From Haloplanus rubicundus (GTDB taxonomy: Archaea; Halobacteriota; Halobacteria; Halobacteriales; Haloferacaceae): a DNA stretch of 64,000 nt. Made by a program: the position numbers and the translations under genes. The stretch is taken from positions 3,286,001-3,350,000 of the forward strand of contig NZ_CP031148.1 in the NCBI RefSeq assembly GCF_003342675.1, written 5' to 3'. Numbering within the stretch: the stretch's first letter is position 1; the number at the start of each line of letters is the position of its first letter. A model generated the notes under the pieces. That model was not told the origin of the DNA and made no database searches. It worked only from the letters and a program-made list of their open reading frames with translations. Below are positions 1 through 64,000 of this stretch, one piece after another.

Positions 1-222
1 AACCCGCTACTCGGCCTCGGCCTCGGCGGCGCCATCTCCACGTACCACGTCCCGACGGCCGTCGCCGTCTGGGACCTGCCGTTCAAAATCGTCGCCGCCA
101 TCGGCCTCGTCCTCTACGTCCGGTACCGCGGCGGCGTCCTCCAGCGACGCGTCGGCGTCTGGCTCATCGGCGCCTACTTCGTGTACGTCGTGGGGCGGAT
201 GCTGCTGTTTCCGGGCCAGTGA
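1..222 (+). CDS. C-terminal end of an integral membrane transporter, possibly sodium/calcium antiporter family (partial)
   Basis: Only the last 73 codons are in the window; the frame is open from base 1 and stops with TGA at 220-222. The fragment begins with a glycine-rich stretch (NPLLGLGLGGAI) and contains two hydrophobic helices, one with a WDLPFKIVAAIGLVLYV core and one near the C-terminus. The Asn/Gly-rich entry into a helix is reminiscent of the alpha-2 repeat of CaCA-family cation/Ca2+ exchangers, which transport Ca2+ across the membrane against Na+ or H+. That assignment is an inference from a short tail; other polytopic transporters are possible. Confidence 0.5.
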   Translation, partial: NPLLGLGLGGAISTYHVPTAVAVWDLPFKIVAAIGLVLYVRYRGGVLQRRVGVWLIGAYFVYVVGRMLLFPGQ

Positions 223-258
223 GCGCGGGCCGTGGGGCCGCGACGGGACCCGCCGCCG

Positions 259-474
259 TCAGTCGTACGCCTCGTCGTCGCGGTGTTGATCCGGGTTCGC
301 GATTTCGCGGGCCTCGACGTACTCGTCGTCGTACTCCTTCTCCTCGCGGGCCTCGGGCGGGATGTCCTCCCCCGACTCCTCGCCGTCCTCCCGGCCGTCG
401 AGTTCTTCGGGTTTCGGTGCGCCACGGGGCGTCTCGTCCTCAGCCGTCGCTCCGCTGTCTGAAGACTGAGTCAC
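259..474 (-). CDS. Small highly acidic hypothetical protein (71 aa)
   Basis: I place the start at a GTG (474) because upstream codons in the same frame encode basic sequence unlike the rest. From there the protein is almost entirely hydrophilic: Asp, Glu, Ser and Thr dominate and no hydrophobic segment is present, so it is probably cytosolic and largely disordered. It ends in an acidic tail rich in Asp, Arg and His. It converges on the transporter tail at 1-222. No family or function is recognised; small acidic proteins like this are common in haloarchaea. Confidence 0.5.
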   Translation of the reverse strand: MTQSSDSGATAEDETPRGAPKPEELDGREDGEESGEDIPPEAREEKEYDDEYVEAREIANPDQHRDDEAYD

Positions 475-712
475 GGGGGAGGGTTGGGTCGGCGGACCGA
501 AACGTTTTGTGGCCTTCCTGCTACCTGCGCGAACCCGTTGGCCTAACCAGCGCGGTTCGCCTTGCTTTCGAGTGGAACCCATCGGGGAGCGACGGGTCCG
601 CGAAGTGCTTCCGTACCGACTCTCTAGTCACCGTCCATTTAGTTTGTCGCCATAATTAAGTTTGGAACCATAACTTTATCGATGAAATGATATTTGTCGT
701 CGCTCCCTGTGG

Positions 713-973
713 ATGAACCAAATGGCGGGTCGGAAACCGACAGTCTCCGACGAGGAGATTCTACATGTTCTATCAGAATCTGATGATCCGTTTCTCACTA
801 CGACCGAAGTCGCGGAGCAGGTTGACCTTTCTCAACCAGGTATGTTGAAGCGGTTGCGAGATCTAGAAGATGCTGGATATATCGACAACAAGAAAGCAGG
901 GAATAGCAACACTTGGTGGATCACGGATATTGGAAGGCAAATATATGATGAGGAGGGGGAGAAAAACAAATGA
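713..973 (+). CDS. Winged-helix DNA-binding protein (86 aa)
   Basis: The protein begins MNQMAGRKPTVSDEEIL; an alternative start is the internal ATG at codon 4. It is a single winged helix-turn-helix domain: helix 1 (DEEILHVL), a recognition region (TTTEVAEQVDLSQPGMLKRL) and a wing ending at TWWITDIGRQIYDE. This layout is typical of haloarchaeal MarR/PhiH1-type one-domain regulators. A TATA-like CTTTATCG lies about 35 bases upstream, giving a short leader. The membrane-protein gene at 995 follows at once, so the pair probably forms one transcript. Base composition is more AT-rich than the flanks, suggesting acquired DNA. The target is unknown. Confidence 0.7.
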   Translation: MNQMAGRKPTVSDEEILHVLSESDDPFLTTTEVAEQVDLSQPGMLKRLRDLEDAGYIDNKKAGNSNTWWITDIGRQIYDEEGEKNK

Positions 974-994
974 GTATGGAATATCTGACTGACA

Positions 995-1864
995 GTGTCT
1001 GATAAAAAAGGCGAGAGAGATTCAGCTGAGTCGCTGGTAGGAACGGTTGACGGGGTCGTAACTGACTGGGGTGTTTCGCCAGAATATGTTGATGATCCAA
1101 TTGCTGTTTTGACTATCCGTCTCGGGGAACTTCTTGGACCTGTGGCATTTATCGGCGTCTTATTCGCGACAGCAGTACTAATTTGGATTAATATATCAGA
1201 TTCGTTGGGAGTGTATTTGGGTATTCTTTTTCTTGACATACAGTTGGCTGCTGTTGGGTTGATCGCTTGGCGGGCCGGTAGATGGATACGTGAAAGAACC
1301 CAGAAATTTTGGATTGCTAGAATCCCTCCGCATGATAACATATCTGATGAGGTGTCAATTGATTCTTTCGGGGCGGCGGCTGACTCTTTCATCCCCGAAA
1401 TATCGGCTGAACAGGTCGCCTTAGATCAGAGACACAAGGCAATCATTTCAGTTATTATAATTCAAACACTTTTCGCACTTCTGATTATAGCTATCGGAAT
1501 GGGGCTATTCATTATACTCTCAGATATTCCGCTTACTGATTGGTCAAATATAAAATTAGAGCAAAATCTTTCTCCGATTGGAGCACTTGTCTCGGTTTTA
1601 CTCGGAAGCGGGTTGGGTGTGATCTCACTCGGGGTACTCGTGGTTACTTCAAACGCTGAACAAATGCTTCTCATCGTATTACTCGTCCTTCTTCCTTCGA
1701 TTGCTACTGTTCCAGTCGCACGTAATTTTCAAAGATTTTCACTGAACGTTCATATCAAGCAATATCAAACGCACAGAGGGATAACGTCGATTTTTCTTAT
1801 TGCAGAGGCTATAATCAGTGTTCTTAGTATCCGGATAATCTTCGCCCTCTTTGGGTTAATATAA
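995..1864 (+). CDS. Hypothetical multi-pass membrane protein (289 aa)
   Basis: It starts at a GTG 21 bases after the winged-helix gene, and no ATG lies closer in frame. Hydrophobic segments occur near residues 40-65 (GPVAFIGVLFATAVLIWI), 70-90, 150-175 (IISVIIIQTLFALLIIAIG), 195-215, 225-245 and at the C-terminus (ISVLSIRIIFALFGLI), so about six transmembrane helices are likely. No catalytic motif or family is recognised. The gene is clearly AT-richer than its neighbours and its stop overlaps the end of the convergent rhomboid gene by 9 bases. Together with the preceding regulator it looks like a small acquired cassette. Confidence 0.6.
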   Translation: MSDKKGERDSAESLVGTVDGVVTDWGVSPEYVDDPIAVLTIRLGELLGPVAFIGVLFATAVLIWINISDSLGVYLGILFLDIQLAAVGLIAWRAGRWIRERTQKFWIARIPPHDNISDEVSIDSFGAAADSFIPEISAEQVALDQRHKAIISVIIIQTLFALLIIAIGMGLFIILSDIPLTDWSNIKLEQNLSPIGALVSVLLGSGLGVISLGVLVVTSNAEQMLLIVLLVLLPSIATVPVARNFQRFSLNVHIKQYQTHRGITSIFLIAEAIISVLSIRIIFALFGLI

Positions 1865-2674
1865 TTGAGTGGCAAGTTTGGATAGTGCGATACCCCACAC
1901 GAACCCCGCCGCGTGAGCAAACACGTTCGTAAACGACCCACCCTCCACTAACGCCTCTGCCTCGGGAAACAATCCCAGAATCAACACACCCAGCACGACG
2001 CCCACCAGCCCCACCGCGCCCGCGGTGATCACGGCGTCGCGTCGCGCCTTCCCGTCGGGCACCTCGACGCCGTGCCGAGCGTACTGCACGAACACCAGTC
2101 CACTCCCGAGGAGAACCAACCCCGTCACCGACGCCCGGAATCCGCCCGCGTAGCGCAGGTCGATCAGCTGCATCAACAGGAGGAAGATCGTCAGTCCGAC
2201 CGCGTAGGCGAGCTGTCCGTCGTGGCGCTTCTTCACGAACACGTAGAGGGCGACGAGGAGGAAGCCCCCGAGACCGCCGACGACGCCGGAGAAGCCGCGG
2301 GAGACGGGGTCGGCGTCGGGATACTGGAGTTGGAAGATGGCGTAACTGGTGAGGTTGACGAGGACGGGGAGGGCTACGAGGTGGATCGGGAGGGTGCGGC
2401 GGAACCATCGGCGTTCGTCGACGAAGAGGCAGAGGGCGTAGGTGTACGTGGCTGTGAGGCCGTAGCCGACGAGATTGCTGACGAGGTGGGTGTTCGAGGC
2501 GTGGACGTAGGCCGCGGTGAGGAGGGTGTAGCCGTTGAAGCGGGTGTGGTCGAAGACGAGGGCTTGCTGGAGGGTGGTGGGAGCGAGGAAGTGGATTGCG
2601 GTGAGGAGGAGGGGGATGGAGAGGAGGAGGGTGGCGTCGAGGGCGAGAGAGCGGGGGGAGGCCGTGTCGGCCAT
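1856..2674 (-). CDS. Rhomboid-family intramembrane serine protease
   Basis: A 272-aa polytopic membrane protein. The start at 2674 (MADTASPRSL) is chosen because the longer upstream frame is low-complexity and runs through intergenic sequence. Rhomboid hallmarks are visible in order: HxxxN at residues 63-67 (HLVSN), the catalytic serine in GFSG at 127-130 (Ser129), and the catalytic histidine in AHAAGFVWG at 253-261 (His254), giving a Ser-His dyad buried in the bilayer. At least six hydrophobic helices are present. Rhomboids cleave transmembrane segments of other membrane proteins; the substrate here is unknown. The 3' end overlaps the convergent membrane-protein gene. Confidence 0.85.
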   Translation of the reverse strand: MADTASPRSLALDATLLLSIPLLLTAIHFLAPTTLQQALVFDHTRFNGYTLLTAAYVHASNTHLVSNLVGYGLTATYTYALCLFVDERRWFRRTLPIHLVALPVLVNLTSYAIFQLQYPDADPVSRGFSGVVGGLGGFLLVALYVFVKKRHDGQLAYAVGLTIFLLLMQLIDLRYAGGFRASVTGLVLLGSGLVFVQYARHGVEVPDGKARRDAVITAGAVGLVGVVLGVLILGLFPEAEALVEGGSFTNVFAHAAGFVWGIALSKLATQLY

Positions 2675-2984
2675 CGTAAGGCGATTCGACAGTACTGTAA
2701 TAAATTCTGTGTGGCGAGTGAACGTTTCGGTGGCAGACGTGCGGCGCTGTCTGCTCGGTGGTAGCCACACGTACTTACCGCGACGAGCGGCGATGGATCG
2801 CAGATCCCTCGGGCAGCCGGCGCGAAGCGCCAGCGAAGAAGCGAGTCGCGGCCGTTTTTGGTCCAGCTTTTTGCGAGGAGCGGTGCGCCGAAGGCGCACC
2901 CGACGAAGTAAAAAGGTGGGAGTATGGGACCACGGCAGACTCGCTTCGCTCGTCTGCCTGCTCCCATTTTCGCTCCGCGAAAAG
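2675..2984. other. Gene-free stretch holding a cluster of short-loop hairpins
   Basis: No credible gene is seen. The stretch contains several near-perfect inverted repeats: GGCGC-GAA-GCGCC (2819-2831), GGTGCGCC-GAA-GGCGCACC (2882-2900), GGCAGAC and GTCTGCC arms at 2934-2958, and a CCCATTTTCGC arm pairing with GCGAAAAGTGGG with one bulge, which runs into the 3' end of tRNA-Pro. They lie between the 5' end of the rhomboid gene and the 3' end of the tRNA, so they could act in termination or tRNA 3' processing. Confidence 0.55.
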
Positions 2985-3055
2985 TGGGACCGCCGTGATT
3001 CGAACACGGGTCCAACGCACCCCATGCGCAGAGGATACCACTACCCCACGGTCCC
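2985..3055 (-). tRNA. tRNA-Pro (GGG anticodon)
   Basis: On the minus strand the sequence starts GGGACCG and ends CGGTCCC plus discriminator A, giving a perfect 7-bp acceptor stem. The T arm is CCGTG-TTCGAAT-CACGG. The anticodon loop ATGGGGT gives anticodon GGG, decoding proline CCC/CCU. There is no intron and CCA is not encoded. It lies upstream of and in the same orientation as the rhomboid gene, and close to the 3' end of truB. Confidence 0.93.
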
Positions 3056-3102
3056 GCGTTTCGAGCGAGGGCGGTATCCGGGTTAAGCGTGTCGTTTCGC
3101 GT

Positions 3103-3975
3103 TCAGACCAGCACCCGCTCCAGGTCGACGACGACGCCCTCGTCGGCGTCGGGGTCACCGACGAAGCGGCCGAGACAGACGGCGGACCCGTTCGGGGTGA
3201 AACCGGCGACGAGGGCGTCCTGTTCGGCCGGCTCCGCGTCGATCACGCCCGGCGCGTACACCGGCGCCCCTGTCGCCACCTGTTCGGCGGCGCTCGGGGC
3301 AATCGTCACCGCTGGCAGCTCTTCGAGCACCCGCTCCGCCGGGGCGACGACCGCCCGGATCGGCTCCTCGTCGCCCTCCTCGGCGAAGGCGAGGGCGTCG
3401 GCGAGGTCGTGGAGGGTGACGAGGTCCCGGTCGTCGAAGGGGTCGGTCGCGGTGCGGCGGAGCGCGCCCATGTGCGCGCCGGTCCCGAGCGCGAGGCCGA
3501 GGTCGTGACAGAGCTTGCGAATGTAGGTGCCGCTCGCACACTCGATCCGGAGGAGGACCTGTCGGTCGCGGGTTTCGAGGACGTCCAGATCGTGGATCGT
3601 CCGGGTTCGGAGGCGGCGCGCGACGGCGCTCTTGCGCGGCGGTTTCTGGTAGATTTCGCCCTCGAACTCGGCGACGGTCGCTTCGAGGTCGGCCGGCGGA
3701 CGGTCGTGCAGTTCGAGGACGGCGACGTACTCCTTGCGGCCCTCCAGAAAGACGGGGGCGAGCCGGGTGGCGTCGCCGAGCATCGTGGGGAGACAGCCCG
3801 TCACCTTCGGGTCGAGGGTGCCGGCGTGGGCGGCGCGGTCGACGCCGGCGAGGTCGCGCACCCACCCCGCGACCTGGTGGGCGGAGGGGCCGGGGGGTTT
3901 GTCGAGGTTGACGACGCCGAACGCGAGGAGGGCGTCGAGGTCGCGCTCCGCGGGCGGGGGGCGGAGGCGGGTCAC
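3103..3975 (-). CDS. truB: tRNA/rRNA pseudouridine synthase TruB/Cbf5 family
   Basis: A 290-aa enzyme that isomerises uridine to pseudouridine; archaeal members act as the Cbf5 catalytic subunit of H/ACA RNPs and on tRNA U55. The GTG start at 3975 overlaps the cmk stop codon (GTGA), indicating translational coupling. Visible motifs: [12 protein letters not shown] (23-34), the catalytic aspartate in [11 protein letters not shown] (Asp55), and [17 protein letters not shown]-terminal PUA domain spans roughly residues 215-290 ([20 protein letters not shown]). Pairing of truB with cmk is a classic archaeal arrangement. Confidence 0.92.
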
Positions 3976-4562
3976 AGGTCGATATCGAGACTGCCGAGGT
4001 CGACGCCCTCGACGGCGTAGCCCCCCTCGTCGGCCGTCGGATCGTAGTGCTCGACGGCAGTCGTGAGGATGGCGAGGACGCCGGGGGCCGTCCACCGTGC
4101 GGTGTTCACGACCAGATCGTAGATGGAGAGGTCGTCGATGGGGATGTCGTAGTAGTCGGCGTAGCGTTTCCGCTCGCTTCGTTCGCGCCGGAGGGTCTCC
4201 TCGCGGGCCCGGTCGACCGACTTCTCCTCGCGGTCGGCGATGCGGGCGGCCCGCACGTCGACGGGGGCGTCGAGCCAGAGCCGGAAGTCGGCGTCGGGGG
4301 CGAGCCAGCCGGCGAGACGGGATTCGAGGACGACGCCGTCGCGGTCGCGGGCGATTTCGTACAGGCGCCGGTCGAGGTCCCGGTCGATCTGTCCGTCCTC
4401 CTCGGCGAGTTCGTTGAACTCGACGGGCGTATAGCCCCGTTCGGCGGCGAGGTCACGGAAGATATCGCCGCCGCTGACGTGCTCCAGATCGAGCGCCTCC
4501 GCGAGCCCGGCGGCGGTGGTGCTCTTCCCACTGCCCGCCGGGCCGGACACGGTGAGTAACAT
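3972..4562 (-). CDS. cmk: Cytidylate kinase (archaeal type)
   Basis: A 196-aa enzyme phosphorylating CMP/dCMP to the diphosphate with ATP in pyrimidine salvage. The P-loop GPAGSGKST is at residues 7-15, followed by the nucleotide-binding helix with HVSGGDIFR and an Arg-rich lid ([14 protein letters not shown]). Length matches the short archaeal family. Its stop overlaps the GTG start of truB, and it lies just downstream of the EMC3-like membrane gene, so the three are likely co-transcribed. Confidence 0.92.
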
Positions 4563-4606
4563 AGCGGGACTGATGGCGGCCGACTAAAAGAGCGTGTTCA
4601 CTTCGG

Positions 4607-5536
4607 TCAGGAGCCGGTCGGGCTGATGTTGATGTTCAGCCCCTTGCGGATGATCTGGGTGAAGCCCATCGAGCAGAGGAAGTACCAGACGATCCACACC
4701 TGCACGGGACCGAGCACCGGATCGGTCCACGCCTTCTCGCCAGCGAAGGGGAGCACCAGCGGTTCGAGGTCGAAGATTGGCGTCGCGTTCGCCCCGATGC
4801 CGACCCCCCAGTACATCCACAGGAAGACGGGGATGGTGAGGAACATGATCCACACCATCGGGCGGAACTGCTCTTTGAACATGCCCATCTGGTCGCCCAT
4901 GGCCTCCATCTGCTCGTCCTGAATCCGGTCGAGCGCCTCGTCGTCGCCTCGCTCTTTGGCTTCCTTGCGTTTCTCCTGGATCTCCTGCATCTTCTCCTGG
5001 TACTCGCCCATCTTCTCGGAGTCCATCAGGTTCGCCTGCAGGATGGTCGAGTACAGCCCCGTCACGACCGCGAGGATCATGACGACGGCGTAGAAGGGCA
5101 GTTGCGCGTTCAGTGGACCGAGAAAGACGTTCATCGCGTTGCCGATGACGTTCCGCATCGGCGCCCACGAGTAGCCGGCGAAGAGCGCGAGGCTGAACAC
5201 CGCCGCGCCCTTGTCCCACATCGACCACGAGGAGCCCTCGTCGTCGTCGCTCGACGTGGACGTCGAGGTGGACGTCGTTCCCGCCGTCGTCTCTGCCTCG
5301 CCGTTTTCGAGGGCGTCGCGGGTCGCCTCGGCGTCGGCCAGCCGGAAGCCGGCGTCGCCGTCGACCAACACGCCCGTCTCGATGAGGCGGCCCCACTGGC
5401 CGCTCGACAGGTCGTCGCGGACGTCGACCCACTTGACCTCGCCGTCCTCCGCGCGGTCGAGGACCGTCCGGACGACGTCCTCCATCGCCGCGTCTTCGGA
5501 GACGAGGTCCCGCACCTTCTGCTCGATCCGTGCCAT
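4607..5536 (-). CDS. DUF106/EMC3-TMCO1-like membrane protein (Oxa1/YidC superfamily)
   Basis: A 309-aa protein. The first 80 residues form a soluble acidic domain, followed by a Ser/Thr/Asp linker. The membrane part has a helix at about 105-125, a second at about 145-170 (FYAVVMILAVVTGLYSTIL), a long charged coiled-coil rich in Met, Gln and Lys (EKMGEYQEKMQEIQEKRKE), then helices from about 225 and 280. This three-helix-plus-coiled-coil layout matches archaeal DUF106 proteins, members of the Oxa1 superfamily proposed to insert membrane proteins. It lies directly upstream of cmk and truB in the same orientation, as in many archaeal genomes. Confidence 0.85.
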   Translation of the reverse strand: MARIEQKVRDLVSEDAAMEDVVRTVLDRAEDGEVKWVDVRDDLSSGQWGRLIETGVLVDGDAGFRLADAEATRDALENGEAETTAGTTSTSTSTSSDDDEGSSWSMWDKGAAVFSLALFAGYSWAPMRNVIGNAMNVFLGPLNAQLPFYAVVMILAVVTGLYSTILQANLMDSEKMGEYQEKMQEIQEKRKEAKERGDDEALDRIQDEQMEAMGDQMGMFKEQFRPMVWIMFLTIPVFLWMYWGVGIGANATPIFDLEPLVLPFAGEKAWTDPVLGPVQVWIVWYFLCSMGFTQIIRKGLNINISPTGS

Positions 5537-5571
5537 TGCACCTCAGTAGCCCCCCGGCGGTTAAGAAGGTT

Positions 5572-5969
5572 TTACTCTGACTCGCGGGCATCGAACGGTC
5601 GTTCGTAGATGTGGGAGCCCGCGTACACCGCGAGGTCGACGCCCATCGCGGCGAGCGAGCAGCCGCCGACCGTCGTGGCGACGAGCAACAGCGTTCCCCC
5701 GGCGCCGCCTCCCCACCCGAGGAGGCCGACGGGGAGCGCAACCCCGAGCGCCACGTTCGCCACTCCGCCGAGCCGAAACCAATCGACCCGCGCCGTCACC
5801 GGATTCTCGAACGCGGCGACGAGATCCAGTAGGCCGGCGACACCGAGGAGCGCGACCTGTGTGGCGGTCGCGGAACGCGCGTCAGGGGCGTACCCACGAC
5901 GGCGACGGCGAGCAGCAACAGGCCAGCGCCGAGGGCACCACACAGCCGTCTGTGAGTGGGAGAGTGCAT
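5572..5969 (-). pseudogene. Small membrane protein gene with apparent frameshift
   Basis: The C-terminal part (VALLGVAGLLDLVAAF, then FRLGGVANVALGVALPVGLL and LLLVATTVGGCSLAAMGV) encodes about three hydrophobic helices but has no convincing start in its own frame. Immediately upstream, in another frame, an ATG at 5969 opens MHSPTHRRLCGALGAGLLLLAVAVVGTPL, an ideal first helix. Joining the two at about 5875-5890 needs a one-base slip. I read this as one four-helix protein disrupted by a single indel, either a real inactivating mutation or a sequencing error. The stop is TAA at 5572. Function unknown. Confidence 0.55.
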
Positions 5970-6013
5970 TCCGATGGCCGTTCGGTCCGAGTATCGGCAG
6001 CCGGATCTCCTGC

Positions 6014-6661
6014 CTACGTCGCCGCGTCGACTTCCTCGCGGATGGACGCGAACACCTCGTCCGGGGTCCCCTCGCCGTCGACTTCGACGAGGACACCCTC
6101 GTCGCGGTAGTGTTCGACGACGGGCGCCGTGTTCTCCTCGTAGACGCGGAGGCGCTCGCGGACGGTGTCTTCCGAATCGTCGTCGCGCTGGATCAGGTCG
6201 CCGCCACACTCGTCGCAGACGCCCTCCGTCGCCGGCGGGCTGAACTCGACGTGGTAGTTGGCGCCGCAGTCGTCACAGACGCGGCGGCCGGTGAGGCGGT
6301 CGACGAGTTCCGCCTCGCTCACGTCGAGGAAGACGACGGCGTCGAGGCTGGTGATGTCGGAGAGGTATTCGGCTTGATCGAGGTTTCGCGGGTAGCCGTC
6401 GAGGACGTAGCCGTCGGCCTCCTGCAGGGCGGTCTTGACGATTTCGTTCACCACCGCGTCGGGGACGAGTTCGCCGGCCTCCATGTACGCCCGCGGCGTG
6501 TCGTACTCGGTGTCCATGTGGCTGATGTCCATGTCCTTGTTCGCACGGAGCGCGTCGCCGGTCGTCACGTGTTCGATGTCGAACGCCTCGGCGAGGCGCT
6601 TACTCTGGGTTCCTTTACCCGCTCCCGGTGCGCCGAGCAACAGCACATGAGGCTCGCTCAT
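6014..6661 (-). CDS. adk: Adenylate kinase
   Basis: A 215-aa enzyme catalysing ATP + AMP to 2 ADP. The P-loop GAPGAGKGT is at residues 10-18, the AMP-binding region contains TTGDALR, and [11 protein letters not shown] (88-98) is the family signature. The LID domain carries a four-cysteine zinc site (Cys129, 132, 149, 152), the long-form, bacterial-like architecture usual in haloarchaea. It lies between icd and the frameshifted membrane gene, in the same orientation. Confidence 0.95.
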
Positions 6662-6767
6662 GCACGAATCTCCCCCCTCCGAGTATAAATTAGTGAAGAA
6701 ACGCCCGCGATATTGACGGGATCGGAACGCCGAGTCGTCCGCCCCGACTACGCCAGCTTCTCGATAT

Positions 6768-6816
6768 TACCGAGCGACGCTCGGTAGACGCACGAACTGG
6801 CTCAGGCCAGTTCGTG
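6768..6816 (-). terminator. Two hairpins at the icd 3' end
   Basis: Two perfect inverted repeats lie in tandem. An 11-bp stem, CACGAACTGGC with GCCAGTTCGTG (6791-6801/6806-6816), encloses the icd stop codon in a four-base loop. An 8-bp stem, TACCGAGC-GAC-GCTCGGTA (6768-6786), follows it downstream. Their position at the gene end suggests a role in termination or protection of the mRNA 3' end; no long T tract follows, so an intrinsic terminator is only inferred. Confidence 0.5.
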
Positions 6817-8058
6817 AATGTTCTCGACGACAGCCTCGGCGTACTCGCTCGTCGCGAGCTTGGTTCCGCCCTCGATCTGTCGGTGGAGGTCGTAGGTGAC
6901 CTTCCCCGAGGAGATGGTCGCCTCGACGGCGTCGCGAACGAGGTCGGCGGCGTCGTCCCACCCGAGCTGTTCGAGCATGATCCGGCCGGAGAGGATCATC
7001 GCCGTCGGGTTCACCTTGTCCTCCCCCGCGTATTTCGGCGCGGAGCCGTGGACGGGTTCGGCGAGACACGCACCCTCACCGAGGTTCGCGCCCGGCGCGA
7101 TGCCGAGACCGCCGATCTGGGCGCCCGCGGCGTCCGAGAGGTAGTCGCCGTTGAGGTTCGGCATGGCGAGCACGTCGTACTGTTCGGTCCGGGTCAGCAG
7201 CTGCTGGAGCATGTTGTCGGCGATGCGGTCCTTGACGACGACCACGTCGTCGGGCGCCTCGCCGTCGTACTCGTCCCAGAGTTCGTCTTCCGTGATGACT
7301 TCGTCGCCGTACTCCTCCGCGGCGAGTTCGTAGCCCCAGTCGCGGAAGGCCGCCTCGGTGAACTTCATGATGTTGCCCTTGTGGACGAGCGTCACCGAAT
7401 CGCGGCCGTTGCGGAGGGCGTAGTCGATGGCCTGTCGGATCAGGCGCTTGCTCCCGAACTCCGAGATGGGCTTGAGGCCGATACCGACCGGGCCGTCGTG
7501 GATGGTGTCCCCGAAGCCCATCTCCTCCTCGACGAACTCGCGGACGCGTTCGGCGTCGTCGGTGCCGGCCTCCCACTCGATGCCGGCGTACACGTCCTCG
7601 GTGTTCTCCCGGAAGTTCACCATGTCCATCTTCTCGGGATGCGTGACCGGCGAGGGGACGCCGTCGAGGTGGTAGGTCGGGCGCATGTTCGCGTAGAGGT
7701 CGAGTTTCTTCCGGAGCGCGACGTTCAGCGACCGGAAGCCGCTCCCGACGGGCGTCGTCAGCGGCCCCTTGATCGCCACGCGGTGTTCGCGGATGGCCTC
7801 GACCGTCTCTTCGGGCAGGTTCTCGTCGTAGCGCTCCCGCGCCGACTCGCCGGCGTAGAGGCGCATCCAGTTGATCGAGCGGCCAGTCGCCTCCGCGGCG
7901 GCCTCGAGCACCTGCTGGGCGGCCGGACTCACGTCCTTCCCGATGCCGTCGCCGTAGATGATCGGGATGATCGGATTCGACGGTACGTCGAGTTCTCCGT
8001 CCTCGTCGACGGTGATCCGTTCGCCGTCGGCAGGGACCTCGACTCTATCGTAGCTCAT
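6802..8058 (-). CDS. icd: Isocitrate dehydrogenase (NADP-dependent type)
   Basis: A 418-aa TCA-cycle enzyme that oxidatively decarboxylates isocitrate to 2-oxoglutarate. I start it at MSYDRVEVPADGERIT because haloarchaeal Icd proteins begin this way; a longer in-frame extension exists upstream. Family landmarks: PIIYGDGIGKDV near the N-terminus, the substrate loop TTPVGSGFRSLNVALRK, FRENTEDVYAGIEW, and LVHKGNIMKFTEAAF. The C-terminal NLNGDYLSDAAGAQIGGLG and EPVHGSAPKYAGEDKVNP blocks complete the active site. The gene faces away from the asparaginase-like gene. Confidence 0.95.
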   Translation of the reverse strand: MSYDRVEVPADGERITVDEDGELDVPSNPIIPIIYGDGIGKDVSPAAQQVLEAAAEATGRSINWMRLYAGESARERYDENLPEETVEAIREHRVAIKGPLTTPVGSGFRSLNVALRKKLDLYANMRPTYHLDGVPSPVTHPEKMDMVNFRENTEDVYAGIEWEAGTDDAERVREFVEEEMGFGDTIHDGPVGIGLKPISEFGSKRLIRQAIDYALRNGRDSVTLVHKGNIMKFTEAAFRDWGYELAAEEYGDEVITEDELWDEYDGEAPDDVVVVKDRIADNMLQQLLTRTEQYDVLAMPNLNGDYLSDAAGAQIGGLGIAPGANLGEGACLAEPVHGSAPKYAGEDKVNPTAMILSGRIMLEQLGWDDAADLVRDAVEATISSGKVTYDLHRQIEGGTKLATSEYAEAVVENIHELA

Positions 8059-8142
8059 GTCGTGGGCGGGTTCGCCGACCACCGTGAAAGACCTGCCGTT
8101 ATCCGGCACGAGGCTTATTCCTGCCGCGGTCTACCGGTCGGT

Positions 8143-9075
8143 ATGCGCATCATCGTCCACGGCGGCGCGGGATCGGGTGCGAGCCTCGGCGGACCGACAC
8201 CCGAACGGCAGGCCGTCCTCGACGCCGCCGCGAGCGACGGCGCGGCCGAGGCGACCCCCCTCCAGGCCGTCGTCACCGCTATCCGGCGGCTCGAAGCCGA
8301 CGAGCGGTTCAACGCCGGCCGCGGCGGCGCCGTCCAGTCGGACGGCGTCGTCCGCGTCGACGCGGGCCTGATGACGAGCGACCGAACCGTCGGCGCCGTC
8401 GCGAACGTTCCCGGCGTCGAGGCAGCCGTCGACGCCGCGCGAGTCGTCGCCGCGGAGACGCCCCACGTCTGCGTCGCCGGCGAGCACGCGGCCGAACTCG
8501 CCGCCGACTTCGGCGTCGAAACCGGTTTCGACCTGACGACCGAGCGCACCCGCGAGCGGTTCGCGGACGCCGACCCGCCGACGGGGTCCCCGAAGGCACA
8601 CCTCGACTGGCTCCGCGAACGGTTCGGCCGCGGCGGGGAGCACGACCACGACACCGTCGGCGCCGTCGCGGGCGTGGAGCCACGCTCCACGGGAAGCCGG
8701 TCGACGGCCGGTGGAGGCCGCTTCGCCGCCGCCACCTCCACCGCCGGCCGGTGGTTCGCCCTCGCCGGCCGCGTCGGTGACGTGCCACAGGTCGGCGCCG
8801 GCTTCTTCTGTACGCCCGCCGGGGGCGCGAGTGCGACGGGGGCCGGCGAGGACATCGCGCGCGTCACCCTCGCCCGGCGCGCGGTCGATCACCTCGCGGA
8901 CGGCGCCGCAGCCGACCGGGCCGCGGCGCTCGCAATCGACGAGTTCGAGGAACTGACCGGATCGACGGCCGGGGTGATCGTCTGCGGGCCTGACGGGGTC
9001 GGCGCGGCGAGAAACAGCGAGTCGATGCAGGTGGCCGTCGCGGAGCGTTATCGGGGTTCTCGTAACTGTCCATAG
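8143..9075 (+). CDS. Isoaspartyl peptidase / plant-type L-asparaginase (Ntn hydrolase)
   Basis: A 310-aa precursor in the family that self-cleaves to expose an N-terminal threonine and then hydrolyses isoaspartyl dipeptides or asparagine. The N-terminal IVHGGAG, the block RFNAGRGGAVQSDGVVRVDA, and the cleavage site HDTVGAVAG with nucleophile Thr171 are all visible; GAGFFCTPAGGASATGAGED forms the substrate-binding region. Length is normal. The gene starts 84 bases from the divergent icd start and ends at a TAG that is also the first arm of a hairpin repeat. Confidence 0.9.
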   Translation: MRIIVHGGAGSGASLGGPTPERQAVLDAAASDGAAEATPLQAVVTAIRRLEADERFNAGRGGAVQSDGVVRVDAGLMTSDRTVGAVANVPGVEAAVDAARVVAAETPHVCVAGEHAAELAADFGVETGFDLTTERTRERFADADPPTGSPKAHLDWLRERFGRGGEHDHDTVGAVAGVEPRSTGSRSTAGGGRFAAATSTAGRWFALAGRVGDVPQVGAGFFCTPAGGASATGAGEDIARVTLARRAVDHLADGAAADRAAALAIDEFEELTGSTAGVIVCGPDGVGAARNSESMQVAVAERYRGSRNCP

Positions 9076-9123
9076 ATTCTCGCCGGGCCGGCGAGAATCC
9101 CCGATGACTTCCGATAATCCCTA
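9075..9123. repeat. Hairpin-plus-tail repeat, copy A
   Basis: A perfect 10-bp stem (GATTCTCGCC with GGCGAGAATC, 5-base loop, 9075-9099) is followed by TGACTTCCGATAATCCCTA. The unit fills exactly the gap between the two convergent stop codons. Copy B at 29051-29105 has the same stem-loop and the tail TGACTTCCGAGAATCCCTA. It is either a bidirectional termination module or the end of a small palindrome-containing transposon of the IS200/IS605-derived type known in haloarchaea; both readings are inference. Confidence 0.6.
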
Positions 9124-9846
9124 TTAGTCGGCCGTGACGGTCCGGCGCGGCGTGACGAACTTCCGGGACGGGCGCTCCTGAACCGTTCGGTCCGGGGTGA
9201 CGCTCACGAAGCGGTCCCGGCGGGGGTCGCAGGCGGTGAGTGCGCCGCCGTAGACACAGCCGGTGTCGAGGCCGACGGCGTTCTCGCGGACCACAGGGGC
9301 CTCGAGGGGCGTGTGGCCGAAGAAGACGCGACGGTCACCCTCGTACTCGTCGTACCAGAACGGGGGTTCGTAGCTGCCGTCGCCGAGTTCACGGATATTC
9401 TCGAAGTCGTCGACGGTGTGTTCGACGATGGACTTCCGCGGGTCGACGCCGGCGTGGACGACCAGCGTGTCGTCCCAGTGGATGGCGACGGGGAGGTCGG
9501 CGATCCACCGACGGTCCTCGTCGTCGAGTTCGTCGAGCGACTTCTCGCCGCGCAGGAGTTTCTCCTCGTTGTTGCCACGGACCGTGACGAAGTTGGGTCG
9601 AGAGCGCACGAGGTCGATCACGCCGGCGCTGTCGGGTCCCTTGCGAACGAGGTCGCCGACGAAGACGACGAGGTCGTCGGCGGTCGGATCGAGCCGGTCG
9701 AGCAGGTGTTCCAACGCCCGCAGACAGCCGTGGACGTCGCCGACGACGTAGATGTCGTCCCACGCGTCCATGTCGACGTGGTGGTGCTCGTCGCCGAGAG
9801 CGAGATCGAGGCTGGCGTCGAGCGCGTCGGTCCGGATCACACTCAC
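9124..9846 (-). CDS. Metallophosphoesterase (PPP/ApaH-like)
   Basis: A 240-aa calcineurin-like hydrolase. The metal-binding motifs are all present in order: GDVHG (36-40), GDLVRKGPDS (64-73), GNNE (91-94), VVHAG near 130 and GHTP near 178, forming the dinuclear centre that hydrolyses phosphoester bonds. The family includes Ser/Thr protein phosphatases and diadenosine tetraphosphatases; sequence alone does not fix the substrate. The first 25 residues are an acidic, His-containing extension. It converges on the asparaginase-like gene. Confidence 0.88.
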   Translation of the reverse strand: MSVIRTDALDASLDLALGDEHHHVDMDAWDDIYVVGDVHGCLRALEHLLDRLDPTADDLVVFVGDLVRKGPDSAGVIDLVRSRPNFVTVRGNNEEKLLRGEKSLDELDDEDRRWIADLPVAIHWDDTLVVHAGVDPRKSIVEHTVDDFENIRELGDGSYEPPFWYDEYEGDRRVFFGHTPLEAPVVRENAVGLDTGCVYGGALTACDPRRDRFVSVTPDRTVQERPSRKFVTPRRTVTAD

Positions 9847-9985
9847 GAGAGGACGGGCGACTTACATAAAGCGCGCTAATTGGGGCAGCCATGTCTATAT
9901 ACCACATGGACACCGGGGACGGGTCGGCGTCCCTGCGCGACGGGCCCGGACGGGACGGCGAACCCCGGGACCGACTCCCGACGGG

Positions 9986-10285
9986 TTACAGTCCGAGTCG
10001 GTCCCGGATCGCGTCGAACAGTCCCTCGTCGTCGTCCGGCATCTCGGTCGGGTCCGGAACCACGCGGTCGTCGGGGAGCACCACCGTGCGGCCGTCGTCG
10101 CGCTCCACGGAGATGAGAGCATCCTCCTTCAGCTCCGAGAGGGCGGTTTCGAGCGTGTCGATGTCGACGTCGACGGCCGCGCGGAGTTCGAAGACGGTCA
10201 TTCCGTCGCCGCCGCGGTCGACCAGCGCGTCGAGGACGGCCACCTCGACCTCCTCGCGGTCGCGGAACTCCCGTTTGGCCTTCAT
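9986..10285 (-). CDS. Small winged-helix-like conserved haloarchaeal protein (DUF6432-like)
   Basis: A 99-aa acidic protein starting at MKAKREFRDREEVEVAV; the upstream in-frame extension lacks family-like sequence. The pattern of helices (EVAVLDALVDR, TVFELRAAVDVDIDTLETALSELKED) and strand pair (ALISVERDDGRTVVLPDDRV) is that of a winged helix-turn-helix domain, followed by an acidic tail. It resembles haloarchaeal proteins of the DUF6432 type from memory; this could not be searched. It is divergent from the zinc-ribbon gene at 10393, 107 bases away. DNA binding is an inference. Confidence 0.7.
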   Translation of the reverse strand: MKAKREFRDREEVEVAVLDALVDRGGDGMTVFELRAAVDVDIDTLETALSELKEDALISVERDDGRTVVLPDDRVVPDPTEMPDDDEGLFDAIRDRLGL

Positions 10286-10392
10286 ATCCGGTCGTAACGG
10301 CCGCGGATGGTTTACCAGTACCGCCGGTCGCCCCAGGGTCGGACGCACGTCTGACGGACGCTTTTGGTGTCGGGCGTCGCTACCCCTACACA

Positions 10393-11343
10393 ATGGGACT
10401 CAGGTGCCTACTGGGACACGAATACGCGAACCGCGAGGTGGAGCGCGAGCGGGAGGAGCGCGGCGACGAGGTGGTCGTGACGTACCGGACGGTCGAAACC
10501 TGTGATCGCTGTGGCGAACGCCGCGTCGTCAGCGAGAACAAGGAGGTCCGCCCGATCCGGGACCCACGCGAGGACGACGTGGCGACGGGCCTCGGCGGCG
10601 GCGGGGTCACGGCCGACCTCGACGAACCGTCGGCGTCCGACGACGCGCCCGCGGCGGCGAGCGAGGAGGCGCCGGCGGCCGGCGGGGACCCGGCGCCGAC
10701 GGCCGATACCGACGCCGACGAGGGATCGACACCGGCCGCCACGGCGTCGACGGGTGACGACGGCGGGCCGGCGGGAGACGACGGGACGCCGACCCCCGAC
10801 CCCGCGGAGGAGGACGCGGTCATCCTCGACGACGGGGCGACGGAGGACGGCGACGACGGCCGCGCGCGCGGCGAGTGGCCGGGGACTGACGCCGAACGCC
10901 CGGACGACGCCGAGGAGCCGGGGGCAGCGGATGCAGATGCGGACGCGGCGACGAACCCCGAACCGGCCGACGATGGAACGACCGTCGTCAGCGGCGACGA
11001 GGGGTGGCCCGAGCCGGGCAGCGAGGGCGAAGGCTTCGACGCCGAACCGAGCGACGGCACGCCGACGGACGTCTCCTTCGGCGGCGGGTTGACACCGGAG
11101 GGAGCGGACGCGGCGGCGAACGGCGAGGCGGAGGCGACGAGCGAGGCTGGCGCCGTCGCGGGCAAGCAGTTCGTCGCCGCCGAGGAGGTCGAACCGGTTA
11201 GCGAGGAGTCGGCCGGGCGGACGGAGTTTTTCTGTCCCAACTGTGGCTACGTCCGCACGGCCGGCGGGTCGTCGATGCGCGCCGGCGACATCTGCCCCGA
11301 CTGTCACAAGGGCTACATCGCCGAGCGCGAGCGTGCGGAGTGA
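10393..11343 (+). CDS. Zinc-ribbon protein with long acidic linker (DUF7093-like)
   Basis: A 316-aa protein with two zinc motifs at its ends. The N-terminus (MGLRCLLGHEYANREVEREREE) is followed by CDRCGERR near residue 38. A roughly 200-residue Asp/Glu/Ala/Gly-rich disordered region follows. The C-terminal ribbon has FFCPNCGYVR and DICPDCHKGYI. No enzymatic motif is seen. The layout matches a conserved haloarchaeal family I recall as DUF7093; the role is unknown, possibly nucleic-acid binding. It runs in the same direction as, and 51 bases before, the DUF5611-like gene. Confidence 0.72.
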   Translation: MGLRCLLGHEYANREVEREREERGDEVVVTYRTVETCDRCGERRVVSENKEVRPIRDPREDDVATGLGGGGVTADLDEPSASDDAPAAASEEAPAAGGDPAPTADTDADEGSTPAATASTGDDGGPAGDDGTPTPDPAEEDAVILDDGATEDGDDGRARGEWPGTDAERPDDAEEPGAADADADAATNPEPADDGTTVVSGDEGWPEPGSEGEGFDAEPSDGTPTDVSFGGGLTPEGADAAANGEAEATSEAGAVAGKQFVAAEEVEPVSEESAGRTEFFCPNCGYVRTAGGSSMRAGDICPDCHKGYIAERERAE

Positions 11344-11394
11344 GCCGGCCCGAAGGACGAAACTGGTAAACCGTCGCCTTTCGAACCGGAGTCC

Positions 11395-11787
11395 ATGAAG
11401 GAGTACAAGATGCGTCGTGGGGAGACGTTGGAGGAGAACGCGCCCGATCTGAAGGGGACGGTCGAGGGCTACTTCGGCCCCGTCACGGAGACGGAGGAGT
11501 ACAAAGGAAGCGACCTCTACGTCGTCGGGGAACCGGACAACCCGGTCTTCGAGCGCATCGTCGCCGGCGCCGTCGAGTACAGCGGGAAGAAGGACAAACT
11601 CGGCGTCCACTTCGAGGAGAAGCCGGCGGCCCAGGTCATCGAGGAGGGCCACGCCGACGCCGCGGAGGACGCCGTCAGCGCGAAAAACGACTTCCTGCTC
11701 GAAGTGACGGGCCGCGACGCCAAGTCCCGCCGCGACTCGATGAAACGCTCCGTCGAGGACGACCCGGACGACGTGCCGAACGCGTAG
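11395..11787 (+). CDS. Conserved archaeal protein, DUF5611-like (130 aa)
   Basis: A compact soluble acidic protein starting MKEYKMRRGETLEENAPDL, a start typical of a small euryarchaeal family I recall as DUF5611. Predicted alternating strands and helices (LKGTVEGYFGPVTETEEYKG, DLYVVGEPDNPVFERIVAGAV) suggest a single alpha/beta domain. The C-terminal 30 residues are charged. No catalytic motif is evident. The gene lies downstream of the zinc-ribbon gene and converges on the SDR gene with only one base between the stops. Confidence 0.7.
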   Translation: MKEYKMRRGETLEENAPDLKGTVEGYFGPVTETEEYKGSDLYVVGEPDNPVFERIVAGAVEYSGKKDKLGVHFEEKPAAQVIEEGHADAAEDAVSAKNDFLLEVTGRDAKSRRDSMKRSVEDDPDDVPNA

Positions 11788-11788
11788 A

Positions 11789-12526
11789 TTAAAGCGCCTC
11801 GGGGATCCACCCGCCGTCGACTTCCACGTTCTCGCCGCTCACGTAGCCGCTGTCGGCATCGAGGAAGAAGAAGAGCACCTGCCGCAGGTCGGCGAAGGAG
11901 GCCCACCGGCCCCGCGGCGCCTCGTCCGGGAACTCGTCGGAGTTCTCGACGACGTAGGGCGAGATGCAGTTGACGGTGATGCCGTCCGACGTCGTGTCGT
12001 TGGCGAGCATTCGCGTGAACATGATGACGCCCGTCTTCGCGACGAGATACGGGAAGTTCTTCGGGTAGACGAGCGCCCGCTCCGTGCCCGCGTAGCCGAC
12101 GTTGACGATGCGGCCGAACTCGGCCTCGCGCATCGCGGGCAACGCCCGCTTCGAGCAGAGGTAGGTCCCCGTGAGGTTCGTGTCGATGACGCGGTTCCAC
12201 GTCTCGAAGGAGAGGTCTTCCCAGTGGCGCGGGGCGAAGTCGCCGACGTTGTTGACGAGGACGTCGACGGTGCCGAGGTCGGCTTCGACGGCGTCGAACA
12301 TCGCGTCCACCTCGTCGGGGTCGGTCACGTCGCCTTGCACCGTCGTCGCCGCGCCGCTCTCCTCGCGGGCGACGGCGGCCGTCGCGCGCGCGTCGGCGTC
12401 GCTCGTGTGGTAGTGTACCGCGACCGACGCGCCCGCTTCGGCCATCGAGAGGGCGAACTCGCGGCCGACGCCGTTCGCACTCCCCGTCACCAGGGCCACC
12501 CGGTCGGAGAGGTCCGTCGTGAGCAT
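11789..12526 (-). CDS. Short-chain dehydrogenase/reductase with atypical catalytic serine position
   Basis: A 245-aa Rossmann-fold oxidoreductase of the FabG-like SDR family. The cofactor motif TGSANGVG is at residues 14-21, NNVG at 92-95, and the catalytic YxxxK at Tyr160/Lys164 (PYLVAKTG). The usual active-site serine about 13 residues before the tyrosine is not obvious: the stretch reads NVGYAGTERALVYPKNFPY, leaving Thr148 as the nearest hydroxyl. The C-terminal VSGENVEVDGGW is canonical. Substrate unknown. The start at 12526 is chosen over an upstream extension that runs into the divergent uspA promoter. Confidence 0.88.
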   Translation of the reverse strand: MLTTDLSDRVALVTGSANGVGREFALSMAEAGASVAVHYHTSDADARATAAVAREESGAATTVQGDVTDPDEVDAMFDAVEADLGTVDVLVNNVGDFAPRHWEDLSFETWNRVIDTNLTGTYLCSKRALPAMREAEFGRIVNVGYAGTERALVYPKNFPYLVAKTGVIMFTRMLANDTTSDGITVNCISPYVVENSDEFPDEAPRGRWASFADLRQVLFFFLDADSGYVSGENVEVDGGWIPEAL

Positions 12527-12605
12527 AGGGGGACATCGAGAGGGGGCCGCAAAGGGGTTCCGGGCGGCGGTAACGGTTTGTACCCGGCCCGTGAATCGAT
12601 CGGGC

Positions 12606-13052
12606 ATGGCTGTCGAGACCATTCTGGTCGCAGTCGGACCGAAGGATCACGAACGCGTCGAACGGCTGACCGAGGAGACCGTCGACATCGCGGGACCGAC
12701 AGGTGCCGACGTCGTCCTCGCCCACGCGTTCACGGAGGATGGGTACGAGGTGGCGCGCTCGAAGCTCAACCTCGACGACACGACGCCGGATCGGGTCGCG
12801 GAGCGCAACGAGCCGATCCGCGACCTCGAAGCGGTGCTGGAGGCGGCGGACATCGACTACACGATCAGAGGAACGGTCGGTGACCCCGGGGAACGGATGG
12901 TCGAGATGGCCGAGCGCACGGGCGCCGACATCGTCGTCGTCGGCGGCCAGGAGCGCTCGCCGGCCGGCAAGGCCCTCTTCGGGAGCGTCGCCCAGTCGAT
13001 CATGCTCGACGCCCCCTGCCCGACCCTCTACGTCCGCACCGGCACGGAGTAG
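12606..13052 (+). CDS. Universal stress protein (UspA family)
   Basis: A single 148-aa Usp domain. It starts MAVETILVAVGPKDHERV and ends with the nucleotide-binding signature: GADIVVVGGQERSPAGKALFGSVAQSIML matches the G-2x-G-9x-G(S/T) pattern of ATP-binding Usp proteins. These small alpha/beta proteins are linked to stress tolerance. The stop codon is directly followed by the ATG of the ROK kinase gene with no gap, so the two are almost certainly translated from one transcript. Confidence 0.9.
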   Translation: MAVETILVAVGPKDHERVERLTEETVDIAGPTGADVVLAHAFTEDGYEVARSKLNLDDTTPDRVAERNEPIRDLEAVLEAADIDYTIRGTVGDPGERMVEMAERTGADIVVVGGQERSPAGKALFGSVAQSIMLDAPCPTLYVRTGTE

Positions 13053-14021
13053 ATGGCGACGTATCTCGGCGTCGACCTCGGCGCGACGACGATCCGAGCG
13101 GTCGTCGGCGACCGCGCCGGTCGCGTCGTCGGCGCCGACCGCACGCCGACGCCGGCGGGACCGACCAGCGTCGCGATCACGGAGGCGGTGCTCGATACCG
13201 TCCGCGGGGCGTGTGGCGACGCCGGCGTCGACCCCGAGTCCGTCGTCGCCGCGGGCGTCGGCGCCGTCGGGCCGCTCGATCACGACGCCGGCGTCTCGGT
13301 CGACCCGACGAACCTACCGGCCGACGTCGGCCGGATTCCGCTGGTCGACCCGCTCCGAACCCTCCTCTCGACCGACCGCACGCACTTCCACAACGACGCG
13401 ACGGCGGGCGCCATCGGGGAGCGATTCTTCCGCGACGGCGGCGACGACCTAGTCTATCTCACGCTCTCGACGGGCGTCGGGGCGGGCGCCGTCGTCGACG
13501 GCCACGTCCTCTCGGGGTGGGACGGCAACGCCGCCGAACTGGGCCACGTGACCCTCGACGCCTCCGACGACGCCCGAATCTGTAACTGTGGTGGGACGGG
13601 ACACTGGGAGGCCTACTGCGGCGGCGCGAACGTCGCCGGCTACGCCCGCGACCTGCACGACGGCGAGGCGACGGCCCTCGACCTCGACGATCCGGACCTC
13701 GGCGCCGCGGGGGTGTTCGACGCCGCCGCCGACGGCGACGAGTTCGCGGCGCGGGTGATCGATCGGATCGGTCGCTGGAACGCCCTCGGCGTCGCGACGG
13801 TCGTCCACGCCTACGCGCCGCGGGTCGTCGCCGTCGGCGGCGGCGTCGCGCGCAACAACCCGGATCGGATCCTCGGGCCGATCCGTGACCGCCTGCCCTC
13901 CCTGCTTCGGGTGGCGAGGACGCCCGAGATACGGCTCACGGATCGGGACGGCGACGCGGTCGTCAGGGGGGCGCTGGCGAGTGCCATCACCGGCGGGACG
14001 GGCGCTCCGGCGGACCGGTGA
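13053..14021 (+). CDS. ROK-family sugar kinase (glucokinase-like)
   Basis: A 322-aa protein starting MATYLGVDLGATTIRAVVGD, the phosphate-1 motif of the actin-like ATPase fold. HNDATAGAIGE contains the catalytic aspartate region, and TLSTGVGAGAVVDG is the phosphate-2 motif. The ROK zinc site is intact: ELGHVTLD followed by CNCGGTGHWEAYCGG. The likely reaction is ATP-dependent phosphorylation of glucose or a related hexose. It begins immediately after the uspA stop. Confidence 0.9.
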   Translation: MATYLGVDLGATTIRAVVGDRAGRVVGADRTPTPAGPTSVAITEAVLDTVRGACGDAGVDPESVVAAGVGAVGPLDHDAGVSVDPTNLPADVGRIPLVDPLRTLLSTDRTHFHNDATAGAIGERFFRDGGDDLVYLTLSTGVGAGAVVDGHVLSGWDGNAAELGHVTLDASDDARICNCGGTGHWEAYCGGANVAGYARDLHDGEATALDLDDPDLGAAGVFDAAADGDEFAARVIDRIGRWNALGVATVVHAYAPRVVAVGGGVARNNPDRILGPIRDRLPSLLRVARTPEIRLTDRDGDAVVRGALASAITGGTGAPADR

Positions 14022-14031
14022 GGCGGCGGCC

Positions 14032-15426
14032 TCAGAGCGCCCCCTCCAGACTCGTCGCGACCGACCGCGCCTTCTCCGCGAGGGCCTCGGACACCCACCC
14101 GGCGGCGACGGCCGCGTCGAGTTCGTCGTCGTCGACGCGGCGCACCTCGCCGTCCGGTCCCTTCACCACGTCGACGTGGAGGTCGACGTAGCGGACGGCG
14201 TCCGGGAAACACTCGACGGGCGTACAGACGTTGACGTAGGTGCCCTTCCGGTCGCCGTCGGCGCCGCGGTAGACGGTGGGGTACCACCACCGCCCCTCGC
14301 GGACCTTGGTGATCGCCACGTCGCCGGCCGCACGGGAGACGCCGAGGGCGTCGTAGCTGCCGCCCGCGGTCATCTCGCGGCGGAGCGTGAGCGTGCCGTC
14401 GGCGTCGCGGTCGGTCACCTCGGCGCGCCCGAGGACGATCCGTCGGCCGTCGGGCTTGCCGTGGTCGAGGCGGACGGCGTCGCCCGCGGCGGGACCGAAG
14501 GTGTCGGTGACGGCCGAGAAGTCGAAGTCGTCGCCGTCGTGTGAGCCGAGCGCCTCCACGAAGTCGACGGCGCGACTCGCCTCGTCGGAGCCGGCCTTGA
14601 CCCGGTGGTGGCCGGGCATGGTCGGCGTCACGGCCCGGCGGTCCGCATCGAGAGCGAACCGCGCCTCGCGCCCGAACCACACCCACGTCGTCGCGGCAGG
14701 GGCGGCGAGGCGCCGAGATGGAGAGACGGCCGCGTCGAGCGCCGCCTCCAGCGTCTCCGCGCGCTCGGTCGCCCGTTCCAGCGCCGTCTTCAGGGCGCCC
14801 ATGTCGGCCTCGGTCGCCGCGTCACTCCAGACGAGCCCCCAGCCGTCGGGGGGTTCGATCCCGAGGAGGTCGGTCATGCCCGCGAGTTCGCGCCCGGCCT
14901 CGTCGTCGTAGGTGTCGACGGTGACGCCCGACTCGCCACGGACGAGCGTCGCCGGGCCGGCACGGGCGCGAACGTCCCCGTCGAGGACGGGCCGGCGGTC
15001 GACCCACGGCGCCGCGGACTCGACGACCTGAACGCGCACGTCGTCGCCGGCCTCGACGTGCGCGTCGATGCTTCCGAAGGGGAGAAAGCCCTCGGCGTCG
15101 CCCAGGTCACAGACCGCACCGCTCCCCAGCGTCTCGGTCACGCGGGCGTCGAAGACGGCGTCGCGGGGCGCGGGCGAGTCCCACGCGAAGGTGTCGCGGG
15201 TGGCGTCGAGGGGGTCGACGGCCCGCTTCACGGCGTCGGGGTCACCGGTCACGCCGACGCCCTGCCGGTCGTCGGTCGTCTCGACGGTCACGTCGTGGGG
15301 ATCGGTCCCGAGGTCCGCGTCGAAGCGCTCGCGGATGGGGTCGGACGCGGCGACCACGTCGTGGTCGGCGTCGAGAAAGCGGCGCGTGAGCGCCGTCGTG
15401 TAGATGCCGCGAATGCGGACGTTCAT
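14032..15426 (-). CDS. RNase FAU-1-like RNA-binding ribonuclease (RNase E/G-like plus DUF402)
   Basis: A 464-aa protein starting MNVRIRGIYTTALTRRFLDA. Architecture fits archaeal FAU-1: an N-terminal RNase E/G-like segment, an S1-like beta domain around residues 85-165 (VTETLGSGAVCDLGDAEG, then GFLPFG), and a C-terminal DUF402 domain from about 320 (ITKVREGRWWYPTVYRG, then YVNVCTPVECFPDAVRYVDL). FAU-1 binds AU-rich RNA and cleaves 5S rRNA precursors in Pyrococcus; by homology this enzyme acts on RNA. It ends 11 bases past the convergent ROK gene. Confidence 0.85.
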   Translation of the reverse strand: MNVRIRGIYTTALTRRFLDADHDVVAASDPIRERFDADLGTDPHDVTVETTDDRQGVGVTGDPDAVKRAVDPLDATRDTFAWDSPAPRDAVFDARVTETLGSGAVCDLGDAEGFLPFGSIDAHVEAGDDVRVQVVESAAPWVDRRPVLDGDVRARAGPATLVRGESGVTVDTYDDEAGRELAGMTDLLGIEPPDGWGLVWSDAATEADMGALKTALERATERAETLEAALDAAVSPSRRLAAPAATTWVWFGREARFALDADRRAVTPTMPGHHRVKAGSDEASRAVDFVEALGSHDGDDFDFSAVTDTFGPAAGDAVRLDHGKPDGRRIVLGRAEVTDRDADGTLTLRREMTAGGSYDALGVSRAAGDVAITKVREGRWWYPTVYRGADGDRKGTYVNVCTPVECFPDAVRYVDLHVDVVKGPDGEVRRVDDDELDAAVAAGWVSEALAEKARSVATSLEGAL

Positions 15427-15510
15427 GCGGGGCGGCCGCGGCGCCCGGTCGACGGCCGCGGGGCAGGGAGTTCGTCGTCCATCACACCCCCGCTTGGTGC
15501 GGAGGGGTTT

Positions 15511-18207
15511 TCACTTCGACGAAGACCGACGGCGGGCGAACGCCAGGAGCGCCACGAGCGCCACGAGCGCGGTTCCGGAACCGAAGCCGTCGCCGGTCGT
15601 CTCGGTCCGCGTCGCACGGTCGGTCGCCCGGCGCGTCCCGCCCGCGGCGGCGGCCGTCCCGTCGGCGGAGGCGGTCGGCGTCGCCGTCGAGGGCGTGGCC
15701 GTCGGGATTTCGGTCGGCGTCGCCGTCGGCGCGGGCGTTGCCGTCGCCGTCACCCCGCCGAGGCGAACCGTCCGCACCTCGATGGCGTCGCCAGTCTCGA
15801 CCCGAAGGGCGTACTCGCCGGGGGTGACGCCACCCACGTCGACGGTCGTTCGCCAGCGACCCGAGGCGTTCACCTCGGCGTCGCCGACGGCGGCGGTCCG
15901 CGTCCCCTGCCGGAGGTCGAGGACCAGCGTCGTTCCGTTCTCGCGGTTGGACGTGCCCGCGACGACGAGTTCGTCGTCGCCGGGACGGACCGTCTCGACG
16001 GTCACGCGGGGGTCGGACGCGGTGACGTTCAGCGCGAGAACCCGGTCGTCGACGCCGGCGCCGCCGTAGGCGTCGCGGACGATCGCTACGGCCTGAGCGG
16101 GCGTCTCAGAGCCCGTGAGTTCGCCCCGGATCGCCTCGGCGTCGCCGCCGTCGTCGAGGGCGAAGTCGGCGTCGCGGCCGGCCGTCACGAGGAGGATTCG
16201 ATAGCGACCGGTCGTCTCGACCCCGTCGACGTCGAAGTCGAAGTCGTCGTCGTCGCCGACGGTCACGTCGTGGGCGTCGACGGCGCCGCGGGGCGAGACG
16301 ACGTACGCCCGGACCGTCTCGCCGGGACCGGGCGCGCGGCCCACCACCGTCACCTCGTCGCCGACGCCGGCCGCGACGCGCGACTGCGAGACCGACGCCG
16401 ACGGCGACGGATCGGTGGTGGTGATCGCCGCCCGTCCGACGGCGTCGAAGTCGTGGAGCGTCGACTCGGCGATCCGGTCGGTCGAGCCGAGACGGTCGTC
16501 GCCGGGGTCGGCGACGGCCGCGATTCGGTACCGGTCGGGCACGGTCAGGGCCGCGCGGGTGTCGAGGTCCACGTCCCAGGAGCCGTCGTCGTCGACGCTC
16601 GTCTCCGCGAGTTCGTCCGCGTCCGCGTCCTCGTACAGCGGCGCGTACTCGTCGCCGATCCGGGCGTAGAGTTTCACGTCGTCGGCGCCGCGGGCCGTCC
16701 CCGAGACGGACACCGTCTCGCCGACAGGCAGGGTCGTTCGCGCGGGTGCCACCGAGACGCGGCGGTCGGTGACCGTCAGAGGGACGCTCGCCTCGTCGTC
16801 GCCGGCCACGCTCTCCGCCACCGCCACGTCGTGGGTGTCGGCGTCCAGCCGCTCGGTGTCGATTTCGACGCGCGCGAAGCCGTCGGATTCGAGCGACACC
16901 TCGGCGTAGACGACCCCCGCAGAGACGTCGGCGCCGACGAGGGCGAGGCCCTCGCCGCTCGGGAAGACGGCCTCGGCGGTGGGACCGCTCACCGTCGTGT
17001 CGTCGGCGAGGGCGTCGGCCGGGAGGCGGACGTACCGGAGCGCACCCGGCGGGCCGCTGACCGTCGCCACCGTCGACTCGCCGCGGGCGACGCGGGTGCG
17101 ACTCAGCGAGACGGTGCGTGCCTCCGGACGGACGCGAACCGTCGCCGTCCCGTTCACGTGGTCGAGGTCGTCGGCGCCCTCGACGCGGACGGTGTAGGTG
17201 CCGACCGAGAGGTCGGCCACGTCGAGCCGAACGGTCTCGTCCTCGGACGCGAGCGTCGGATCGGCCGTGAGTTCGTCGGTGATCTCCAGGCCGTCGGGGT
17301 TCTCGACGACCACCGTCGCGTCGTCGGCGGTCTCGAAGTTGAATCCCGGGTCGACGGTGAGCGTCTCGACGCTCGGCGGGACGGAGGAGCCCGACACCTC
17401 GGTGCCCTCGGCGGTGTCGCCGGGGTAGAGTTCGACGTCCCGTACGGTCGGGCGCTCGACGACGAGCACCGAGGTGTCGTCCCCGGGCGTGAGGGCGTAG
17501 GTGCCGGTGACGAATCCGTTGCCGCGGCTCACGTCGGCCGTCAGCGCGTTCTCGACGGTCGCCACCTTGCCGTCGGCGCCGCCGCCGTTGCCGTAGAGTC
17601 GCTGGCGCTCGCCCGCCGCAGCGGCGCCGTCGAGGCCCGTCAGGTCCACGTCCTCCTCGCCGAGAAAGAGGGAGGCGTCGGCGGCCGTGACGCTCCGGTC
17701 GCTGTCCGGTGCCGAGGCGGTGACGGTGCCGACGGCGCCGTTCGCGTCGGTCGCACCGTCGCCGTCGGCGTCGACCGTCGCGGTGAGGTCGTACTCGCCC
17801 GTCCGATCGACGGCGACGCCCGAGACGGTGGCCGTCACCGTCACCGTCTCCGGGTCCGTGCCGGCGTCGTCGTTCCACGAGACGACGACGGCGTTGGCCG
17901 CGTCGTCGACGACGGCCCCGACGTTCGTCGCGTTCGGCGTGGCGCCCTCGGCCGTCACCGTCGCGCCCGAGAGGTCGAGGGCGGTGGGAACGGAGACGGT
18001 GACGTTCGCGCCGGTCGTCCCGTCGGTCGTGTTCACGCCCGTCGCGTTCACCGAGAGGTCGAGTGTCGTCGTATCGCCGGTCGAGACGCTCGTCGGGGAG
18101 ACGGACGCGTCGCCGAGGCCGACCGCCGCGGCGCCGACGGGCGCCGCGGAGACGAGCAGGAGCGAGAGGACGAACGCGAGCGTCCCCGCGCGGCCGACGC
18201 CAGTCAT
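15511..18207 (-). CDS. Large secreted surface protein with PGF-CTERM-like C-terminal anchor
   Basis: An 898-aa exported protein. Residues 1-27 form a Sec-type signal peptide (LAFVLSLLLVSAAPVGAAA). The body is acidic and Thr/Val/Asp-rich with repeated beta-sandwich-like blocks, in the style of haloarchaeal surface glycoproteins. A Thr/Pro stalk (ATPAPTATPTEIPTATPS) precedes a C-terminal sorting segment, GDGFGSGTALVALVALLAF then ARRR. This is the archaeosortase PGF-CTERM layout but with Asp instead of Pro in the signature. The start overlaps the stop of the upstream binding-protein gene (ATGA), so translation is coupled. It may cooperate with that ligand-binding protein. Confidence 0.8.
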   Translation of the reverse strand: MTGVGRAGTLAFVLSLLLVSAAPVGAAAVGLGDASVSPTSVSTGDTTTLDLSVNATGVNTTDGTTGANVTVSVPTALDLSGATVTAEGATPNATNVGAVVDDAANAVVVSWNDDAGTDPETVTVTATVSGVAVDRTGEYDLTATVDADGDGATDANGAVGTVTASAPDSDRSVTAADASLFLGEEDVDLTGLDGAAAAGERQRLYGNGGGADGKVATVENALTADVSRGNGFVTGTYALTPGDDTSVLVVERPTVRDVELYPGDTAEGTEVSGSSVPPSVETLTVDPGFNFETADDATVVVENPDGLEITDELTADPTLASEDETVRLDVADLSVGTYTVRVEGADDLDHVNGTATVRVRPEARTVSLSRTRVARGESTVATVSGPPGALRYVRLPADALADDTTVSGPTAEAVFPSGEGLALVGADVSAGVVYAEVSLESDGFARVEIDTERLDADTHDVAVAESVAGDDEASVPLTVTDRRVSVAPARTTLPVGETVSVSGTARGADDVKLYARIGDEYAPLYEDADADELAETSVDDDGSWDVDLDTRAALTVPDRYRIAAVADPGDDRLGSTDRIAESTLHDFDAVGRAAITTTDPSPSASVSQSRVAAGVGDEVTVVGRAPGPGETVRAYVVSPRGAVDAHDVTVGDDDDFDFDVDGVETTGRYRILLVTAGRDADFALDDGGDAEAIRGELTGSETPAQAVAIVRDAYGGAGVDDRVLALNVTASDPRVTVETVRPGDDELVVAGTSNRENGTTLVLDLRQGTRTAAVGDAEVNASGRWRTTVDVGGVTPGEYALRVETGDAIEVRTVRLGGVTATATPAPTATPTEIPTATPSTATPTASADGTAAAAGGTRRATDRATRTETTGDGFGSGTALVALVALLAFARRRSSSK

Positions 18208-19865
18208 CGCCGCACTCCCGCGGCGGCGGCGAGAACCATCGCCACGAGCGCGGCGATGATCCCGAATCCGGGCGCGCTCCCGGGAGTAGGTGTGGTGGTG
18301 GCCGTCGGCGGGGCGTCCGTCGTCGCCCGCGGCGTGGACGTTGCGGTGGCCGTCGCGGTGGCGGTGGCCGTCGCGGTGGCGGTGCCCGTCGGCGTCACGT
18401 TCGCCGACCGGTTGGTCGCTTCCTCCGGGTCCGCGACGGCGAGCAGCAGCGTCGAGAACCCGGTGGTGCGGGCCTCGTAGACGTAGGTGTCCGACGCGTT
18501 CGTCGCGTTCACGCGCGTCGTCCGCAACGGCGTCCAGTCGGTGCCGTTCGCGCGATAGAGCGTCACCGTGTCGGGGTCGGCGTCGCCGAGTCGGCTTCGG
18601 TTCACCGCGAACTGGAGCGTCAGGTGGTCGACGTCGCCGGCGAAGATGCCGTTGCCCGAGAGGCGCACCGACTCGAGGGCGCGGGTTCCGTTCGGTGCCG
18701 ACCGGTTCCCGCCGTCACGGAGGCGGAGTTCGAAGGTGGGGTTCAGCGTCGAGAGCGTGACGTTCACCCGACTGACCTGCGCCGTCGCGTTCCGGCGGGG
18801 TGGAAGGTCGAAGCCGACCTGACGGGTGCGCCCGAGATTGGTCGCCTGCAGGCTCGTGGTTCCGTCCGGGAGCCGCTCGACCGTCGTTCCGCTCGCGCCC
18901 TCGAGTGCGCCGGCGTCGATCCGATCCTCGATCTCCGTCTCGTAGACACCCGGGTGGAAGGTGCGCACGAGGCGAAGCACCACGTCGACGGATCGGGGGG
19001 CGGCCTGACTGACCAGGTCCGCGTCGAGTAAGACCGCGTTGCCCTCCTCGGCGGCGACGGTCCCCTCGTAGGCGGCTTCGGACGGAACTCGGGCCGTGTC
19101 GTACTCGTCGCTGCTCAGGAGCACCCACTCGGGGTTCGCGATCACCACCGCCTCGGCGTTGACGGGGTAGAAACCCTCGAGATTGCCCGATTTGTTCAAC
19201 TTAGGGTAGTCAGCCGCGACGTTGTCGCCGCCCGCCGTCTCGATGATGTCGTGGATGAAGGTGTTCGTGCCGGTGGTGTAAGCGAAGAACTCGTAGAGCA
19301 CCCGCGGCCGCTCCACGTCCGCGACGGCGTCCTCGACGATGCCGATGCGTCGCTCCATCGTGTCGGCGCGTTCGTCGGCGCCTTCACACGCCCCGACGAG
19401 TTCGCCCGTCAGTCGCGTCTTCGCGACGACGTCGTCGAGGCTCTCGGACGCTTCGAACTTGTACACCGTCAGTCCGGTGCTCCGAAGCTGTTCGACCGTC
19501 GAGTCGTCGATGATGTCCGGCGCGAGCACGAGGTCGGGGTCGAGCGCGATGGTCCGCTCGACCGTCGCGTCGTCGTTGCCCGTGCCGACAGTCGTCCGCT
19601 CGTCGGCGCCGGGGAGGTAGTCGGCGTACGTCGAGACGCCGACCACGTCTCCCCACGCGTCGATTTCGTACATCGTCTGTGCCGCGCTGGGGTTGAGCGT
19701 CACCACCTCGTCGGGGTCCTCGGCTATCGTGACCGGCGTCCCCGTCGCGTCCGTCCGCGTGACGGGGAACGCACAGTCCCCGTCGGCCGCGGCCGTCCCG
19801 ACGCCCGGCGATCCGAGCGTCGCGACGAGAACGAGGGCGACGACCACCAACCGTGTCGTGTGCAT
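18204..19865 (-). CDS. PGF-CTERM-anchored ABC-transporter substrate-binding protein (BtuF/FepB type)
   Basis: A 553-aa exported lipid- or sortase-anchored binding protein. Residues 1-27 are a signal peptide. A periplasmic-binding fold of the cobalamin/iron-siderophore class spans about 45-330 (VVTLNPSAAQTMYEIDAWG, DPDLVLAPDIID, TFIHDIIETAGGDNVAADYP). A PGF-pre-PGF beta domain occupies about 340-490, followed by a Thr/Ala-rich stalk and a canonical PGF-CTERM tail (APGFGIIAALVAMVLAAAA, then an Arg pair). Expected ligands are vitamin B12, haem or siderophore. No permease or ATPase gene is adjacent. A TATA box at 19890-19899 fits a leaderless message. Confidence 0.88.
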   Translation of the reverse strand: MHTTRLVVVALVLVATLGSPGVGTAAADGDCAFPVTRTDATGTPVTIAEDPDEVVTLNPSAAQTMYEIDAWGDVVGVSTYADYLPGADERTTVGTGNDDATVERTIALDPDLVLAPDIIDDSTVEQLRSTGLTVYKFEASESLDDVVAKTRLTGELVGACEGADERADTMERRIGIVEDAVADVERPRVLYEFFAYTTGTNTFIHDIIETAGGDNVAADYPKLNKSGNLEGFYPVNAEAVVIANPEWVLLSSDEYDTARVPSEAAYEGTVAAEEGNAVLLDADLVSQAAPRSVDVVLRLVRTFHPGVYETEIEDRIDAGALEGASGTTVERLPDGTTSLQATNLGRTRQVGFDLPPRRNATAQVSRVNVTLSTLNPTFELRLRDGGNRSAPNGTRALESVRLSGNGIFAGDVDHLTLQFAVNRSRLGDADPDTVTLYRANGTDWTPLRTTRVNATNASDTYVYEARTTGFSTLLLAVADPEEATNRSANVTPTGTATATATATATATATSTPRATTDAPPTATTTPTPGSAPGFGIIAALVAMVLAAAAGVRR

Positions 19866-19889
19866 ATCCACCCCGACCCGTTTGAACAG

Positions 19890-19899
19890 TATAAATTTA
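19890..19899 (-). promoter_or_regulatory. TATA box of the PGF-CTERM surface operon
   Basis: The minus-strand sequence TAAATTTATA is centred about 30 bases upstream of the ATG at 19865, the usual distance for an archaeal TATA box of a leaderless transcript. A TTAGG lies just upstream of it; this could be half of a metal-dependent repressor site, which would fit an iron or cobalamin uptake protein, but that is speculative. Confidence 0.55.
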
Positions 19900-19961
19900 C
19901 CTAACGCAAGCGGAGTTGAGTTTTCGGTGGGCTTACCCACGCCCGCGCCAACGGAGTCGTC

Positions 19962-21092
19962 ATGAGTCCGTTCGACGCCGATCCGGTCGCCCGCGTCCGG
20001 CGGGTGTTCGAGCGCCACGCGGCGGTCGGCCTCCACCACGGCGCGCAGTTGGCGGTCTACGACGGCGGGGAACTCGTCCTCGACCTGGCGACGGGCACGG
20101 TCGGCCCCGACGGTCCGGAGACGACACCCGACCGCCGGCACGTCCTCTTTTCCTGTACCAAACCCTACGCCGGCGTCTGTCTGCACCAGTTGGTCGAGCG
20201 CGGCGCCCTCGACTACGACGACCCGGTCCGCGACCACTGGCCCGCGTTCGCCGCGGCGGGAACCGAGAAGGCCGAGGCGACGGTCCGACACGTCCTCAGC
20301 CACCAGGCGGGCCTGCCCTACGGTCCGTTCGACGAAGCGTACGACCGGTGGGACGACTGGGAGGCGGCCGTGGCGGCGATGGAGGATCTGGAACCCCGGT
20401 TCCGCCCCGGATCGACCGCCGCGTACCACGCCCTCAACTACGGCTTCCTCGTCGGCGAACTCGTCCGTCGCGTGAGCGGCCAGCCAATCGACGAGTACGC
20501 CCGCGAACACGTCTTCGAGCCGCTGGGGATGACGGATACGTCCATCGGCCTGCCCGACGACGACCCGGACGACGCCGCGACGCTCGCCGGCTTCGCGGCG
20601 GGTGAGCGCTGTCGGAACGCGGGCGTCGGGCTCGACGGCCGGGAAGACGAGGCGGCCGCCCTGTTCAACCGGGAGTCGATCCGCCGGGCCGTCGTCCCGG
20701 CGGCGACGGGCGTCGGCACCGCCCGCGACATGGCGCGCTTTTACGCCTGCCTCGTCAACGGCGGGGCACTCGACGGGGTTCAACTGCTCGACCCCGACAC
20801 CGTCGAGACGGCGACGAGCGTCCAGGTCGAGGTGGAACGGGACGCGACGATGAAGGTGCCGCGGCGGTACGCCCTCGGCTTCGAACGCGCGGGCACCGCG
20901 TGGGACAAGTACGGAACGCTCGCGCCGCGGACGACGTTCGGCCACGGCGGCCTGGGAAGCATCGTCGGCTGGGGCGACCCCGAGTCCGGGCTGGCGATGG
21001 CCTACGTGACGAACGGCATCAGAGAGGAGACGGAACACGCCGGGCGGGCGTGCGAGATGGCCGACGCCGTGCGGCGGGCGTTCGGCGGGTGA
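19962..21092 (+). CDS. Serine hydrolase of the beta-lactamase / class C-like family
   Basis: A 376-aa cytosolic enzyme without a signal peptide. The SxxK active site is FSCTKPYAG (Ser near residue 64, Lys three later). The second motif region YHALNYGFLVGE corresponds to YxN, and FGHGGLGS near residue 326 to the KTG-like (HxG) motif. This family includes EstB-type carboxylesterases and D-aminopeptidases; true beta-lactamase activity is not implied. It diverges from the surface operon with about 97 bases between starts. Confidence 0.85.
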   Translation: MSPFDADPVARVRRVFERHAAVGLHHGAQLAVYDGGELVLDLATGTVGPDGPETTPDRRHVLFSCTKPYAGVCLHQLVERGALDYDDPVRDHWPAFAAAGTEKAEATVRHVLSHQAGLPYGPFDEAYDRWDDWEAAVAAMEDLEPRFRPGSTAAYHALNYGFLVGELVRRVSGQPIDEYAREHVFEPLGMTDTSIGLPDDDPDDAATLAGFAAGERCRNAGVGLDGREDEAAALFNRESIRRAVVPAATGVGTARDMARFYACLVNGGALDGVQLLDPDTVETATSVQVEVERDATMKVPRRYALGFERAGTAWDKYGTLAPRTTFGHGGLGSIVGWGDPESGLAMAYVTNGIREETEHAGRACEMADAVRRAFGG

Positions 21093-21151
21093 GGACATCG
21101 TCGACGGGGCGCAGGTCCCGAGAACGTGAAATCATACACACATAATTTCAG

Positions 21152-21160
21152 TTCTATTTA
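21152..21160 (+). promoter_or_regulatory. TATA box supporting the GTG start of the double-HU gene
   Basis: TTCTATTTA sits about 30 bases before the GTG at 21186, the standard distance for a leaderless haloarchaeal transcript. It lies downstream of an in-frame ATG at 21126, which therefore would not be transcribed from this promoter. Confidence 0.5.
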
Positions 21161-21185
21161 TCATCGAGTAGCGCCATACGTATCC

Positions 21186-21890
21186 GTGAATCGTGACACA
21201 CAACGCCGACAGGGGCGGTCGCGTCGGAGCGTCCTCCGAACGCTCGGGGTGGGAACGGTCGTCTTCGGGACGGGAGTAGCGGCGCTGTCCGGGCGGGCGC
21301 TAGCCATGAACAAGGCGGAGTTGATCGAGGCCATGGCGAGCGAGGCCGGCCTCTCGAAGGCGGACGCGAAACGCACGGTGGACGCCATCACCGGCGCGAC
21401 GACGAAGGCGCTGAAGAAGGGTGACCGGATAGCGGTGGTCGGCTTCGGCTCGTTCAGGACCTCCAAGCGCGCGGCACGGGCCGAGGCTGCCGGCAAGCAG
21501 ACGACGGTCCGCTTCGAGCCGTGCCCGGCGTTCGCCGCCGCGCTGGATCTGAGCCCGGGGAAGGGCGACGACCGCCGGAATCAGTCGTGCCCGGCCGAAC
21601 GGACCGCCGACCTCGTCGTCGACGCGGCGCTGATAGCGAGCGAGACGCGCCGTGGCTCGGATCGTGGGCTGTCCGAAGCGACTGCGGGGAAGGCACTCGA
21701 CGCCTTCGTCGACGCGACGGCGGCGGCGTTGCGCGGGGACGACGACGTCACGTTGGCGGGGTTCGGATCGTTCAGCATCTCCAAACGGTCGGCACGGACC
21801 GGCCGGAATCCACAGCGCGAGAAGGAATCCTCGGCCAAGAACGAAGTCAAGTTCAAGGCCGGAGCCGAACTCTCCAAGGCGGTCAACTGA
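21186..21890 (+). CDS. Tandem HU-domain DNA-binding protein with Tat-like signal peptide
   Basis: A 234-aa protein from a GTG start. Residues 1-40 look like a twin-arginine signal: SRRSVLR at 12-18, a hydrophobic run (LGVGTVVFGTGVAALSG), then ALA at 38-40. Domain 1 (41-126) begins MNKAELIEAMASEAGLSKAD and keeps VGFGSF, closely resembling bacterial HU, but lacks the DNA-intercalating arm motif. Domain 2 (about 139-234) has AGFGSFSISKRSARTGRNPQ with the arm proline (RNPQ 207-210). HU proteins bend and compact DNA. An exported or surface-bound form is inferred; internal initiation at Met41 (21306) would give a cytosolic protein. It stands alone between the serine hydrolase and an NTF2-like gene. 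Confidence 0.82.
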   Translation: MNRDTQRRQGRSRRSVLRTLGVGTVVFGTGVAALSGRALAMNKAELIEAMASEAGLSKADAKRTVDAITGATTKALKKGDRIAVVGFGSFRTSKRAARAEAAGKQTTVRFEPCPAFAAALDLSPGKGDDRRNQSCPAERTADLVVDAALIASETRRGSDRGLSEATAGKALDAFVDATAAALRGDDDVTLAGFGSFSISKRSARTGRNPQREKESSAKNEVKFKAGAELSKAVN

Positions 21891-22090
21891 GTTCGGAGGT
21901 TCCCGTTCGACGGAACCCACTACCGATCCGTGTCGCACCGACCCGCGGGTGCGCGATTGCGCCGACCCCGAACGATCCGGCCGTGGGTACGACCCCGCGT
22001 GACCGACGCCTTTCGGTCCGTTCGGCCCAGTACCATAATATTACTGATACTTTATTGCCTCAGCGGACGTTAGACAACTGGGTGTCTAGT

Positions 22091-22525
22091 ATGGCAATCA
22101 AACAAGCAGAAGACGGTGTACGAGCGGCGTCGGACGGGTTCTACGACGCGCTCACGCGGATGGCGAACGGCGACGCACAACCGATGAGCGCGTGCTGGTC
22201 ACACGGCGACGACGTGACCACCATGCATCCGATCGGCGGCCGTGAAGTGGGCTGGGACGAAGTCGAGGCGTCGTGGCAGGGAGTCGCCGACGTGGCCGAG
22301 GGTGGGGAAGTCAGGCCGAGCGACCGACTCGTCCGCGTCTTCGGTGACACCGCGTACGAACTCGTCACGGAGAACGCGTCCATGTCACTCGGCGGGGAAC
22401 AGATCGACGGAGCGTACCGGGCGACCAACGTGTATCGCTTCGACGACGGCGAGTGGCGGATCGTCCACCACCACACCGATCTCGATACGGAGTTCGTCGA
22501 AGTCCTGCAGCGCCTGAACGCCTAG
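22091..22525 (+). CDS. NTF2/SnoaL-like fold protein (DUF4440-like)
   Basis: A 144-aa single-domain protein. The sequence MAIKQAEDGVRAASDGFYDALTRMANGDAQPMSACW, read in pieces, gives the N-terminal helices of the cone-shaped NTF2 fold. It is followed by the strands HPIGGREVGWDEV and GAYRATNVYRFDDGEWRIVH, with the typical HHH near the end. Such proteins can be enzymes or ligand-binding accessory domains. No partner is indicated. The stop codon overlaps the convergent uvrA stop by four bases. Confidence 0.82.
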   Translation: MAIKQAEDGVRAASDGFYDALTRMANGDAQPMSACWSHGDDVTTMHPIGGREVGWDEVEASWQGVADVAEGGEVRPSDRLVRVFGDTAYELVTENASMSLGGEQIDGAYRATNVYRFDDGEWRIVHHHTDLDTEFVEVLQRLNA

Positions 22526-25509
22526 TCGTCGCTGGCGGCCTTCGCCGGCTTCCGGCGATCCGAGCGCGGCCCCGTCAGATCGACGTCGGGCAACAGGTCG
22601 CGCAGATACCGACCGGTGTGGGAGTCGTCCAACTGCGCCACCGCCTCGGGCGTCCCCGTCGCCACGACGTCGCCGCCGCCCTCGCCGCCCTCCGGCCCGA
22701 GGTCGATCACGTGGTCGGCGTTCTTGACGAGGTCGAGTTCGTGTTCGATCACCACCACCGTGTTGCCGGCGTCGGCGAGGCGATGCAGCACCTCGATCAG
22801 CTTGCGCTCGTCCTCGGGATGCAGGCCCGTGGTGGGTTCGTCCAGCAGATACAGCGTCTCGCCGGAGTCTTTCTTCCCCAGTTCCTCCGCGAGTTTGACG
22901 CGCTGGGCCTCGCCGCCCGAGAGGGTGGTCGAGGGCTGGCCGAGCTGCATGTAGCCGAGGCCCACGTCCTGGAGGAGTTCGAGACGCCGACGGATGCCGG
23001 GGTTGGCCTCGAAGAAGTCGAGCGCCTCGTCGACTTCCATGTCGAGCACGTCCGCGATGGTCGCGCCCTTGTAGGTCACGTCGAGCGTCTCGTCGTTGTA
23101 GCGGGCGCCCCCACACTCCTCGCAGGGGACGTACACGTCCGAGAGGAAGTTCATCTCGATTTTGACGTTCCCTTGCCCGCCACACTCCTCGCAGCGGCCG
23201 CCCTTGACGTTGAAGGAGAAGCGACCCTTCTCGTAGCCGCGCTGGTTCGCCAGCTTGGTCTCGGCGAAGAGTTCGCGGACGTGGTCGAAGACGCCGGTGT
23301 AGGTGGCGGGGTTCGAACGCGGGGTGCGCCCGATGGGCGACTGGTCGATGAGCCGCACCGTCTCGATGGCGTCGAAGCCCTCGATGGCGTCGTGGTCACC
23401 GGGGTCGACCGAGGTGTTGTCGTTCATCTCCCGCGCGAGGCCCTTGTAGAGCACGTCGTGCATGAGCGTCGATTTCCCGGAGCCGGAGACGCCGGTGATG
23501 GCGACGAACTGCCCCAGCGGGATCGAGACGTCCACGCCGGCGAGGTTGTGCTGGCGGGCACCACGGATCGTGAGGGCGCCGTCCTCGGGGTCGCGTCGCT
23601 CCTCGGGCACCGGAATCTCGCGGCGGCCGGCGAGGTAGTCCGCGGTGATCGACTCCTCCGAGGCGACCACCTCGTCGAAGTCGCCCTGGACGACCACCTC
23701 GCCCCCGCGCCGGCCCGGGCCGGGACCCATGTCGATGACGTTGTCGGCTCGGCGCATCGTCTCCTCGTCGTGTTCGACGACGAGGAGGGTGTTGCCCAGG
23801 TCCCGAAGCCCCTCCAGGGTGTCGAGCAGGCGGTCGTTGTCGCGCTGGTGCAAGCCGATGGAGGGCTCGTCGAGGACGTACAGCACGCCCACCAGCCCGG
23901 AGCCGACCTGCGTGGCCAGTCGGATGCGCTGTGACTCGCCGCCCGAGAGGGTCGCCGCCTCGCGGTCCAGCGTGAGGTAGTCCAGTCCCACCTCCTCCAT
24001 GAAGCCGAGACGGGCGCGAATCTCCTTCAGAATCTCCTCGGCGATGGTGCGTTCACGCTCCGTCAGGGCCGACTCCAGCCCCTCGAAGTGCGCGAGGGCG
24101 TCCGCGATGGACATGCGGTTCACCTCGGTGATGGCCGTCCCGTCGACGAGGACGGCCCGCGAGGCGGGTTTGAGACGGGTGCCGTCACACTCGGGACAGG
24201 TGGTGACGGCCATGAACTCCTCGATGTGGTCGCGGGTGTTGTCGGAGTCCGTCTCGACGTGTCGGCGTTCGAGGTTGCCGATCACGCCTTCGAAGGGCTG
24301 TTCCTTCCGGCGGACGCCGTTTTTCGTCGTCCACTCGAAGAGCACGTCCTCGTCGGTGCCGAAGAGGAAGGCGTCCTGCACGTCGGGATCGAGGTCCTCG
24401 AACGGCGTGTCGACGGAGACGCCGAAGTGTCGCGCCATCGAGTCGAGCTGTCGACGATAGTACGACCGGTTGTAGCTCCACGGCTCGAAGACGTTCTTCA
24501 ACGGCTTGCTCTCGTCTTCCACGACGAGGTCGGGGTCGACCTCCTTCGCGTTGCCGATGCCCTCACACTCCGGACAGGCGCCGTGTGGGCTGTTGAACGA
24601 GAAGCTCCGCGTCTCGATTTCGGGGATGTCGATGCCGCAGTGGGTACAGGCCAGATCCTCGGAGAACTCGACGACGAGGCGGTCGGGCGTCTCGTCGGTC
24701 TCCGTGGTGTCGGCGTCGGTGTCGGCGGCGGCCAGATCACCCGTCGACCGCGCCGTCGAGCCGCCGAGTTCGACGCCCCCGGGCGGGTCGGGAAGAATCA
24801 CCTTCAGGACGCCGCCGGCCTCCGCCAGGGCCGTCTCCACCGAGTCCGTGATGCGCGAGCGGGCCTCGGGATCGATCTTCACCCGGTCGACCACCACGTC
24901 GATCGTGTGGTCGTAGTTCTCGTCCAGTTCGGGGCGGTCCATCGTGAGATCGTAGGGCTCGCCGTCGACTTCGACGCGGCTGTACCCCTCGCTCACCAGG
25001 TCGTCGAAGCGGTCCTCGAAGGCCCCTTTCTGGTCGCGGACGACGGGGGCACAGAGCTTCGCCTTCGTCCCCGCCGGGAGCTCGAGGAGTCGACTCACCA
25101 TCTGACTCGCGCTCTGTTCGCCCACCTCGCGCCCGCACTCGGGACAGTGGGGGGTGCCGACGCGGGCATACAGCAGGCGGAGGTAGTCGTGGAGTTCGGT
25201 GACGGTGCCGACCGTCGAGCGGGGGTTGTTGGCGGCGTTCTTCTGGTCGATGGAGATGGCGGGTGAGAGCCCCTCGACGGCTTCGACCTGCGGTTTGTCC
25301 ATCTGCCCGAGGAAGTTGCGGGCGTAGGCCGAGAGTGACTCGATGTAGCGTCGCTGGCCCTCGGCGTACACCGTCTCGAAGGCGAGCGACGACTTGCCCG
25401 AACCCGACAGGCCGGTGACGACGCTGAACTCCTCGCGGGGGATGCGGACGTCGAGGTCCTTGAGGTTGTGTTCCTCGGCCCCGCGAACCTCGATGTAGTC
25501 CTTGCTCAT
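22522..25509 (-). CDS. uvrA: Excinuclease ABC subunit A
   Basis: A 995-aa damage-recognition ATPase of bacterial-type nucleotide excision repair. The first Walker A is GLSGSGKSS (34-42) and the second GVSGSGKST in the C-terminal half; ABC signatures LSGGESQRI and LSGGEAQRV and the Walker B blocks [13 protein letters not shown] and [13 protein letters not shown] are present. Zinc fingers include CPECGREV and [15 protein letters not shown] Thr/Asp-rich insertion near residue 255 is a typical haloarchaeal acidic loop. It works with UvrB and UvrC, not in this window. Confidence 0.97.
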
Positions 25510-25559
25510 CTACGGCCGACTGAGGGCCGGACCGCCGAAACGCTGTCGGTCGCGGGCGA

Positions 25560-25913
25560 CTACGACAGCTTCTCGCGGCTGATCGCGACGCCCGTCGGCG
25601 CGACGATGATCTGGTCGTCTCCCTTCTGGACCACGTCGCCGTCGACTTCGCGGGCGACCTGTCGGAGGTCCTCCAGAATCCGGTCGACCACGCTGTCGCT
25701 CGGACTCATCCGCGTGATGTCCGCGATGACGAGGTCACCGTCGTAGACGGCGTCCTTGATCGCCATGGCGTCTCGCTGTTCGCTGATCTCCGCGATGTGT
25801 ACGCTCATCCCCGCCTCAGCTCGCGCCGTGTCGAAGTCGTCGAGGCTCAGTTCCACGTAGTCCTCGGTGCTGTGGGTGCCACCGCCGCCGAGGATCTTGC
25901 TCATGATGCCCAT
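25560..25913 (-). CDS. sepF: Archaeal SepF cell-division protein
   Basis: A 117-aa protein that anchors FtsZ to the membrane. The N-terminal MGIMSKILGGG is the amphipathic membrane-targeting helix, and the start at 25913 preserves it (25904 is an alternative). The C-terminal SepF domain contains VHIAEISEQRDAMAIKDAV, DLVIADITRM and VDGDVVQKGDDQIIVAPTG. Archaeal SepF is the main FtsZ anchor in organisms lacking FtsA. It lies 50 bases upstream of uvrA in the same orientation. Confidence 0.9.
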   Translation of the reverse strand: MGIMSKILGGGGTHSTEDYVELSLDDFDTARAEAGMSVHIAEISEQRDAMAIKDAVYDGDLVIADITRMSPSDSVVDRILEDLRQVAREVDGDVVQKGDDQIIVAPTGVAISREKLS

Positions 25914-26013
25914 GGTAGGTACAGGAACCACCGGCTCAATAGTTCTTGCGTCAGACGTACGGGCACGACGCCCCCGTCACGACGCTTTTGCCTCCGGCAC
26001 GCGTCCCCCCACC

Positions 26014-26667
26014 ATGACCTACAGCATCTGCGTCCGGGAGCGGGCGTCCGACGGGTGGCGCTTCGGCGTCGCCGCCGCGGCCCGCGTCCCGGCGGTGGGG
26101 GGCGTCTGCCCGCACGCGAGCGACGCCGGCGCCGTCGCCGTCGCGGGCGTGACCGACGCCGACGTGGGGACGCGAATACTCGACGCCGTCGCCGACGGAC
26201 ACCGCATCGACGACGCCATCGACGCGATGGCCGCCGAGGAGGGAGCCACCCACCGCCAGATCCACGGCGTCGGCGTCGAATCGGCCGGCGCCCACACCGG
26301 CGCGGACTGCCAGCCGGTCGCGGCGGACCGCGTCGGCGACGGCTACACCGTCGGGGGGACCGCGATGGCCGACGAGGTGGTGCTCGACGCGCTGGAACGG
26401 GGATACGCCGAGAACGAACGCGACGCGCCGCTCGTTCGCCGGCTACTCACCGCGCTCGCGGCCGGGGAGCGTGCGGGCGGCGACGGACGCGACCTGCCGG
26501 TCGGGAGCGCGGCGGTGGTCGTGCGGACCGGCGACGGGGGCGACCCGCTCCATCACGACCTGCGCGTCGACGCGAGCGAGACGCCGGTGGCCGACCTGCG
26601 CGACACCTACCGGCAGGCGAAGCGGGGGTACGAGGCGGCGGTCGAACGCTACACCGAGAACTCGTAG
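26014..26667 (+). CDS. DUF1028 family protein (Ntn-hydrolase-like)
   Basis: A 217-aa protein beginning MTYSICVRERASDGWRFGVA, the hallmark start of DUF1028, whose fold resembles Ntn hydrolases. Further family blocks are VPAVGGVCPHASDAGAVA, RQIHGVGVESAGAHTGADC and YTVGGTAMADEVV. Catalytic activity has not been established for the family to my knowledge. Its 3' end overlaps the convergent PUA gene by 19 bases. Confidence 0.85.
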   Translation: MTYSICVRERASDGWRFGVAAAARVPAVGGVCPHASDAGAVAVAGVTDADVGTRILDAVADGHRIDDAIDAMAAEEGATHRQIHGVGVESAGAHTGADCQPVAADRVGDGYTVGGTAMADEVVLDALERGYAENERDAPLVRRLLTALAAGERAGGDGRDLPVGSAAVVVRTGDGGDPLHHDLRVDASETPVADLRDTYRQAKRGYEAAVERYTENS

Positions 26668-27128
26668 AGGTCGTCACCGACGTGGTGGACGGACTCGATT
26701 ACCTTCCCCGAGTCGCCGACGAGGTCGGCGCCGGGTTCGAGGGCGCGGCCGACGGCCAGCGCCTTGCCGTGGGTCTCCTCGACGATGGCGACGAGGTCGC
26801 CGGGGGCGATGGCCTCGTCGGCGTCGACGATGCCGGGGCGCATCACGTCGGCGCCGTCGCTGACGAACTGGACGGCGCCGGCGTCGACGGTGACGACCCG
26901 CCGTTCTGGGGGGTAGGCGTTCGCGCCCCGAACTGTCAGGAACGGGTCGCCGTCGACGTAGAAAACCGACGGCTCGCCGTCGACGAGGACGAGGTCGAAC
27001 TCGGTCCCGACGAGGTCGACGCGTTCGTAGGTGTCGCCGTCGAGGGTGACACCGAGGGCGTCGTCGAGGATCGTCTCCAGGTCCCGTATCTCGTCGCTCC
27101 GCAGGTGATGGCGGGATTTGACTTCCAT
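26649..27128 (-). CDS. PUA-domain RNA-binding protein (MCT-1/Tma20-like)
   Basis: A 159-aa protein with a mixed N-terminal domain (MEVKSRHHLRSDEIRDLETI) and a C-terminal PUA domain from about residue 80 (RRVVTVDAGAVQFVSDGADV, MRPGIVDADEAIAPGDLVAI). This two-domain layout matches archaeal homologues of MCT-1/Tma20, which bind RNA and in eukaryotes act in ribosome recycling and re-initiation. The 3' end overlaps the DUF1028 gene. A role in translation is inferred from the family. Confidence 0.85.
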   Translation of the reverse strand: MEVKSRHHLRSDEIRDLETILDDALGVTLDGDTYERVDLVGTEFDLVLVDGEPSVFYVDGDPFLTVRGANAYPPERRVVTVDAGAVQFVSDGADVMRPGIVDADEAIAPGDLVAIVEETHGKALAVGRALEPGADLVGDSGKVIESVHHVGDDLYEFSV

Positions 27129-27233
27129 AGCGGACGGTGGGTCGCTCGGCGGATAATACTGATTATCGCGCGCCGTCGGTCGCACGTCGGACGCGTAACA
27201 AACGCTAAGTGGGCGTGGTGCCTGCCTTCGCGC

Positions 27234-27545
27234 ATGTGGCGCTCCGGATCGGATGGGGGGCGGGATCGGAAGACGGTCGTCTGTATCGCGTGTGGCGCGT
27301 CGCTCCTCCGATCCGATGCCCGCGAGTACGACAAGGAAGGCGACCGCTGGAGCCGACACGGCAAGGAGTTCGAACACCTCTGTAAGGAGTGTTACCGGAA
27401 CCTCTGTCACCAGCCACGGGACGAACTCGAAGCGTTGCTGGTCGAGATCGGCGACGGGGAGTCGCTCTCGCGGACGGACTTCCTCGAACGCTACTACGGC
27501 GCCGTCGAGGAGCGGTACGGCTCGGCCGAGGAACCCGAATCCTGA
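27234..27545 (+). CDS. Small zinc-binding protein (103 aa, DUF7562-like)
   Basis: The acidic protein contains two CxxC pairs, CIACGASL near residue 17 and CKECYRNLCHQ near residue 50, spaced as a zinc finger. An amphipathic helix follows (RDELEALLVEIGDGESL), then a tail rich in Glu and Tyr. It resembles a conserved haloarchaeal family I recall as DUF7562. The start is the ATG at 27234. It precedes the RNB ribonuclease gene by 70 bases in the same direction, so a link to RNA metabolism is possible but unproven. Confidence 0.7.
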   Translation: MWRSGSDGGRDRKTVVCIACGASLLRSDAREYDKEGDRWSRHGKEFEHLCKECYRNLCHQPRDELEALLVEIGDGESLSRTDFLERYYGAVEERYGSAEEPES

Positions 27546-27615
27546 ACGCGGACCCGTCCCGTACCGCGACACCGCGCCCGACACGTCTAACTACCCGTCA
27601 CGTATAGTCCGGGGC

Positions 27616-28944
27616 ATGACGAACGATTCCGACGCGCAGGCGCAGGCCGGGACGGCCGAGGGCCAGGGACCGGTCGAAATCAGCCCGGCCGAGGCCCGCC
27701 AGTTACAGGAGAAACGCGAGGACCTGTTCGAGGAGTTCGAGATTCGGGACGCCTTCCCGCCCGACGTCCTCCGCGAGGCACGTGAGCGAACGGAGGGCGT
27801 CCAAGGAGAGATTCAGGACGAACTGGAGCACCGGGAGGACCTCCGGGACCTGACGGCGTGGACGACCGACCCCATCGACGCGCAGGACTTCGACGACGCC
27901 ATCAGCGTCCGCGAGGAGGAGGACTGCTACCGGCTGTGGGTCCACATCGCGGACGTGACCCACTACGTCCATCCCGACTCCGCGATGTGGGAAGAGGCCG
28001 TCCAGCGGGGCAATACGGTGTATCTGCCGTCGTACACCATCCACATGCTCCCACCGACGCTCGCGGAGACGGTGTGTTCGCTCGTCCCCGACGAGGACCG
28101 TCTCGCCCACACCGTCGAGATGGAACTCGACCCCGAGACGCTCTCGTTCGAGACCATCGACATCTACAAGTCCGTCATCCGGAGCGACGAACGCCTCACC
28201 TACAGCCAGTGTGAGAAGCGACTGGAAGACCCCGACGCACCGCTCCACGAGGAGAACACCCTGGCCTTCGAGCTCGCCGACAGGATGCACGAACAGCGCA
28301 AGGAAGACGGGTCGCTCGTCCTGAACCCCCGGCGTGACCGCGCGCACACCATCATCGAGGAGTGCATGCTGAAAGCGAACAAGGCGGTGACCCACGAACT
28401 GATGTGGAACCGCGGCGTCGAGGCGATGTACCGCGTCCACCCCCAGCCGACGCCGGACCAGTGGAACGACGCCCTCCGCGAGATTCAGGAACTGAACGGC
28501 GTCTCCATCCCCTCCGACAAGTGGGACGACCCCCGGAAGGCGGTCAACGGCGCCCTCGAAACCGCGCCCGACCGGATGCTCTCGAAGATTCAGCGTGCGG
28601 TCCTGAAGGTGATGCCCCGCGCGAAGTACATGAACGACCCCTTCGGCGGCCACCACGCCCTCAACTTCGACATCTACGGCCACTTCACCTCCCCCATCCG
28701 CCGACTCTCCGACCTGATCAACCACTGGATCGTCCACGAGAACGACGTGCCCGAGGATCTGATCGAACTCTGTGACCGGGCCTCCGACCGGCAGAAGGAC
28801 GGCGAGACGGTCGAACGACTCTACAAGGGGTTCATGGAGGAAATCGGCCTCGACCCGTACGCGGTGAACAACCGCGGCGTCGTCACCGTCGACGAAGACG
28901 GCGAGGTGGTAAACGACGAGGGGCTGCCGCCCGAAGAGGACTGA
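27616..28944 (+). CDS. RNB-domain 3'-5' exoribonuclease (RNase II/R family)
   Basis: A 442-aa protein that consists mainly of the RNB catalytic domain. The signature TTDPIDAQDFDDAISV carries the metal-binding aspartates; ETVCSLVPDEDRLAHTVEME and SPIRRLSDLINH are further family motifs. The usual S1 and cold-shock RNA-binding domains of bacterial RNase R are absent, as in other haloarchaeal RNR-like enzymes. It degrades RNA processively from the 3' end. The N-terminal 40 residues are acidic. It is the last core gene before the accessory region. Confidence 0.93.
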   Translation: MTNDSDAQAQAGTAEGQGPVEISPAEARQLQEKREDLFEEFEIRDAFPPDVLREARERTEGVQGEIQDELEHREDLRDLTAWTTDPIDAQDFDDAISVREEEDCYRLWVHIADVTHYVHPDSAMWEEAVQRGNTVYLPSYTIHMLPPTLAETVCSLVPDEDRLAHTVEMELDPETLSFETIDIYKSVIRSDERLTYSQCEKRLEDPDAPLHEENTLAFELADRMHEQRKEDGSLVLNPRRDRAHTIIEECMLKANKAVTHELMWNRGVEAMYRVHPQPTPDQWNDALREIQELNGVSIPSDKWDDPRKAVNGALETAPDRMLSKIQRAVLKVMPRAKYMNDPFGGHHALNFDIYGHFTSPIRRLSDLINHWIVHENDVPEDLIELCDRASDRQKDGETVERLYKGFMEEIGLDPYAVNNRGVVTVDEDGEVVNDEGLPPEED

Positions 28945-29050
28945 GACGGAGTCTTGTACGTCAGTACCGGTTATTCGCCGGACTGTCTCGGCGAACCACC
29001 GGTACGCAGTTACAGTAACCCGTATGATAGGGGTTGTCGTCACTGTCGAA

Positions 29051-29105
29051 GAATTCTCGTCGGATCGTCCAGGCGAGAATCGCTGCTGACTTCCGAGAAT
29101 CCCTA
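29051..29105. repeat. Hairpin-plus-tail repeat, copy B
   Basis: The arms ATTCTCGTC and GGCGAGAAT form a 9-bp stem with one G-U pair and a 10-base loop. They are followed by GCTGCTGACTTCCGAGAATC and CCTA. The stem and tail match copy A at 9075-9123 (19-base tail with one difference), while the loops differ. It lies about 110 bases after the RNB ribonuclease stop. Confidence 0.6.
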
Positions 29106-29425
29106 CGAGCCGCTGCAGTTTTAGCCGTTGAGAACTGGGGCGGTACGTTTGTATAGTGAACCGATCCTGTTGTTCTTGCCCCATCGTGGGGCCGCCGAGT
29201 CGGATCGACCATGCATCGACTCCACCTCGGCGCTCCTTTCGTACCGCGAACGAGGCGGCTCTCCCCCCGCCTCGCGGGTTTCGGAACACGTGGCGCGATC
29301 CCGGTCTCGTGTAAGAGGAATTCGTGGACCTGAAGCTATAGGTCGTGAGAGCCGTGAAGGCCGCACCCGTCCGGGACCAGATGGTGGCACCTGCCGCTTC
29401 CGTTTCGGGAGCGTCGTGACCGAAG

Positions 29426-29477
29426 CGGTGGGGCCTCGTATGGGACGATGGTACAGGGAGTGTTCGAGGCCCCACCG
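29426..29477. other. Perfect 13-bp inverted repeat with 26-base loop
   Basis: CGGTGGGGCCTCG (29426-29438) is the exact reverse complement of CGAGGCCCCACCG (29465-29477). No gene is adjacent on either side. It could be a structured RNA, a transposon end or an old terminator; nothing further identifies it. Confidence 0.5.
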
Positions 29478-30029
29478 AGACGATGTCCTGGAGGTTTGAA
29501 TATATAAGGGACAATCACAATATTTTCTGCATCGCCGTCAGAAGTGATAGTGAACCAATAGTATTAAGGAGTTGAGATGCGGTGTGAGAGTGGGTGCCGC
29601 GGGACCCGAAACAAACCACAGAGGCACCACCACTCGCGGCCGCCTTTCCGGCCGTCGTCGGAGCCGCCGCGCACGTCGTCGACGGTCCGGATGATCGCCG
29701 CTAGCTTCTGCGAGACGGTCGACGAGTACCGCGAGACGCCCGTCCCGTGGTGAACGTGGAGCATCCGTCCCCGATTCGGTGTCGACGACGGGGTCGGGGG
29801 CCACGTCTCCGTGAGAGCGAACGGTGATTCCGTCCGACCGTGGAGTATTTTCGGACGCCACTCTTCGACTACTTGGCGCTATAGGACTGAGGGAAGGATG
29901 CCGGAAGGGGGTGGCACGTACCCGAGACTCGGCACCTGGCCGGTGAACGGATTCATTTGCTTGTAAAATTCTCGGTGCTCCCTCGATTGCTGTTCAATTG
30001 TAAGCCTCGGTTCCGACAACCCTCGTCAC

Positions 30030-30177
30030 CGATTCGGCAGTGACGCCCTGACACCCACCGAGAAGGCTACGGATCGCCCGTTCACAGGAACGGGTGCCAC
30101 GCTACCGGGCTGGCACCAGAAGAGCGAGCTACTAGCCGTTGTGGGGGAGTTGTCGACTCTCCGTGGTTCCCGGATGG
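30030..30177. repeat. Divergent structured repeat, copy 1 (possible non-coding RNA)
   Basis: This 148-base segment shares ordered blocks with copy 2 at 36535-36698: CGATTCGGCAGTGAC, GGCTAC, CCGTTCACA, GAACGG, CGCTACC, AGCTA-like, GTTG and GTCGACTCTC, separated by linkers that differ in length and sequence. The central hairpin here is CCCGTTC-ACAG-GAACGGG; in copy 2 it is TCCGTTC-ACAT-GAACGGA, so the outer C-G pair is replaced by T-A. This covariation indicates selection for folding. The copy lies outside the integrated element. Confidence 0.6.
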
Positions 30178-30317
30178 AGGAAAGGGGAGGGGTTCCGTCT
30201 CAGAGGGTGGGGTGCCTCGGAACCCAATCCGGAAATCGACGGGCAGCCTTGAGTATCTCGTGGCCGGGGGTTCTCGAGTATGTCCCGACAAAAATGCGGA
30301 TGAACGAGCGGGTATCG

Positions 30318-30695
30318 ACTGGAGCGAACGAGGGGGACTCAGGCGAGTCCATTGACTGGAGCGAACGACGCTGACTCGCCGGGAGTCCCGCGAGTGAGCG
30401 AAGCGAACGAGGGGGACTCAGGCGAGTCCATTGACTGGAGCGAACGACGCTGACTCGCCGGGAGTCCCGCGAGTGAGCGAAGCGAACGAGGGGGACTCAG
30501 GCGAGTCCATTGACTGGAGCGAACGACGCTGACTCGCCGGGAGTCCCGCGAGTGAGCGAAGCGAACGAGGGGGACTCAGGCGAGTCCATTGACTGGAGCG
30601 AACGACGCTGACTCGCCGGGAGTCCCGCGAGTGAGCGAAGCGAACGAGGGGGACTCAGGCGAGTCCATTGACTGGAGCGAACGAAGTGAGCGAAA
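30318..30695. repeat. 79-bp tandem repeat array carrying tRNA-Ala att-core sequences
   Basis: AGGGGGACTC recurs at 30331, 30410, 30489, 30568 and 30647, a constant 79-bp period, giving about 4.7 nearly identical copies. Each unit holds GGCGAGTCCA (first at 30342) and, in the complete units, GACTCGCCGGG (first at 30373). These match the 3' end of the tRNA-Ala(CGC) gene in opposite orientations. Within a unit GGGACTC-A-GGCGAGTC can pair with GACTCGCC-GG-GAGTCCC. The array directly abuts the distal att repeat at 30700. The period is not a multiple of three and it is not coding. Confidence 0.9.
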
Positions 30696-30699
30696 GGAA

Positions 30700-30713
30700 A
30701 TGGACTCGCCGGG
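30700..30713. repeat. Distal attachment-site repeat (att) of the integrated element
   Basis: ATGGACTCGCCGGG here is identical to 43529-43542, the 3' end of tRNA-Ala plus one flanking base. After two mismatches TTGA also matches. It lies 43 bases from the integrase stop codon, as expected for the far end of an element inserted at a tRNA 3' end. Confidence 0.85.
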
Positions 30714-30756
30714 GGTTGACCGACCGGCGCGCTCCGACCCACCGCGTTGAAGCGCA

Positions 30757-31773
30757 TCATCGGTCGCTCACCTCCCGCATGAGGCGGCGACGAACCTCCA
30801 TCTTCTCGCGCTCCGTCCGCTTGTCGTAGTGCTTTTCAAGAATCTTCTCCGTCACGTCCATCCGCTCGCTGACGACTTCGCGGGGGACGCCTTCGTTCAG
30901 GTCACGCGAGATAGCACCCTTCCGGAGCGGATGCGACGACACGCTCGACGGACACTGACTCGCCTTCTTCTGGTAGCGAGCGGCGTCGCACTCCGCGGGA
31001 TCACGGTCGTGCGGGCACCCGTTCCACACGCAGGGGCGGGTCACCCGATACACCGTCTCTCGGATGCTCGTCTTACTGAGGCGGTTGCCCTTCTTCGAGG
31101 TGACGAGTGGGTCCCGATCTCCGTCGGTCAGCTCGCGGGTGTGGGCGACGTAGTCCTCGACGACGGCCGCGACCGGCGTCCCGAGCCACACGTCGCGCTC
31201 GCCGCGCTCTTCGTTCTTCAGCGGCGTCCCCGACTCTGGACGATGCCGGAACTTCACACACGGCTCGTCCGCGTCGAAGTCCTCGACGTCGAGACCGTAC
31301 AGGGCACCCATGCGGCATCCCGTCTCCCACAGCAGCAGGAAGACGACGTGATCCCGCGACGCGTACCGGAACGTGTCGAGGCGGTTGAGAACCTTCGCGC
31401 CGCGCTCTCCACGGAGAACCGTCTCGTTCGTCTCGTCGTCGTCGGAGAGGTCGGGCATCGGAACGTCCTCCCGAAGCCCCTCCTCGACGGCGTCGATCCC
31501 CGCCCAGAAGTCGAGCGCGACGCGGAGCGTGGCGAGGTGGTTCTTCAGCGTCACGTCCTTCACGGTCCCCTTCCGGCGCTTGTAGAACCGGAATATCTCG
31601 CGGCCGCCGAGGTCGTTCAGGTTGTCGATCCCGCGGTCCTCGCAGAACTCGACGAACGGCGCGAGACGGTACTTCTTGTTCTCGACGGTGTGCTCCGCGT
31701 CCTCGCCGACGCGGCTTTCGAGATACCACTCGACGCCCTCTTCGGGCGACAGTGGTTCGAGGTCGTCGCTCAC
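30757..31773 (-). CDS. Tyrosine recombinase / integrase of the element
   Basis: A 338-aa integrase. An N-terminal SAM-like core-binding domain (about 10-105) precedes the catalytic domain with Arg154 (TGCRMGAL), His281 and Arg284 (SHPLRKGA), and the nucleophile Tyr316 (EKHYDKRT). Four cysteines between residues 248 and 274, just before the HxxR box, suggest an inserted zinc knuckle, known in other haloarchaeal phage-type integrases. It sits next to the distal att site and its ATG overlaps the stop of the upstream zinc-motif gene, so the two are coupled. Its expected target is the tRNA-Ala(CGC) 3' end. Confidence 0.92.
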
Positions 31774-32834
31774 TGTCCAGCCACCTCCTCGAATCGCGCG
31801 TCGTGACTCGGCTCGACGCGCCCGTGGGCGTCGACGGCGCGGGCGGCCCGGTGCCGGTGCCGCGTCAGCGCCTCGAACGGACAGTCCGGACAGACGACGT
31901 GGTAGCGACCACCGCCGTCGGTCACGAGTCGGCCGCGTTCGTCACCGTCGTCGGCGAGCGGCGGCTCCTCGCTACGCAGGTCGACGAGTTCGGACTTGTC
32001 CCACCGCGCCGGTTCGAGGTCGTTGGCCCGACACGTCTCACAGCCGAATCGAGTCGCGTCCACGTCGACCGAGTGGTGGCCACGCGGGCACACCAGCGGG
32101 TCGATGGGCTGTCCCTCGGGGATACGTCCGCCGTCGGTCTCGACGCCGTCGCCGCGGTCGACGTCGTCGGCCACGCGTTCGGCGTAGTCGTCGAGCACGT
32201 CGGCGACGGCGGCCTCGATCTCCCGCTGGAGCCGCGTCGGGTGCGGGTAGTCCGTCGACGCGCCCGACACCTCGATGCTCACCTCGCCGCTGAGGTGGTT
32301 CATGCCGTCGCCGGGCGTCAGGATCTGATTCCCCGAAGCGCCGCCGAAGTTGATCGACGACGTGACGCGCCGCCGGCCGGCCGACACGTCGCGGCCGCCG
32401 TCGGTCTCGACGCCGTCGCCGCGGTCCACGTCGTCACCGTCGACGTAGTGCTCGCGCGCCGTCTCGATCACGTCGGAGCGCGCGTATCCGACCGTGTCGG
32501 CCGCCTCGAACAGCGCGGCCGTCACGACGCCGAGCGCGTTCTCCGCTGGCAGGCCGGTGTTGTTCACCGCGTCCTCGAAGGCGGCCGAACAGCGCGCGTA
32601 GAGCATCGCCTCGGCCGGTGTCGAGTCGTCGACTTCCGCCTCGATCTCCTCGACCATCTCGTCCACGCGGATCGAAAACTCGTCCTCGCCGCCGTCGGTC
32701 CGGATCGTCGCGCACTTGCGACAGATAGGCTGGCGCGTCGGCGCGTCGATCCCGTCGGCCGGGTCACCACAGACCACGCAGTCGCCGTCGTCAGGTTGAT
32801 TTCCGCTCGGTCCGTTTCCGGTCGTGCGGGACAT
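31770..32834 (-). CDS. Element protein with zinc motifs, coupled to the integrase
   Basis: A 354-aa acidic protein. I start it at [13 protein letters not shown] because a TTAAG box about 33 bases upstream fits a leaderless message; a longer start exists at 32873. The N-terminal finger has [10 protein letters not shown] and CRKCATIR. The middle is helical ([20 protein letters not shown]) and a second pair of zinc motifs lies near the C-terminus ([26 protein letters not shown]). The peptide [15 protein letters not shown] occurs twice. The gene overlaps the integrase start, as accessory genes do in SNJ2-type integrase operons; a role in recombination or its control is inferred. Confidence 0.65.
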
Positions 32835-32981
32835 TCGTCCCGTGGTAGGTTCCGACAGCATCGGCTTAAGCACGGAACCGTAACGCGGGCGGTGGTCTCA
32901 GCACCGTCCGCGCTACCGACCAACCTCGAAGTGCCTACAGAGTCTCGCGTCGGTTCCGCAGGTCTACTGTTGAGCGTTCGG

Positions 32982-32993
32982 AACATGAATGTT
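32982..32993. promoter_or_regulatory. Candidate operator palindrome upstream of the repressor-like genes
   Basis: AACATGAATGTT is a 5-bp inverted repeat with a two-base centre, in the 247-base gap between the divergent zinc-motif gene and the first winged-helix gene. It is a plausible binding site for one of the two regulators downstream; there is no second copy to confirm it. Confidence 0.3.
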
Positions 32994-33082
32994 ACGACGA
33001 CGTATGAGTATCCTAACGTGCCACCAACGCTAATGAGACTGTTGACAAGTGGGTGGGGAAGATTTGTGGTAGTTAAGAACAA

Positions 33083-33403
33083 ATGCGCCACTCCGGTGAC
33101 TGGATGACATTGGTTGATGACAGAGTCTTGGAATACATTCGAGAGAACGAATCGGGGTCTCCAACAGAGATGATGAAGGAGGGACCGATTCACTACTCCC
33201 GACAGCACATCGCCCGCAGGTGCCGGAAACTCGCCGATGAGGGACTCCTCAATCACCTTGGAAACGGCGTCTACGTCCTCACCGACGACGGCGAGGCGTA
33301 CCTCGACGGCAAACTCGACACGCAGAACTGGGTCCGCCTCGACGAGAACGGTGGCGCGGCGGCGAACGGTGTCGGCGACGCGGGTGAGGAACAGGAGGGC
33401 TAA
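33083..33403 (+). CDS. Winged-helix regulator, PhiH1-repressor-like (106 aa)
   Basis: A winged helix-turn-helix domain occupies residues 10-80: DDRVLEYIRENESGSPTEMM, the recognition helix region SRQHIARRCRKLADEGLL, and the wing NGVYVLTDDGEAYLDG. This matches the family of the phage PhiH repressor common in haloarchaeal proviruses. The C-terminal 25 residues are Gly/Ala/Glu-rich. A second gene of the same type follows three bases later, so they probably form a regulatory pair controlling the element. Confidence 0.8.
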   Translation: MRHSGDWMTLVDDRVLEYIRENESGSPTEMMKEGPIHYSRQHIARRCRKLADEGLLNHLGNGVYVLTDDGEAYLDGKLDTQNWVRLDENGGAAANGVGDAGEEQEG

Positions 33404-33406
33404 CTC

Positions 33407-33682
33407 GTGCGTCGACCGGCGAAGTGGATGCACCAACTCGACGAGCGCATCCTCGAACATCTTGCCGATGACGGATGGGCGTCGCCCGGAACGATGAGCC
33501 GCCACTTTCGGTTTACCGCGTCGGAGGATCGGATCGAAGAGCGGTGTGAGGAACTACGCGACGCGGGGCTTCTCGCCCCGATCTATCGCGGCGCATCGAT
33601 GTACGAATTGACGACGCTCGGCTATCTGTATCTCGCGGGGGAACTCGATGCCGACAGTCTGCCACGGAGGACGGTGGGATGA
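33407..33682 (+). CDS. Second winged-helix regulator, PhiH1-repressor-like (91 aa)
   Basis: Starts at a GTG three bases after the preceding gene. The sequence MHQLDERILEHLADDGWASP, then EDRIEERCEELRDAGLLAPI and the wing YELTTLGYLYLAGELDA has the same fold and residue pattern as its neighbour, pointing to tandem duplication and divergence. A DNA-binding repressor role is inferred. The next gene starts two bases after its stop. Confidence 0.78.
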   Translation: MRRPAKWMHQLDERILEHLADDGWASPGTMSRHFRFTASEDRIEERCEELRDAGLLAPIYRGASMYELTTLGYLYLAGELDADSLPRRTVG

Positions 33683-33683
33683 T

Positions 33684-33983
33684 ATGAGCGACGACGAAGA
33701 GGATTCGATAGAGAAGTACCGAACCGCGTTCGTCTTGCAGATGTTCAAGTTGGGCGCGGTATTCGGTGCGTTCCTCGGTGAAACGATCACGCTATGGATC
33801 GCACTGGGTCTAGCGGCGTTTCTGGATCACATCGTCGGTCTGTCGTTCGTCATGACGATCCGGGGGTTCAGAATCCCAGTTTTCGCGGCTGTTCAGGCGA
33901 TAATCGCCGTAGAGATTTTCCGTGGTGCGGCCGATATATACATGCAAGGGAATCCCGAGTTTCGGGGGATCGAAGAAGAATGA
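33684..33983 (+). CDS. Small membrane protein of the element (99 aa)
   Basis: An acidic cytosolic N-terminus (MSDDEEDSIEKYRTAF) leads into two hydrophobic helices, about residues 28-52 (GAVFGAFLGETITLWIALGL) and 55-88. The C-terminus is short and charged. No family is recognised. Its stop overlaps the ATG of the next gene, and it starts two bases after the repressor-like gene, so all four genes from 33083 are likely one operon. Confidence 0.65.
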   Translation: MSDDEEDSIEKYRTAFVLQMFKLGAVFGAFLGETITLWIALGLAAFLDHIVGLSFVMTIRGFRIPVFAAVQAIIAVEIFRGAADIYMQGNPEFRGIEEE

Positions 33984-34498
33984 CAGAATGGGTGCTTCAC
34001 TGGCCGGAAGCCGGCGTGAAGAACGGCGAGTTCGTCGACGACTCTTCCGAGTGGATCGACGAGGACCCGTTCGTTCGGAACGTCGTGTTAGTTGCGGGGC
34101 TGTTGATGAGGGTCATTTCTGCCATAATCCTCACCGGACTTTCGGTCCTGACTGCGGTCGTTCTCTTGTCGAACGGCGTCAGTATCGGAGGCCTATCCGT
34201 GCTCGGGATGATCGTCGTTTCGGCGGCTGGGATTTCGGCGGCAGATATGGTACTCGACCGGGTCGCCCTCGCGCCGATCCGGTGGGTGTCGGCCGTGTTA
34301 GCGGTCACGATGGTTCTACCGCCGGCAATCGTCTATGCGTGGATTCGACGACGGACACACAAGGTCGAGCATCCGGAGCGGCTTGCGTTCTATGCCGGTG
34401 ACGAGCGGACGCTCCTCAGACTGTACGGTGAGCTTCTTCCTGGCATTCGACCACGTAAACCGCGGCTTGCAGACGGTGGGACAAGGGAAGAAGACTGA
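33980..34498 (+). CDS. Membrane protein of the element (172 aa)
   Basis: A soluble N-terminus of about 30 residues (MTEWVLHWPEAGVKNGEF) is followed by three hydrophobic segments: about 35-62 (VVLVAGLLMRVISAIILTGL), 68-90 (GGLSVLGMIVVSAAGISAAD) and 98-118 (WVSAVLAVTMVLPPAIVYAW). The C-terminal 50 residues are charged. No family recognised. It overlaps the preceding gene by four bases (ATGA), implying coupled translation and perhaps a two-protein membrane complex. Confidence 0.65.
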   Translation: MTEWVLHWPEAGVKNGEFVDDSSEWIDEDPFVRNVVLVAGLLMRVISAIILTGLSVLTAVVLLSNGVSIGGLSVLGMIVVSAAGISAADMVLDRVALAPIRWVSAVLAVTMVLPPAIVYAWIRRRTHKVEHPERLAFYAGDERTLLRLYGELLPGIRPRKPRLADGGTREED

Positions 34499-34955
34499 TT
34501 AGGGCCAGTCGACTTTTGCCCGAGCGCGGACCTTCACTTTCCTTGAGTCAGGACCAAGATACGCCTGTCGATACGTTTCTTAGCCTTGTGAAGCGCTCAC
34601 GGCGAACAGCGGGTATTTTTAACGCCCAGCACTCAAGAATTGAGTGAAGAACGGCCCGCCAGTACTGAAGCACTGCGGATTCCGTTCTTCCGCACTCACG
34701 CGAGTGGGTGAGGATCGCCCTCAAGACAATCAGTGACAGCCAAACGGAGGTGATTACCGTCATCGAGTTAAGCGTCTCAGCAGACCCGACAACGATGCTC
34801 GTGCTTGTGGTCCTGATCCGTCAGGCCAAGGACCTACGCATCACTGTCGGTGAGTAGGTACGGAGGCCCGAGCAATCAGCCGGGCCCGCCAGTACTGAAG
34901 CACCTGTAAGTAGAGCCGACTCGGTGAAAAACTCTTTCTTTGTGAGGCCAACCGA
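34499..34955. other. Intergenic stretch with a 20-bp direct repeat and short palindromes
   Basis: GCCCGCCAGTACTGAAGCAC occurs at 34654-34673 and again at 34884-34903. ACTCAA-GAA-TTGAGT (34631-34645) is a short hairpin. A possible 49-codon frame runs from GTG 34708 to TAG 34857 between the repeats (hydrophobic centre, MLVLVVLI) and a 71-codon frame runs opposite; neither is convincing. The repeat flanks about 210 bases directly beside a small tyrosine recombinase and may be its crossover site. Confidence 0.55.
34654..34903. repeat. 20-bp direct repeat pair beside the small recombinase
   Basis: Two identical 20-base copies (34654-34673, 34884-34903) are separated by 210 bases. A chance perfect 20-mer pair at this spacing is negligible. 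Candidate recombination sites for the recombinase gene whose stop lies at 34956, or remnants of a target duplication. Confidence 0.6.
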
Positions 34956-35540
34956 TTAGAGCCACCCAACCTTCTCCCTTCCCCGCTGCTGCGCATCCAG
35001 ACTGTACGCCCCGAGGTAGTGCTCTCGAAACGTCTCCCAGTCCTCCCAGCCGCCCCACTCCATCACCAGTCCCGGCTCGACTTCGCGCTCGACGAGTAGC
35101 GTCCCCCAAGTACGCCGGAGATCGTGCGGACCGAGGTAGGTCCAGCCGTCGTCACCGGTGTCGGCGTACAGCCGCTCGCCCGCTGTAGTGACCCACCGCC
35201 GGATCGTCCGCGTCGAGCGGTCGACGAGCGGCGTGTCGGCCGCCTCGTCGCGCACGTCGGCGAGCGCCCGCATGGACGCCGCGAGATCGGTCGGCACGGG
35301 CGTCTCTCGGTACTTCGAGCCCTTCCCGTCCTGCACGCGGACGAACGGGCCGACGGGCGTGTCGACAACGTCGGCGGGTGTCACGTCGGCCGCCTCGGCG
35401 ACGCGGAGTCCGCACCGAGCGAGTAGCCCGAGCGCTACTGTCTGTGTCGTCCCGTCCGCCTCGTCGAGCAGGGCGTCGACCTCCTCGGGGCGGAGCCATA
35501 CCTTCCTACCGTCGTGGTCGTCGTGATCCTCCATCTTCAT
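34956..35540 (-). CDS. Second tyrosine recombinase, catalytic domain only
   Basis: A 194-aa protein containing just the XerC/D-like catalytic domain: Arg46 (CGLRVAEA), Lys75 (GKGSKYRE), His139 and Arg142 (PHDLRRTW), Trp165 in place of the second histidine, and nucleophile Tyr175 (REHYLG). The N-terminal core-binding domain is absent and the length is about 60 percent of a full integrase. It lies next to the 20-bp direct repeat pair. It could resolve multimers, invert a segment, or be a truncated older integrase; all key residues are retained. Confidence 0.88.
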   Translation of the reverse strand: MKMEDHDDHDGRKVWLRPEEVDALLDEADGTTQTVALGLLARCGLRVAEAADVTPADVVDTPVGPFVRVQDGKGSKYRETPVPTDLAASMRALADVRDEAADTPLVDRSTRTIRRWVTTAGERLYADTGDDGWTYLGPHDLRRTWGTLLVEREVEPGLVMEWGGWEDWETFREHYLGAYSLDAQQRGREKVGWL

Positions 35541-35848
35541 CGCGTCCGATTACCTCACAAATCAGCCAAAGAACCGTGAGCATCTAGTACTTTCGACCGT
35601 GATCGCGCCGGCGTCGAGGCGGATCGTGTCTGACTTTCCATCCTTCTCGGACGCCAATCTCTGATTCTCCGTGGAAACCGAAACTACACCGCATAATATA
35701 GTTTCACCATATCGCCGTAATCCACACGAGTGTTGTTATTTTTATTATCCTTGGATGCGTATCGGAGATCTATCGAATTCAAGGCTATTGCGCTATCATA
35801 TAAATACACTAACTTTTAACAGGTTTCACGACTATACCTGCTTCCGAG
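35541..35848. other. AT-rich intergenic stretch
   Basis: No gene is seen. GC content falls sharply after about 35680. The 10-mer TTCTCGGACG occurs at 35644, followed by CCAATCTCTGATTCTCC. TATA-like sequences near 35800-35820 probably serve the gene at 35849. The composition shift marks the start of the element's low-GC segment. Confidence 0.5.
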
Positions 35849-36142
35849 ATGGGACTCTTCAGTAGCTCAAATAAAAAGAAAAAGAAGTACAAATGTGAGG
35901 TCACTAAGAGGAATAATAAGATGAGTATGTACGGCGGGACTAAGGAGGTAGTGAAGAAGACCTGTGGGAAAAGGCACGGACCCAAAGTCGACAAAGACGA
36001 TCTCCCTGACAGGGGATACCACAGGAAGCAATGCGAGAAGTGTAAAGAAAAGACCCGAAAGAAAGGCCTAAATTCGGGTCGTATTGAGGATGGGTCGAAA
36101 GGCGGATCAGGTTCCGCTAGCCGTTCTGGCGACCTTTTGTAA
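35849..36142 (+). CDS. Small, strongly basic Cys-containing protein (97 aa)
   Basis: The protein begins MGLFSSSNKKKKKYKCEVTK and is rich in Lys and Arg, very unlike the acidic haloarchaeal proteome. Four cysteines (16, 39, 62 and 65; TCGKRHG and QCEKCKEK) could bind one zinc ion. The C-terminal 25 residues are Gly/Ser-rich. Base composition is low in GC. Nucleic-acid binding is the natural inference; no family is recognised. It stands alone between recombinase 2 and the zinc microprotein. Confidence 0.6.
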   Translation: MGLFSSSNKKKKKYKCEVTKRNNKMSMYGGTKEVVKKTCGKRHGPKVDKDDLPDRGYHRKQCEKCKEKTRKKGLNSGRIEDGSKGGSGSASRSGDLL

Positions 36143-36196
36143 CCCATTCACTGATTCTCGGACGCCAACCTCCGACTTCACGCTCCTTCTCGGTCA

Positions 36197-36370
36197 CTAC
36201 ATGCGAAAACGCAAAAGCGCGAGTCGAGCATCTGGAACTAGGCCCATGCCCTGTCGCCAAGATTGTACGTGATCGAGTGAGTTCCATCCACAGTCAGGAC
36301 AAACAATCTGTGTATCCCAATCGAACGGGTGGTGGCATCTACAACAGCCCGAATCCTTCCACGCTGTCAT
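36197..36370 (-). CDS. Zinc-finger microprotein (57 aa)
   Basis: The frame from ATG 36370 to TAG 36197 encodes MTAWKDSGCCRCHHPFDWDT, then QIVCPDCGWNSLDHVQSW and a Leu/Arg-rich tail. Two CxxC knuckles (CCRC and CPDC) about 16 residues apart form a classic single zinc ribbon, a very common layout among haloarchaeal small proteins. The cysteine spacing makes it unlikely to be a chance frame. Its start is about 165 bases from structured repeat copy 2. Function unknown. Confidence 0.65.
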   Translation of the reverse strand: MTAWKDSGCCRCHHPFDWDTQIVCPDCGWNSLDHVQSWRQGMGLVPDARLALLRFRM

Positions 36371-36742
36371 ACTTTTGTGTCATTGATATTGAGTAATAAG
36401 GGTTTTCTATCAACACCAATCAACACGCGCCAAAACCCACTCTCCGCCAATCTCTGATTATCCGGTCTTCTCGAAAACAAGTGGTTGCTTGAGTGTAGAA
36501 TCGGACACGAGGGTCAAAACTCCACCCCCACTGTCGATTCGGCAGTGACCACCGTGGAATCCCTCTGAGATAGAGGGGGCTACTAATCGTCCGTTCACAT
36601 GAACGGATACCGCGCTACCAGTCAACACTATCCATGCCGTACCAGGTATTAGCTGTTGCTATAGAGGAGATAGTCGACTCTCTATGATTCTCGGACGGCA
36701 TCTTATCGGAGCCACAACAGCGTCCAGCAATCCAAATGCAAT
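36371..36742. other. Intergenic stretch holding structured repeat copy 2
   Basis: No gene is seen. The left part (36371-36534) is AT-rich and contains CGCCAATCTCTGATTATCCG, related to the sequences following the dispersed 10-mer. The right part is the 164-base structured repeat. The stretch ends at the stop of the 265-aa helical protein. Confidence 0.5.
36535..36698. repeat. Divergent structured repeat, copy 2 (possible non-coding RNA)
   Basis: Shares the ordered conserved blocks of copy 1 (30030-30177). Predicted pairings include CACTG/CAGTG around the loop TCGATTCGG, CCCTCT-GAGAT-AGAGGG, TCCGTTC-ACAT-GAACGGA, and ATAGAG/CTCTAT around GTCGACT. It ends in the dispersed 10-mer TTCTCGGACG. There is no adjacent transposase; by analogy with haloarchaeal transposon-associated RNAs it might be an orphan guide-like or palindromic element. 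Confidence 0.6.
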
Positions 36743-37540
36743 TTATAGGAACGAGGACGGCTGATATAGGTCCATATCTTCTCTAAGTAATGTTGGTGGG
36801 GGGTGGTTAGTGAACGACCAAATATCTACTATAATTGGTTCTACAGACAGCCGAATTTCTTTCGCTGCCTGAGTATCACTAAATGTTCGCACTAGTTGTG
36901 CGAGAATTCCAAACCCAAAGAACGCCGCAAACTGTAAGCAGTCCTTTTCTACAGTTGAAGAATATCGGCCGGGGACTAGTGCCGAACTGGTCGTGTGGGG
37001 GTGCATCGCTCTATTACTCAGATGGTCATACAGCCTTTTGTCACGCTCACCGAGTTTTCCACGCTCATTACCAAGAAGATCTCCTAAATCATCCTCCTCT
37101 TCTAATCGATACTCTGGCCCAGGTTGTCCCCTCGCCCGAATTTCGTACCGAGTCTTTTCCCACAACTCTGCGGCCTTCTGCTTATTTCTGTTAAGCCCTT
37201 TCAACAGTAGATAGCAGTCCATCAGATAACGGATGCGTCCATAAGCTCCGTCCCACGCCTGATTTTCCACCAAAATAGAAAGTGCTCGAAGTGCGTTCCC
37301 TGCCCGGTGGAACGTAGTCAATTGATACATATGCCGGTCAGTCACGTACGCACCACCGCTCGCATACAGATGCTCAGCGATTTCGCTAAAATTCGCAGCA
37401 ACCGTCCGAACAAGTCGTCCCAGCCACTTATTACGTGCAGGACGCCGCGAATCTACTGGATCAAGTTGGTACTCACCATCCAGAACACGCACGGTCTGTG
37501 CGATCGGGAACTGAAGATTTGAGCAGTTGATTGTATCCAA
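36743..37540 (-). CDS. All-alpha hypothetical protein resembling DUF5677/HEPN-like families (265 aa)
   Basis: The protein is predominantly helical with no signal or clear membrane span. Family-like features are a run RAGNALRALSILVENQAWDG followed by GRIRYLMDCYLLLKGL, and a later YDHLSNRAMHPHT, which resembles the helix pair and Y-x-x-L-S-x-x-x-HP motif of DUF5677-type proteins. Those are often near defence or toxin genes. GC content is low. It is divergent from the HEPN-like gene at 37668 with 127 bases between starts. Defence or toxin function is inference only. Confidence 0.55.
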   Translation of the reverse strand: MDTINCSNLQFPIAQTVRVLDGEYQLDPVDSRRPARNKWLGRLVRTVAANFSEIAEHLYASGGAYVTDRHMYQLTTFHRAGNALRALSILVENQAWDGAYGRIRYLMDCYLLLKGLNRNKQKAAELWEKTRYEIRARGQPGPEYRLEEEDDLGDLLGNERGKLGERDKRLYDHLSNRAMHPHTTSSALVPGRYSSTVEKDCLQFAAFFGFGILAQLVRTFSDTQAAKEIRLSVEPIIVDIWSFTNHPPPTLLREDMDLYQPSSFL

Positions 37541-37667
37541 ATGATATCAGATTAGTTGTATATACCTTAGGGAGATTGACCGCTACTGTATCCAGATTTG
37601 AGAATATTCTCGGACGTGGATAGCCGCACACAATAAATAAGACTAGAGATATAGTCTAACTGAAAAT

Positions 37668-38291
37668 ATGAATGCTGACACCGACAACATCAGCTACGCT
37701 AGAACCCAATTAAGCGAGGCTCGTCGGCGTCTAGCGTCCGTTCGTGAGAGAATATCCGATATAGAAAGACAAGAAGTGGTCGGAGCTGTTGATCAACGGG
37801 ACAACGAACTCGCTGTAGGAGAGAACATTAAGATTGCTGAGGGTGAAGACATCGAGAAAATACCGGAAAAGCATCGACAATACGTAACTCTCTCTCGACG
37901 TGACAAGGAGGTGGTGAACATCGAACCACATATTCAAAATATTATTATCGACTGTCAAATGTCGATTGAATTGTCTGTTAAATCGATGTTCAAGGCAGTA
38001 GATCAAGAATTTGATTACTCCCATGGTATTGGGTTTGAGTCACATAATACGCAAGATTTCAATAGAAAAGTTCCAGCCGACTTTCCAAGACGTGAAGATA
38101 TCGTTCGCGCGATCTTCCTAACACAACTGTGGGAAAGATTCTATGAACTTGCGAAATACGGTGCTCCGGAATTGAATGTCGGCCCTTCCGTGATTTTCGA
38201 GATTGACGACGGCGAACGAGCGCTTAACGATGCAGCTTTTTGTGTGGAATTGGCAGAAGAATTTATTGATTATGTCGATGAGAGTGAATAG
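37668..38291 (+). CDS. HEPN-like domain protein (207 aa)
   Basis: Residues 1-50 are helical and charged (coiled-coil-like). From about residue 85 the pattern IIIDCQMSIELSVKSMFKAV, then EFDYSHGIGFESH, matches the first helices and the T/S-H-G/D-L-type turn of HEPN domains. The C-terminal FYELAKYGAPEL and RALNDAAFCVELAEEFIDYV match the closing helices. A clear Rx4-6H ribonuclease motif is not seen, so it may be a non-catalytic or atypical HEPN. GC content is low. Divergent partner at 36743. Confidence 0.65.
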   Translation: MNADTDNISYARTQLSEARRRLASVRERISDIERQEVVGAVDQRDNELAVGENIKIAEGEDIEKIPEKHRQYVTLSRRDKEVVNIEPHIQNIIIDCQMSIELSVKSMFKAVDQEFDYSHGIGFESHNTQDFNRKVPADFPRREDIVRAIFLTQLWERFYELAKYGAPELNVGPSVIFEIDDGERALNDAAFCVELAEEFIDYVDESE

Positions 38292-38481
38292 AATTTCATT
38301 TGCGATCAGTCTATGAGATTCTGCCAGACGAATAGTGGACCAGGTGTTGATTCTCCGCATCGAATACATTCGTACCCGTCAACGAGACCATAGCGTGACG
38401 GCACTTGGGCCGACTCGAAGCGATGACCAACGACCGAACACCACAGCCGCGACGGGAGCCAGCGAAGGAACGCACCGACTG

Positions 38482-38589
38482 TCACGCTGGCAACGCACCT
38501 CCTCTACGCGGCGGGCGGCCACAGACGGGACACTCGTCTTCGCTGTCGGCGGCTGACCATTCGATTCGGCAGAATGGACAGTACGTCAT
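38482..38589 (-). CDS. Zinc-knuckle microprotein (35 aa)
   Basis: The frame encodes MTYCPFCRIEWSAADSEDEC, then PVCGRPPRRGGALPA, with two CPxC knuckles (CPFC, CPVC) 16 residues apart, enough for one zinc site. Its ATG overlaps the TGA of the upstream 91-aa gene (TGATG), a coupling signal that strongly supports translation. Such tiny CPxCG proteins are widespread in haloarchaea and many affect growth or stress responses, but the role of this one is unknown. Confidence 0.7.
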   Translation of the reverse strand: MTYCPFCRIEWSAADSEDECPVCGRPPRRGGALPA

Positions 38590-38864
38590 CAGAGATTGCC
38601 CTCGTAGAAGTTGCTCGCCCAGTGGTCGTCGGCCTCTTCGACAGCGTGTTTCGGAGACACTAGGTACGTATTCGTTTCCGCGTCGTATCCGAGTACTAAG
38701 GTCGTCCCGCCCTCAATACCGTCGGCAACTGCTTGTGTTCGAGGGAGTAACGCGTAGAGGCTCTCGTTGCGCTCGTTGGCTGTGCAGTCGCCGAGTGGGG
38801 TAATCGGCGCGTCCGGGTCCGACAGTTCTCTCAACGCCCGGCGGCGGGCACTACTTCCACTCAT
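38589..38864 (-). CDS. Small hypothetical protein (91 aa)
   Basis: A soluble protein starting MSGSSARRRALRELSDPDAP. The body (ALLPRTQAVADGIEGGTTLV, LGYDAETNTYLVSPKHAVEE) suggests a small alpha/beta domain. A TATA box (TATTTAATT on the minus strand near 38891-38899) lies about 30 bases before the ATG, fitting leaderless transcription. It is first in a two-gene operon with the 35-aa zinc-knuckle protein. Repeated TTCACCAA sites lie just beyond the promoter. No family recognised. Confidence 0.6.
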   Translation of the reverse strand: MSGSSARRRALRELSDPDAPITPLGDCTANERNESLYALLPRTQAVADGIEGGTTLVLGYDAETNTYLVSPKHAVEEADDHWASNFYEGNL

Positions 38865-38908
38865 CTCACTGGTTGTTCGATCGCACAGGTAATTAAATAC
38901 CCAAGCGA

Positions 38909-38940
38909 TTCACCAAGTAGTTCACCAAATAGATGGTGAA
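38909..38940. promoter_or_regulatory. Candidate operator: TTCACCAA repeats between divergent operons
   Basis: TTCACCAA occurs at 38909-38916 and 38921-38928, 12 bases apart, followed by the inverted form ATGGTGAA (one mismatch) at 38933-38940. The cluster lies in the 118-base gap between the divergent starts at 38864 and 38983, next to the TATA box of the leftward genes. It is a plausible site for one of the element's winged-helix or RHH regulators. Confidence 0.5.
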
Positions 38941-38982
38941 CGACAACCGGGTTATCCCCCTCACCCCCTTGCGACCGGCCGT

Positions 38983-39192
38983 ATGCTGGATCCTATTTCA
39001 GCAATCGCAGGTGTAGCAATCACCGGAGTCACCACCTCGACACTGTACGCCGCGTACCTCCGCGGCGCTCGGGACGCAACCAGTCCCGCTCACATCGTCG
39101 ATCTCCGTGAGGTGGAGAACTACCACGCCGAGAGTGCCCGCGCCGAGGCGATCCGCGAATCCGTCGAGGCGACCACGGAGGGATCGGCATGA
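38983..39192 (+). CDS. Coupled operon gene 1: small single-span membrane protein (69 aa)
   Basis: A hydrophobic helix at about residues 5-27 (ISAIAGVAITGVTTSTLYAA) is followed by a positively charged turn and a soluble tail with VDLREVENYHAESARAEAIR. The N-terminus is too short for a cleaved signal, so a membrane anchor is likely. It is the first of eight tightly coupled genes; its stop overlaps the next start (ATGA). No family recognised. Confidence 0.65.
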   Translation: MLDPISAIAGVAITGVTTSTLYAAYLRGARDATSPAHIVDLREVENYHAESARAEAIRESVEATTEGSA

Positions 39193-39446
39193 ACGCCGAC
39201 GAGCCGGACGCTCCTGGTGACGCTGTCGACGGCGACCAGGAGGCGAGCGGCGAGGTCAAGGACGTCGAGGTGACGACCGTCCACCGGAAGGACGGTGTCG
39301 ACCAGATCACCGAGCGGTCGGTGCTGCTCGACACGGGCGAGGAGGAAATCGTCGAGACGTTCGAAGTCGTCGACGGCGAGCACGAGTACCTCGGCGACGG
39401 CGATCCCGACCAGCGCGCCCACGACGCCCTGGAGGCGCGATTCTGA
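39189..39446 (+). CDS. Coupled operon gene 2: small acidic soluble protein (85 aa)
   Basis: The N-terminal 25 residues are disordered and acidic (MNADEPDAPGDAVDGDQEAS). The remainder has alternating strands (KDVEVTTVHRKDGVDQITER, SVLLDTGEEEIVETFEVVDG), probably one small beta domain. No membrane span or cysteine. Coupled to gene 1 by ATGA and to gene 3 by TGATG. No family recognised. Confidence 0.6.
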   Translation: MNADEPDAPGDAVDGDQEASGEVKDVEVTTVHRKDGVDQITERSVLLDTGEEEIVETFEVVDGEHEYLGDGDPDQRAHDALEARF

Positions 39447-39679
39447 TGGACCCGATGACGCCGCCGGAGTTCGAGCATTCGGCCGCGTCGGAGGTGTTCG
39501 AGGACTACGACCAGTACCTCGATCACCACCGCGCGGAGTCCGAAGGCCGGACGGCGCGGGCGGCCTCGTTCGCCTCCTACAACTTCGACCTCCAAACGGG
39601 CATCCTGATCGCACTCATGGCCGGCGCCGTCCTGGTGGCGGTGTTTGAGGACGGTGATACCTTCGAGACCTTCCGATGA
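39446..39679 (+). CDS. Coupled operon gene 3: small membrane protein (77 aa)
   Basis: A soluble helical N-terminus (EVFEDYDQYLDHHRAESEGR) precedes one hydrophobic segment at about residues 51-67 (TGILIALMAGAVLVAVF) and a short acidic tail. The topology and size resemble small virion or envelope proteins, but that is only a size analogy. Coupled to both neighbours by overlapping stop/start codons. Confidence 0.6.
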   Translation: MDPMTPPEFEHSAASEVFEDYDQYLDHHRAESEGRTARAASFASYNFDLQTGILIALMAGAVLVAVFEDGDTFETFR

Positions 39680-40545
39680 GCATCACCGTCGAGTTTGGAT
39701 CGAAAGCTGCGGCCGACCAGTACCGCGACGACTACGAAGAGTACATCTGTCCCGTCGACGACGACGCCCGACTCAAGACCGTCGCGTTCGTGAGCGACAC
39801 GCCCGAGTGGCTGCTCGACCAAGCCCGCCTCGACGCCGAGGAGGGCCGCGCCGAGCGAGCCGCCAGCGCCGGACAGGCAGAACTCACCGACGGCGAACGC
39901 GACCGGATCGACTTCTCGAAGGGGCGGGCGAACGTTCCCCACGCTCGCGCCGTGAAGGGCATCGCCGCCGATCACGGCGTCGACGACTGGCTCGCCTACT
40001 ACGATCCCACCCTCACCGTCGACGAACACCGTGGCGTGATGGAGCAGGCACGAGAGGAAGGGGGCGGCCAACGTCTCGACGCCAACGAGGGCCGGCAAGC
40101 CGCCCGTGCCCGCGACGCCGCCCGCGCCCAGCAGTCAAGCGAGTGCGACCACGCTGCTGACCACTGCGAACACGGCGATCCCGAGGCCTGCGAGTTCCTG
40201 AAGAACGCCTGCGGGTACGGCGAGGACGAAGTCGCGTCGATCCTCGACGAGGACGACGCCGGCGACGACGAGGAAATCACCGGGAAGGCCGCGGGAGCGC
40301 TCGGGCGAGCGTGGGGCGGATACAAGGGTGCGATCACGCGCCTCGACCGGGAGATCGAGGACGTCGTCGAGAGCAAACGCGAGGCCGAGGGCGCCGCCGC
40401 GGCGATCAACGCGATCCGTCGCGACCACGGTCAAGAGCCGATGGAGTTCGAGCGCCTCGAAGAGCTGTCCGACCGCCTCGAAGGCGTCGGTGACGTCGCC
40501 CACGACGCCGAGGGCCACGTCGAACTGATGGAACGATTCTCATGA
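39676..40545 (+). CDS. Coupled operon gene 4: acidic soluble protein with a Cys/His cluster (289 aa)
   Basis: Largest protein of the operon. Residues 1-150 form a mixed domain (MSITVEFGSKAAADQYRDDY) and a helical Ala/Arg-rich segment. A cluster CDHAADHCEHGDPEACEFLK with a following NACGYGEDEV lies at about 155-185 and could bind metal. The C-terminal 90 residues are helical and coiled-coil-like (ITRLDREIEDVVESKREAEG). No signal or membrane span. No family recognised; a structural or scaffold-like role is possible. ATGA overlaps join it to genes 3 and 5. Confidence 0.6.
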   Translation: MSITVEFGSKAAADQYRDDYEEYICPVDDDARLKTVAFVSDTPEWLLDQARLDAEEGRAERAASAGQAELTDGERDRIDFSKGRANVPHARAVKGIAADHGVDDWLAYYDPTLTVDEHRGVMEQAREEGGGQRLDANEGRQAARARDAARAQQSSECDHAADHCEHGDPEACEFLKNACGYGEDEVASILDEDDAGDDEEITGKAAGALGRAWGGYKGAITRLDREIEDVVESKREAEGAAAAINAIRRDHGQEPMEFERLEELSDRLEGVGDVAHDAEGHVELMERFS

Positions 40546-41231
40546 CCGGATACGACTGCCCCGTAGAGGGGTGCGACTACCAAGCCGACCAGATCGACCA
40601 GCTTCGAGGGCACATCAACGGGTCCCCTGACCACCCCTCGTGGGGGGACGTCAAGGGGGGCCTCGGCGCTGGTAGCGAACTGGTAGACCAGAACGACCAG
40701 GCAGAGACCACCCCCTCCAAGGGGAGTAAATCGCCCGATGAGAACGAGGACGACGACCAGCCGGACGACCTCCCTGAAGGGGCCGATGAAGGGGGGAACG
40801 AGGGGGGGAGCGCCCCCTCTGACGCTGGTAGTGAGGACGACGACCAGCCAAACGACCAGAACGACCAGCAAGATACCCCCATGCCAACGGACACCGAACT
40901 CCAGCGTCAGCGCCGTGTTCAGGGCGCTCAACCAGACGAATTGGGTAGTGACGAAACGACCAGCCAAGAGACCAGCAGTACCACCCCCTCAAAGGGGGGT
41001 AACGAGGGGGGTAGCGCGGCTGGTCTGCTCCCTGCCATCGACACGTCGACGATCATCATGCTGGTCGCCCTCCTGGCGGTGGCCCTCATCCTCTATCGCC
41101 TCGTGTCCGACAGCGGGGGCGGCGGGGGTGCCGAAGGGGCCGACGGGGCCGACGAAGACGTCGACGACCAGGAGGACGAGGACGTCGAGGAACTGCCGAA
41201 CTTCGACGCGACCGAACTGGAGGAGATCTAA
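40542..41231 (+). CDS. Coupled operon gene 5: C2H2-finger protein with disordered stalk and membrane anchor (229 aa)
   Basis: An N-terminal C2H2-like finger (YDCPVEGCDYQADQIDQLRG, then HINGSPDH) precedes about 130 residues of low-complexity Asp/Glu/Gln/Asn/Ser/Gly sequence with internal repeats. A single hydrophobic helix follows at about 168-188 (STIIMLVALLAVALILYRLV), then a glycine run and an acidic tail. The DNA of the linker is rich in repeated G and C tracts. This looks like a tethered nucleic-acid or protein-binding head on a flexible stalk. No family recognised. Confidence 0.6.
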   Translation: MTGYDCPVEGCDYQADQIDQLRGHINGSPDHPSWGDVKGGLGAGSELVDQNDQAETTPSKGSKSPDENEDDDQPDDLPEGADEGGNEGGSAPSDAGSEDDDQPNDQNDQQDTPMPTDTELQRQRRVQGAQPDELGSDETTSQETSSTTPSKGGNEGGSAAGLLPAIDTSTIIMLVALLAVALILYRLVSDSGGGGGAEGADGADEDVDDQEDEDVEELPNFDATELEEI

Positions 41232-41747
41232 ATGGCTGCCGAGACCGACGAGATCGACGAGCAGGACGCACCGGACGAAGGGGACGACGAAGAGGAGAAG
41301 CCCCCCATCGAAGACGAGGAGTTCGCGGATCTGAGCGCCGTCGCCGACGAGATCGAGGAGTCCGCCGGCGCCGGTTCCGAGGACGACGAGGAGGACGTCG
41401 ACGACCAGGAGGACAGCGCCGAGCAGGAGGCGAGCAGTGAGGACCACACTCGAGGAAGCCCTCGCGGTCGAGGGTGGGGCGACATGTACGTCGCGTCGGT
41501 CACCTCGGGACTGAACGCGGTGATCGACGAGCACGGCAAGGACGGTGCCGAGCCGCTCGACGAGCAGATGGCCCGCGACCTCCACCTCGACGAGGCGTTC
41601 GAGGAAGTGATGGAGAAGCGCGGCCGGGCCGACATGCCCCCGGAACAAGAGCTACTGATGGGGACGCTCATCCTCGCCGGCACGGTGGTCCTCTCGAAGA
41701 CCGACCTGCCGGCCCAGGCCCTCTCGGAGGTGGGCGAGGATGCTTGA
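41232..41747 (+). CDS. Coupled operon gene 6: acidic protein with C-terminal hydrophobic segment (171 aa)
   Basis: The ATG directly follows the TAA of gene 5. Residues 1-75 are disordered and almost wholly acidic (MAAETDEIDEQDAPDEGDDE). The C-terminal half is helical (DMYVASVTSGLNAVIDEHGK, LHLDEAFEEVMEKRGRADMP) and ends with ELLMGTLILAGTVVLSK, a possible membrane-inserted or buried helix. No family recognised. It overlaps gene 7 by eight bases. Confidence 0.6.
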   Translation: MAAETDEIDEQDAPDEGDDEEEKPPIEDEEFADLSAVADEIEESAGAGSEDDEEDVDDQEDSAEQEASSEDHTRGSPRGRGWGDMYVASVTSGLNAVIDEHGKDGAEPLDEQMARDLHLDEAFEEVMEKRGRADMPPEQELLMGTLILAGTVVLSKTDLPAQALSEVGEDA

Positions 41748-41994
41748 CGGGATGAAAGAGCGGATGATGCAAGAAGCGATGGGTCAGATCACTCCCTCGG
41801 AGACGCCTATCGCGAAGGTCCTCGCTGACTCCATTTCGAACATCGAGGCCCGGCAGATGGCCGCAGTGACCCGCCTCGCCGAGGCCGACGACGTCGACGA
41901 TGATCGGCTCGCACACGAACTCGACGTCGACGAGCGCGCCGTCGAGTCGCTGAAGCCCGAAGTCATCTACCGCCGGGAGGGCGACGATGGGTGA
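41740..41994 (+). CDS. Coupled operon gene 7: small helical protein (84 aa)
   Basis: A soluble helical protein: a Met-rich amphipathic N-terminus (MLDGMKERMMQEAMGQI), a middle helix (SNIEARQMAAVTRLAEADDV), and a C-terminal segment DDRLAHELDVDERAVESLKP, which could be a helix-turn-helix-like hairpin. No membrane span. It overlaps genes 6 and 8 by eight bases each. No family recognised. Confidence 0.6.
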   Translation: MLDGMKERMMQEAMGQITPSETPIAKVLADSISNIEARQMAAVTRLAEADDVDDDRLAHELDVDERAVESLKPEVIYRREGDDG

Positions 41995-42175
41995 CCTACC
42001 CCGTGAATGGGAGCGGGTGCCCGTCCACTACCGGTGGCCCGATCCGATCCTCCAGCGCCGGTACGAACCGGGCGCGGTCGTCCTCGATGATCCCGACGGC
42101 GGCGAGGTGATCCGCTCGGACATGGTCGCCGACGATCTCGTCGACGATCTCGAAAAAGGAGCGCCGTCGCGGTGA
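41987..42175 (+). CDS. Coupled operon gene 8: small soluble protein (62 aa)
   Basis: Last gene of the rightward operon. MGDLPREWERVPVHYRWPDP has an unusual content of Trp, Pro and Arg; the rest (ILQRRYEPGAVVLDDPDGGE, VIRSDMVADDLVDDL) suggests a compact beta-rich domain with an acidic helix. The start overlaps gene 7 by eight bases. The stop lies nine bases from the stop of the convergent RHH gene. Confidence 0.55.
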   Translation: MGDLPREWERVPVHYRWPDPILQRRYEPGAVVLDDPDGGEVIRSDMVADDLVDDLEKGAPSR

Positions 42176-42184
42176 CGGTGATCG

Positions 42185-42598
42185 CTACTCGGGCGGCCGG
42201 ACGGTGATCCAGACGGTCGACATGGCTGGATCGATCTTCACGAAGCCCTGTTTCTTCAGCGGCCGGATGAGTTCGTCCATCACCGCACTCTTCGGAGTGT
42301 CGTTCGAGTAGAGCCGATTCATCGCTGCCTCACGGGAGACCCGGAGGCCCGCATCGTGCAGCGGCTCGGCGGCATCGAGGAGCGTCAGATACGCGTCGGT
42401 GAGACGGTCGGTCTCCGGGAGCGTCATCCCGTCTTGATCGTCATCGGAGTGACGGGCCACGTCCTGCTTGACGAGCGCACGCAGGCGCTCGCTCCGGCTC
42501 ACGTCCTCGTCGTCACAGATGGCATCGAACTTGTCGAGGACGTCGTCGTCGATCCCGAAGGAGACGCGACCCGTCGGGTTGTGATCCATCCGGGGCAT
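42185..42598 (-). CDS. Ribbon-helix-helix regulator with C-terminal domain (137 aa)
   Basis: The N-terminal RHH/CopG-type motif is GRVSFGIDDDVLDKFDAICD followed by EDVSRSERLRALVKQDV. A C-terminal winged-helix-like part follows (LTDAYLTLLDAAEPLHDAGL, AVMDELIRPLKKQGFVKIDP). I prefer the ATG at 42598 (MPRMDHNPTG); a GTG nine bases earlier is possible. RHH proteins are common transcriptional repressors in archaeal viruses and plasmids. It is last in the leftward four-gene operon. Confidence 0.78.
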   Translation of the reverse strand: MPRMDHNPTGRVSFGIDDDVLDKFDAICDDEDVSRSERLRALVKQDVARHSDDDQDGMTLPETDRLTDAYLTLLDAAEPLHDAGLRVSREAAMNRLYSNDTPKSAVMDELIRPLKKQGFVKIDPAMSTVWITVRPPE

Positions 42599-42599
42599 C

Positions 42600-42845
42600 T
42601 TATTCACTCACCCCCTGCGTGCATACGGCGTGAATACCCGGACGGCTCGGCGATTCGGAGTCCGTATGCAAGGGGGGTGGGGAGGCGTGCGGAGCGGACT
42701 CGCGTGCGGGGGCGTGTGCGCGCGACCCGTCACTCTCGCCGACGGCGGGGTACAGGTCGACCGTTCCCTCGAACTCGGTGAGGTGGGTCTGCGCGACCGA
42801 GTGGATCGCGCGGTCGGCGCGCTCCATGATGGCGAGGTAGTTCAT
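42600..42845 (-). CDS. Small hypothetical protein (81 aa)
   Basis: The N-terminus MNYLAIMERADRAIHSVAQT is helical; the rest is Pro/Ser/His-rich and probably disordered. Its ATG overlaps the TGA of the upstream gene (TGATG), which supports translation despite the lack of a recognised domain. It sits between the SWIM-like gene and the RHH gene in one operon. Confidence 0.55.
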   Translation of the reverse strand: MNYLAIMERADRAIHSVAQTHLTEFEGTVDLYPAVGESDGSRAHAPARESAPHASPPPLHTDSESPSRPGIHAVCTQGVSE

Positions 42846-43249
42846 CAGGGCCACCTCCATCGGCCGCCGTCGGCGCGAAGCTTCTCGACGGCGTGGTCGG
42901 CCCTCGCGTCGGCCACGTCCTCGACGTCGAAGATGTCGACGTGTCGGTCGTGCGTGTCGGTGACGTCACCGAACGCCGCCTTCCGAACGGTACAGAGGTG
43001 GGCACACGGGCCGTCGTGGTAGGCGTTCCCCGGACAGGGCTCGCGCTCGTCACCGTCGAGCGTGTAGCACTCGCCGACGTAGGCACCGTGATCGCGTTCG
43101 AGGCGGACGTCGTGGGCGTGCTCGCCGTCGGGCAGGGTGACGACCCAGCGGTTCCACGCCGTTCGTTCGATCAAGGCGACCCGCGGATCGGCGCGACGCC
43201 ACGAGGCGGTTCGGTCGTCGCGCTCGGTAGCGAAATCGAGCGGCGTCAT
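42845..43249 (-). CDS. SWIM-like zinc-finger protein (134 aa)
   Basis: The start at 43249 (MTPLDFATERDD) overlaps the stop of the zinc-ribbon gene (ATGA). The core RWVVTLPDGEHAHDVRLERD, then CYTLDGDEREPCPGN and GPCAHLCTVRKAAFG, resembles SWIM domains, where a CxC-like pair and CxH bind zinc and mediate DNA or protein contacts; haloarchaeal genomes have many short SWIM proteins. The C-terminal 35 residues are helical and acidic. Role in the element unknown. Confidence 0.65.
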   Translation of the reverse strand: MTPLDFATERDDRTASWRRADPRVALIERTAWNRWVVTLPDGEHAHDVRLERDHGAYVGECYTLDGDEREPCPGNAYHDGPCAHLCTVRKAAFGDVTDTHDRHVDIFDVEDVADARADHAVEKLRADGGRWRWP

Positions 43250-43449
43250 CGGTTCCCACCTCCTTGACATTCGGGACAGGTTCGACGGGGGATGCCACCC
43301 CGTGAGGTGGTCGTGACGAGACGGGCGCCACAGGTCGGACAGTGGCGTCTCACGCCGCCCACCCCCTGATTTCCTTCTGTCGATGACCCGACTGCGTCGA
43401 CATGCACCGCACTCCGCGGTGGAATCGTTTTTCGGGGGTACTCAGACAC
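43246..43449 (-). CDS. Small zinc-ribbon protein (67 aa or shorter)
   Basis: The C-terminal half is a zinc ribbon: CPTCGARLVTTTSRGGIPRR followed by TCPECQGGGNR. A GTG at 43449 opens the longest frame, but a TATA-like CTATATG lies only a few bases upstream of it. The real start may therefore be the GTG near 43407, about 40 bases further in. First gene of the leftward operon that ends at the RHH gene; its promoter lies between it and tRNA-Ala. Confidence 0.6.
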   Translation of the reverse strand: MSEYPRKTIPPRSAVHVDAVGSSTEGNQGVGGVRRHCPTCGARLVTTTSRGGIPRRTCPECQGGGNR

Positions 43450-43529
43450 TCATATAGTCTGAGCGTGATCGGTGGAGAGAAGACTCGACGCGTCGCTTTT
43501 GTTTCCTTAGCGACCGAGTAAAATTTTGA

Positions 43530-43601
43530 TGGACTCGCCGGGATTTGAACCCGGGGCCTCTTCCTTGCGAAGGAAGCGATCTGCCACTGATCTACGAGCC
43601 C
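43530..43601 (-). tRNA. tRNA-Ala (CGC anticodon), integration target
   Basis: The minus strand starts GGGCTCG and ends CGAGTCC plus discriminator A (acceptor stem with one G-U pair). The anticodon arm CTTCC-TTCGCAA-GGAAG gives CGC, decoding alanine GCG. The T arm is CCGGG-TTCAAAT-CCCGG. The gene is complete. Its 3' end, with one flanking base, is duplicated at 30700-30713. Confidence 0.95.
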
Positions 43602-43677
43602 GCAACGTGAGGGAACCGTCCGGCGTACTTGTATGCTTCCCTTTGGACGTGAAAACGCCTTAGCGCGATGCCCTACG

Positions 43678-43986
43678 TCAGTCCTCGAGGACGATCTCGA
43701 TGCTGACGTCGTTGGGCACCTGGATGCGCATGAGCTGGCGCAGCGCGCGTTCGTCCGCGTCGATGTCGATGAGGCGCTTGTGGACGCGCATCTCCCAGTG
43801 CTCCCAGGTCGCCGTCCCCTCGCCGTCGGGGGACTTCCGGGACGGGACTTCCAGCGTCTTCGTCGGCAGCGGGATCGGGCCGCTGAGACTGACGCCCGTC
43901 TTGCTCGCGATCTCGCGGACTTCGTCGCAGATGCCGTCGAGGTCCTCCGGGCTCGTACCCGCCAGGCGAACGCGTGCTTGCTGCAT
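43678..43986 (-). CDS. rpsJ: 30S ribosomal protein uS10
   Basis: A 102-aa protein with the S10 signature: [40 protein letters not shown], and the closing strand [19 protein letters not shown]. It binds 16S rRNA in the small-subunit head. The start directly abuts the tuf stop, the conserved archaeal tuf-rpsJ pair, so they are co-transcribed. Its 3' end faces tRNA-Ala. Confidence 0.95.
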
Positions 43987-45252
43987 CTATCGCTCGTTGA
44001 CCGAGAGCACTTTGCCGGCCGCGATGGTCTGACCCATGTCGCGGATGGCGAAGCTACCGAGCTCGGGGATCTCCGAGGACGGCTCGATGCTGAGGGGCTT
44101 CTGCGGGCGGACGGTGACGACCGCGGCGTCGCCGGACTTGATGAAGTCCGGGTTCTCCTCGGCGACCTCGCCGCTCGCGGGGTCGAGCTTCTGGTCGATG
44201 GACTCGATGGTACACGCGACCTGCGCCGTGTGGGCGTGGAAGACCGGCGTGTACCCAGCCGTGATCACCGACGGGTGCTGCATGACGACGACCTGCGCCT
44301 GGAACGTCTCGGCGACCGACGGCGGGTCGTCGGCCGGGCCACAGACGTCGCCACGGCGGATGTCGTCCTTGCCGATGCCACGGACGTTGAACCCGACGTT
44401 GTCGCCGGGGCCGGCCTCGGGCACCTCTTCGTGGTGCATCTCGATGGTCTTGACCTCGCCACCGACGTCCGAGGGCTGGAACGACACGTTGTCGCCGACG
44501 TTCATGACACCCGTCTCGACGCGGCCGACCGGGACCGTCCCGATGCCCGAAATCGTGTAGACGTCCTGGATCGGGAGGCGAAGCGGCGCGTCCGTCGGCG
44601 GCTCCGTCTCCGGCAGGTTGTTCAGGGCTTCGAGCAGCGTCGGGCCGTCGAACCAGTCCATGTTCCCGGACTTCTCGGCGACGTTGTCGCCCTCGAAGGC
44701 CGAAATCGGGATGAAGGAGGCGTCCTCCGTGCCGAAGCGGACCTGTTTGAGGAGCTGCTTGACCTCCTCGACGACCTCCTTGAAGGTGTCCTCGGAGTAG
44801 TCGACGATGTCCATCTTGTTCACGCCGATGATCAGTTCGTTGATCCCGAGCGTGCGGGCGAGGAAGACGTGCTCGCGGGTCTGGGGCGCGACGCCGTCGT
44901 CGGCCGCGACGACGAGCACCGCGTTGTCGGCCTGCGAGGCACCCGTGATCATGTTCTTCACGAAGTCACGGTGACCCGGACAGTCGACGATGGTGAAGAA
45001 GTACTCGTCCGTGTCGAACTCCTGGTGGGCGATGTCGATGGTCACGCCGCGCTCGCGCTCCTCGGCGAGGTTGTCCATGACGTAGGCGAACTCGAAGCCG
45101 CCCTTGCCCTTCTCCTCGGCTTCCTCGCGGTACTGCTCGATTACGTGCTCCGGGACCGACCCTGTCTCGAACAGGAGTCGCCCGACGAGCGTGCTCTTGC
45201 CGTGGTCGACGTGGCCGATGATGGCCAGATTCTGGTGCGGTTTGTCACTCAT
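43987..45252 (-). CDS. tuf: Translation elongation factor EF-1alpha
   Basis: A 421-aa GTPase that delivers aminoacyl-tRNA to the ribosomal A site. G-domain motifs: GHVDHGKS (13-20), the switch region [13 protein letters not shown], and NKMD near 145. Domains II and III follow ([35 protein letters not shown]). Length is standard. It is followed with no gap by rpsJ. A TTTTAGGTG box about 55 bases upstream may be the promoter. Confidence 0.97.
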
Positions 45253-45436
45253 GGTGGAATCACGCGCTAAGGCGCTTGGTGACGACTATTTGCCCCGAAT
45301 CACCTAAAACCATTTCGATACACGTTACAGAAATCCTCGGCGCCGTCTTGCGGTTTGTGATGCCATACCGCACGCCGGCGCGGGGACGGTAGCGAAGGGT
45401 CGGACGATTACGACCGACGGGGAGCGGGCGTCGCCG

Positions 45437-46390
45437 TCACTCCAGCCGGCTCACGTCCGAGAGAATCGCCGTCGCCGTCTCCGGGCCGCCGGCACCACGG
45501 CCACTCAGATGGAGTTGCCCGGCGTGAACCGTCTCGAACTGGACGATGTTGCGCGTGCCGGTCACCGCCAGCGCGTCGTGTTGGGGGACGAGTCGCGGGC
45601 CGACCCGCACGCCGTCGGCCGTCGCCTCGCCGATCAGCCGGACCGTCCGCCCGTCTTCGGCCGCCAGGTCGAGGGCGCTCGACGGAATCGAGCGGATGCC
45701 CTCCACCTCGGCGTCGTCGAGGGTGTACACCTCGGCCCCGTCGCTCAGCACGTTCGCGAGGATGACGAACTTCAGCGCCGCGTCCGTCCCCTCCACGTCG
45801 AAGGCGGGGTCGGCCTCGGCGACGCCGAGGTCCTGGGCCTCCGCGAGGACGTGTTCGTAGCCGAGTCCCTCGGCGGCCATCCGCGAGAGGATGAAGTTGG
45901 CCGTCCCGTTGAGCACGCCGCGGGCCGCGGTGATCTGATTCGGCCCGAAGTCCGCGATGGTCGAGAGGATGGGGATGGCGCCGCCGACGGCCGCCTCGAA
46001 CTGCACCGTCCCGGCGCTCTCGCGTTCGAGCGCGCGCAGGTCGGCGTACCGTTCCGCCACCGGTCCCTTGTTCGCCAACACGACGTGCCGGTCGCGTTCC
46101 AGCGCGGCACGGACGTGCGAGAAGCCGGGTTCGGCGTCGCCGAGCGTCGTCGGCGTCGCCTCGACGAGGACGTCGTACTCGGCGGCGAGCGCGTCGTCCG
46201 GGTCGCCGTCGCCGACCACGCCTTCGCGCTCCTTGCGCTCGAACACCGCGTCCGCATCGATGCCGTCCGGATCGACGGCCGACGACCGCGAGTCCGCGAC
46301 GGCGGTCACGACGTGGCCGTAGTCCGGGGCGAGTTCGACGACCGAGCGGCCGACGGCGCCGACCCCGACGACGGCGAGCCGGAGCGTCAT
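45437..46390 (-). CDS. hom: Homoserine dehydrogenase
   Basis: A 317-aa NAD(P)-dependent enzyme that reduces aspartate semialdehyde to homoserine in the threonine/methionine branch. The Rossmann motif is VGVGAVGRSVVE (8-19); NKGPVAE and the substrate-site block VGGAIPILSTIADF, GVLNGTANFILSRM and AEADPAFDVEGTDAALKFVI are all intact. No C-terminal ACT domain is fused; a separate ACT-domain gene lies immediately upstream with an ATGA overlap and probably supplies regulation. Confidence 0.95.
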   Translation of the reverse strand: MTLRLAVVGVGAVGRSVVELAPDYGHVVTAVADSRSSAVDPDGIDADAVFERKEREGVVGDGDPDDALAAEYDVLVEATPTTLGDAEPGFSHVRAALERDRHVVLANKGPVAERYADLRALERESAGTVQFEAAVGGAIPILSTIADFGPNQITAARGVLNGTANFILSRMAAEGLGYEHVLAEAQDLGVAEADPAFDVEGTDAALKFVILANVLSDGAEVYTLDDAEVEGIRSIPSSALDLAAEDGRTVRLIGEATADGVRVGPRLVPQHDALAVTGTRNIVQFETVHAGQLHLSGRGAGGPETATAILSDVSRLE

Positions 46391-46971
46391 TCCGCCACCT
46401 CCACGAGCGGTTCGATCACGTTCAGTTCCTTCTCGTCAGCAATCGCTCGCACGTGGTCGAACACCTCGTCGGTCCGGCCGGTCCGGGTCGCGAGTCGGAG
46501 GCGCGCGCTCGACGCGCTCCCGCGGCCCTCCGGGGCCGAGAGCGACAGATCGGCGAGCGTCGCGTCCGTACTCGACTCGATCCGTCGCAGGGTATCGGAG
46601 AGGTCGGTGTCGACGATGTCGCCGACGAGCAGGATCGTCAACTGCTCCCCGTAGCGCTCCGCGCCCGCCTGGATGACGTTGACGCCCTCGTCGCGAAGTG
46701 CCTGCACGATAACCTCGAAGCGGTCCGGCGGACACTCCACGTCCACCTCGACGGGGATGTGACCCCGCGGGGTGAGGTTGCCGCGCTCGTGGAAGATGGA
46801 GAGCAGGTTGCCGCCGTTCTCGGCGATGGGGCGAAGCGCCGACAGCAGTTCGCCCGGCTTGTCCACGAGCTCCAGCCGGATGGTGTGGGTCTGGGGACGC
46901 TCGCCGCCGTCGGTTTCGGGGTCGGTCACGTCGGTGTCGGAGTCAGGGGTGGACGCGGCCTCGTCGCTCAT
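46387..46971 (-). CDS. ACT-domain amino-acid-binding regulatory protein
   Basis: A 194-aa protein: an acidic N-terminal tail (about 25 residues), then an ACT domain (TIRLELVDKPGELLSALRPI, ENGGNLLSIFHERGNLTPRG), and a second alpha/beta region (EQLTILLVGDIVDTDLSDTL). ACT domains bind amino acids for feedback control. The gene overlaps hom by four bases, so it likely forms a two-subunit homoserine dehydrogenase whose activity responds to threonine or another product; the effector is inferred. Confidence 0.9.
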   Translation of the reverse strand: MSDEAASTPDSDTDVTDPETDGGERPQTHTIRLELVDKPGELLSALRPIAENGGNLLSIFHERGNLTPRGHIPVEVDVECPPDRFEVIVQALRDEGVNVIQAGAERYGEQLTILLVGDIVDTDLSDTLRRIESSTDATLADLSLSAPEGRGSASSARLRLATRTGRTDEVFDHVRAIADEKELNVIEPLVEVAE

Positions 46972-47136
46972 TCAGGCCGTCACCCCCGCGGCACGACCCG
47001 TCGACGTAATAATTGTAATCGGCGACGGGGAGGGGCCGCGGGGTAGCTCCGTGCCGACACGTCGACTGCCGGTAGTCATGCCGCTGGGCATGGTACACAC
47101 TGTGCCGGTGGGGTATAAGATTGCATCGGTCGCGGA

Positions 47137-48312
47137 CTACGCCGCCGTGGGGGTGAATGTCGTGTCACCCGAGGCCTCCACCGGCGGCTCGGCCCGATCG
47201 TGCGCGAGACGGACGACCGTCCGCTCGCCGTCGGTGTCGAAGGTCAACCGTCCGTCCGCGGCCTCCGCGACGGATCGTGCGACCCAGAGCCCGAGACCGC
47301 TCCCGTGTTTGAGTTGCGTTATCTCCGCGTCGCCCGAGAGGATGGCCCGCTCGTCCGCCGGGATGCCCGGCCCGTCGTCCACGACGCGGACGTCGACCCG
47401 TCCGTCGTCGTCGGCAGCCTCGACGCGGATGTCCGAGCCGCCGTGTTCGACCGCGTTCTCGACCAGTTCGGCCAGGGCCGTCTCGACGCTGTCGTCCGCC
47501 CAGATCCACAGGTTCCGCGGCACGTCGACCGAGACGTCGACGCCGTTCGCGTCCTCGCGAACCCCGTCGACGGCGTCGGTGACGACGTCGTGGACGTTCA
47601 GCCGGGCGTTCGGCGTCGATCGCCGATCCAGCGCCTCGACCATCACCTTGGTCTTGGTCGCGAGGTCACCGACCTCCCTGGAGCGGCCGTGGAGCGTCTC
47701 GGCCGTGTCGGCGAGCGACCCGTCGAGTTCCGACGCCAGCCGTTCGGACTGCCCGATCAACACCGTCGCGTCGTTGCGGAGGTTGTGTCTGAGGACGCGA
47801 CTGAGGACGGCGAACTTCTCGCGCTCGCGAGCCAGTTGTTCCGCGCGAACCCGACGGGCGTCGTGGACGCCGATGATGACGTGGGCGGCGGCGCTGATGG
47901 CGAGGACGTTCCCCGCCGCCAGCGCGTCGGCCGTCGTCACCGTCCCGAGTGCGCCCCGGTAGGCGCCGTGGGCGAGGAGGACGGCGCCGAGGACGACGAG
48001 GCCGAGGAAGTTCCAGACCGCGATCCGCACCGCGTTCGGGGTCGAGAACCCGCTCCGGTACAGGAGGGCCCCGGCGGCGACTAAGCCGAGACAGACGACC
48101 GCCCCGAGCGCGCCCAGTCCGAGCCCGACCGGCGGCTGGCCGGGGACGAGATACGGCGCCACGTTGGGAATCACGAGGCCGACGCCGGTCACACTGATCG
48201 CGATGCACGCGCCGAATCTGGCGAGGCGTTCCCGACGACGGCTCCCGTCGGTCGGCCCCGCCTCGAACATCCGGACGAGCGCCCGGTCGACCCGGGAGAG
48301 GAGGCCAGACAT
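47137..48312 (-). CDS. Membrane-bound sensor histidine kinase
   Basis: A 391-aa kinase. The first 150 residues contain about four membrane helices (CIAISVTGVGLVIPNVAPYL, GLGALGAVVCLGLVAAGALL, FLGLVVLGAVLLAHG, ALAAGNVLAISAAAHVIIG) and no PAS or large sensor domain. The H-box is VLRHNLRND with phospho-acceptor His176. The HATPase part has ELVENAVEHG (N-box), DDGPGIP (G1) and GSGLGLWVA (G2). Signals may be sensed in or near the membrane. No response regulator is adjacent, so it is an orphan kinase. Confidence 0.9.
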   Translation of the reverse strand: MSGLLSRVDRALVRMFEAGPTDGSRRRERLARFGACIAISVTGVGLVIPNVAPYLVPGQPPVGLGLGALGAVVCLGLVAAGALLYRSGFSTPNAVRIAVWNFLGLVVLGAVLLAHGAYRGALGTVTTADALAAGNVLAISAAAHVIIGVHDARRVRAEQLAREREKFAVLSRVLRHNLRNDATVLIGQSERLASELDGSLADTAETLHGRSREVGDLATKTKVMVEALDRRSTPNARLNVHDVVTDAVDGVREDANGVDVSVDVPRNLWIWADDSVETALAELVENAVEHGGSDIRVEAADDDGRVDVRVVDDGPGIPADERAILSGDAEITQLKHGSGLGLWVARSVAEAADGRLTFDTDGERTVVRLAHDRAEPPVEASGDTTFTPTAA

Positions 48313-48396
48313 GGACGGGACGTTGCCAAACGGGAGTGATGAAACTATCCGTCGAATTATCGCGGTTGAGAGGAAAGGGCCGAGTCGGGCCGGCGG

Positions 48397-50586
48397 TTAG
48401 ATGTAGTCGACCGACGGCGGGAGTTCGAGCTTCATTCCCTTGCGCTCGCGAATCTCCGTGATGATGTCCGGCTGGAGGTTGTCGGCGAGCACGCGGAAGC
48501 CGGCGTTCTCCGTGTTCCACGACGCGCGACCCTCGGTGGCGCTGCGGATGTCGGAGGAGAAGCCGATCATCTCCTCGACGGGCGCGATGCCCTCGATGAC
48601 CATGAGGTCACCCTCCTGATACATGTCGTCGACGCGGCCACGCCGACCCTGAATCTCGCCCGAGGCCGACCCCATGTGCTCCGAGGGAACGTCGATGCGG
48701 ACGTTCTGGATGGGTTCGAGCAGGCGAATCTCGCCGTCGATCAGCGCGCGGTGGACCGCCTCGCGGACGGCGGGGATGACCTGCGCCGGACCGCGGTGGA
48801 TGGTGTCCTCGTGGAGCTTCGCGTCGTGCAGGCGGATGAGCGCGCCGGAGACGGGTTCCGCGGCGAGCGGGCCGTCGTCCAGCGCCTCCTCCAGCCCCTC
48901 GACGACGAGTTCCATCGTCTCGTTGAGGTGCTGAATCCCCTTCGTGTCGTCGATGAGGATGTTCGTGCCGTGGATGTGCTCGACGTTCTGGGAGGTGTCC
49001 TTGTCCATGCCGGCCTCCTGGAGGGCCTCGCGGCGCTCCAGTTCGGGCATGTCCATCGAGACGTTGCCGAGCTGGATCTCGTCGACGATGTCGTCGCTCA
49101 GGGGCTCGACCGTGATGTAGAACTTGTTGTGGCGGTTCGGCGAGACGCCCTCGACTTCTCCGGAGGGCTGCTGTGGCGACTCGCGAAAGACGACGATGGG
49201 TTCGCCGGTGTTGATCGGGATGCCCTGGTTGCGCTCGATGCGCTGGCCGATGACTTCGAGGTGGAGCTCACCCTGTCCGGAGATGAGGTGTTCGCCCGTC
49301 TCCTCGTTGATCTCGATCTGGATCGTCGGGTCTTCCTTGGCGACCTGCTGGAGCGTCTCGATGAGCTTCGGCAGGTCGTCCATGTTCTTCGCCTCGACGC
49401 TTTTCGTGATGACGGGCTCGCTGATGTGCTCGATGGACTCGAACGGCGTCATCTCGACGCTCGACACCGTGGAACCGGCGATGGCGTCCTTGAGGCCCGT
49501 GACGGCGGCGATGTTGCCCGCGGGGACGCGCTCCACTTCCTCGCGCTCGCCGCCCATGTAGATGCCGACGCTCTGGACGCGGTTCTTGCCCGCCGTCCCG
49601 GAGACGTAGAGCTCCTGGCCCTTCTCGATGGTGCCCGAGAAGACGCGACCGGCCGCGATTTCGCCCGCGTGGGGGTCGATGCCGATGTCGGTGACCATGA
49701 GCACGAGGTCGCCGTCCTCGTCGACCAGCCGCATCGACTCCGCGATGTCGGAGGTGTCGTCGCCGCGCCAGATGCGCGGGATACGACGGGGCTGGGCGTC
49801 CAGCGGGTTCGGGAAGTGCTCACAGACCATGTCGAGCACCACGTCGGAGAGCGGCGTCCGCTCGTGGAGCTCCTGGCGCTTGTCGGCGCGTTCGAGGTCG
49901 ATGATGTCGCCGAAGTCCATGCCCGTCCGCTGCATCGAGGGCATCGAGACGCCCCACTTGTAGAGGGCGGACCCGAAGCCGACGGTGCCGTCCTCGACGC
50001 CGACGGTCCAGTCGTCGTCGATGTCGTCCATCTCCTCGGTCATGCCCCGGATGAGCTCGTTCACGTCGCGGATGACCGACAGGAGCCGCTCCTGCATCTC
50101 CTGGGGGCCCTCCTGGAGCTCGGAGATGAGGCGGTCGACCTTGTTGATGAAGAGGGTCGGCTTGACGCCCTCGCGGAGCGCCTGCCGGAGCACCGTCTCC
50201 GTCTGGGGCATCGCGCCCTCGACGGCGTCGACCACCACGAGCGCGCCGTCGACGGCACGCATCGCCCGCGTCACGTCGCCACCGAAGTCGACGTGGCCCG
50301 GCGTGTCGATCAGGTTGATGAGGTGGTTCTTGTCCTCGTACTCGTGGGTCATCGAGACGTTCGCGGCGTCGATGGTGATGCCGCGTTCCTGCTCGTCTTC
50401 CTCCGTGTCCATCGCGAGCTGCTGGCCCGCAGTGTCCTGCGAGATCATGCCCGCACCGGCGAGCAGGTTGTCCGTCAGAGTCGTCTTACCGTGGTCGACG
50501 TGAGCGGCGATGGCGATGTTCCGGATGTTCTCCGGTTTGTCCATCAGCCGTTCACATTCTTGTACGATCTTCTTTCGTCGGCCCAT
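48397..50586 (-). CDS. fusA: Translation elongation factor EF-2
   Basis: A 729-aa GTPase driving translocation. G-domain motifs [27 protein letters not shown] and NKVD are present. The domain IV tip [16 protein letters not shown] carries His597, the residue converted to diphthamide by the archaeal pathway. Length and domain order are standard for archaeal EF-2. It is separated here from rpsL-rpsG by two unrelated genes. Confidence 0.97.
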
Positions 50587-50740
50587 TACAGGCCCATACC
50601 GTCAGGAGGGTCAAAAGGGTAGTGTTTTGCCGACAACGAAACGCCCGATTTCCGGCGGCTGATCGGGCGTGTCACGCGATACCACGATACGGAGGGGCAC
50701 CACAATCGTCTTATCGTTCTGACCCGTGGTACCAATCAGC

Positions 50741-51502
50741 ATGGACGTACGCGTACAGGGTGGCGCCTCGCCGGACCCGTTTCTCGGCGCCGCCGACCTG
50801 CTGGCGACGGAACACGACCTCGACCGCCCGGTCCACGTGCAGGTCCGGGACGACCCCGACGAACGGACCTGGGCCGCCCACTACGACGACTACCACGTCC
50901 TCAACATCTCCCGGCAGGCCGCCACCAGCGCGATGGCCCGAGAGCTCGCACTCCACGAACTCGCGCACATGGCCCGCCACGAACAGGGCCACGCCTCCCA
51001 CACCCAGTCGACCGACGAGGCGCTCTTTCTCGCCCTCTCCGGCCGGACCGTCGAGCGCCGCAAACTCGCCCACTGCTATCAGATCGCCAACCACATGCGC
51101 GACATCTACGCCGACGACATCACCCTCGACGTCGCGCCCGCGGCCAAGCTGGTGCAGTTCCTCGAATCCCAGCTCGCGGCCGCCGTCGCCGACGCCCCCG
51201 GACCCGCCGGGACGCGGCCGGCCGGCGCCGGACCGGCCCGCGACGGCGCCGACCCCGACATCACCGCCGTCAACGCCGCGTTCGCCCTCGCCCTCGTCGA
51301 GCGCCACGGGCTGATCGACCCCGACCACCGACTCTACGACCTCGCCCGCGCCGCCGCCGCCGACGCCCCCACCGTCGGGATGGAGGCGTTCAAACGCCGA
51401 TTCCGCAACCTCGTCGACGACCCCAGCGAGAGCGACTTCCGGCGTGACCTCGTGGCGGTGACGAAGGAGTACGCCCTCGGCGGCGGCCGGGCGGCGGACT
51501 AG
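50741..51502 (+). CDS. Haloarchaeal DUF5781-like protein with HELAH metalloprotease-like motif
   Basis: A 253-aa soluble protein starting MDVRVQGGASPDPFLGAADL. The segment ARELALHELAHMARHEQGH contains HELAH, an HExxH-type zinc-binding site followed by another histidine, and the surrounding helices fit a small metalloprotease-like fold. The rest is helical and acidic. I recall such proteins as DUF5781; proteolytic activity has not been shown to my knowledge. It is divergent from fusA and convergent with the alcohol dehydrogenase gene (four-base overlap of stops). Confidence 0.75.
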   Translation: MDVRVQGGASPDPFLGAADLLATEHDLDRPVHVQVRDDPDERTWAAHYDDYHVLNISRQAATSAMARELALHELAHMARHEQGHASHTQSTDEALFLALSGRTVERRKLAHCYQIANHMRDIYADDITLDVAPAAKLVQFLESQLAAAVADAPGPAGTRPAGAGPARDGADPDITAVNAAFALALVERHGLIDPDHRLYDLARAAAADAPTVGMEAFKRRFRNLVDDPSESDFRRDLVAVTKEYALGGGRAAD

Positions 51503-52707
51503 CGGCCACGGGCCGACTCGCGCCCCTCGGCCGCCGCCTCGAACACCGCGATCACGTCCTCGCGGTCCATGTCACGGGGGTTGCGGTCGATGTTGTGCTC
51601 GGAGTGTTCGAACGCCACGTCCGCGAACGCCGCGAACGTCTCGCGGTCGAAGTCGCCGTACGTCGCGATGCTCGTCGGCACGTCCACGTCTTCCAGCAGG
51701 TCGAAGACCGCCTCGACGCTCCGGTCGGCGAAGGCCCGCTCCGACTCGCCGGGCCGACGCTCCTCACCGAGCAGGCCGGCCAGATCGGCGAATCGACCGA
51801 CTTCGGCGGGGACGTTGTACCGCATCACGTGTGGGAGGAGGACGCCGTTGGCCAGCCCGTGGCCCAGCCCACACTCCATCCCGAGCGGGTAGGTGAGCGC
51901 GTGGACGGCGCCCAGTCCGGAGTTGACGAACGCCTGCCCCGCGAGCGTCGCCGCGAGGCTCATGTTGGCGCGGGCCGCGTCGTTTTCCGGCCCCTGCGCG
52001 ACGGCGGGCCGCAGGTTCGCCGCGACGAGTTCGACCGCCCGGCGCGCCAGCGTGTCGGTGTAGGGCGTCCGGAGCAGGGAGACGTAGCTCTCTATCGCGT
52101 GGGTCAGCGCGTCCAGCCCCGTCGCCGCCGCGACGCCCGGCGGCATCGTCTCCGTCAGGTCCGGATCGACCGCCGCGAGGTCCGCGAAGAGATGCGGCGA
52201 GAAGACGACCCGTTTCACGCCGCCCTCACGCTCGTCGGCGAAGACGCCGATGTGGGTCACCTCGCTGCCCGTCCCCGCCGTCGTCGGGACGAGCGCCAGC
52301 GGCCCCGTCTCGCCCGGCACGTTGTCCATGCCGAGCATGTCACGCACCGGGCCGCCGTGTTCGGCGAGCGCCGCCGCGAGCTTCGCCGTATCCATCGAAC
52401 TGCCGCCGCCGACGCCCACGACCAGGTCGCGGTCGGCCACCCGTTCGGCCGCGTCCTCGACCATCGACAGCTTCGGCTCGGGCGCCACGCCGTCGTACAC
52501 CGCCACGTCGACGCCCGCGGCGTCGAGGCGGGCGACCGGCGCGTCGATGACGCCGCTGTCGGCCAGGAAGTCGTCGGTGACGACGAGCGCCGATTCGATC
52601 CCCCGCTCCGCCGCGAAGGCTTCGAGGGCGTCGACGGCGCCCGCGCCGTACTCGACGTGGTCGGGACTCCGGATCGAGTGGGATTCGGTGAGCGAACCGA
52701 GTGACAT
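51499..52707 (-). CDS. Iron-containing (group III) alcohol dehydrogenase
   Basis: A 402-aa NAD(P)-dependent oxidoreductase. The cofactor-binding VGVGGGSSMDTAKLAA lies near residue 97-112. Metal ligands are in GLDALTHAIESYVS and in VHALTYPLGMECGLGHGLAN (His residues). Members oxidise alcohols or reduce aldehydes; substrate unknown. The N-terminus begins MSLGSLTESHSIRSPDHVEY. It lies between rpsG and fusA, an unusual guest within the translation-factor block. Confidence 0.92.
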   Translation of the reverse strand: MSLGSLTESHSIRSPDHVEYGAGAVDALEAFAAERGIESALVVTDDFLADSGVIDAPVARLDAAGVDVAVYDGVAPEPKLSMVEDAAERVADRDLVVGVGGGSSMDTAKLAAALAEHGGPVRDMLGMDNVPGETGPLALVPTTAGTGSEVTHIGVFADEREGGVKRVVFSPHLFADLAAVDPDLTETMPPGVAAATGLDALTHAIESYVSLLRTPYTDTLARRAVELVAANLRPAVAQGPENDAARANMSLAATLAGQAFVNSGLGAVHALTYPLGMECGLGHGLANGVLLPHVMRYNVPAEVGRFADLAGLLGEERRPGESERAFADRSVEAVFDLLEDVDVPTSIATYGDFDRETFAAFADVAFEHSEHNIDRNPRDMDREDVIAVFEAAAEGRESARGR

Positions 52708-52780
52708 GCCAACCCCGTCGGGCGGGGGCTACATATACTGTCGGCTGTCGGCCGTCGTCGAAACGAAAGAAAGGTGTAGA

Positions 52781-53395
52781 TTACCGGGCGGCGGCGGCGA
52801 CCCGCTCGGCTTCCTCTTTTTGATTGATGGCGTAGGTCCCGACGTCGTAGTCCGCGGCGCCCATCAACTGCGTGGCGAGCGCCTGCGCGGCGCTCGTCGG
52901 CGTCTTGTAGGACCCGCGGTAGGTCCCCTCCGCGAGGAACTTCAGCGCCTGGTCGACCCGGCGCTGGGGCGCCACGTCGACGGCCTGCGGGACGGAGATG
53001 CCGCCGTATTTCAGGCGGACCGTCTCCTCACGCGGCGCGGCGTTCTCGACGGCCGTGACGAGCACCTGCACCGGGTTCTCCTCCGTGTCCTCGTGGACGA
53101 TCTCGAAGGCGTCGCGGACGATACGCATCGCCTGCTGCTTTTTCCCCGTGTTCTCCTCGGTCTGCATCAGGCGGTTGATCAACCGCTCGACGACCGAGAT
53201 TTCGCTCTTCTGGAACTGCTTGGAGGCGTGGCGACCCATCGTGTGCGCAATGGGGGTCACGTTGATGTAGCGCTGCGTGCTGGGGTCGTTGTACGCGATG
53301 TCGTCCGTCTCCCAGACGCCGAAGAGCAGCGCGTCCGTCTCCTGGTCCTCGCTCCCGGCCGGGGCGTCCGGCTCGGGGGTGTCGCTCTCGGACAT
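52781..53395 (-). CDS. rpsG: 30S ribosomal protein uS7
   Basis: A 204-aa primary 16S rRNA-binding protein of the small-subunit head. An acidic extension of about 25 residues precedes the conserved core: YNDPSTQRYINVTPIAHTMG, RLINRLMQTEENTGKKQQAM, GGISVPQAVDVAPQRRVDQA. The start overlaps the rpsL stop (TAATG), so translation is coupled. It is the 3' gene of the short rpsL-rpsG unit. Confidence 0.96.
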   Translation of the reverse strand: MSESDTPEPDAPAGSEDQETDALLFGVWETDDIAYNDPSTQRYINVTPIAHTMGRHASKQFQKSEISVVERLINRLMQTEENTGKKQQAMRIVRDAFEIVHEDTEENPVQVLVTAVENAAPREETVRLKYGGISVPQAVDVAPQRRVDQALKFLAEGTYRGSYKTPTSAAQALATQLMGAADYDVGTYAINQKEEAERVAAAAR

Positions 53396-53823
53396 TATCG
53401 GACCGGTTTCTCCGCGTTCCCGCGGACGAGTTCGATCATCGACACGCCGTTGACCTTCTCGACTTTGTAGTTCACGCCGGAGAGGTCGCCCATCGCACGA
53501 CCCTTCGCGCCGCCGATGCCGGCGATGGTGACCTCGTCGTGTTCGTCGATGAAGGAGATGGCGCCGTCGCCGGGACAGAAGGCCGTCACCTGCTTCCCGT
53601 TCTTGATGAGCTGGACCCGGACGCACTTCCGGATCGCGGAGTTGGGCTGTTTCGCCTCGATGCCGACCTTCTCGAGGACGATGCCCCGGGCCTGGGGCGC
53701 ACCCTCGAGCGGGTCCGATTTCTTCCGGAGGCCGCGCTCGCGTCGCGCGTACTCCGAGTCGGACCACCGTCGCGTCTGGCGGTCCTTCTTGAGTTTGCGG
53801 GCCGCGTACTTGCCGTTCGCCAT
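53395..53823 (-). CDS. rpsL: 30S ribosomal protein uS12
   Basis: A 142-aa protein at the decoding centre. Conserved blocks are [40 protein letters not shown] and [20 protein letters not shown], including the lysine/proline loops that contact the A site. A GCTTAAGTAG box about 30 bases upstream (near 53850) fits a TATA element with a short leader. It is coupled to rpsG. Confidence 0.96.
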
Positions 53824-54041
53824 AGTGCAACTCAGTTGCCGACGGAGCTACTTAAGCCTCCCTTTTCCGGATCGACGAAACCGGCTCAGAACGCGTTAGG
53901 GCACCCGCTACTCCGATCTGAGCCGGTCCTCTCGCCCGAGCCGCGCCCGGAGAACGACGCTCAGCGTCGAAAGAGCGCCGAGAGGGCGTGAGAGCCGGCC
54001 CCCCCAGAAGCCTTATTTCGGCGGTACCGCCACACGCGGCC

Positions 54042-55241
54042 ATGGGCTCCCGCCGACACGCCCTCGCCCTCCTCGGAAGCACCGCGACGGTCGGTCTGAG
54101 CGGCTGTCTGTTCGGCGGCTTCGGCGCCGGCGAGTCCGGCCCGCCGCCGACCGTCTCGAACCGCCGCGTCGAGACGGCGGGGTCGGTTCCACAGTATCAG
54201 GTCGACGCCGACAACGCCGGTGTCCTCCCCGGCGCCGCGCCCACGGACCCGTCTATCGCGTGGCGCCGCACGCCGAACCGGTACGACGCCGCCCAACCCG
54301 TCGTCGACGGCGACGCCATCTACGTCGCCTTCGACGGCGCTCTGGTGAGCCTCGCCATCGGCGACGGCGACGAGTCGTGGACCGTCGACGCGGGCCACGC
54401 CTCGGCGGCCGCGCCGGCCGTCCACGACGGCACCGTGTATCTGACCGTCTGGAACGGCGGCGAATCCGTTCCTCGCGGCCTCGTCGCCGTCGACGCCGCC
54501 GACGGCACCGAACGCTGGCGCGCCCTCACCGACAACGACGTCAACGCGTCGCCCACCCCGACCGACGACGCTGTCTTCGTCGGCGGCGGGTTCGAGAACT
54601 CGGCGGTGGCCGCCGTGGAACACGACGGGACCGTCAGGTGGCGCCGCGACCTCGGCGTGTACGCTGCCGCCCCCGCCGTCGTCGACGCTCTCGCCGTCTA
54701 CGCGACCGGCGAGTCTGGGTCGGTCGTCGCCCTCGATACGGAGACGGGGGAGACGGTCTGGGAGCGGTCGGTCGACGGCCGAACCACGGCCGCGCCGGCC
54801 GTCGTCGGGGAGTCGGTCGTCGTCGCCGACGAGACGGGGACGGTCCGCCGTCTCGACGCCACGACGGGCGAGGAGAAGTGGCACGCGACCGTCGACGGCC
54901 GCGTCGACCGCTCGGTGGCCGTCGACGACGTGGCCGTCGTCGCACACGACGGGGGCCTGACGGCGCTCGCACTGGCGGGTGGCGAACGACGATGGACGAC
55001 CGACCTCGACGCCGACCCGACCGCCCCGATTCTGACCGACGACGCCGTCGTCGTCGGCGCGGGGCGGGACGTGGTCGCGCTCGCCCGCTCCGACGGGGCG
55101 GAGCGCTGGCGGGTCGAGACGCGAGAACGGAGTTACACGGACGTGTTCCTGAGCGGCGTGACCGGATCGCCCGTCGTCGTCGACGGGACCGTCGTCGTCG
55201 CGACGCAGGCCGGCGACGTGTACGCGCTCGACGACGGCTAA
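54042..55241 (+). CDS. PQQ-type beta-propeller lipoprotein exported by Tat
   Basis: A 399-aa surface protein. The N-terminus MGSRRHALALLGSTATVGLS carries a twin-arginine motif and then GC, a lipobox (LSGC) whose cysteine would be lipid-modified after Tat export. The body has repeated blades of the PQQ/WD-like propeller type with AxDxxTGxxxW-like motifs (ALDTETGETVWERSVDGRTT, RLDATTGEEKWHATVDGRVD). BamB-like or sensor roles are possible; no PQQ enzyme partner is nearby. It lies antisense between nusA and rpsL. Confidence 0.88.
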   Translation: MGSRRHALALLGSTATVGLSGCLFGGFGAGESGPPPTVSNRRVETAGSVPQYQVDADNAGVLPGAAPTDPSIAWRRTPNRYDAAQPVVDGDAIYVAFDGALVSLAIGDGDESWTVDAGHASAAAPAVHDGTVYLTVWNGGESVPRGLVAVDAADGTERWRALTDNDVNASPTPTDDAVFVGGGFENSAVAAVEHDGTVRWRRDLGVYAAAPAVVDALAVYATGESGSVVALDTETGETVWERSVDGRTTAAPAVVGESVVVADETGTVRRLDATTGEEKWHATVDGRVDRSVAVDDVAVVAHDGGLTALALAGGERRWTTDLDADPTAPILTDDAVVVGAGRDVVALARSDGAERWRVETRERSYTDVFLSGVTGSPVVVDGTVVVATQAGDVYALDDG

Positions 55242-55260
55242 GTGAGCCGCGTGACCGCCG

Positions 55261-55686
55261 TCACGTCAACTGCACGTCGTCCAACTCGTAATGTCGGCGC
55301 GCCAGTCGCCGCGCCGTCTCGATGTTGCGCCCGTCGCGCCCGATGGCGGCGCCGCGGTCGGCGTCCGGGACCTCCGCGTAGGCCACCCGGTCGCCCTGTT
55401 CGCTGATCGTGACGTGCGTCACCGCCGCCGGGGAGAGCACGTTGGCGACGAACGCCTCCGGCGTGTCCGCGTCCTCGACGAGTTCGACCGTCCGGCCGAG
55501 CGCCTCCTCGACGCGCCGGACGTTTCGGCCGCCGGGACCGACCGCCTGTGCCATCTCGCCGGCCGCGACGAGGAAGACGACGCGGTCGGCGTCGTCGTAA
55601 ACCAGGCAGTCACGGGCGGTCGCGCCGGTTTCGTCCTCGAACCGGGCGATGTACCGGCGGTCGCGATCCGAGAGGGTGACCCGCAT
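55261..55686 (-). CDS. nusA: NusA-like KH-domain transcription protein
   Basis: A 141-aa archaeal NusA consisting of two KH domains. The first has MAQAVGPGGRNVRRVEEALG and the second RGAAIGRDGRNIETARRLAR, both with the GxxG loop that binds RNA. Bacterial NusA N-terminal and S1 domains are absent, as in all archaea. It is the last gene of the polymerase operon here, nine bases after rpoA2. Confidence 0.93.
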   Translation of the reverse strand: MRVTLSDRDRRYIARFEDETGATARDCLVYDDADRVVFLVAAGEMAQAVGPGGRNVRRVEEALGRTVELVEDADTPEAFVANVLSPAAVTHVTISEQGDRVAYAEVPDADRGAAIGRDGRNIETARRLARRHYELDDVQLT

Positions 55687-55695
55687 CGTGCGAGC

Positions 55696-56907
55696 CTAGT
55701 CGTCCGACGGCTGCTTCGCGCTGAACGAGCCCATCCGCAGGTCCACGTCGCCGGTGCCGATGGCGACCGGCTTGCCGACGATGACGTTCTCGATGACGCC
55801 GTCGAGGCGGTCGCGCTCGCCGTGGATCGCCGCGTCGAGCAGGTGGTTGACCGTCACCTCGAAGGCGGCGCGGGCGAGCACCGACTCCTTCGATCCCGAG
55901 ATGCCGTGCCGGCCGATGGACTCGATGGTGCCGCGGTTGGTCATGATGTCCGCGACGAGCATCAGGTGGCGGACGTTCACGTCGTCCAGCCCCTGCTCTT
56001 CGAGCGTGTCCATCGTCTCGTTGATGATGGCCTCACGGGCCGCCTCGACGCCGAGGTTGCGGTAGATCTCGTGGATGTTGTTACAGGTCGTCCGCGAGGC
56101 GTCGACGCCCTCGATTTCGATCACGTCGCCGAAGGCCGACCCCTCGGTGTAGAGGACGAACTCCTCGCCGTCGTCGAGGGTCTCCTTCCGGATGACGACC
56201 CGGGAAACCTCCTCGATCCCCTTGAACACCACGTCGCGAAGCTCCTCGACCAACTGGAGCAGTTCGCGGTAGCTGGGTTCGGAGGGGCCGAACTCGATGA
56301 GCGTCCCCGAGCGCCGGGTCTGGACGCCGAGGGCGTCCTCGATGGTCTCGGCGATCTCCGCGGCGATCTCACCCACGTCGCCGACGGTCGGCCACCGCTC
56401 CAGCAGCGTCTCCTCGTTGAGGTCGACCTGCACCAGCATGTCCGCGACGTTCGTCGACACGTCACCCAGCGAGAGGATCTTGGTCGACTCGATGGACCAC
56501 ACCACCTCGTGGGCGCGTTCGCGGTCGGTCGCGTACTCCTCGTCGAGATACACCGTCATCATCGGCGTGTCCGGCGTCTTCCGCGCGTCGACGAGTTCGA
56601 TCAGCCGCGGGAGCCCCTGGGTCACGTCGATCTCCGCGACGCCCGCGTAGTGGAACGTGTTCATCGTCATCTGCGTCCCGGGCTCGCCGATGGACTGTGC
56701 CGACACCGTGCCGACGGGGTCGAGCGGGTCGACCCGCGTGTCGACGTAGCGCGACTCGGTCGCCTGCGCGATCTCGTTCGCCTGCTCGACCGTGACCGTC
56801 CCGCGGTCCTCGATGGTCTCGTAGATCTGGGTCTTGAGCCGCCGGGGCAACTCCGTGTCCTCGACGACCGCCTCGATGTCCTCGGTGACGTGTTCGTACT
56901 CAGTCAT
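55696..56907 (-). CDS. rpoA2: DNA-directed RNA polymerase subunit A''
   Basis: A 403-aa C-terminal part of the split largest subunit (Rpo1C). It carries the trigger-loop region ([20 protein letters not shown]) and the jaw and clamp C-terminal segments ([40 protein letters not shown]). The start overlaps the end of rpoA1 by eight bases, giving coupled translation of the two halves. Confidence 0.97.
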
Positions 56908-59839
56908 CGGACTCCACCTCCATGCCCTGGGCCTTGTTCAGACCGGGGCCGGCGTATTCGGAGAGGTTCGTCGGCGGCTCGCGCTCGCCGAGGAACCGCT
57001 CTTTCTCCTGGTCGGAGTCGAACTCCGCCTCGATGACCCGATCCGCGATCCCTTCGACGTCGATGGGGTTGTCGTCGGTGGAAGACACCTTCACCGGACT
57101 GGTGCCGTCCTCGCCGAATTCGAACTGGACGATGGTGTCGGAGGTGTCGCGGACGGTGCCGTCGTACTGCGACTCGAGTTCGGACAGGGCGTTGATGAGG
57201 CGGCGCTGCAGGTAGCCGGACTTCGAGGTCCGGACTGCCGTGTCGACCAGCCCCTCGCGGCCACCCATGGCGTGGAAGAAGAACTCCCGCGGCGTCAGCC
57301 CGCCACGGTAGGAGTTCTCGACGAAGCCGTGGGCCTCCGCGGAGAGGTCGTTCGGCTCGTAGTGGCTGAGGGTGCGGTCCTCGTAGCCGCGGTTGATCCG
57401 CTCGCCGCGGACTGCCTGCTGGCCCACACAGCCGGCCATCTGGGTGAGGTTGAGCATCGACCCACGGGCGCCCGACCGGGCCATGATGACCGCCGGGTTG
57501 TCCTCGTCGAAGTGGTCCTCGGCGATCTCGCCCGCGCTGTCGCGGGCCTTGCCGAGCGTCTGCATGATCTTCATCTCCAGCGTCTCGTCGATAGTCCGAC
57601 CGGGGAGGGACTCGAGGTCACCCGCCTCGTAGGAGTCGATCAGGTCCTCGATCCGCTCGTAGGCGTTCCCGATGGCCTCGTCGACCATCTCGTTCGCCTC
57701 CTCCGGGATCGACTCGTCGTCGATGCCGAGCGAGAACCCGAAGTGCATGATCGCCCGCATCGCCAGCGCGGCCACCTCGTTGATGAACACGCGGGCGCGC
57801 GTCTCGGAGTACACCTTGGTCAGGGTGTCGACGATTTCGCCGCCGAACGCGCCGACCGCGTCCTCGTCGATGGTGCCCTCGACCAACTGGCCGTCCTCGA
57901 TGCGGACGGTGTCACCGGCCGACGACGTGAACTCGAGGTTCAGGTCGTCGGGCAGGAGTTCGGAGAAGACGGTGCGGCCCGTCCAGTAGGGCTCGCCGTC
58001 CTCCTCCCCGTCCGCCGGCGGGAGTTCGTCCACGCTCGTCGCGCGGAGCAGGTCGAGCGCCTGCGTCTCCGAGAAGTGGGGGTTCTCGTGGGTCAGCAGG
58101 TAGGTCCCGCTGATGTGGTCCTGAATCGCGCCGATGATGTTCTCGCCGAAGCGAGGGGAGAGGATCTGCTCCTGAACCCGCATCAGCACCCGAGCCTCCG
58201 CCCGCGCCTCCTCGTTCTGGAGGGCGTGCATGTTCATCTCGTCGCCGTCGAAGTCGGCGTTGTACGGCGGGCAGACAGTGGTGTTCAGCCGGAACGTCTT
58301 GTACGGCATCACGACCACCTCGTGGGCCATGATCGACATCCGATGCAGCGATGGCTGTCGGTTGAAGATCACGATGTCGCCGTCGACGAGGTGGCGGTTG
58401 ACCTCCCACCCTTCCTCCACCTTGGTGGCGAGTTCCTCACAGTTCTTCTCGGTGACCTTCAGTCGGCGGCCGTCGGGCCGGCGCACGTAGTTCGCGCCCG
58501 GATGCCCCTCCGGCCCGTTGGCGACGTACTGTCGCGCGTTGTCGACGTTGCGCTCGGTCACGTTCAGCGTCTGTGTCATCTCCGTGGCGACCCGTTCGGG
58601 CACCCCGACCTCGTTGAGCGACAGGGTCGGGTCCGGACTGATGACCGTCCGGGCCGAGAAGTTGACGCGCTTCCCGGACAGCGAGCCACGGAAGCGGCCC
58701 TCCTTGCCCTTGAGGCGCTGGGAGAGCGTCTTCAGCGGTCGACCGGAGCGGTGGCGCGCCGGCGGCGTCCCCGAAATCTCGTTGTCGATGAACGTGGTGA
58801 CGTGGTACTGGAGCAGTTCCCAGAGGTCCTCGATGATGAGCTGGGGCGCACCGGCCTCGCGGTTCTCCATGAACCGCTGGTTGATGCGGATGATGTCCAC
58901 CAGCTTGTGGGTCAGGTCGTCCTCGGAGCGCTGGCCGTTGTCCAGCGTGATGGAGGGACGGGCCGTCACCGGCGGCACCGGCAGGACGGTGAGGATCATC
59001 CACTCCGGCCGCGACCGGCTGGGATCGATGCCCAGCACCTCGATGTCCTCGTCCGGGATGTCCTCGAACCAGTCCCGGATGTCGGAGGGCATCAGCTTGT
59101 TCATGTCCTCCTCGGTCAGGTCCACACCGAGGGCCTTCTCCAACTGCTTCCGCGTGTCGCTTTTCGGCCGGAACTCGCCGGCCATGATGTCGTTGACGCG
59201 CTCCAGATCGATACCGAGACCCTCCGCGAGTTCTCGGGGACTCGTCCCCTCGTCGTCCTCGTCGTCCGGGTCGGGCTGCATCGCCTCGGCGATGCGCTCC
59301 GAATAGTCCCCGGCGAGCACGTCCTGCACCTCGTAGTAGGTGGTCGGCTTCTCGTGTTTGATGTCGTGCATCACGCCGTCGCAGTCCGGGAACGGGCAGT
59401 AGCTCTGCTTGCGCGCCTGCCGGACCGCCGCCTTCAGCACGTCGTTGGGGTCCTTGCCGAGCTCCTCGGCCCGGGCGAGGTTCCCCTCGTACTCCTCGCG
59501 TTCCTCCTCGGTGAGCGCCAGCCGACCGCACTCCCGACACGTCGAGCGCAGGAGCCGCCGGATGAGCTTCGTGAAGCCGACGTGGATGACGGGCGCCGCG
59601 AGTTCGATGTGGCCGAAGTGCCCGTTACACGACCCCGAGTGCTGGCCGCAGGTCCGACACTCCAGTCCGGGGTCGATGACGCCCAGACGCGGGTCCATCA
59701 ACCCCATGTCGATGGGGTAGCCGTCGTCGTCGTAGGTGTCCGCCGTGATGACCTTCGTCGCGGACATGTCGCGATACGTCTCCGGGTCCATCAGCCCGAA
59801 CTGAATGCCGCCGATCTCCTTTGGTGTCTGCATTGACAT
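56900..59839 (-). CDS. rpoA1: DNA-directed RNA polymerase subunit A'
   Basis: A 979-aa N-terminal part of the largest subunit (Rpo1N). It holds the active-site motif [10 protein letters not shown] at about residues 526-535 that chelates catalytic Mg2+. Zinc sites [17 protein letters not shown] and [13 protein letters not shown] lie near the N-terminus. An acidic inserted segment around 180-280 ([20 protein letters not shown]) reads like a helix-turn-helix-containing insertion typical of haloarchaea. The start follows the rpoB1 stop by two bases. Confidence 0.97.
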
Positions 59840-59841
59840 TG

Positions 59842-61668
59842 TTACACTGCGTCCTCGAGTTCCAGCCGCGGTCGAATGCCGAGCGCGATCATCTCGTCGA
59901 GGAGGAGCTTGAACGCGTAGCTCACCTCGATCTCGTGGATGTCGTCCTCGTCGCCAGTGACGGGGTCGTACACCCGGCGCTGCTCCACGTCCTCGACGGC
60001 GACCATCCCCGTCTCGGCGCTGATGTAGACGTTCTCGCGGTCCGAGGAGTCGAGCAGGCGCTCCTTGAGCGCCATCGCCGCCCCGTGACCGATCAGCACC
60101 TCACGCTCCATCTCGCCCACGCGCAGGCCACCCTCGCGGGCGCGACCCTCGGTGGGCTGGCGGGTGAGCACCTGCACCGGCCCGCGCGAGCGGGCGTGCA
60201 GCTTGTTGCTCACCATGTGGTACAGCTTGTGGTAGAAGATGGTGCCGACGAAAATCTCGGCCTCGATCTTCTCCCCCGTGACGCCGGAGTACATGACCTC
60301 CTTGCCCGAGGACTCGAAGCCGTGCTCTTCGAGCGCCCCCCGGAGTTCCGACTCGTCTTCGCCCTGGAACGCCGTCCCGTCGACGCGACGACCTTCGAGC
60401 GAGCCGACCTTGCCGCCCAGCATCTCCAGCACGTGGCCGACCGTCATCCGCGACGGCAGGGCGTGCGGGTTGAGCACCAGGTCGGGGACGACGCCCTCCT
60501 GCGTGAAGGGCATGTCCTCCTGGGGTGCGAGGTGGCCGACGACGCCCTTCTGGCCGTGGCGGGATGCGAACTTGTCCCCGAGTTCGGGGATGCGTTCGTC
60601 CCGCACCGAGACCTTCGAGAGCTTCGAGCCGTCCTCGCCCTCCATCAGCGTGACCGTGTCGACGACGCCGTCCTCGCCGCTCCGCATCGTGACGCTCGTC
60701 TCGCGACGTTTCTGGGGGGACAGGCCGCCCATGTCGTCCGGCTCCTCCAAGAAGCGCGGGGGACTGGTCTTCCCCAGCAGGACCGAGTTCTCGTCGACCT
60801 GCGTCTCGGGGTTGACGAGGCCGTCCTCGTCCAGATGCGTGTAGGCGTCCTCACCGCGGGCGCCGCGGACGTCCTGACTCGGCACCTCGAAGCGGTCCTC
60901 CTGACCGCCCGGATACCGGCGCTCCTCGCCCTCGTAGGTCCGGAAGAAGTGCGACCGGGCGAGCGCGCGGTCGACCGACCCCTTGTTCATCACGAGCGCG
61001 TCCTCGATGTTGAACCCCTCGTAGCTCATGACGGCGACGACGAAGTTCTGAGCCGCCGGGCGCTCGTCGAACCCGATCTGTTCCGTGGTCTGCGTTTTGA
61101 CCATGGCCAGCTGCGGGTAATGCATCAGGTGCTGGCGCGTGTCCGGTCGAATCCGGTAGTTCGCCGCCGGCAGCCCGAGCGACTGCTTCATCATCCCCGC
61201 ACCCATCGTAATCCGTGGCGACGCGTTGTGTTCGGGGTAGGGAATCATCCCGGCGCCGATGCCGAAGATGAGCTGTGGGTCGATTTCGAGGTGGGTGTGA
61301 CGCTCGTTGAGTTCGTCCTCGTCGACGGCGACGTAGATGTCCTCCTCCTCCTCGGCGTCGATGAACTCGATGTAGCCGCGCTCGACGAGCTGTTCGAAGC
61401 TGAGTTCGCCGTTCTCGACCGCCTCGATTTCCTCGTCGGTGAGAAGCGGGTCGCCGTCCTCGACGACGATCAGCGGGCGGCGAGCCCGTCCCGCGTCCGC
61501 GTTGATGATGACCTCGCGCGTGCGCTCCTTGATGGAGACGTTGACCATGTCGCTGACGTCCCCGCGCCGGCGCGCTTCGCGGATCTGTTCTGCGAGCTGT
61601 TCGGGGTCGGGATGCGTACCGACCAGACTGCCGTTGACGTATACTTTCGCCTCGCGTGCTTGAGCCAT
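59842..61668 (-). CDS. rpoB1: DNA-directed RNA polymerase subunit B'
   Basis: A 608-aa C-terminal part of the second-largest subunit. Conserved blocks include [35 protein letters not shown] (active-site lysine/arginine region), [20 protein letters not shown] and [20 protein letters not shown]. The split of subunit B into B'' and B' is seen in euryarchaea including haloarchaea. One base separates it from rpoB2. Confidence 0.97.
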
Positions 61669-61669
61669 G

Positions 61670-63229
61670 TTAATCCGCCATCGAGTCGACGCCTTCGATT
61701 CCGGGGATTCCCTCGACCCCCATCGACGCCAGTTCGCGTTTGAGTTCCTGTTCGTCCTCCACGTTCTGGGAGAGCTCCATCGCCTGCGCGAAGTTCTTCA
61801 CCAGCCCACAGTTCGGCCCCTCCGGCGTCTCGGAGGGACAGATGCGACCCCACTGGGTCGCGTGCAGGTCACGTGCCTCGAAGTGCGGCTGGGACCGCGA
61901 GAGCGGCGAGCGCAGCCGACGGAGGTGCGAGAGCACGCCCATGTAGTCCGTGCGGTCGACCAGCTGGGAGACGCCCGAGCGACCGCCCACCCAGTTGCCC
62001 GTCGCGATCGGGTGTTCCAGCCGCTCGGTCAGCACGTCCGAGCGGACGACGGTGTTGACCGTCAGCTGCCGGTTGCGCATGTTCGCGCGTTCGAGCTGGT
62101 ACTTCACGTCGCGGGCCAGCTTGTTCAGCGCCGTCCGGAACAGGTCACGCATCAGGTCGCCGCTGACCTTCAGGCGCTTGTTCGCGTAGTGGTCCTTGTC
62201 GTCGGCCTCGCGCCGTTCCAGGGCGAGTTCGAAACACGCCTCCGCCATTCGGCAGAGGTAGTACGCCTTGTTGATGCGGACCTCCTCCTCGTCGACGCCC
62301 TCCTCGTGGAGGTGCGGCAGGAGGTAGCGGTCGATGACGTAGTTGGCGCGTTTCAGCTGGTAGTTCTTCCCCTGCCCGCCGGCGACCCGCTTGCCGAGCG
62401 TCTCGATGGCCTCTTCCTCGCTTTGAACCTCGGCCATCTCCAGGTTCTCCAGCATGAACTTCACGATCTCGGGGTCGTCGCTGACGCGGTGGACGATCTC
62501 CTCGTCCGACTCCAGCCCGAGCGCGCGCACCAGCGTGACGAAGTTGACGCTCCCCGAGACGGAGGGGAAGGAGACTTCGAGAATCCCCTCGCGGTTGCGC
62601 TCACAGAGCACCAGCGCGCGGTAGCCACGGCGCTGGGAGAAGGTCTTGGCGACCTGAATCTCGTCGCCGTACTTCGTGTCGTACTCCGCGAGGATCTTGT
62701 TGGGCGCGAGGTCCTCGCTCGTCATCAGCACCCGCTCGGAGCCGTTGACGATGAAATATCCTCCGGGGTCGACCGGGTCCTCGCCGATGTCGATCAGTTC
62801 CTCGCGCGTGAGTTCGGCGATGTTGCAGCGGCGGGAGCCGACCATGATCGGCATGCGTCCCACCTTCGTCTCGGTGGAGTCGACGACGACTTCCTCCTCT
62901 TCCTCGCCGCCGCGGACGATGGCCATCTCCATGAACACCGGCGCGGCGTAGGTGATGTTGCGCAGGCGGGCCTCCTGCGGGTAGAGGAGTTCCTCGCTCC
63001 CGTCGGCCTCACGGACCCGCGGCGTCTCGACGCGCACGTCGCCGAGTTCGACGAAGACCGGCTCCTGTCCCTCCTTGTCGCCGATGTCCGTCTCGATCCG
63101 CTCTTTCTCGTCGACGACTTCCTGCATCCCCCGGTCGAGGAAGGCGTTGAAGGAGCGGAAGTGGTGTTCGGCGAGCCGTTCCTGTGAGAAATACTCTCGT
63201 GAAATCGTGCGTCGGCTCTGTCGATTCAT
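61670..63229 (-). CDS. rpoB2: DNA-directed RNA polymerase subunit B''
   Basis: A 519-aa N-terminal part of the second-largest subunit. Motifs include [40 protein letters not shown] and [19 protein letters not shown] (fork-loop and rifampicin-pocket region). Its start overlaps the end of rpoH by four bases (ATGA). Confidence 0.97.
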
Positions 63230-63456
63230 TCGACCACCAGTCGGTATACGGTCGCTTGATCAGTGGTTCGAGAGTCGCGAACGATTTCGACCACGTCGCC
63301 CACCTCGGCCTCGTCGGGCAACGCGGGATCACTCGTCTTTATCTTCGGCAGGTTGGTCTTGCTCACGTTGTACTCCGCGAGTACCTCGTCGACGCGGTCG
63401 GGGTCGTCGAGGACTGTATGCTCCGGGACCAGCTTGTGTTGGCTTACGTCTACCAT
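63226..63456 (-). CDS. rpoH: DNA-directed RNA polymerase subunit H (Rpo5)
   Basis: A 76-aa protein equivalent to the C-terminal domain of eukaryotic Rpb5. It begins [20 protein letters not shown] and ends with [20 protein letters not shown], both highly conserved. First gene of the polymerase operon; a GTTAAATGG box about 60 bases upstream is a candidate TATA element. Confidence 0.95.
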
Positions 63457-63709
63457 GGGTGAGTGGGTGGAGAAGTTGTCACGAGATACTACGGCGCCTT
63501 TGTCGATCCACCCATTTAACGCTTGTCAAAGAACCGCGAAGCGGGGCTAATCGGCCCACCGGCGGGCGCCGGCGAGCGAGGCTCGGTACGCGTTGCCATG
63601 CGCTCTGCCGGTACAAAGCCGTTTCGGCGACGTGCCGCGATACCGCGACCCACGGCGACTCCAGATGGCAAGTCTTATTTCCCAGTCGCCGCTCGGATTA
63701 AATGCGAAA

Positions 63710-63782
63710 GCCCGGATGGTGTAGTGGCCCATCATACGACCCTGTCACGGTCGTGACGCGGGTTCAAATCCCGCTCCGGGCG
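63710..63782 (+). tRNA. tRNA-Asp (GTC anticodon)
   Basis: Starts GCCCGGA and ends TCCGGGC plus discriminator G, a perfect acceptor stem. The anticodon arm ACGACC-CTGTCAC-GGTCGT gives anticodon GTC, decoding aspartate. The T arm is GCGGG-TTCAAAT-CCCGC. It lies divergent from the rpoH operon; CCA is not encoded. Confidence 0.95.
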
Positions 63783-63866
63783 TCCAATTTTAGGTTTAGT
63801 TCCCGATCATAAAGCCGGATTTGTCCAATTCCAGGCTTTTGATTCGGGTAATGGAGGGGTGGTATT

Positions 63867-64000
63867 GTGCCGGTCGTAGAAGCGCTCCCCGACCGGCCGC
63901 TCACCGACGCCGAGATCAACGCGCTTCGGCACTCCGACGCGACCGCTGCTGTGACGCCAGTCCGCGCGTTCGGCCACCTTGATATTGGGAACGCCGTCGT
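63867..64000 (+). CDS. 5' end of an unidentified gene (partial)
   Basis: A GTG at 63867 opens a frame that runs to the window edge (44 codons): it reads VPVVEALPDRPLTDAEINAL, then RHSDATAAVTPVRAFGHLDI. The composition is haloarchaeal and soluble, but no family is recognised and an earlier start cannot be excluded. It starts 84 bases after tRNA-Asp, so it could belong to another tRNA-linked element beyond the window; that is untestable here. Confidence 0.4.
   Translation, partial: MPVVEALPDRPLTDAEINALRHSDATAAVTPVRAFGHLDIGNAV

Follow-up and report, generated by a model that had tools for sequence, protein, structure and literature searches.

The window analysed here, a stretch of 64,000 nucleotides from Haloplanus rubicundus, carries two divergent copies of a repeat, one inside an integrated provirus and one just outside it. 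The locus raises the question of what the repeat is, how it moves, and whether its fold matters as RNA or as DNA.

The repeat family and its structure

Copy 1 (c1) occupies 30030..30177 and copy 2 (c2) about 36502..36696, with a conserved core at 36558-36669, both on the plus strand. Alignment of the two (30030-30177 with 36535-36698, both plus) bears out the claim of the sequence-only reading that blocks are shared in the same order, along the full length, between unrelated linkers. The hairpin change from CCCGTTC/GAACGGG to TCCGTTC/GAACGGA, with pairing kept, had been described exactly. Two details are revised. In c2 the shared region extends from about 36502 to 36695, with a recombination core site at its end. 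The local hairpin 1 (CCCTCT/AGAGGG) is absent from c1, a diverged structured element in which hairpin 2 is intact, hairpin 1 is lost and the 3' end is a degenerate core site, GTCGACTCTCCGTGGTTCCCGGAT, on the plus strand.

A covariance model (R1), built from c2-c7 with copy 1 left out, recovered copy 1 in a search of the whole genome with 44.3 bits (E=2e-9). A second model (R2), whose training rows include both c1 and c2, found c1 at 1e-17 and c2 at 9e-31 in the window and nothing further that was credible. The modelling had been proposed as a check by the sequence-only reading, and the absence of further homologues, which it named as a refutation, is contradicted by six more copies, eight in all (c1-c8). 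Two of the six lie on the same contig as the window and were found with R1 (c3, 1019856-1019967, and c4, 1193852-1193962, both minus), two in genomes of the same genus, one in a genome from a different genus of the same family and one on a Salinirubellus plasmid; c5, c6 and c8 are in genomes G006, G007 and G037, and c7 is on plasmid NZ_CP147842. The family is small, with four of the eight copies in one genome, and the element occurs in four of 170 genomes of the taxonomic family. Order-wide and class-wide genome samples yielded no copies beyond those known, and a core-pattern scan of a collection of 84,980 species genomes, from which close records are possibly absent, gave only two bacterial matches, read as chance. 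Weak model matches in G324 and G360, both within the 16S-23S spacer, were rejected, those in G214 and G091 were discarded as unconvincing, and the pattern GATTCGGCAGTGAC gave unspecific matches in viral contigs; tighter patterns gave one unrelated contig.

The eight-row alignment has 14 pairs with 99.0% of cells paired, and two hairpins are kept. Double changes affect six pairs in 11 cells, against a mean of 3.5 after shuffling and 0-1 when the alignment was slid. Fitting the alignment to the model biases these counts in the model's favour, and the slid controls are nonetheless clear. The structure is conserved with compensatory changes, as expected of a structured RNA. Hairpin 1 of c2 (approximately 36561..36580, plus) is CCCTCT/AGAGGG, which becomes CCCCT/AGGGG, CCTCC/GGAGG or CCCCTG/CAGGGG among the copies. 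Hairpin 2 (approximately 36591..36611, plus) is TCCGTTC/GAACGGA in c2, and its variants are CCCGTTC/GAACGGG, CCCATTC/GAATGGG and GCCCAC/GTGGGC. Unpaired conserved blocks follow both, GGCTAC 3' of hairpin 1 and ACCGCGCTACCAGTC 3' of hairpin 2. In most copies two outer pairs are G-U, and other copies have C-G or G-C at these positions; this variation speaks for the plus strand. Folding of single sequences is unremarkable (z of -0.65 and -2.0), so that the support for the structure is comparative. No family of Rfam 15 was matched at gathering or permissive thresholds. A protein-coding remnant was ruled out, because no ORF spans the copies consistently and the indels within and near the hairpins have lengths that three does not divide. 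Judged by sequence comparison, the repeats are copies of a rare, new non-coding element, structured and about 150-200 nt long, whose two-hairpin core is conserved.

The provirus, its small recombinase and the putative cassettes

The limits of the provirus are a 13-nt match to a tRNA-Ala 3' end (30701-30713) and the tRNA-Ala itself (43530-43601); the integrase gene (30757-31773, minus) adjoins the 13-nt fragment. C2 lies inside and c1 about 520 bp beyond the boundary, so that the placement of one copy within and one outside an integrated element holds with these limits. A conserved viral block starts near 38320, and block 38321-41900 is 87% identical to a block beside c3, where a packaging-type ATPase is additionally encoded. 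Just beyond the provirus there is a perfect tandem array (30323-30684, 4.6 copies of a 79-bp unit), whose units match the tRNA-Ala attachment sequence over 12 nt. A truncated c5 lies beside a tRNA-Pro (L137:3701-3772); no such element adjoins the corresponding tRNA-Pro of the window (2984-3055).

It had been stated that no transposase is adjacent to the repeats. This is true, but a tyrosine recombinase gene (34956..35540, minus) is located about 1 kb away, between the integrase and the conserved block. The 194-aa protein consists of the catalytic domain only and has all six catalytic residues (R46, K76, H139, R142, W165 and Y175); the integron integrase model TIGR02249 gives it 33.7 bits, the cut-off being 265. 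The gene and 110 bp upstream of it are 89-94% identical in G010, G001 (two loci) and G006, and the recombinase of the c6 locus is only 32% identical. A relative of the small recombinase is also found on NZ_CP100406, an 18-kb circular plasmid of Haloarcula marina, with a longer integrase and small regulators in a layout similar to that of the provirus.

When the recombinase region was compared by BLAST with the four relatives, similarity ended at 35650-35653, inside a site termed S1 (35628..35652, plus, GTCTGACTTTCCATCCTTCTCGGAC, with its right arm from 35644). S1 is composed of GTCTGACTTTCC-ATCC-TTCTCGGAC, its arms being conserved and its spacer variable among relatives. Because all four relatives diverge within it, S1 is taken, from this comparison, as a putative attI-like insertion site beside the recombinase. 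The core-site consensus appears to be about GTCYGAYTYTC as the left arm, a spacer of 4-6 nt, and TTCTCGGWC as the right arm. The window contains six occurrences of TTCTCGGWC, and five of these are on the plus strand within 35644-37615 (at 35644, 36155, 36187, 36688 and 37607). The shorter TTCTCGG is present five times on the plus strand and not at all on the minus strand over 2.8 kb, where 0.18 occurrences are expected. After S1, the right arms are TTCTCGGAC at 36155..36163, TTCTCGGTC at 36187..36195, a diverged TTCTCGAAAAC at 36468, TTCTCGGAC at 36688..36696, which ends the c2 cassette and has the left arm GTCGACTCTC, and TTCTCGGAC at 37607..37615, all on the plus strand. At several inner sites the left arms are degenerate, and the spacers differ from site to site.

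The sites split the region into short intervals, most of which hold one ORF each, or the element. The inferred cassettes, all on the plus strand, are 35644..36154, with a 97-aa ORF (35849-36142, plus); 36187..36467, with a 57-aa CxxC-containing ORF (36197-36370, minus); 36468..36687, which runs from one right arm to the next and contains c2 without a gene; 36688..37606, with a 265-aa ORF (36743-37540, minus) that weakly matches DUF5677; and 37607..38320, with a 207-aa ORF (37668-38291, plus) that weakly matches HEPN. A spacer interval of 32 bp separates the sites at 36155 and 36187. PADLOC gave no match for the genes of the last two cassettes. Similarity between c3 and c5 begins at most 7 nt from a TTCTCG site on the 5' side, and that between c2 and c3 stops inside the 3' site. 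Two arrays of G006 have a 400-bp cassette in common (93% identity) amid different neighbours; it starts at TTCTCGGTC and stops close to the following site. Within the genus, DNA-level relatives exist elsewhere for the structured cassette of the window and for none of the others. Structure, family, association with the recombinase and its sites, and modular boundaries are observed, and the best interpretation of c2, c3 and c5, and on sequence grounds of c1 and c6, is a mobile non-coding cassette. Comparative evidence supports the earlier picture of a folded, mobile and non-coding family. At most other recombinase loci the right arm does not recur within about 1.3 kb, and the arrays may therefore be confined to this genus.

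Function of the element and competing readings

The two-hairpin core is retained in three copies beyond recognisable arrays, and no consistent gene lies downstream of the copies. Together with the conserved unpaired motifs and the G-U variation on the plus strand, this makes the element likeliest to act as RNA, with a novel ncRNA as the leading functional candidate. A role as an upstream leader was rejected, since the orientation of the downstream gene varies among copies. Pairing of the GCGCTACCAG motif with tRNA D-loops was rejected because no tRNA among the matching loci carries it, and complementarity to part of 16S rRNA because it is short and inconsistent. In the proposed mechanism, the small tyrosine recombinase would recombine the short core sites, and single-gene cassettes and the non-coding cassette would be gained and lost beside its gene in an integron-like manner. 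In proviruses of this haloarchaeal genus the element would move as a gene-less cassette; it would be transcribed and would be a small structured RNA acting in trans, carried as cassette cargo. We regard this joint reading, a gene-less cassette moved by the recombinase beside whose gene it lies, with a likely trans-acting RNA as its cargo, as moderately probable.

The fold might instead matter as DNA, with the element serving, like the attC of integrons, as a folded recombination site or enhancer; the core site would then pair with the region of the first hairpin in single-stranded DNA. In c1-c3 the conserved 3' end is indeed a core site, and the GGCTAC region pairs with it with a probability of 0.7-0.86 in c3 and partly in c2; GGCTAC of c1, however, pairs elsewhere, c4, c7 and c8, for which no core sites were recognised, have both local hairpins, and the ORF cassettes of the same array have no such structure. 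This is unlikely, and the most serious of the alternatives.

Many homologues of the recombinase have two sites, one located at the start codon and the other some 90 nt further upstream, a placement that would suit autoregulation. The arms of the paired sites change together (GTCCG/CGGAC, TTCCG/CGGAA, GACCG/CGGTC, TGTCC/GGACA, CTTCC/GGAAG) and are recombinase-specific, in favour of the cassette reading; 17 of 34 homologues score at most 4, the null being 2.6%. Automated finding of inverted repeats was noisy and became usable once arms were compared across the two sites of each locus. The core sites could be operators of the recombinase only, and the divergence in S1 ordinary provirus mosaicism, but the sites recur at interval ends in one orientation and the shared cassette has its boundaries at sites, and we think this rather improbable. 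Upstream of the recombinase start codon at another locus (L173, G003), the left arm of the start-codon site appears, as read by eye, fused to the cassette right arm TTCTCGGTC, as if site-specific recombination had made a deletion.

Slightly less probable still is a signal belonging to the virus, for regulation, replication or packaging, in the form of structured DNA or RNA that lies in a variable region by chance. C2 and c3 do occupy the same place, between the recombinase and the structural genes of related proviruses. Against this, the element is missing from closely related proviruses of G010 and G001, c1 lies beyond the provirus, c7 is plasmid-borne, and c4 occupies another chromosomal position, with no recombinase seen near it.

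A palindrome-containing non-autonomous element, another earlier candidate, does not fit as a MITE, since the genome holds four copies rather than many and no inverted repeats of at least 12 nt were found within 600 bp around c1 and c2. Least tenable is an orphan transposon end or omega-RNA of the IS200/IS605-TnpB type, the TnpB/IS1341-class RNA that the sequence-only reading had suggested comparing with tnpB genes: hairpin 1 (e.g. CCTCCGTGAGGAGG) superficially resembles tnpB right ends, but none of the 37 tnpB-like (TnpB zinc-ribbon-type) matches in this genome (G000, contigs C2 and C3) adjoins a copy, the nearest being about 9 kb from c4, and a model search of 30 tnpB loci with E up to 10 gave no match. 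Many of the 37 lie at 1.18-1.41 Mb of C2.

Comparison with known systems

The arrangement resembles an integron in that a tyrosine recombinase stands beside an insertion site, followed by mostly one-ORF cassettes split by sites of the same orientation, and in that the recombinase is weakly similar to integron integrase models. It differs in that the recombinase is a catalytic domain only, far below the integron-integrase cut-off, and in that the boundary sites appear to be short inverted-arm cores, whereas those of integrons are folded attC sites; the inner array sites read as short cores, conserved structure is found in the c2 cassette only, and the c3 core site can fold into a stem. The present system, unlike integrons, sits in haloarchaeal proviruses. 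Archaeal integrons have been reported (PMC9668308), in a main text from which words in Halobacter- and haloarch- are absent.

Archaeal tyrosine recombinase families with only PF00589 include the HSTV2-like and fam30 groups, the HSTV2 family being restricted to Halobacteria (PMC8371274). They resemble the small recombinase in domain make-up, a single Phage_integrase domain, but the cited sections of that paper mention neither cassette arrays nor paired upstream sites, and the word cassette is absent from them. In the mosaic haloviral loci called ViPREs (PMC3622292), haloviral genes are likewise reassorted in chromosomal loci beside a tRNA-Ala and an integrase, but 'gene cassettes' is used loosely and no recombinase-site array is described in the portion cited. 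A search of one literature collection found no description of the present combination of recombinase, sites and cassettes.

We tentatively propose, as an idea somewhat short of probable, that haloarchaeal proviruses contain an independent integron-like cassette system with a minimal tyrosine recombinase and short sites, in which the cassette that recurs most in this genus would be a new structured RNA and not a protein gene. The rules for the sites are defined well enough to be tested in a laboratory haloarchaeon. If true, a non-coding RNA would be spreading as a cassette, and archaeal viruses would have a second, separately evolved route to gene-cassette arrays, with a recombinase of fewer than 200 residues.
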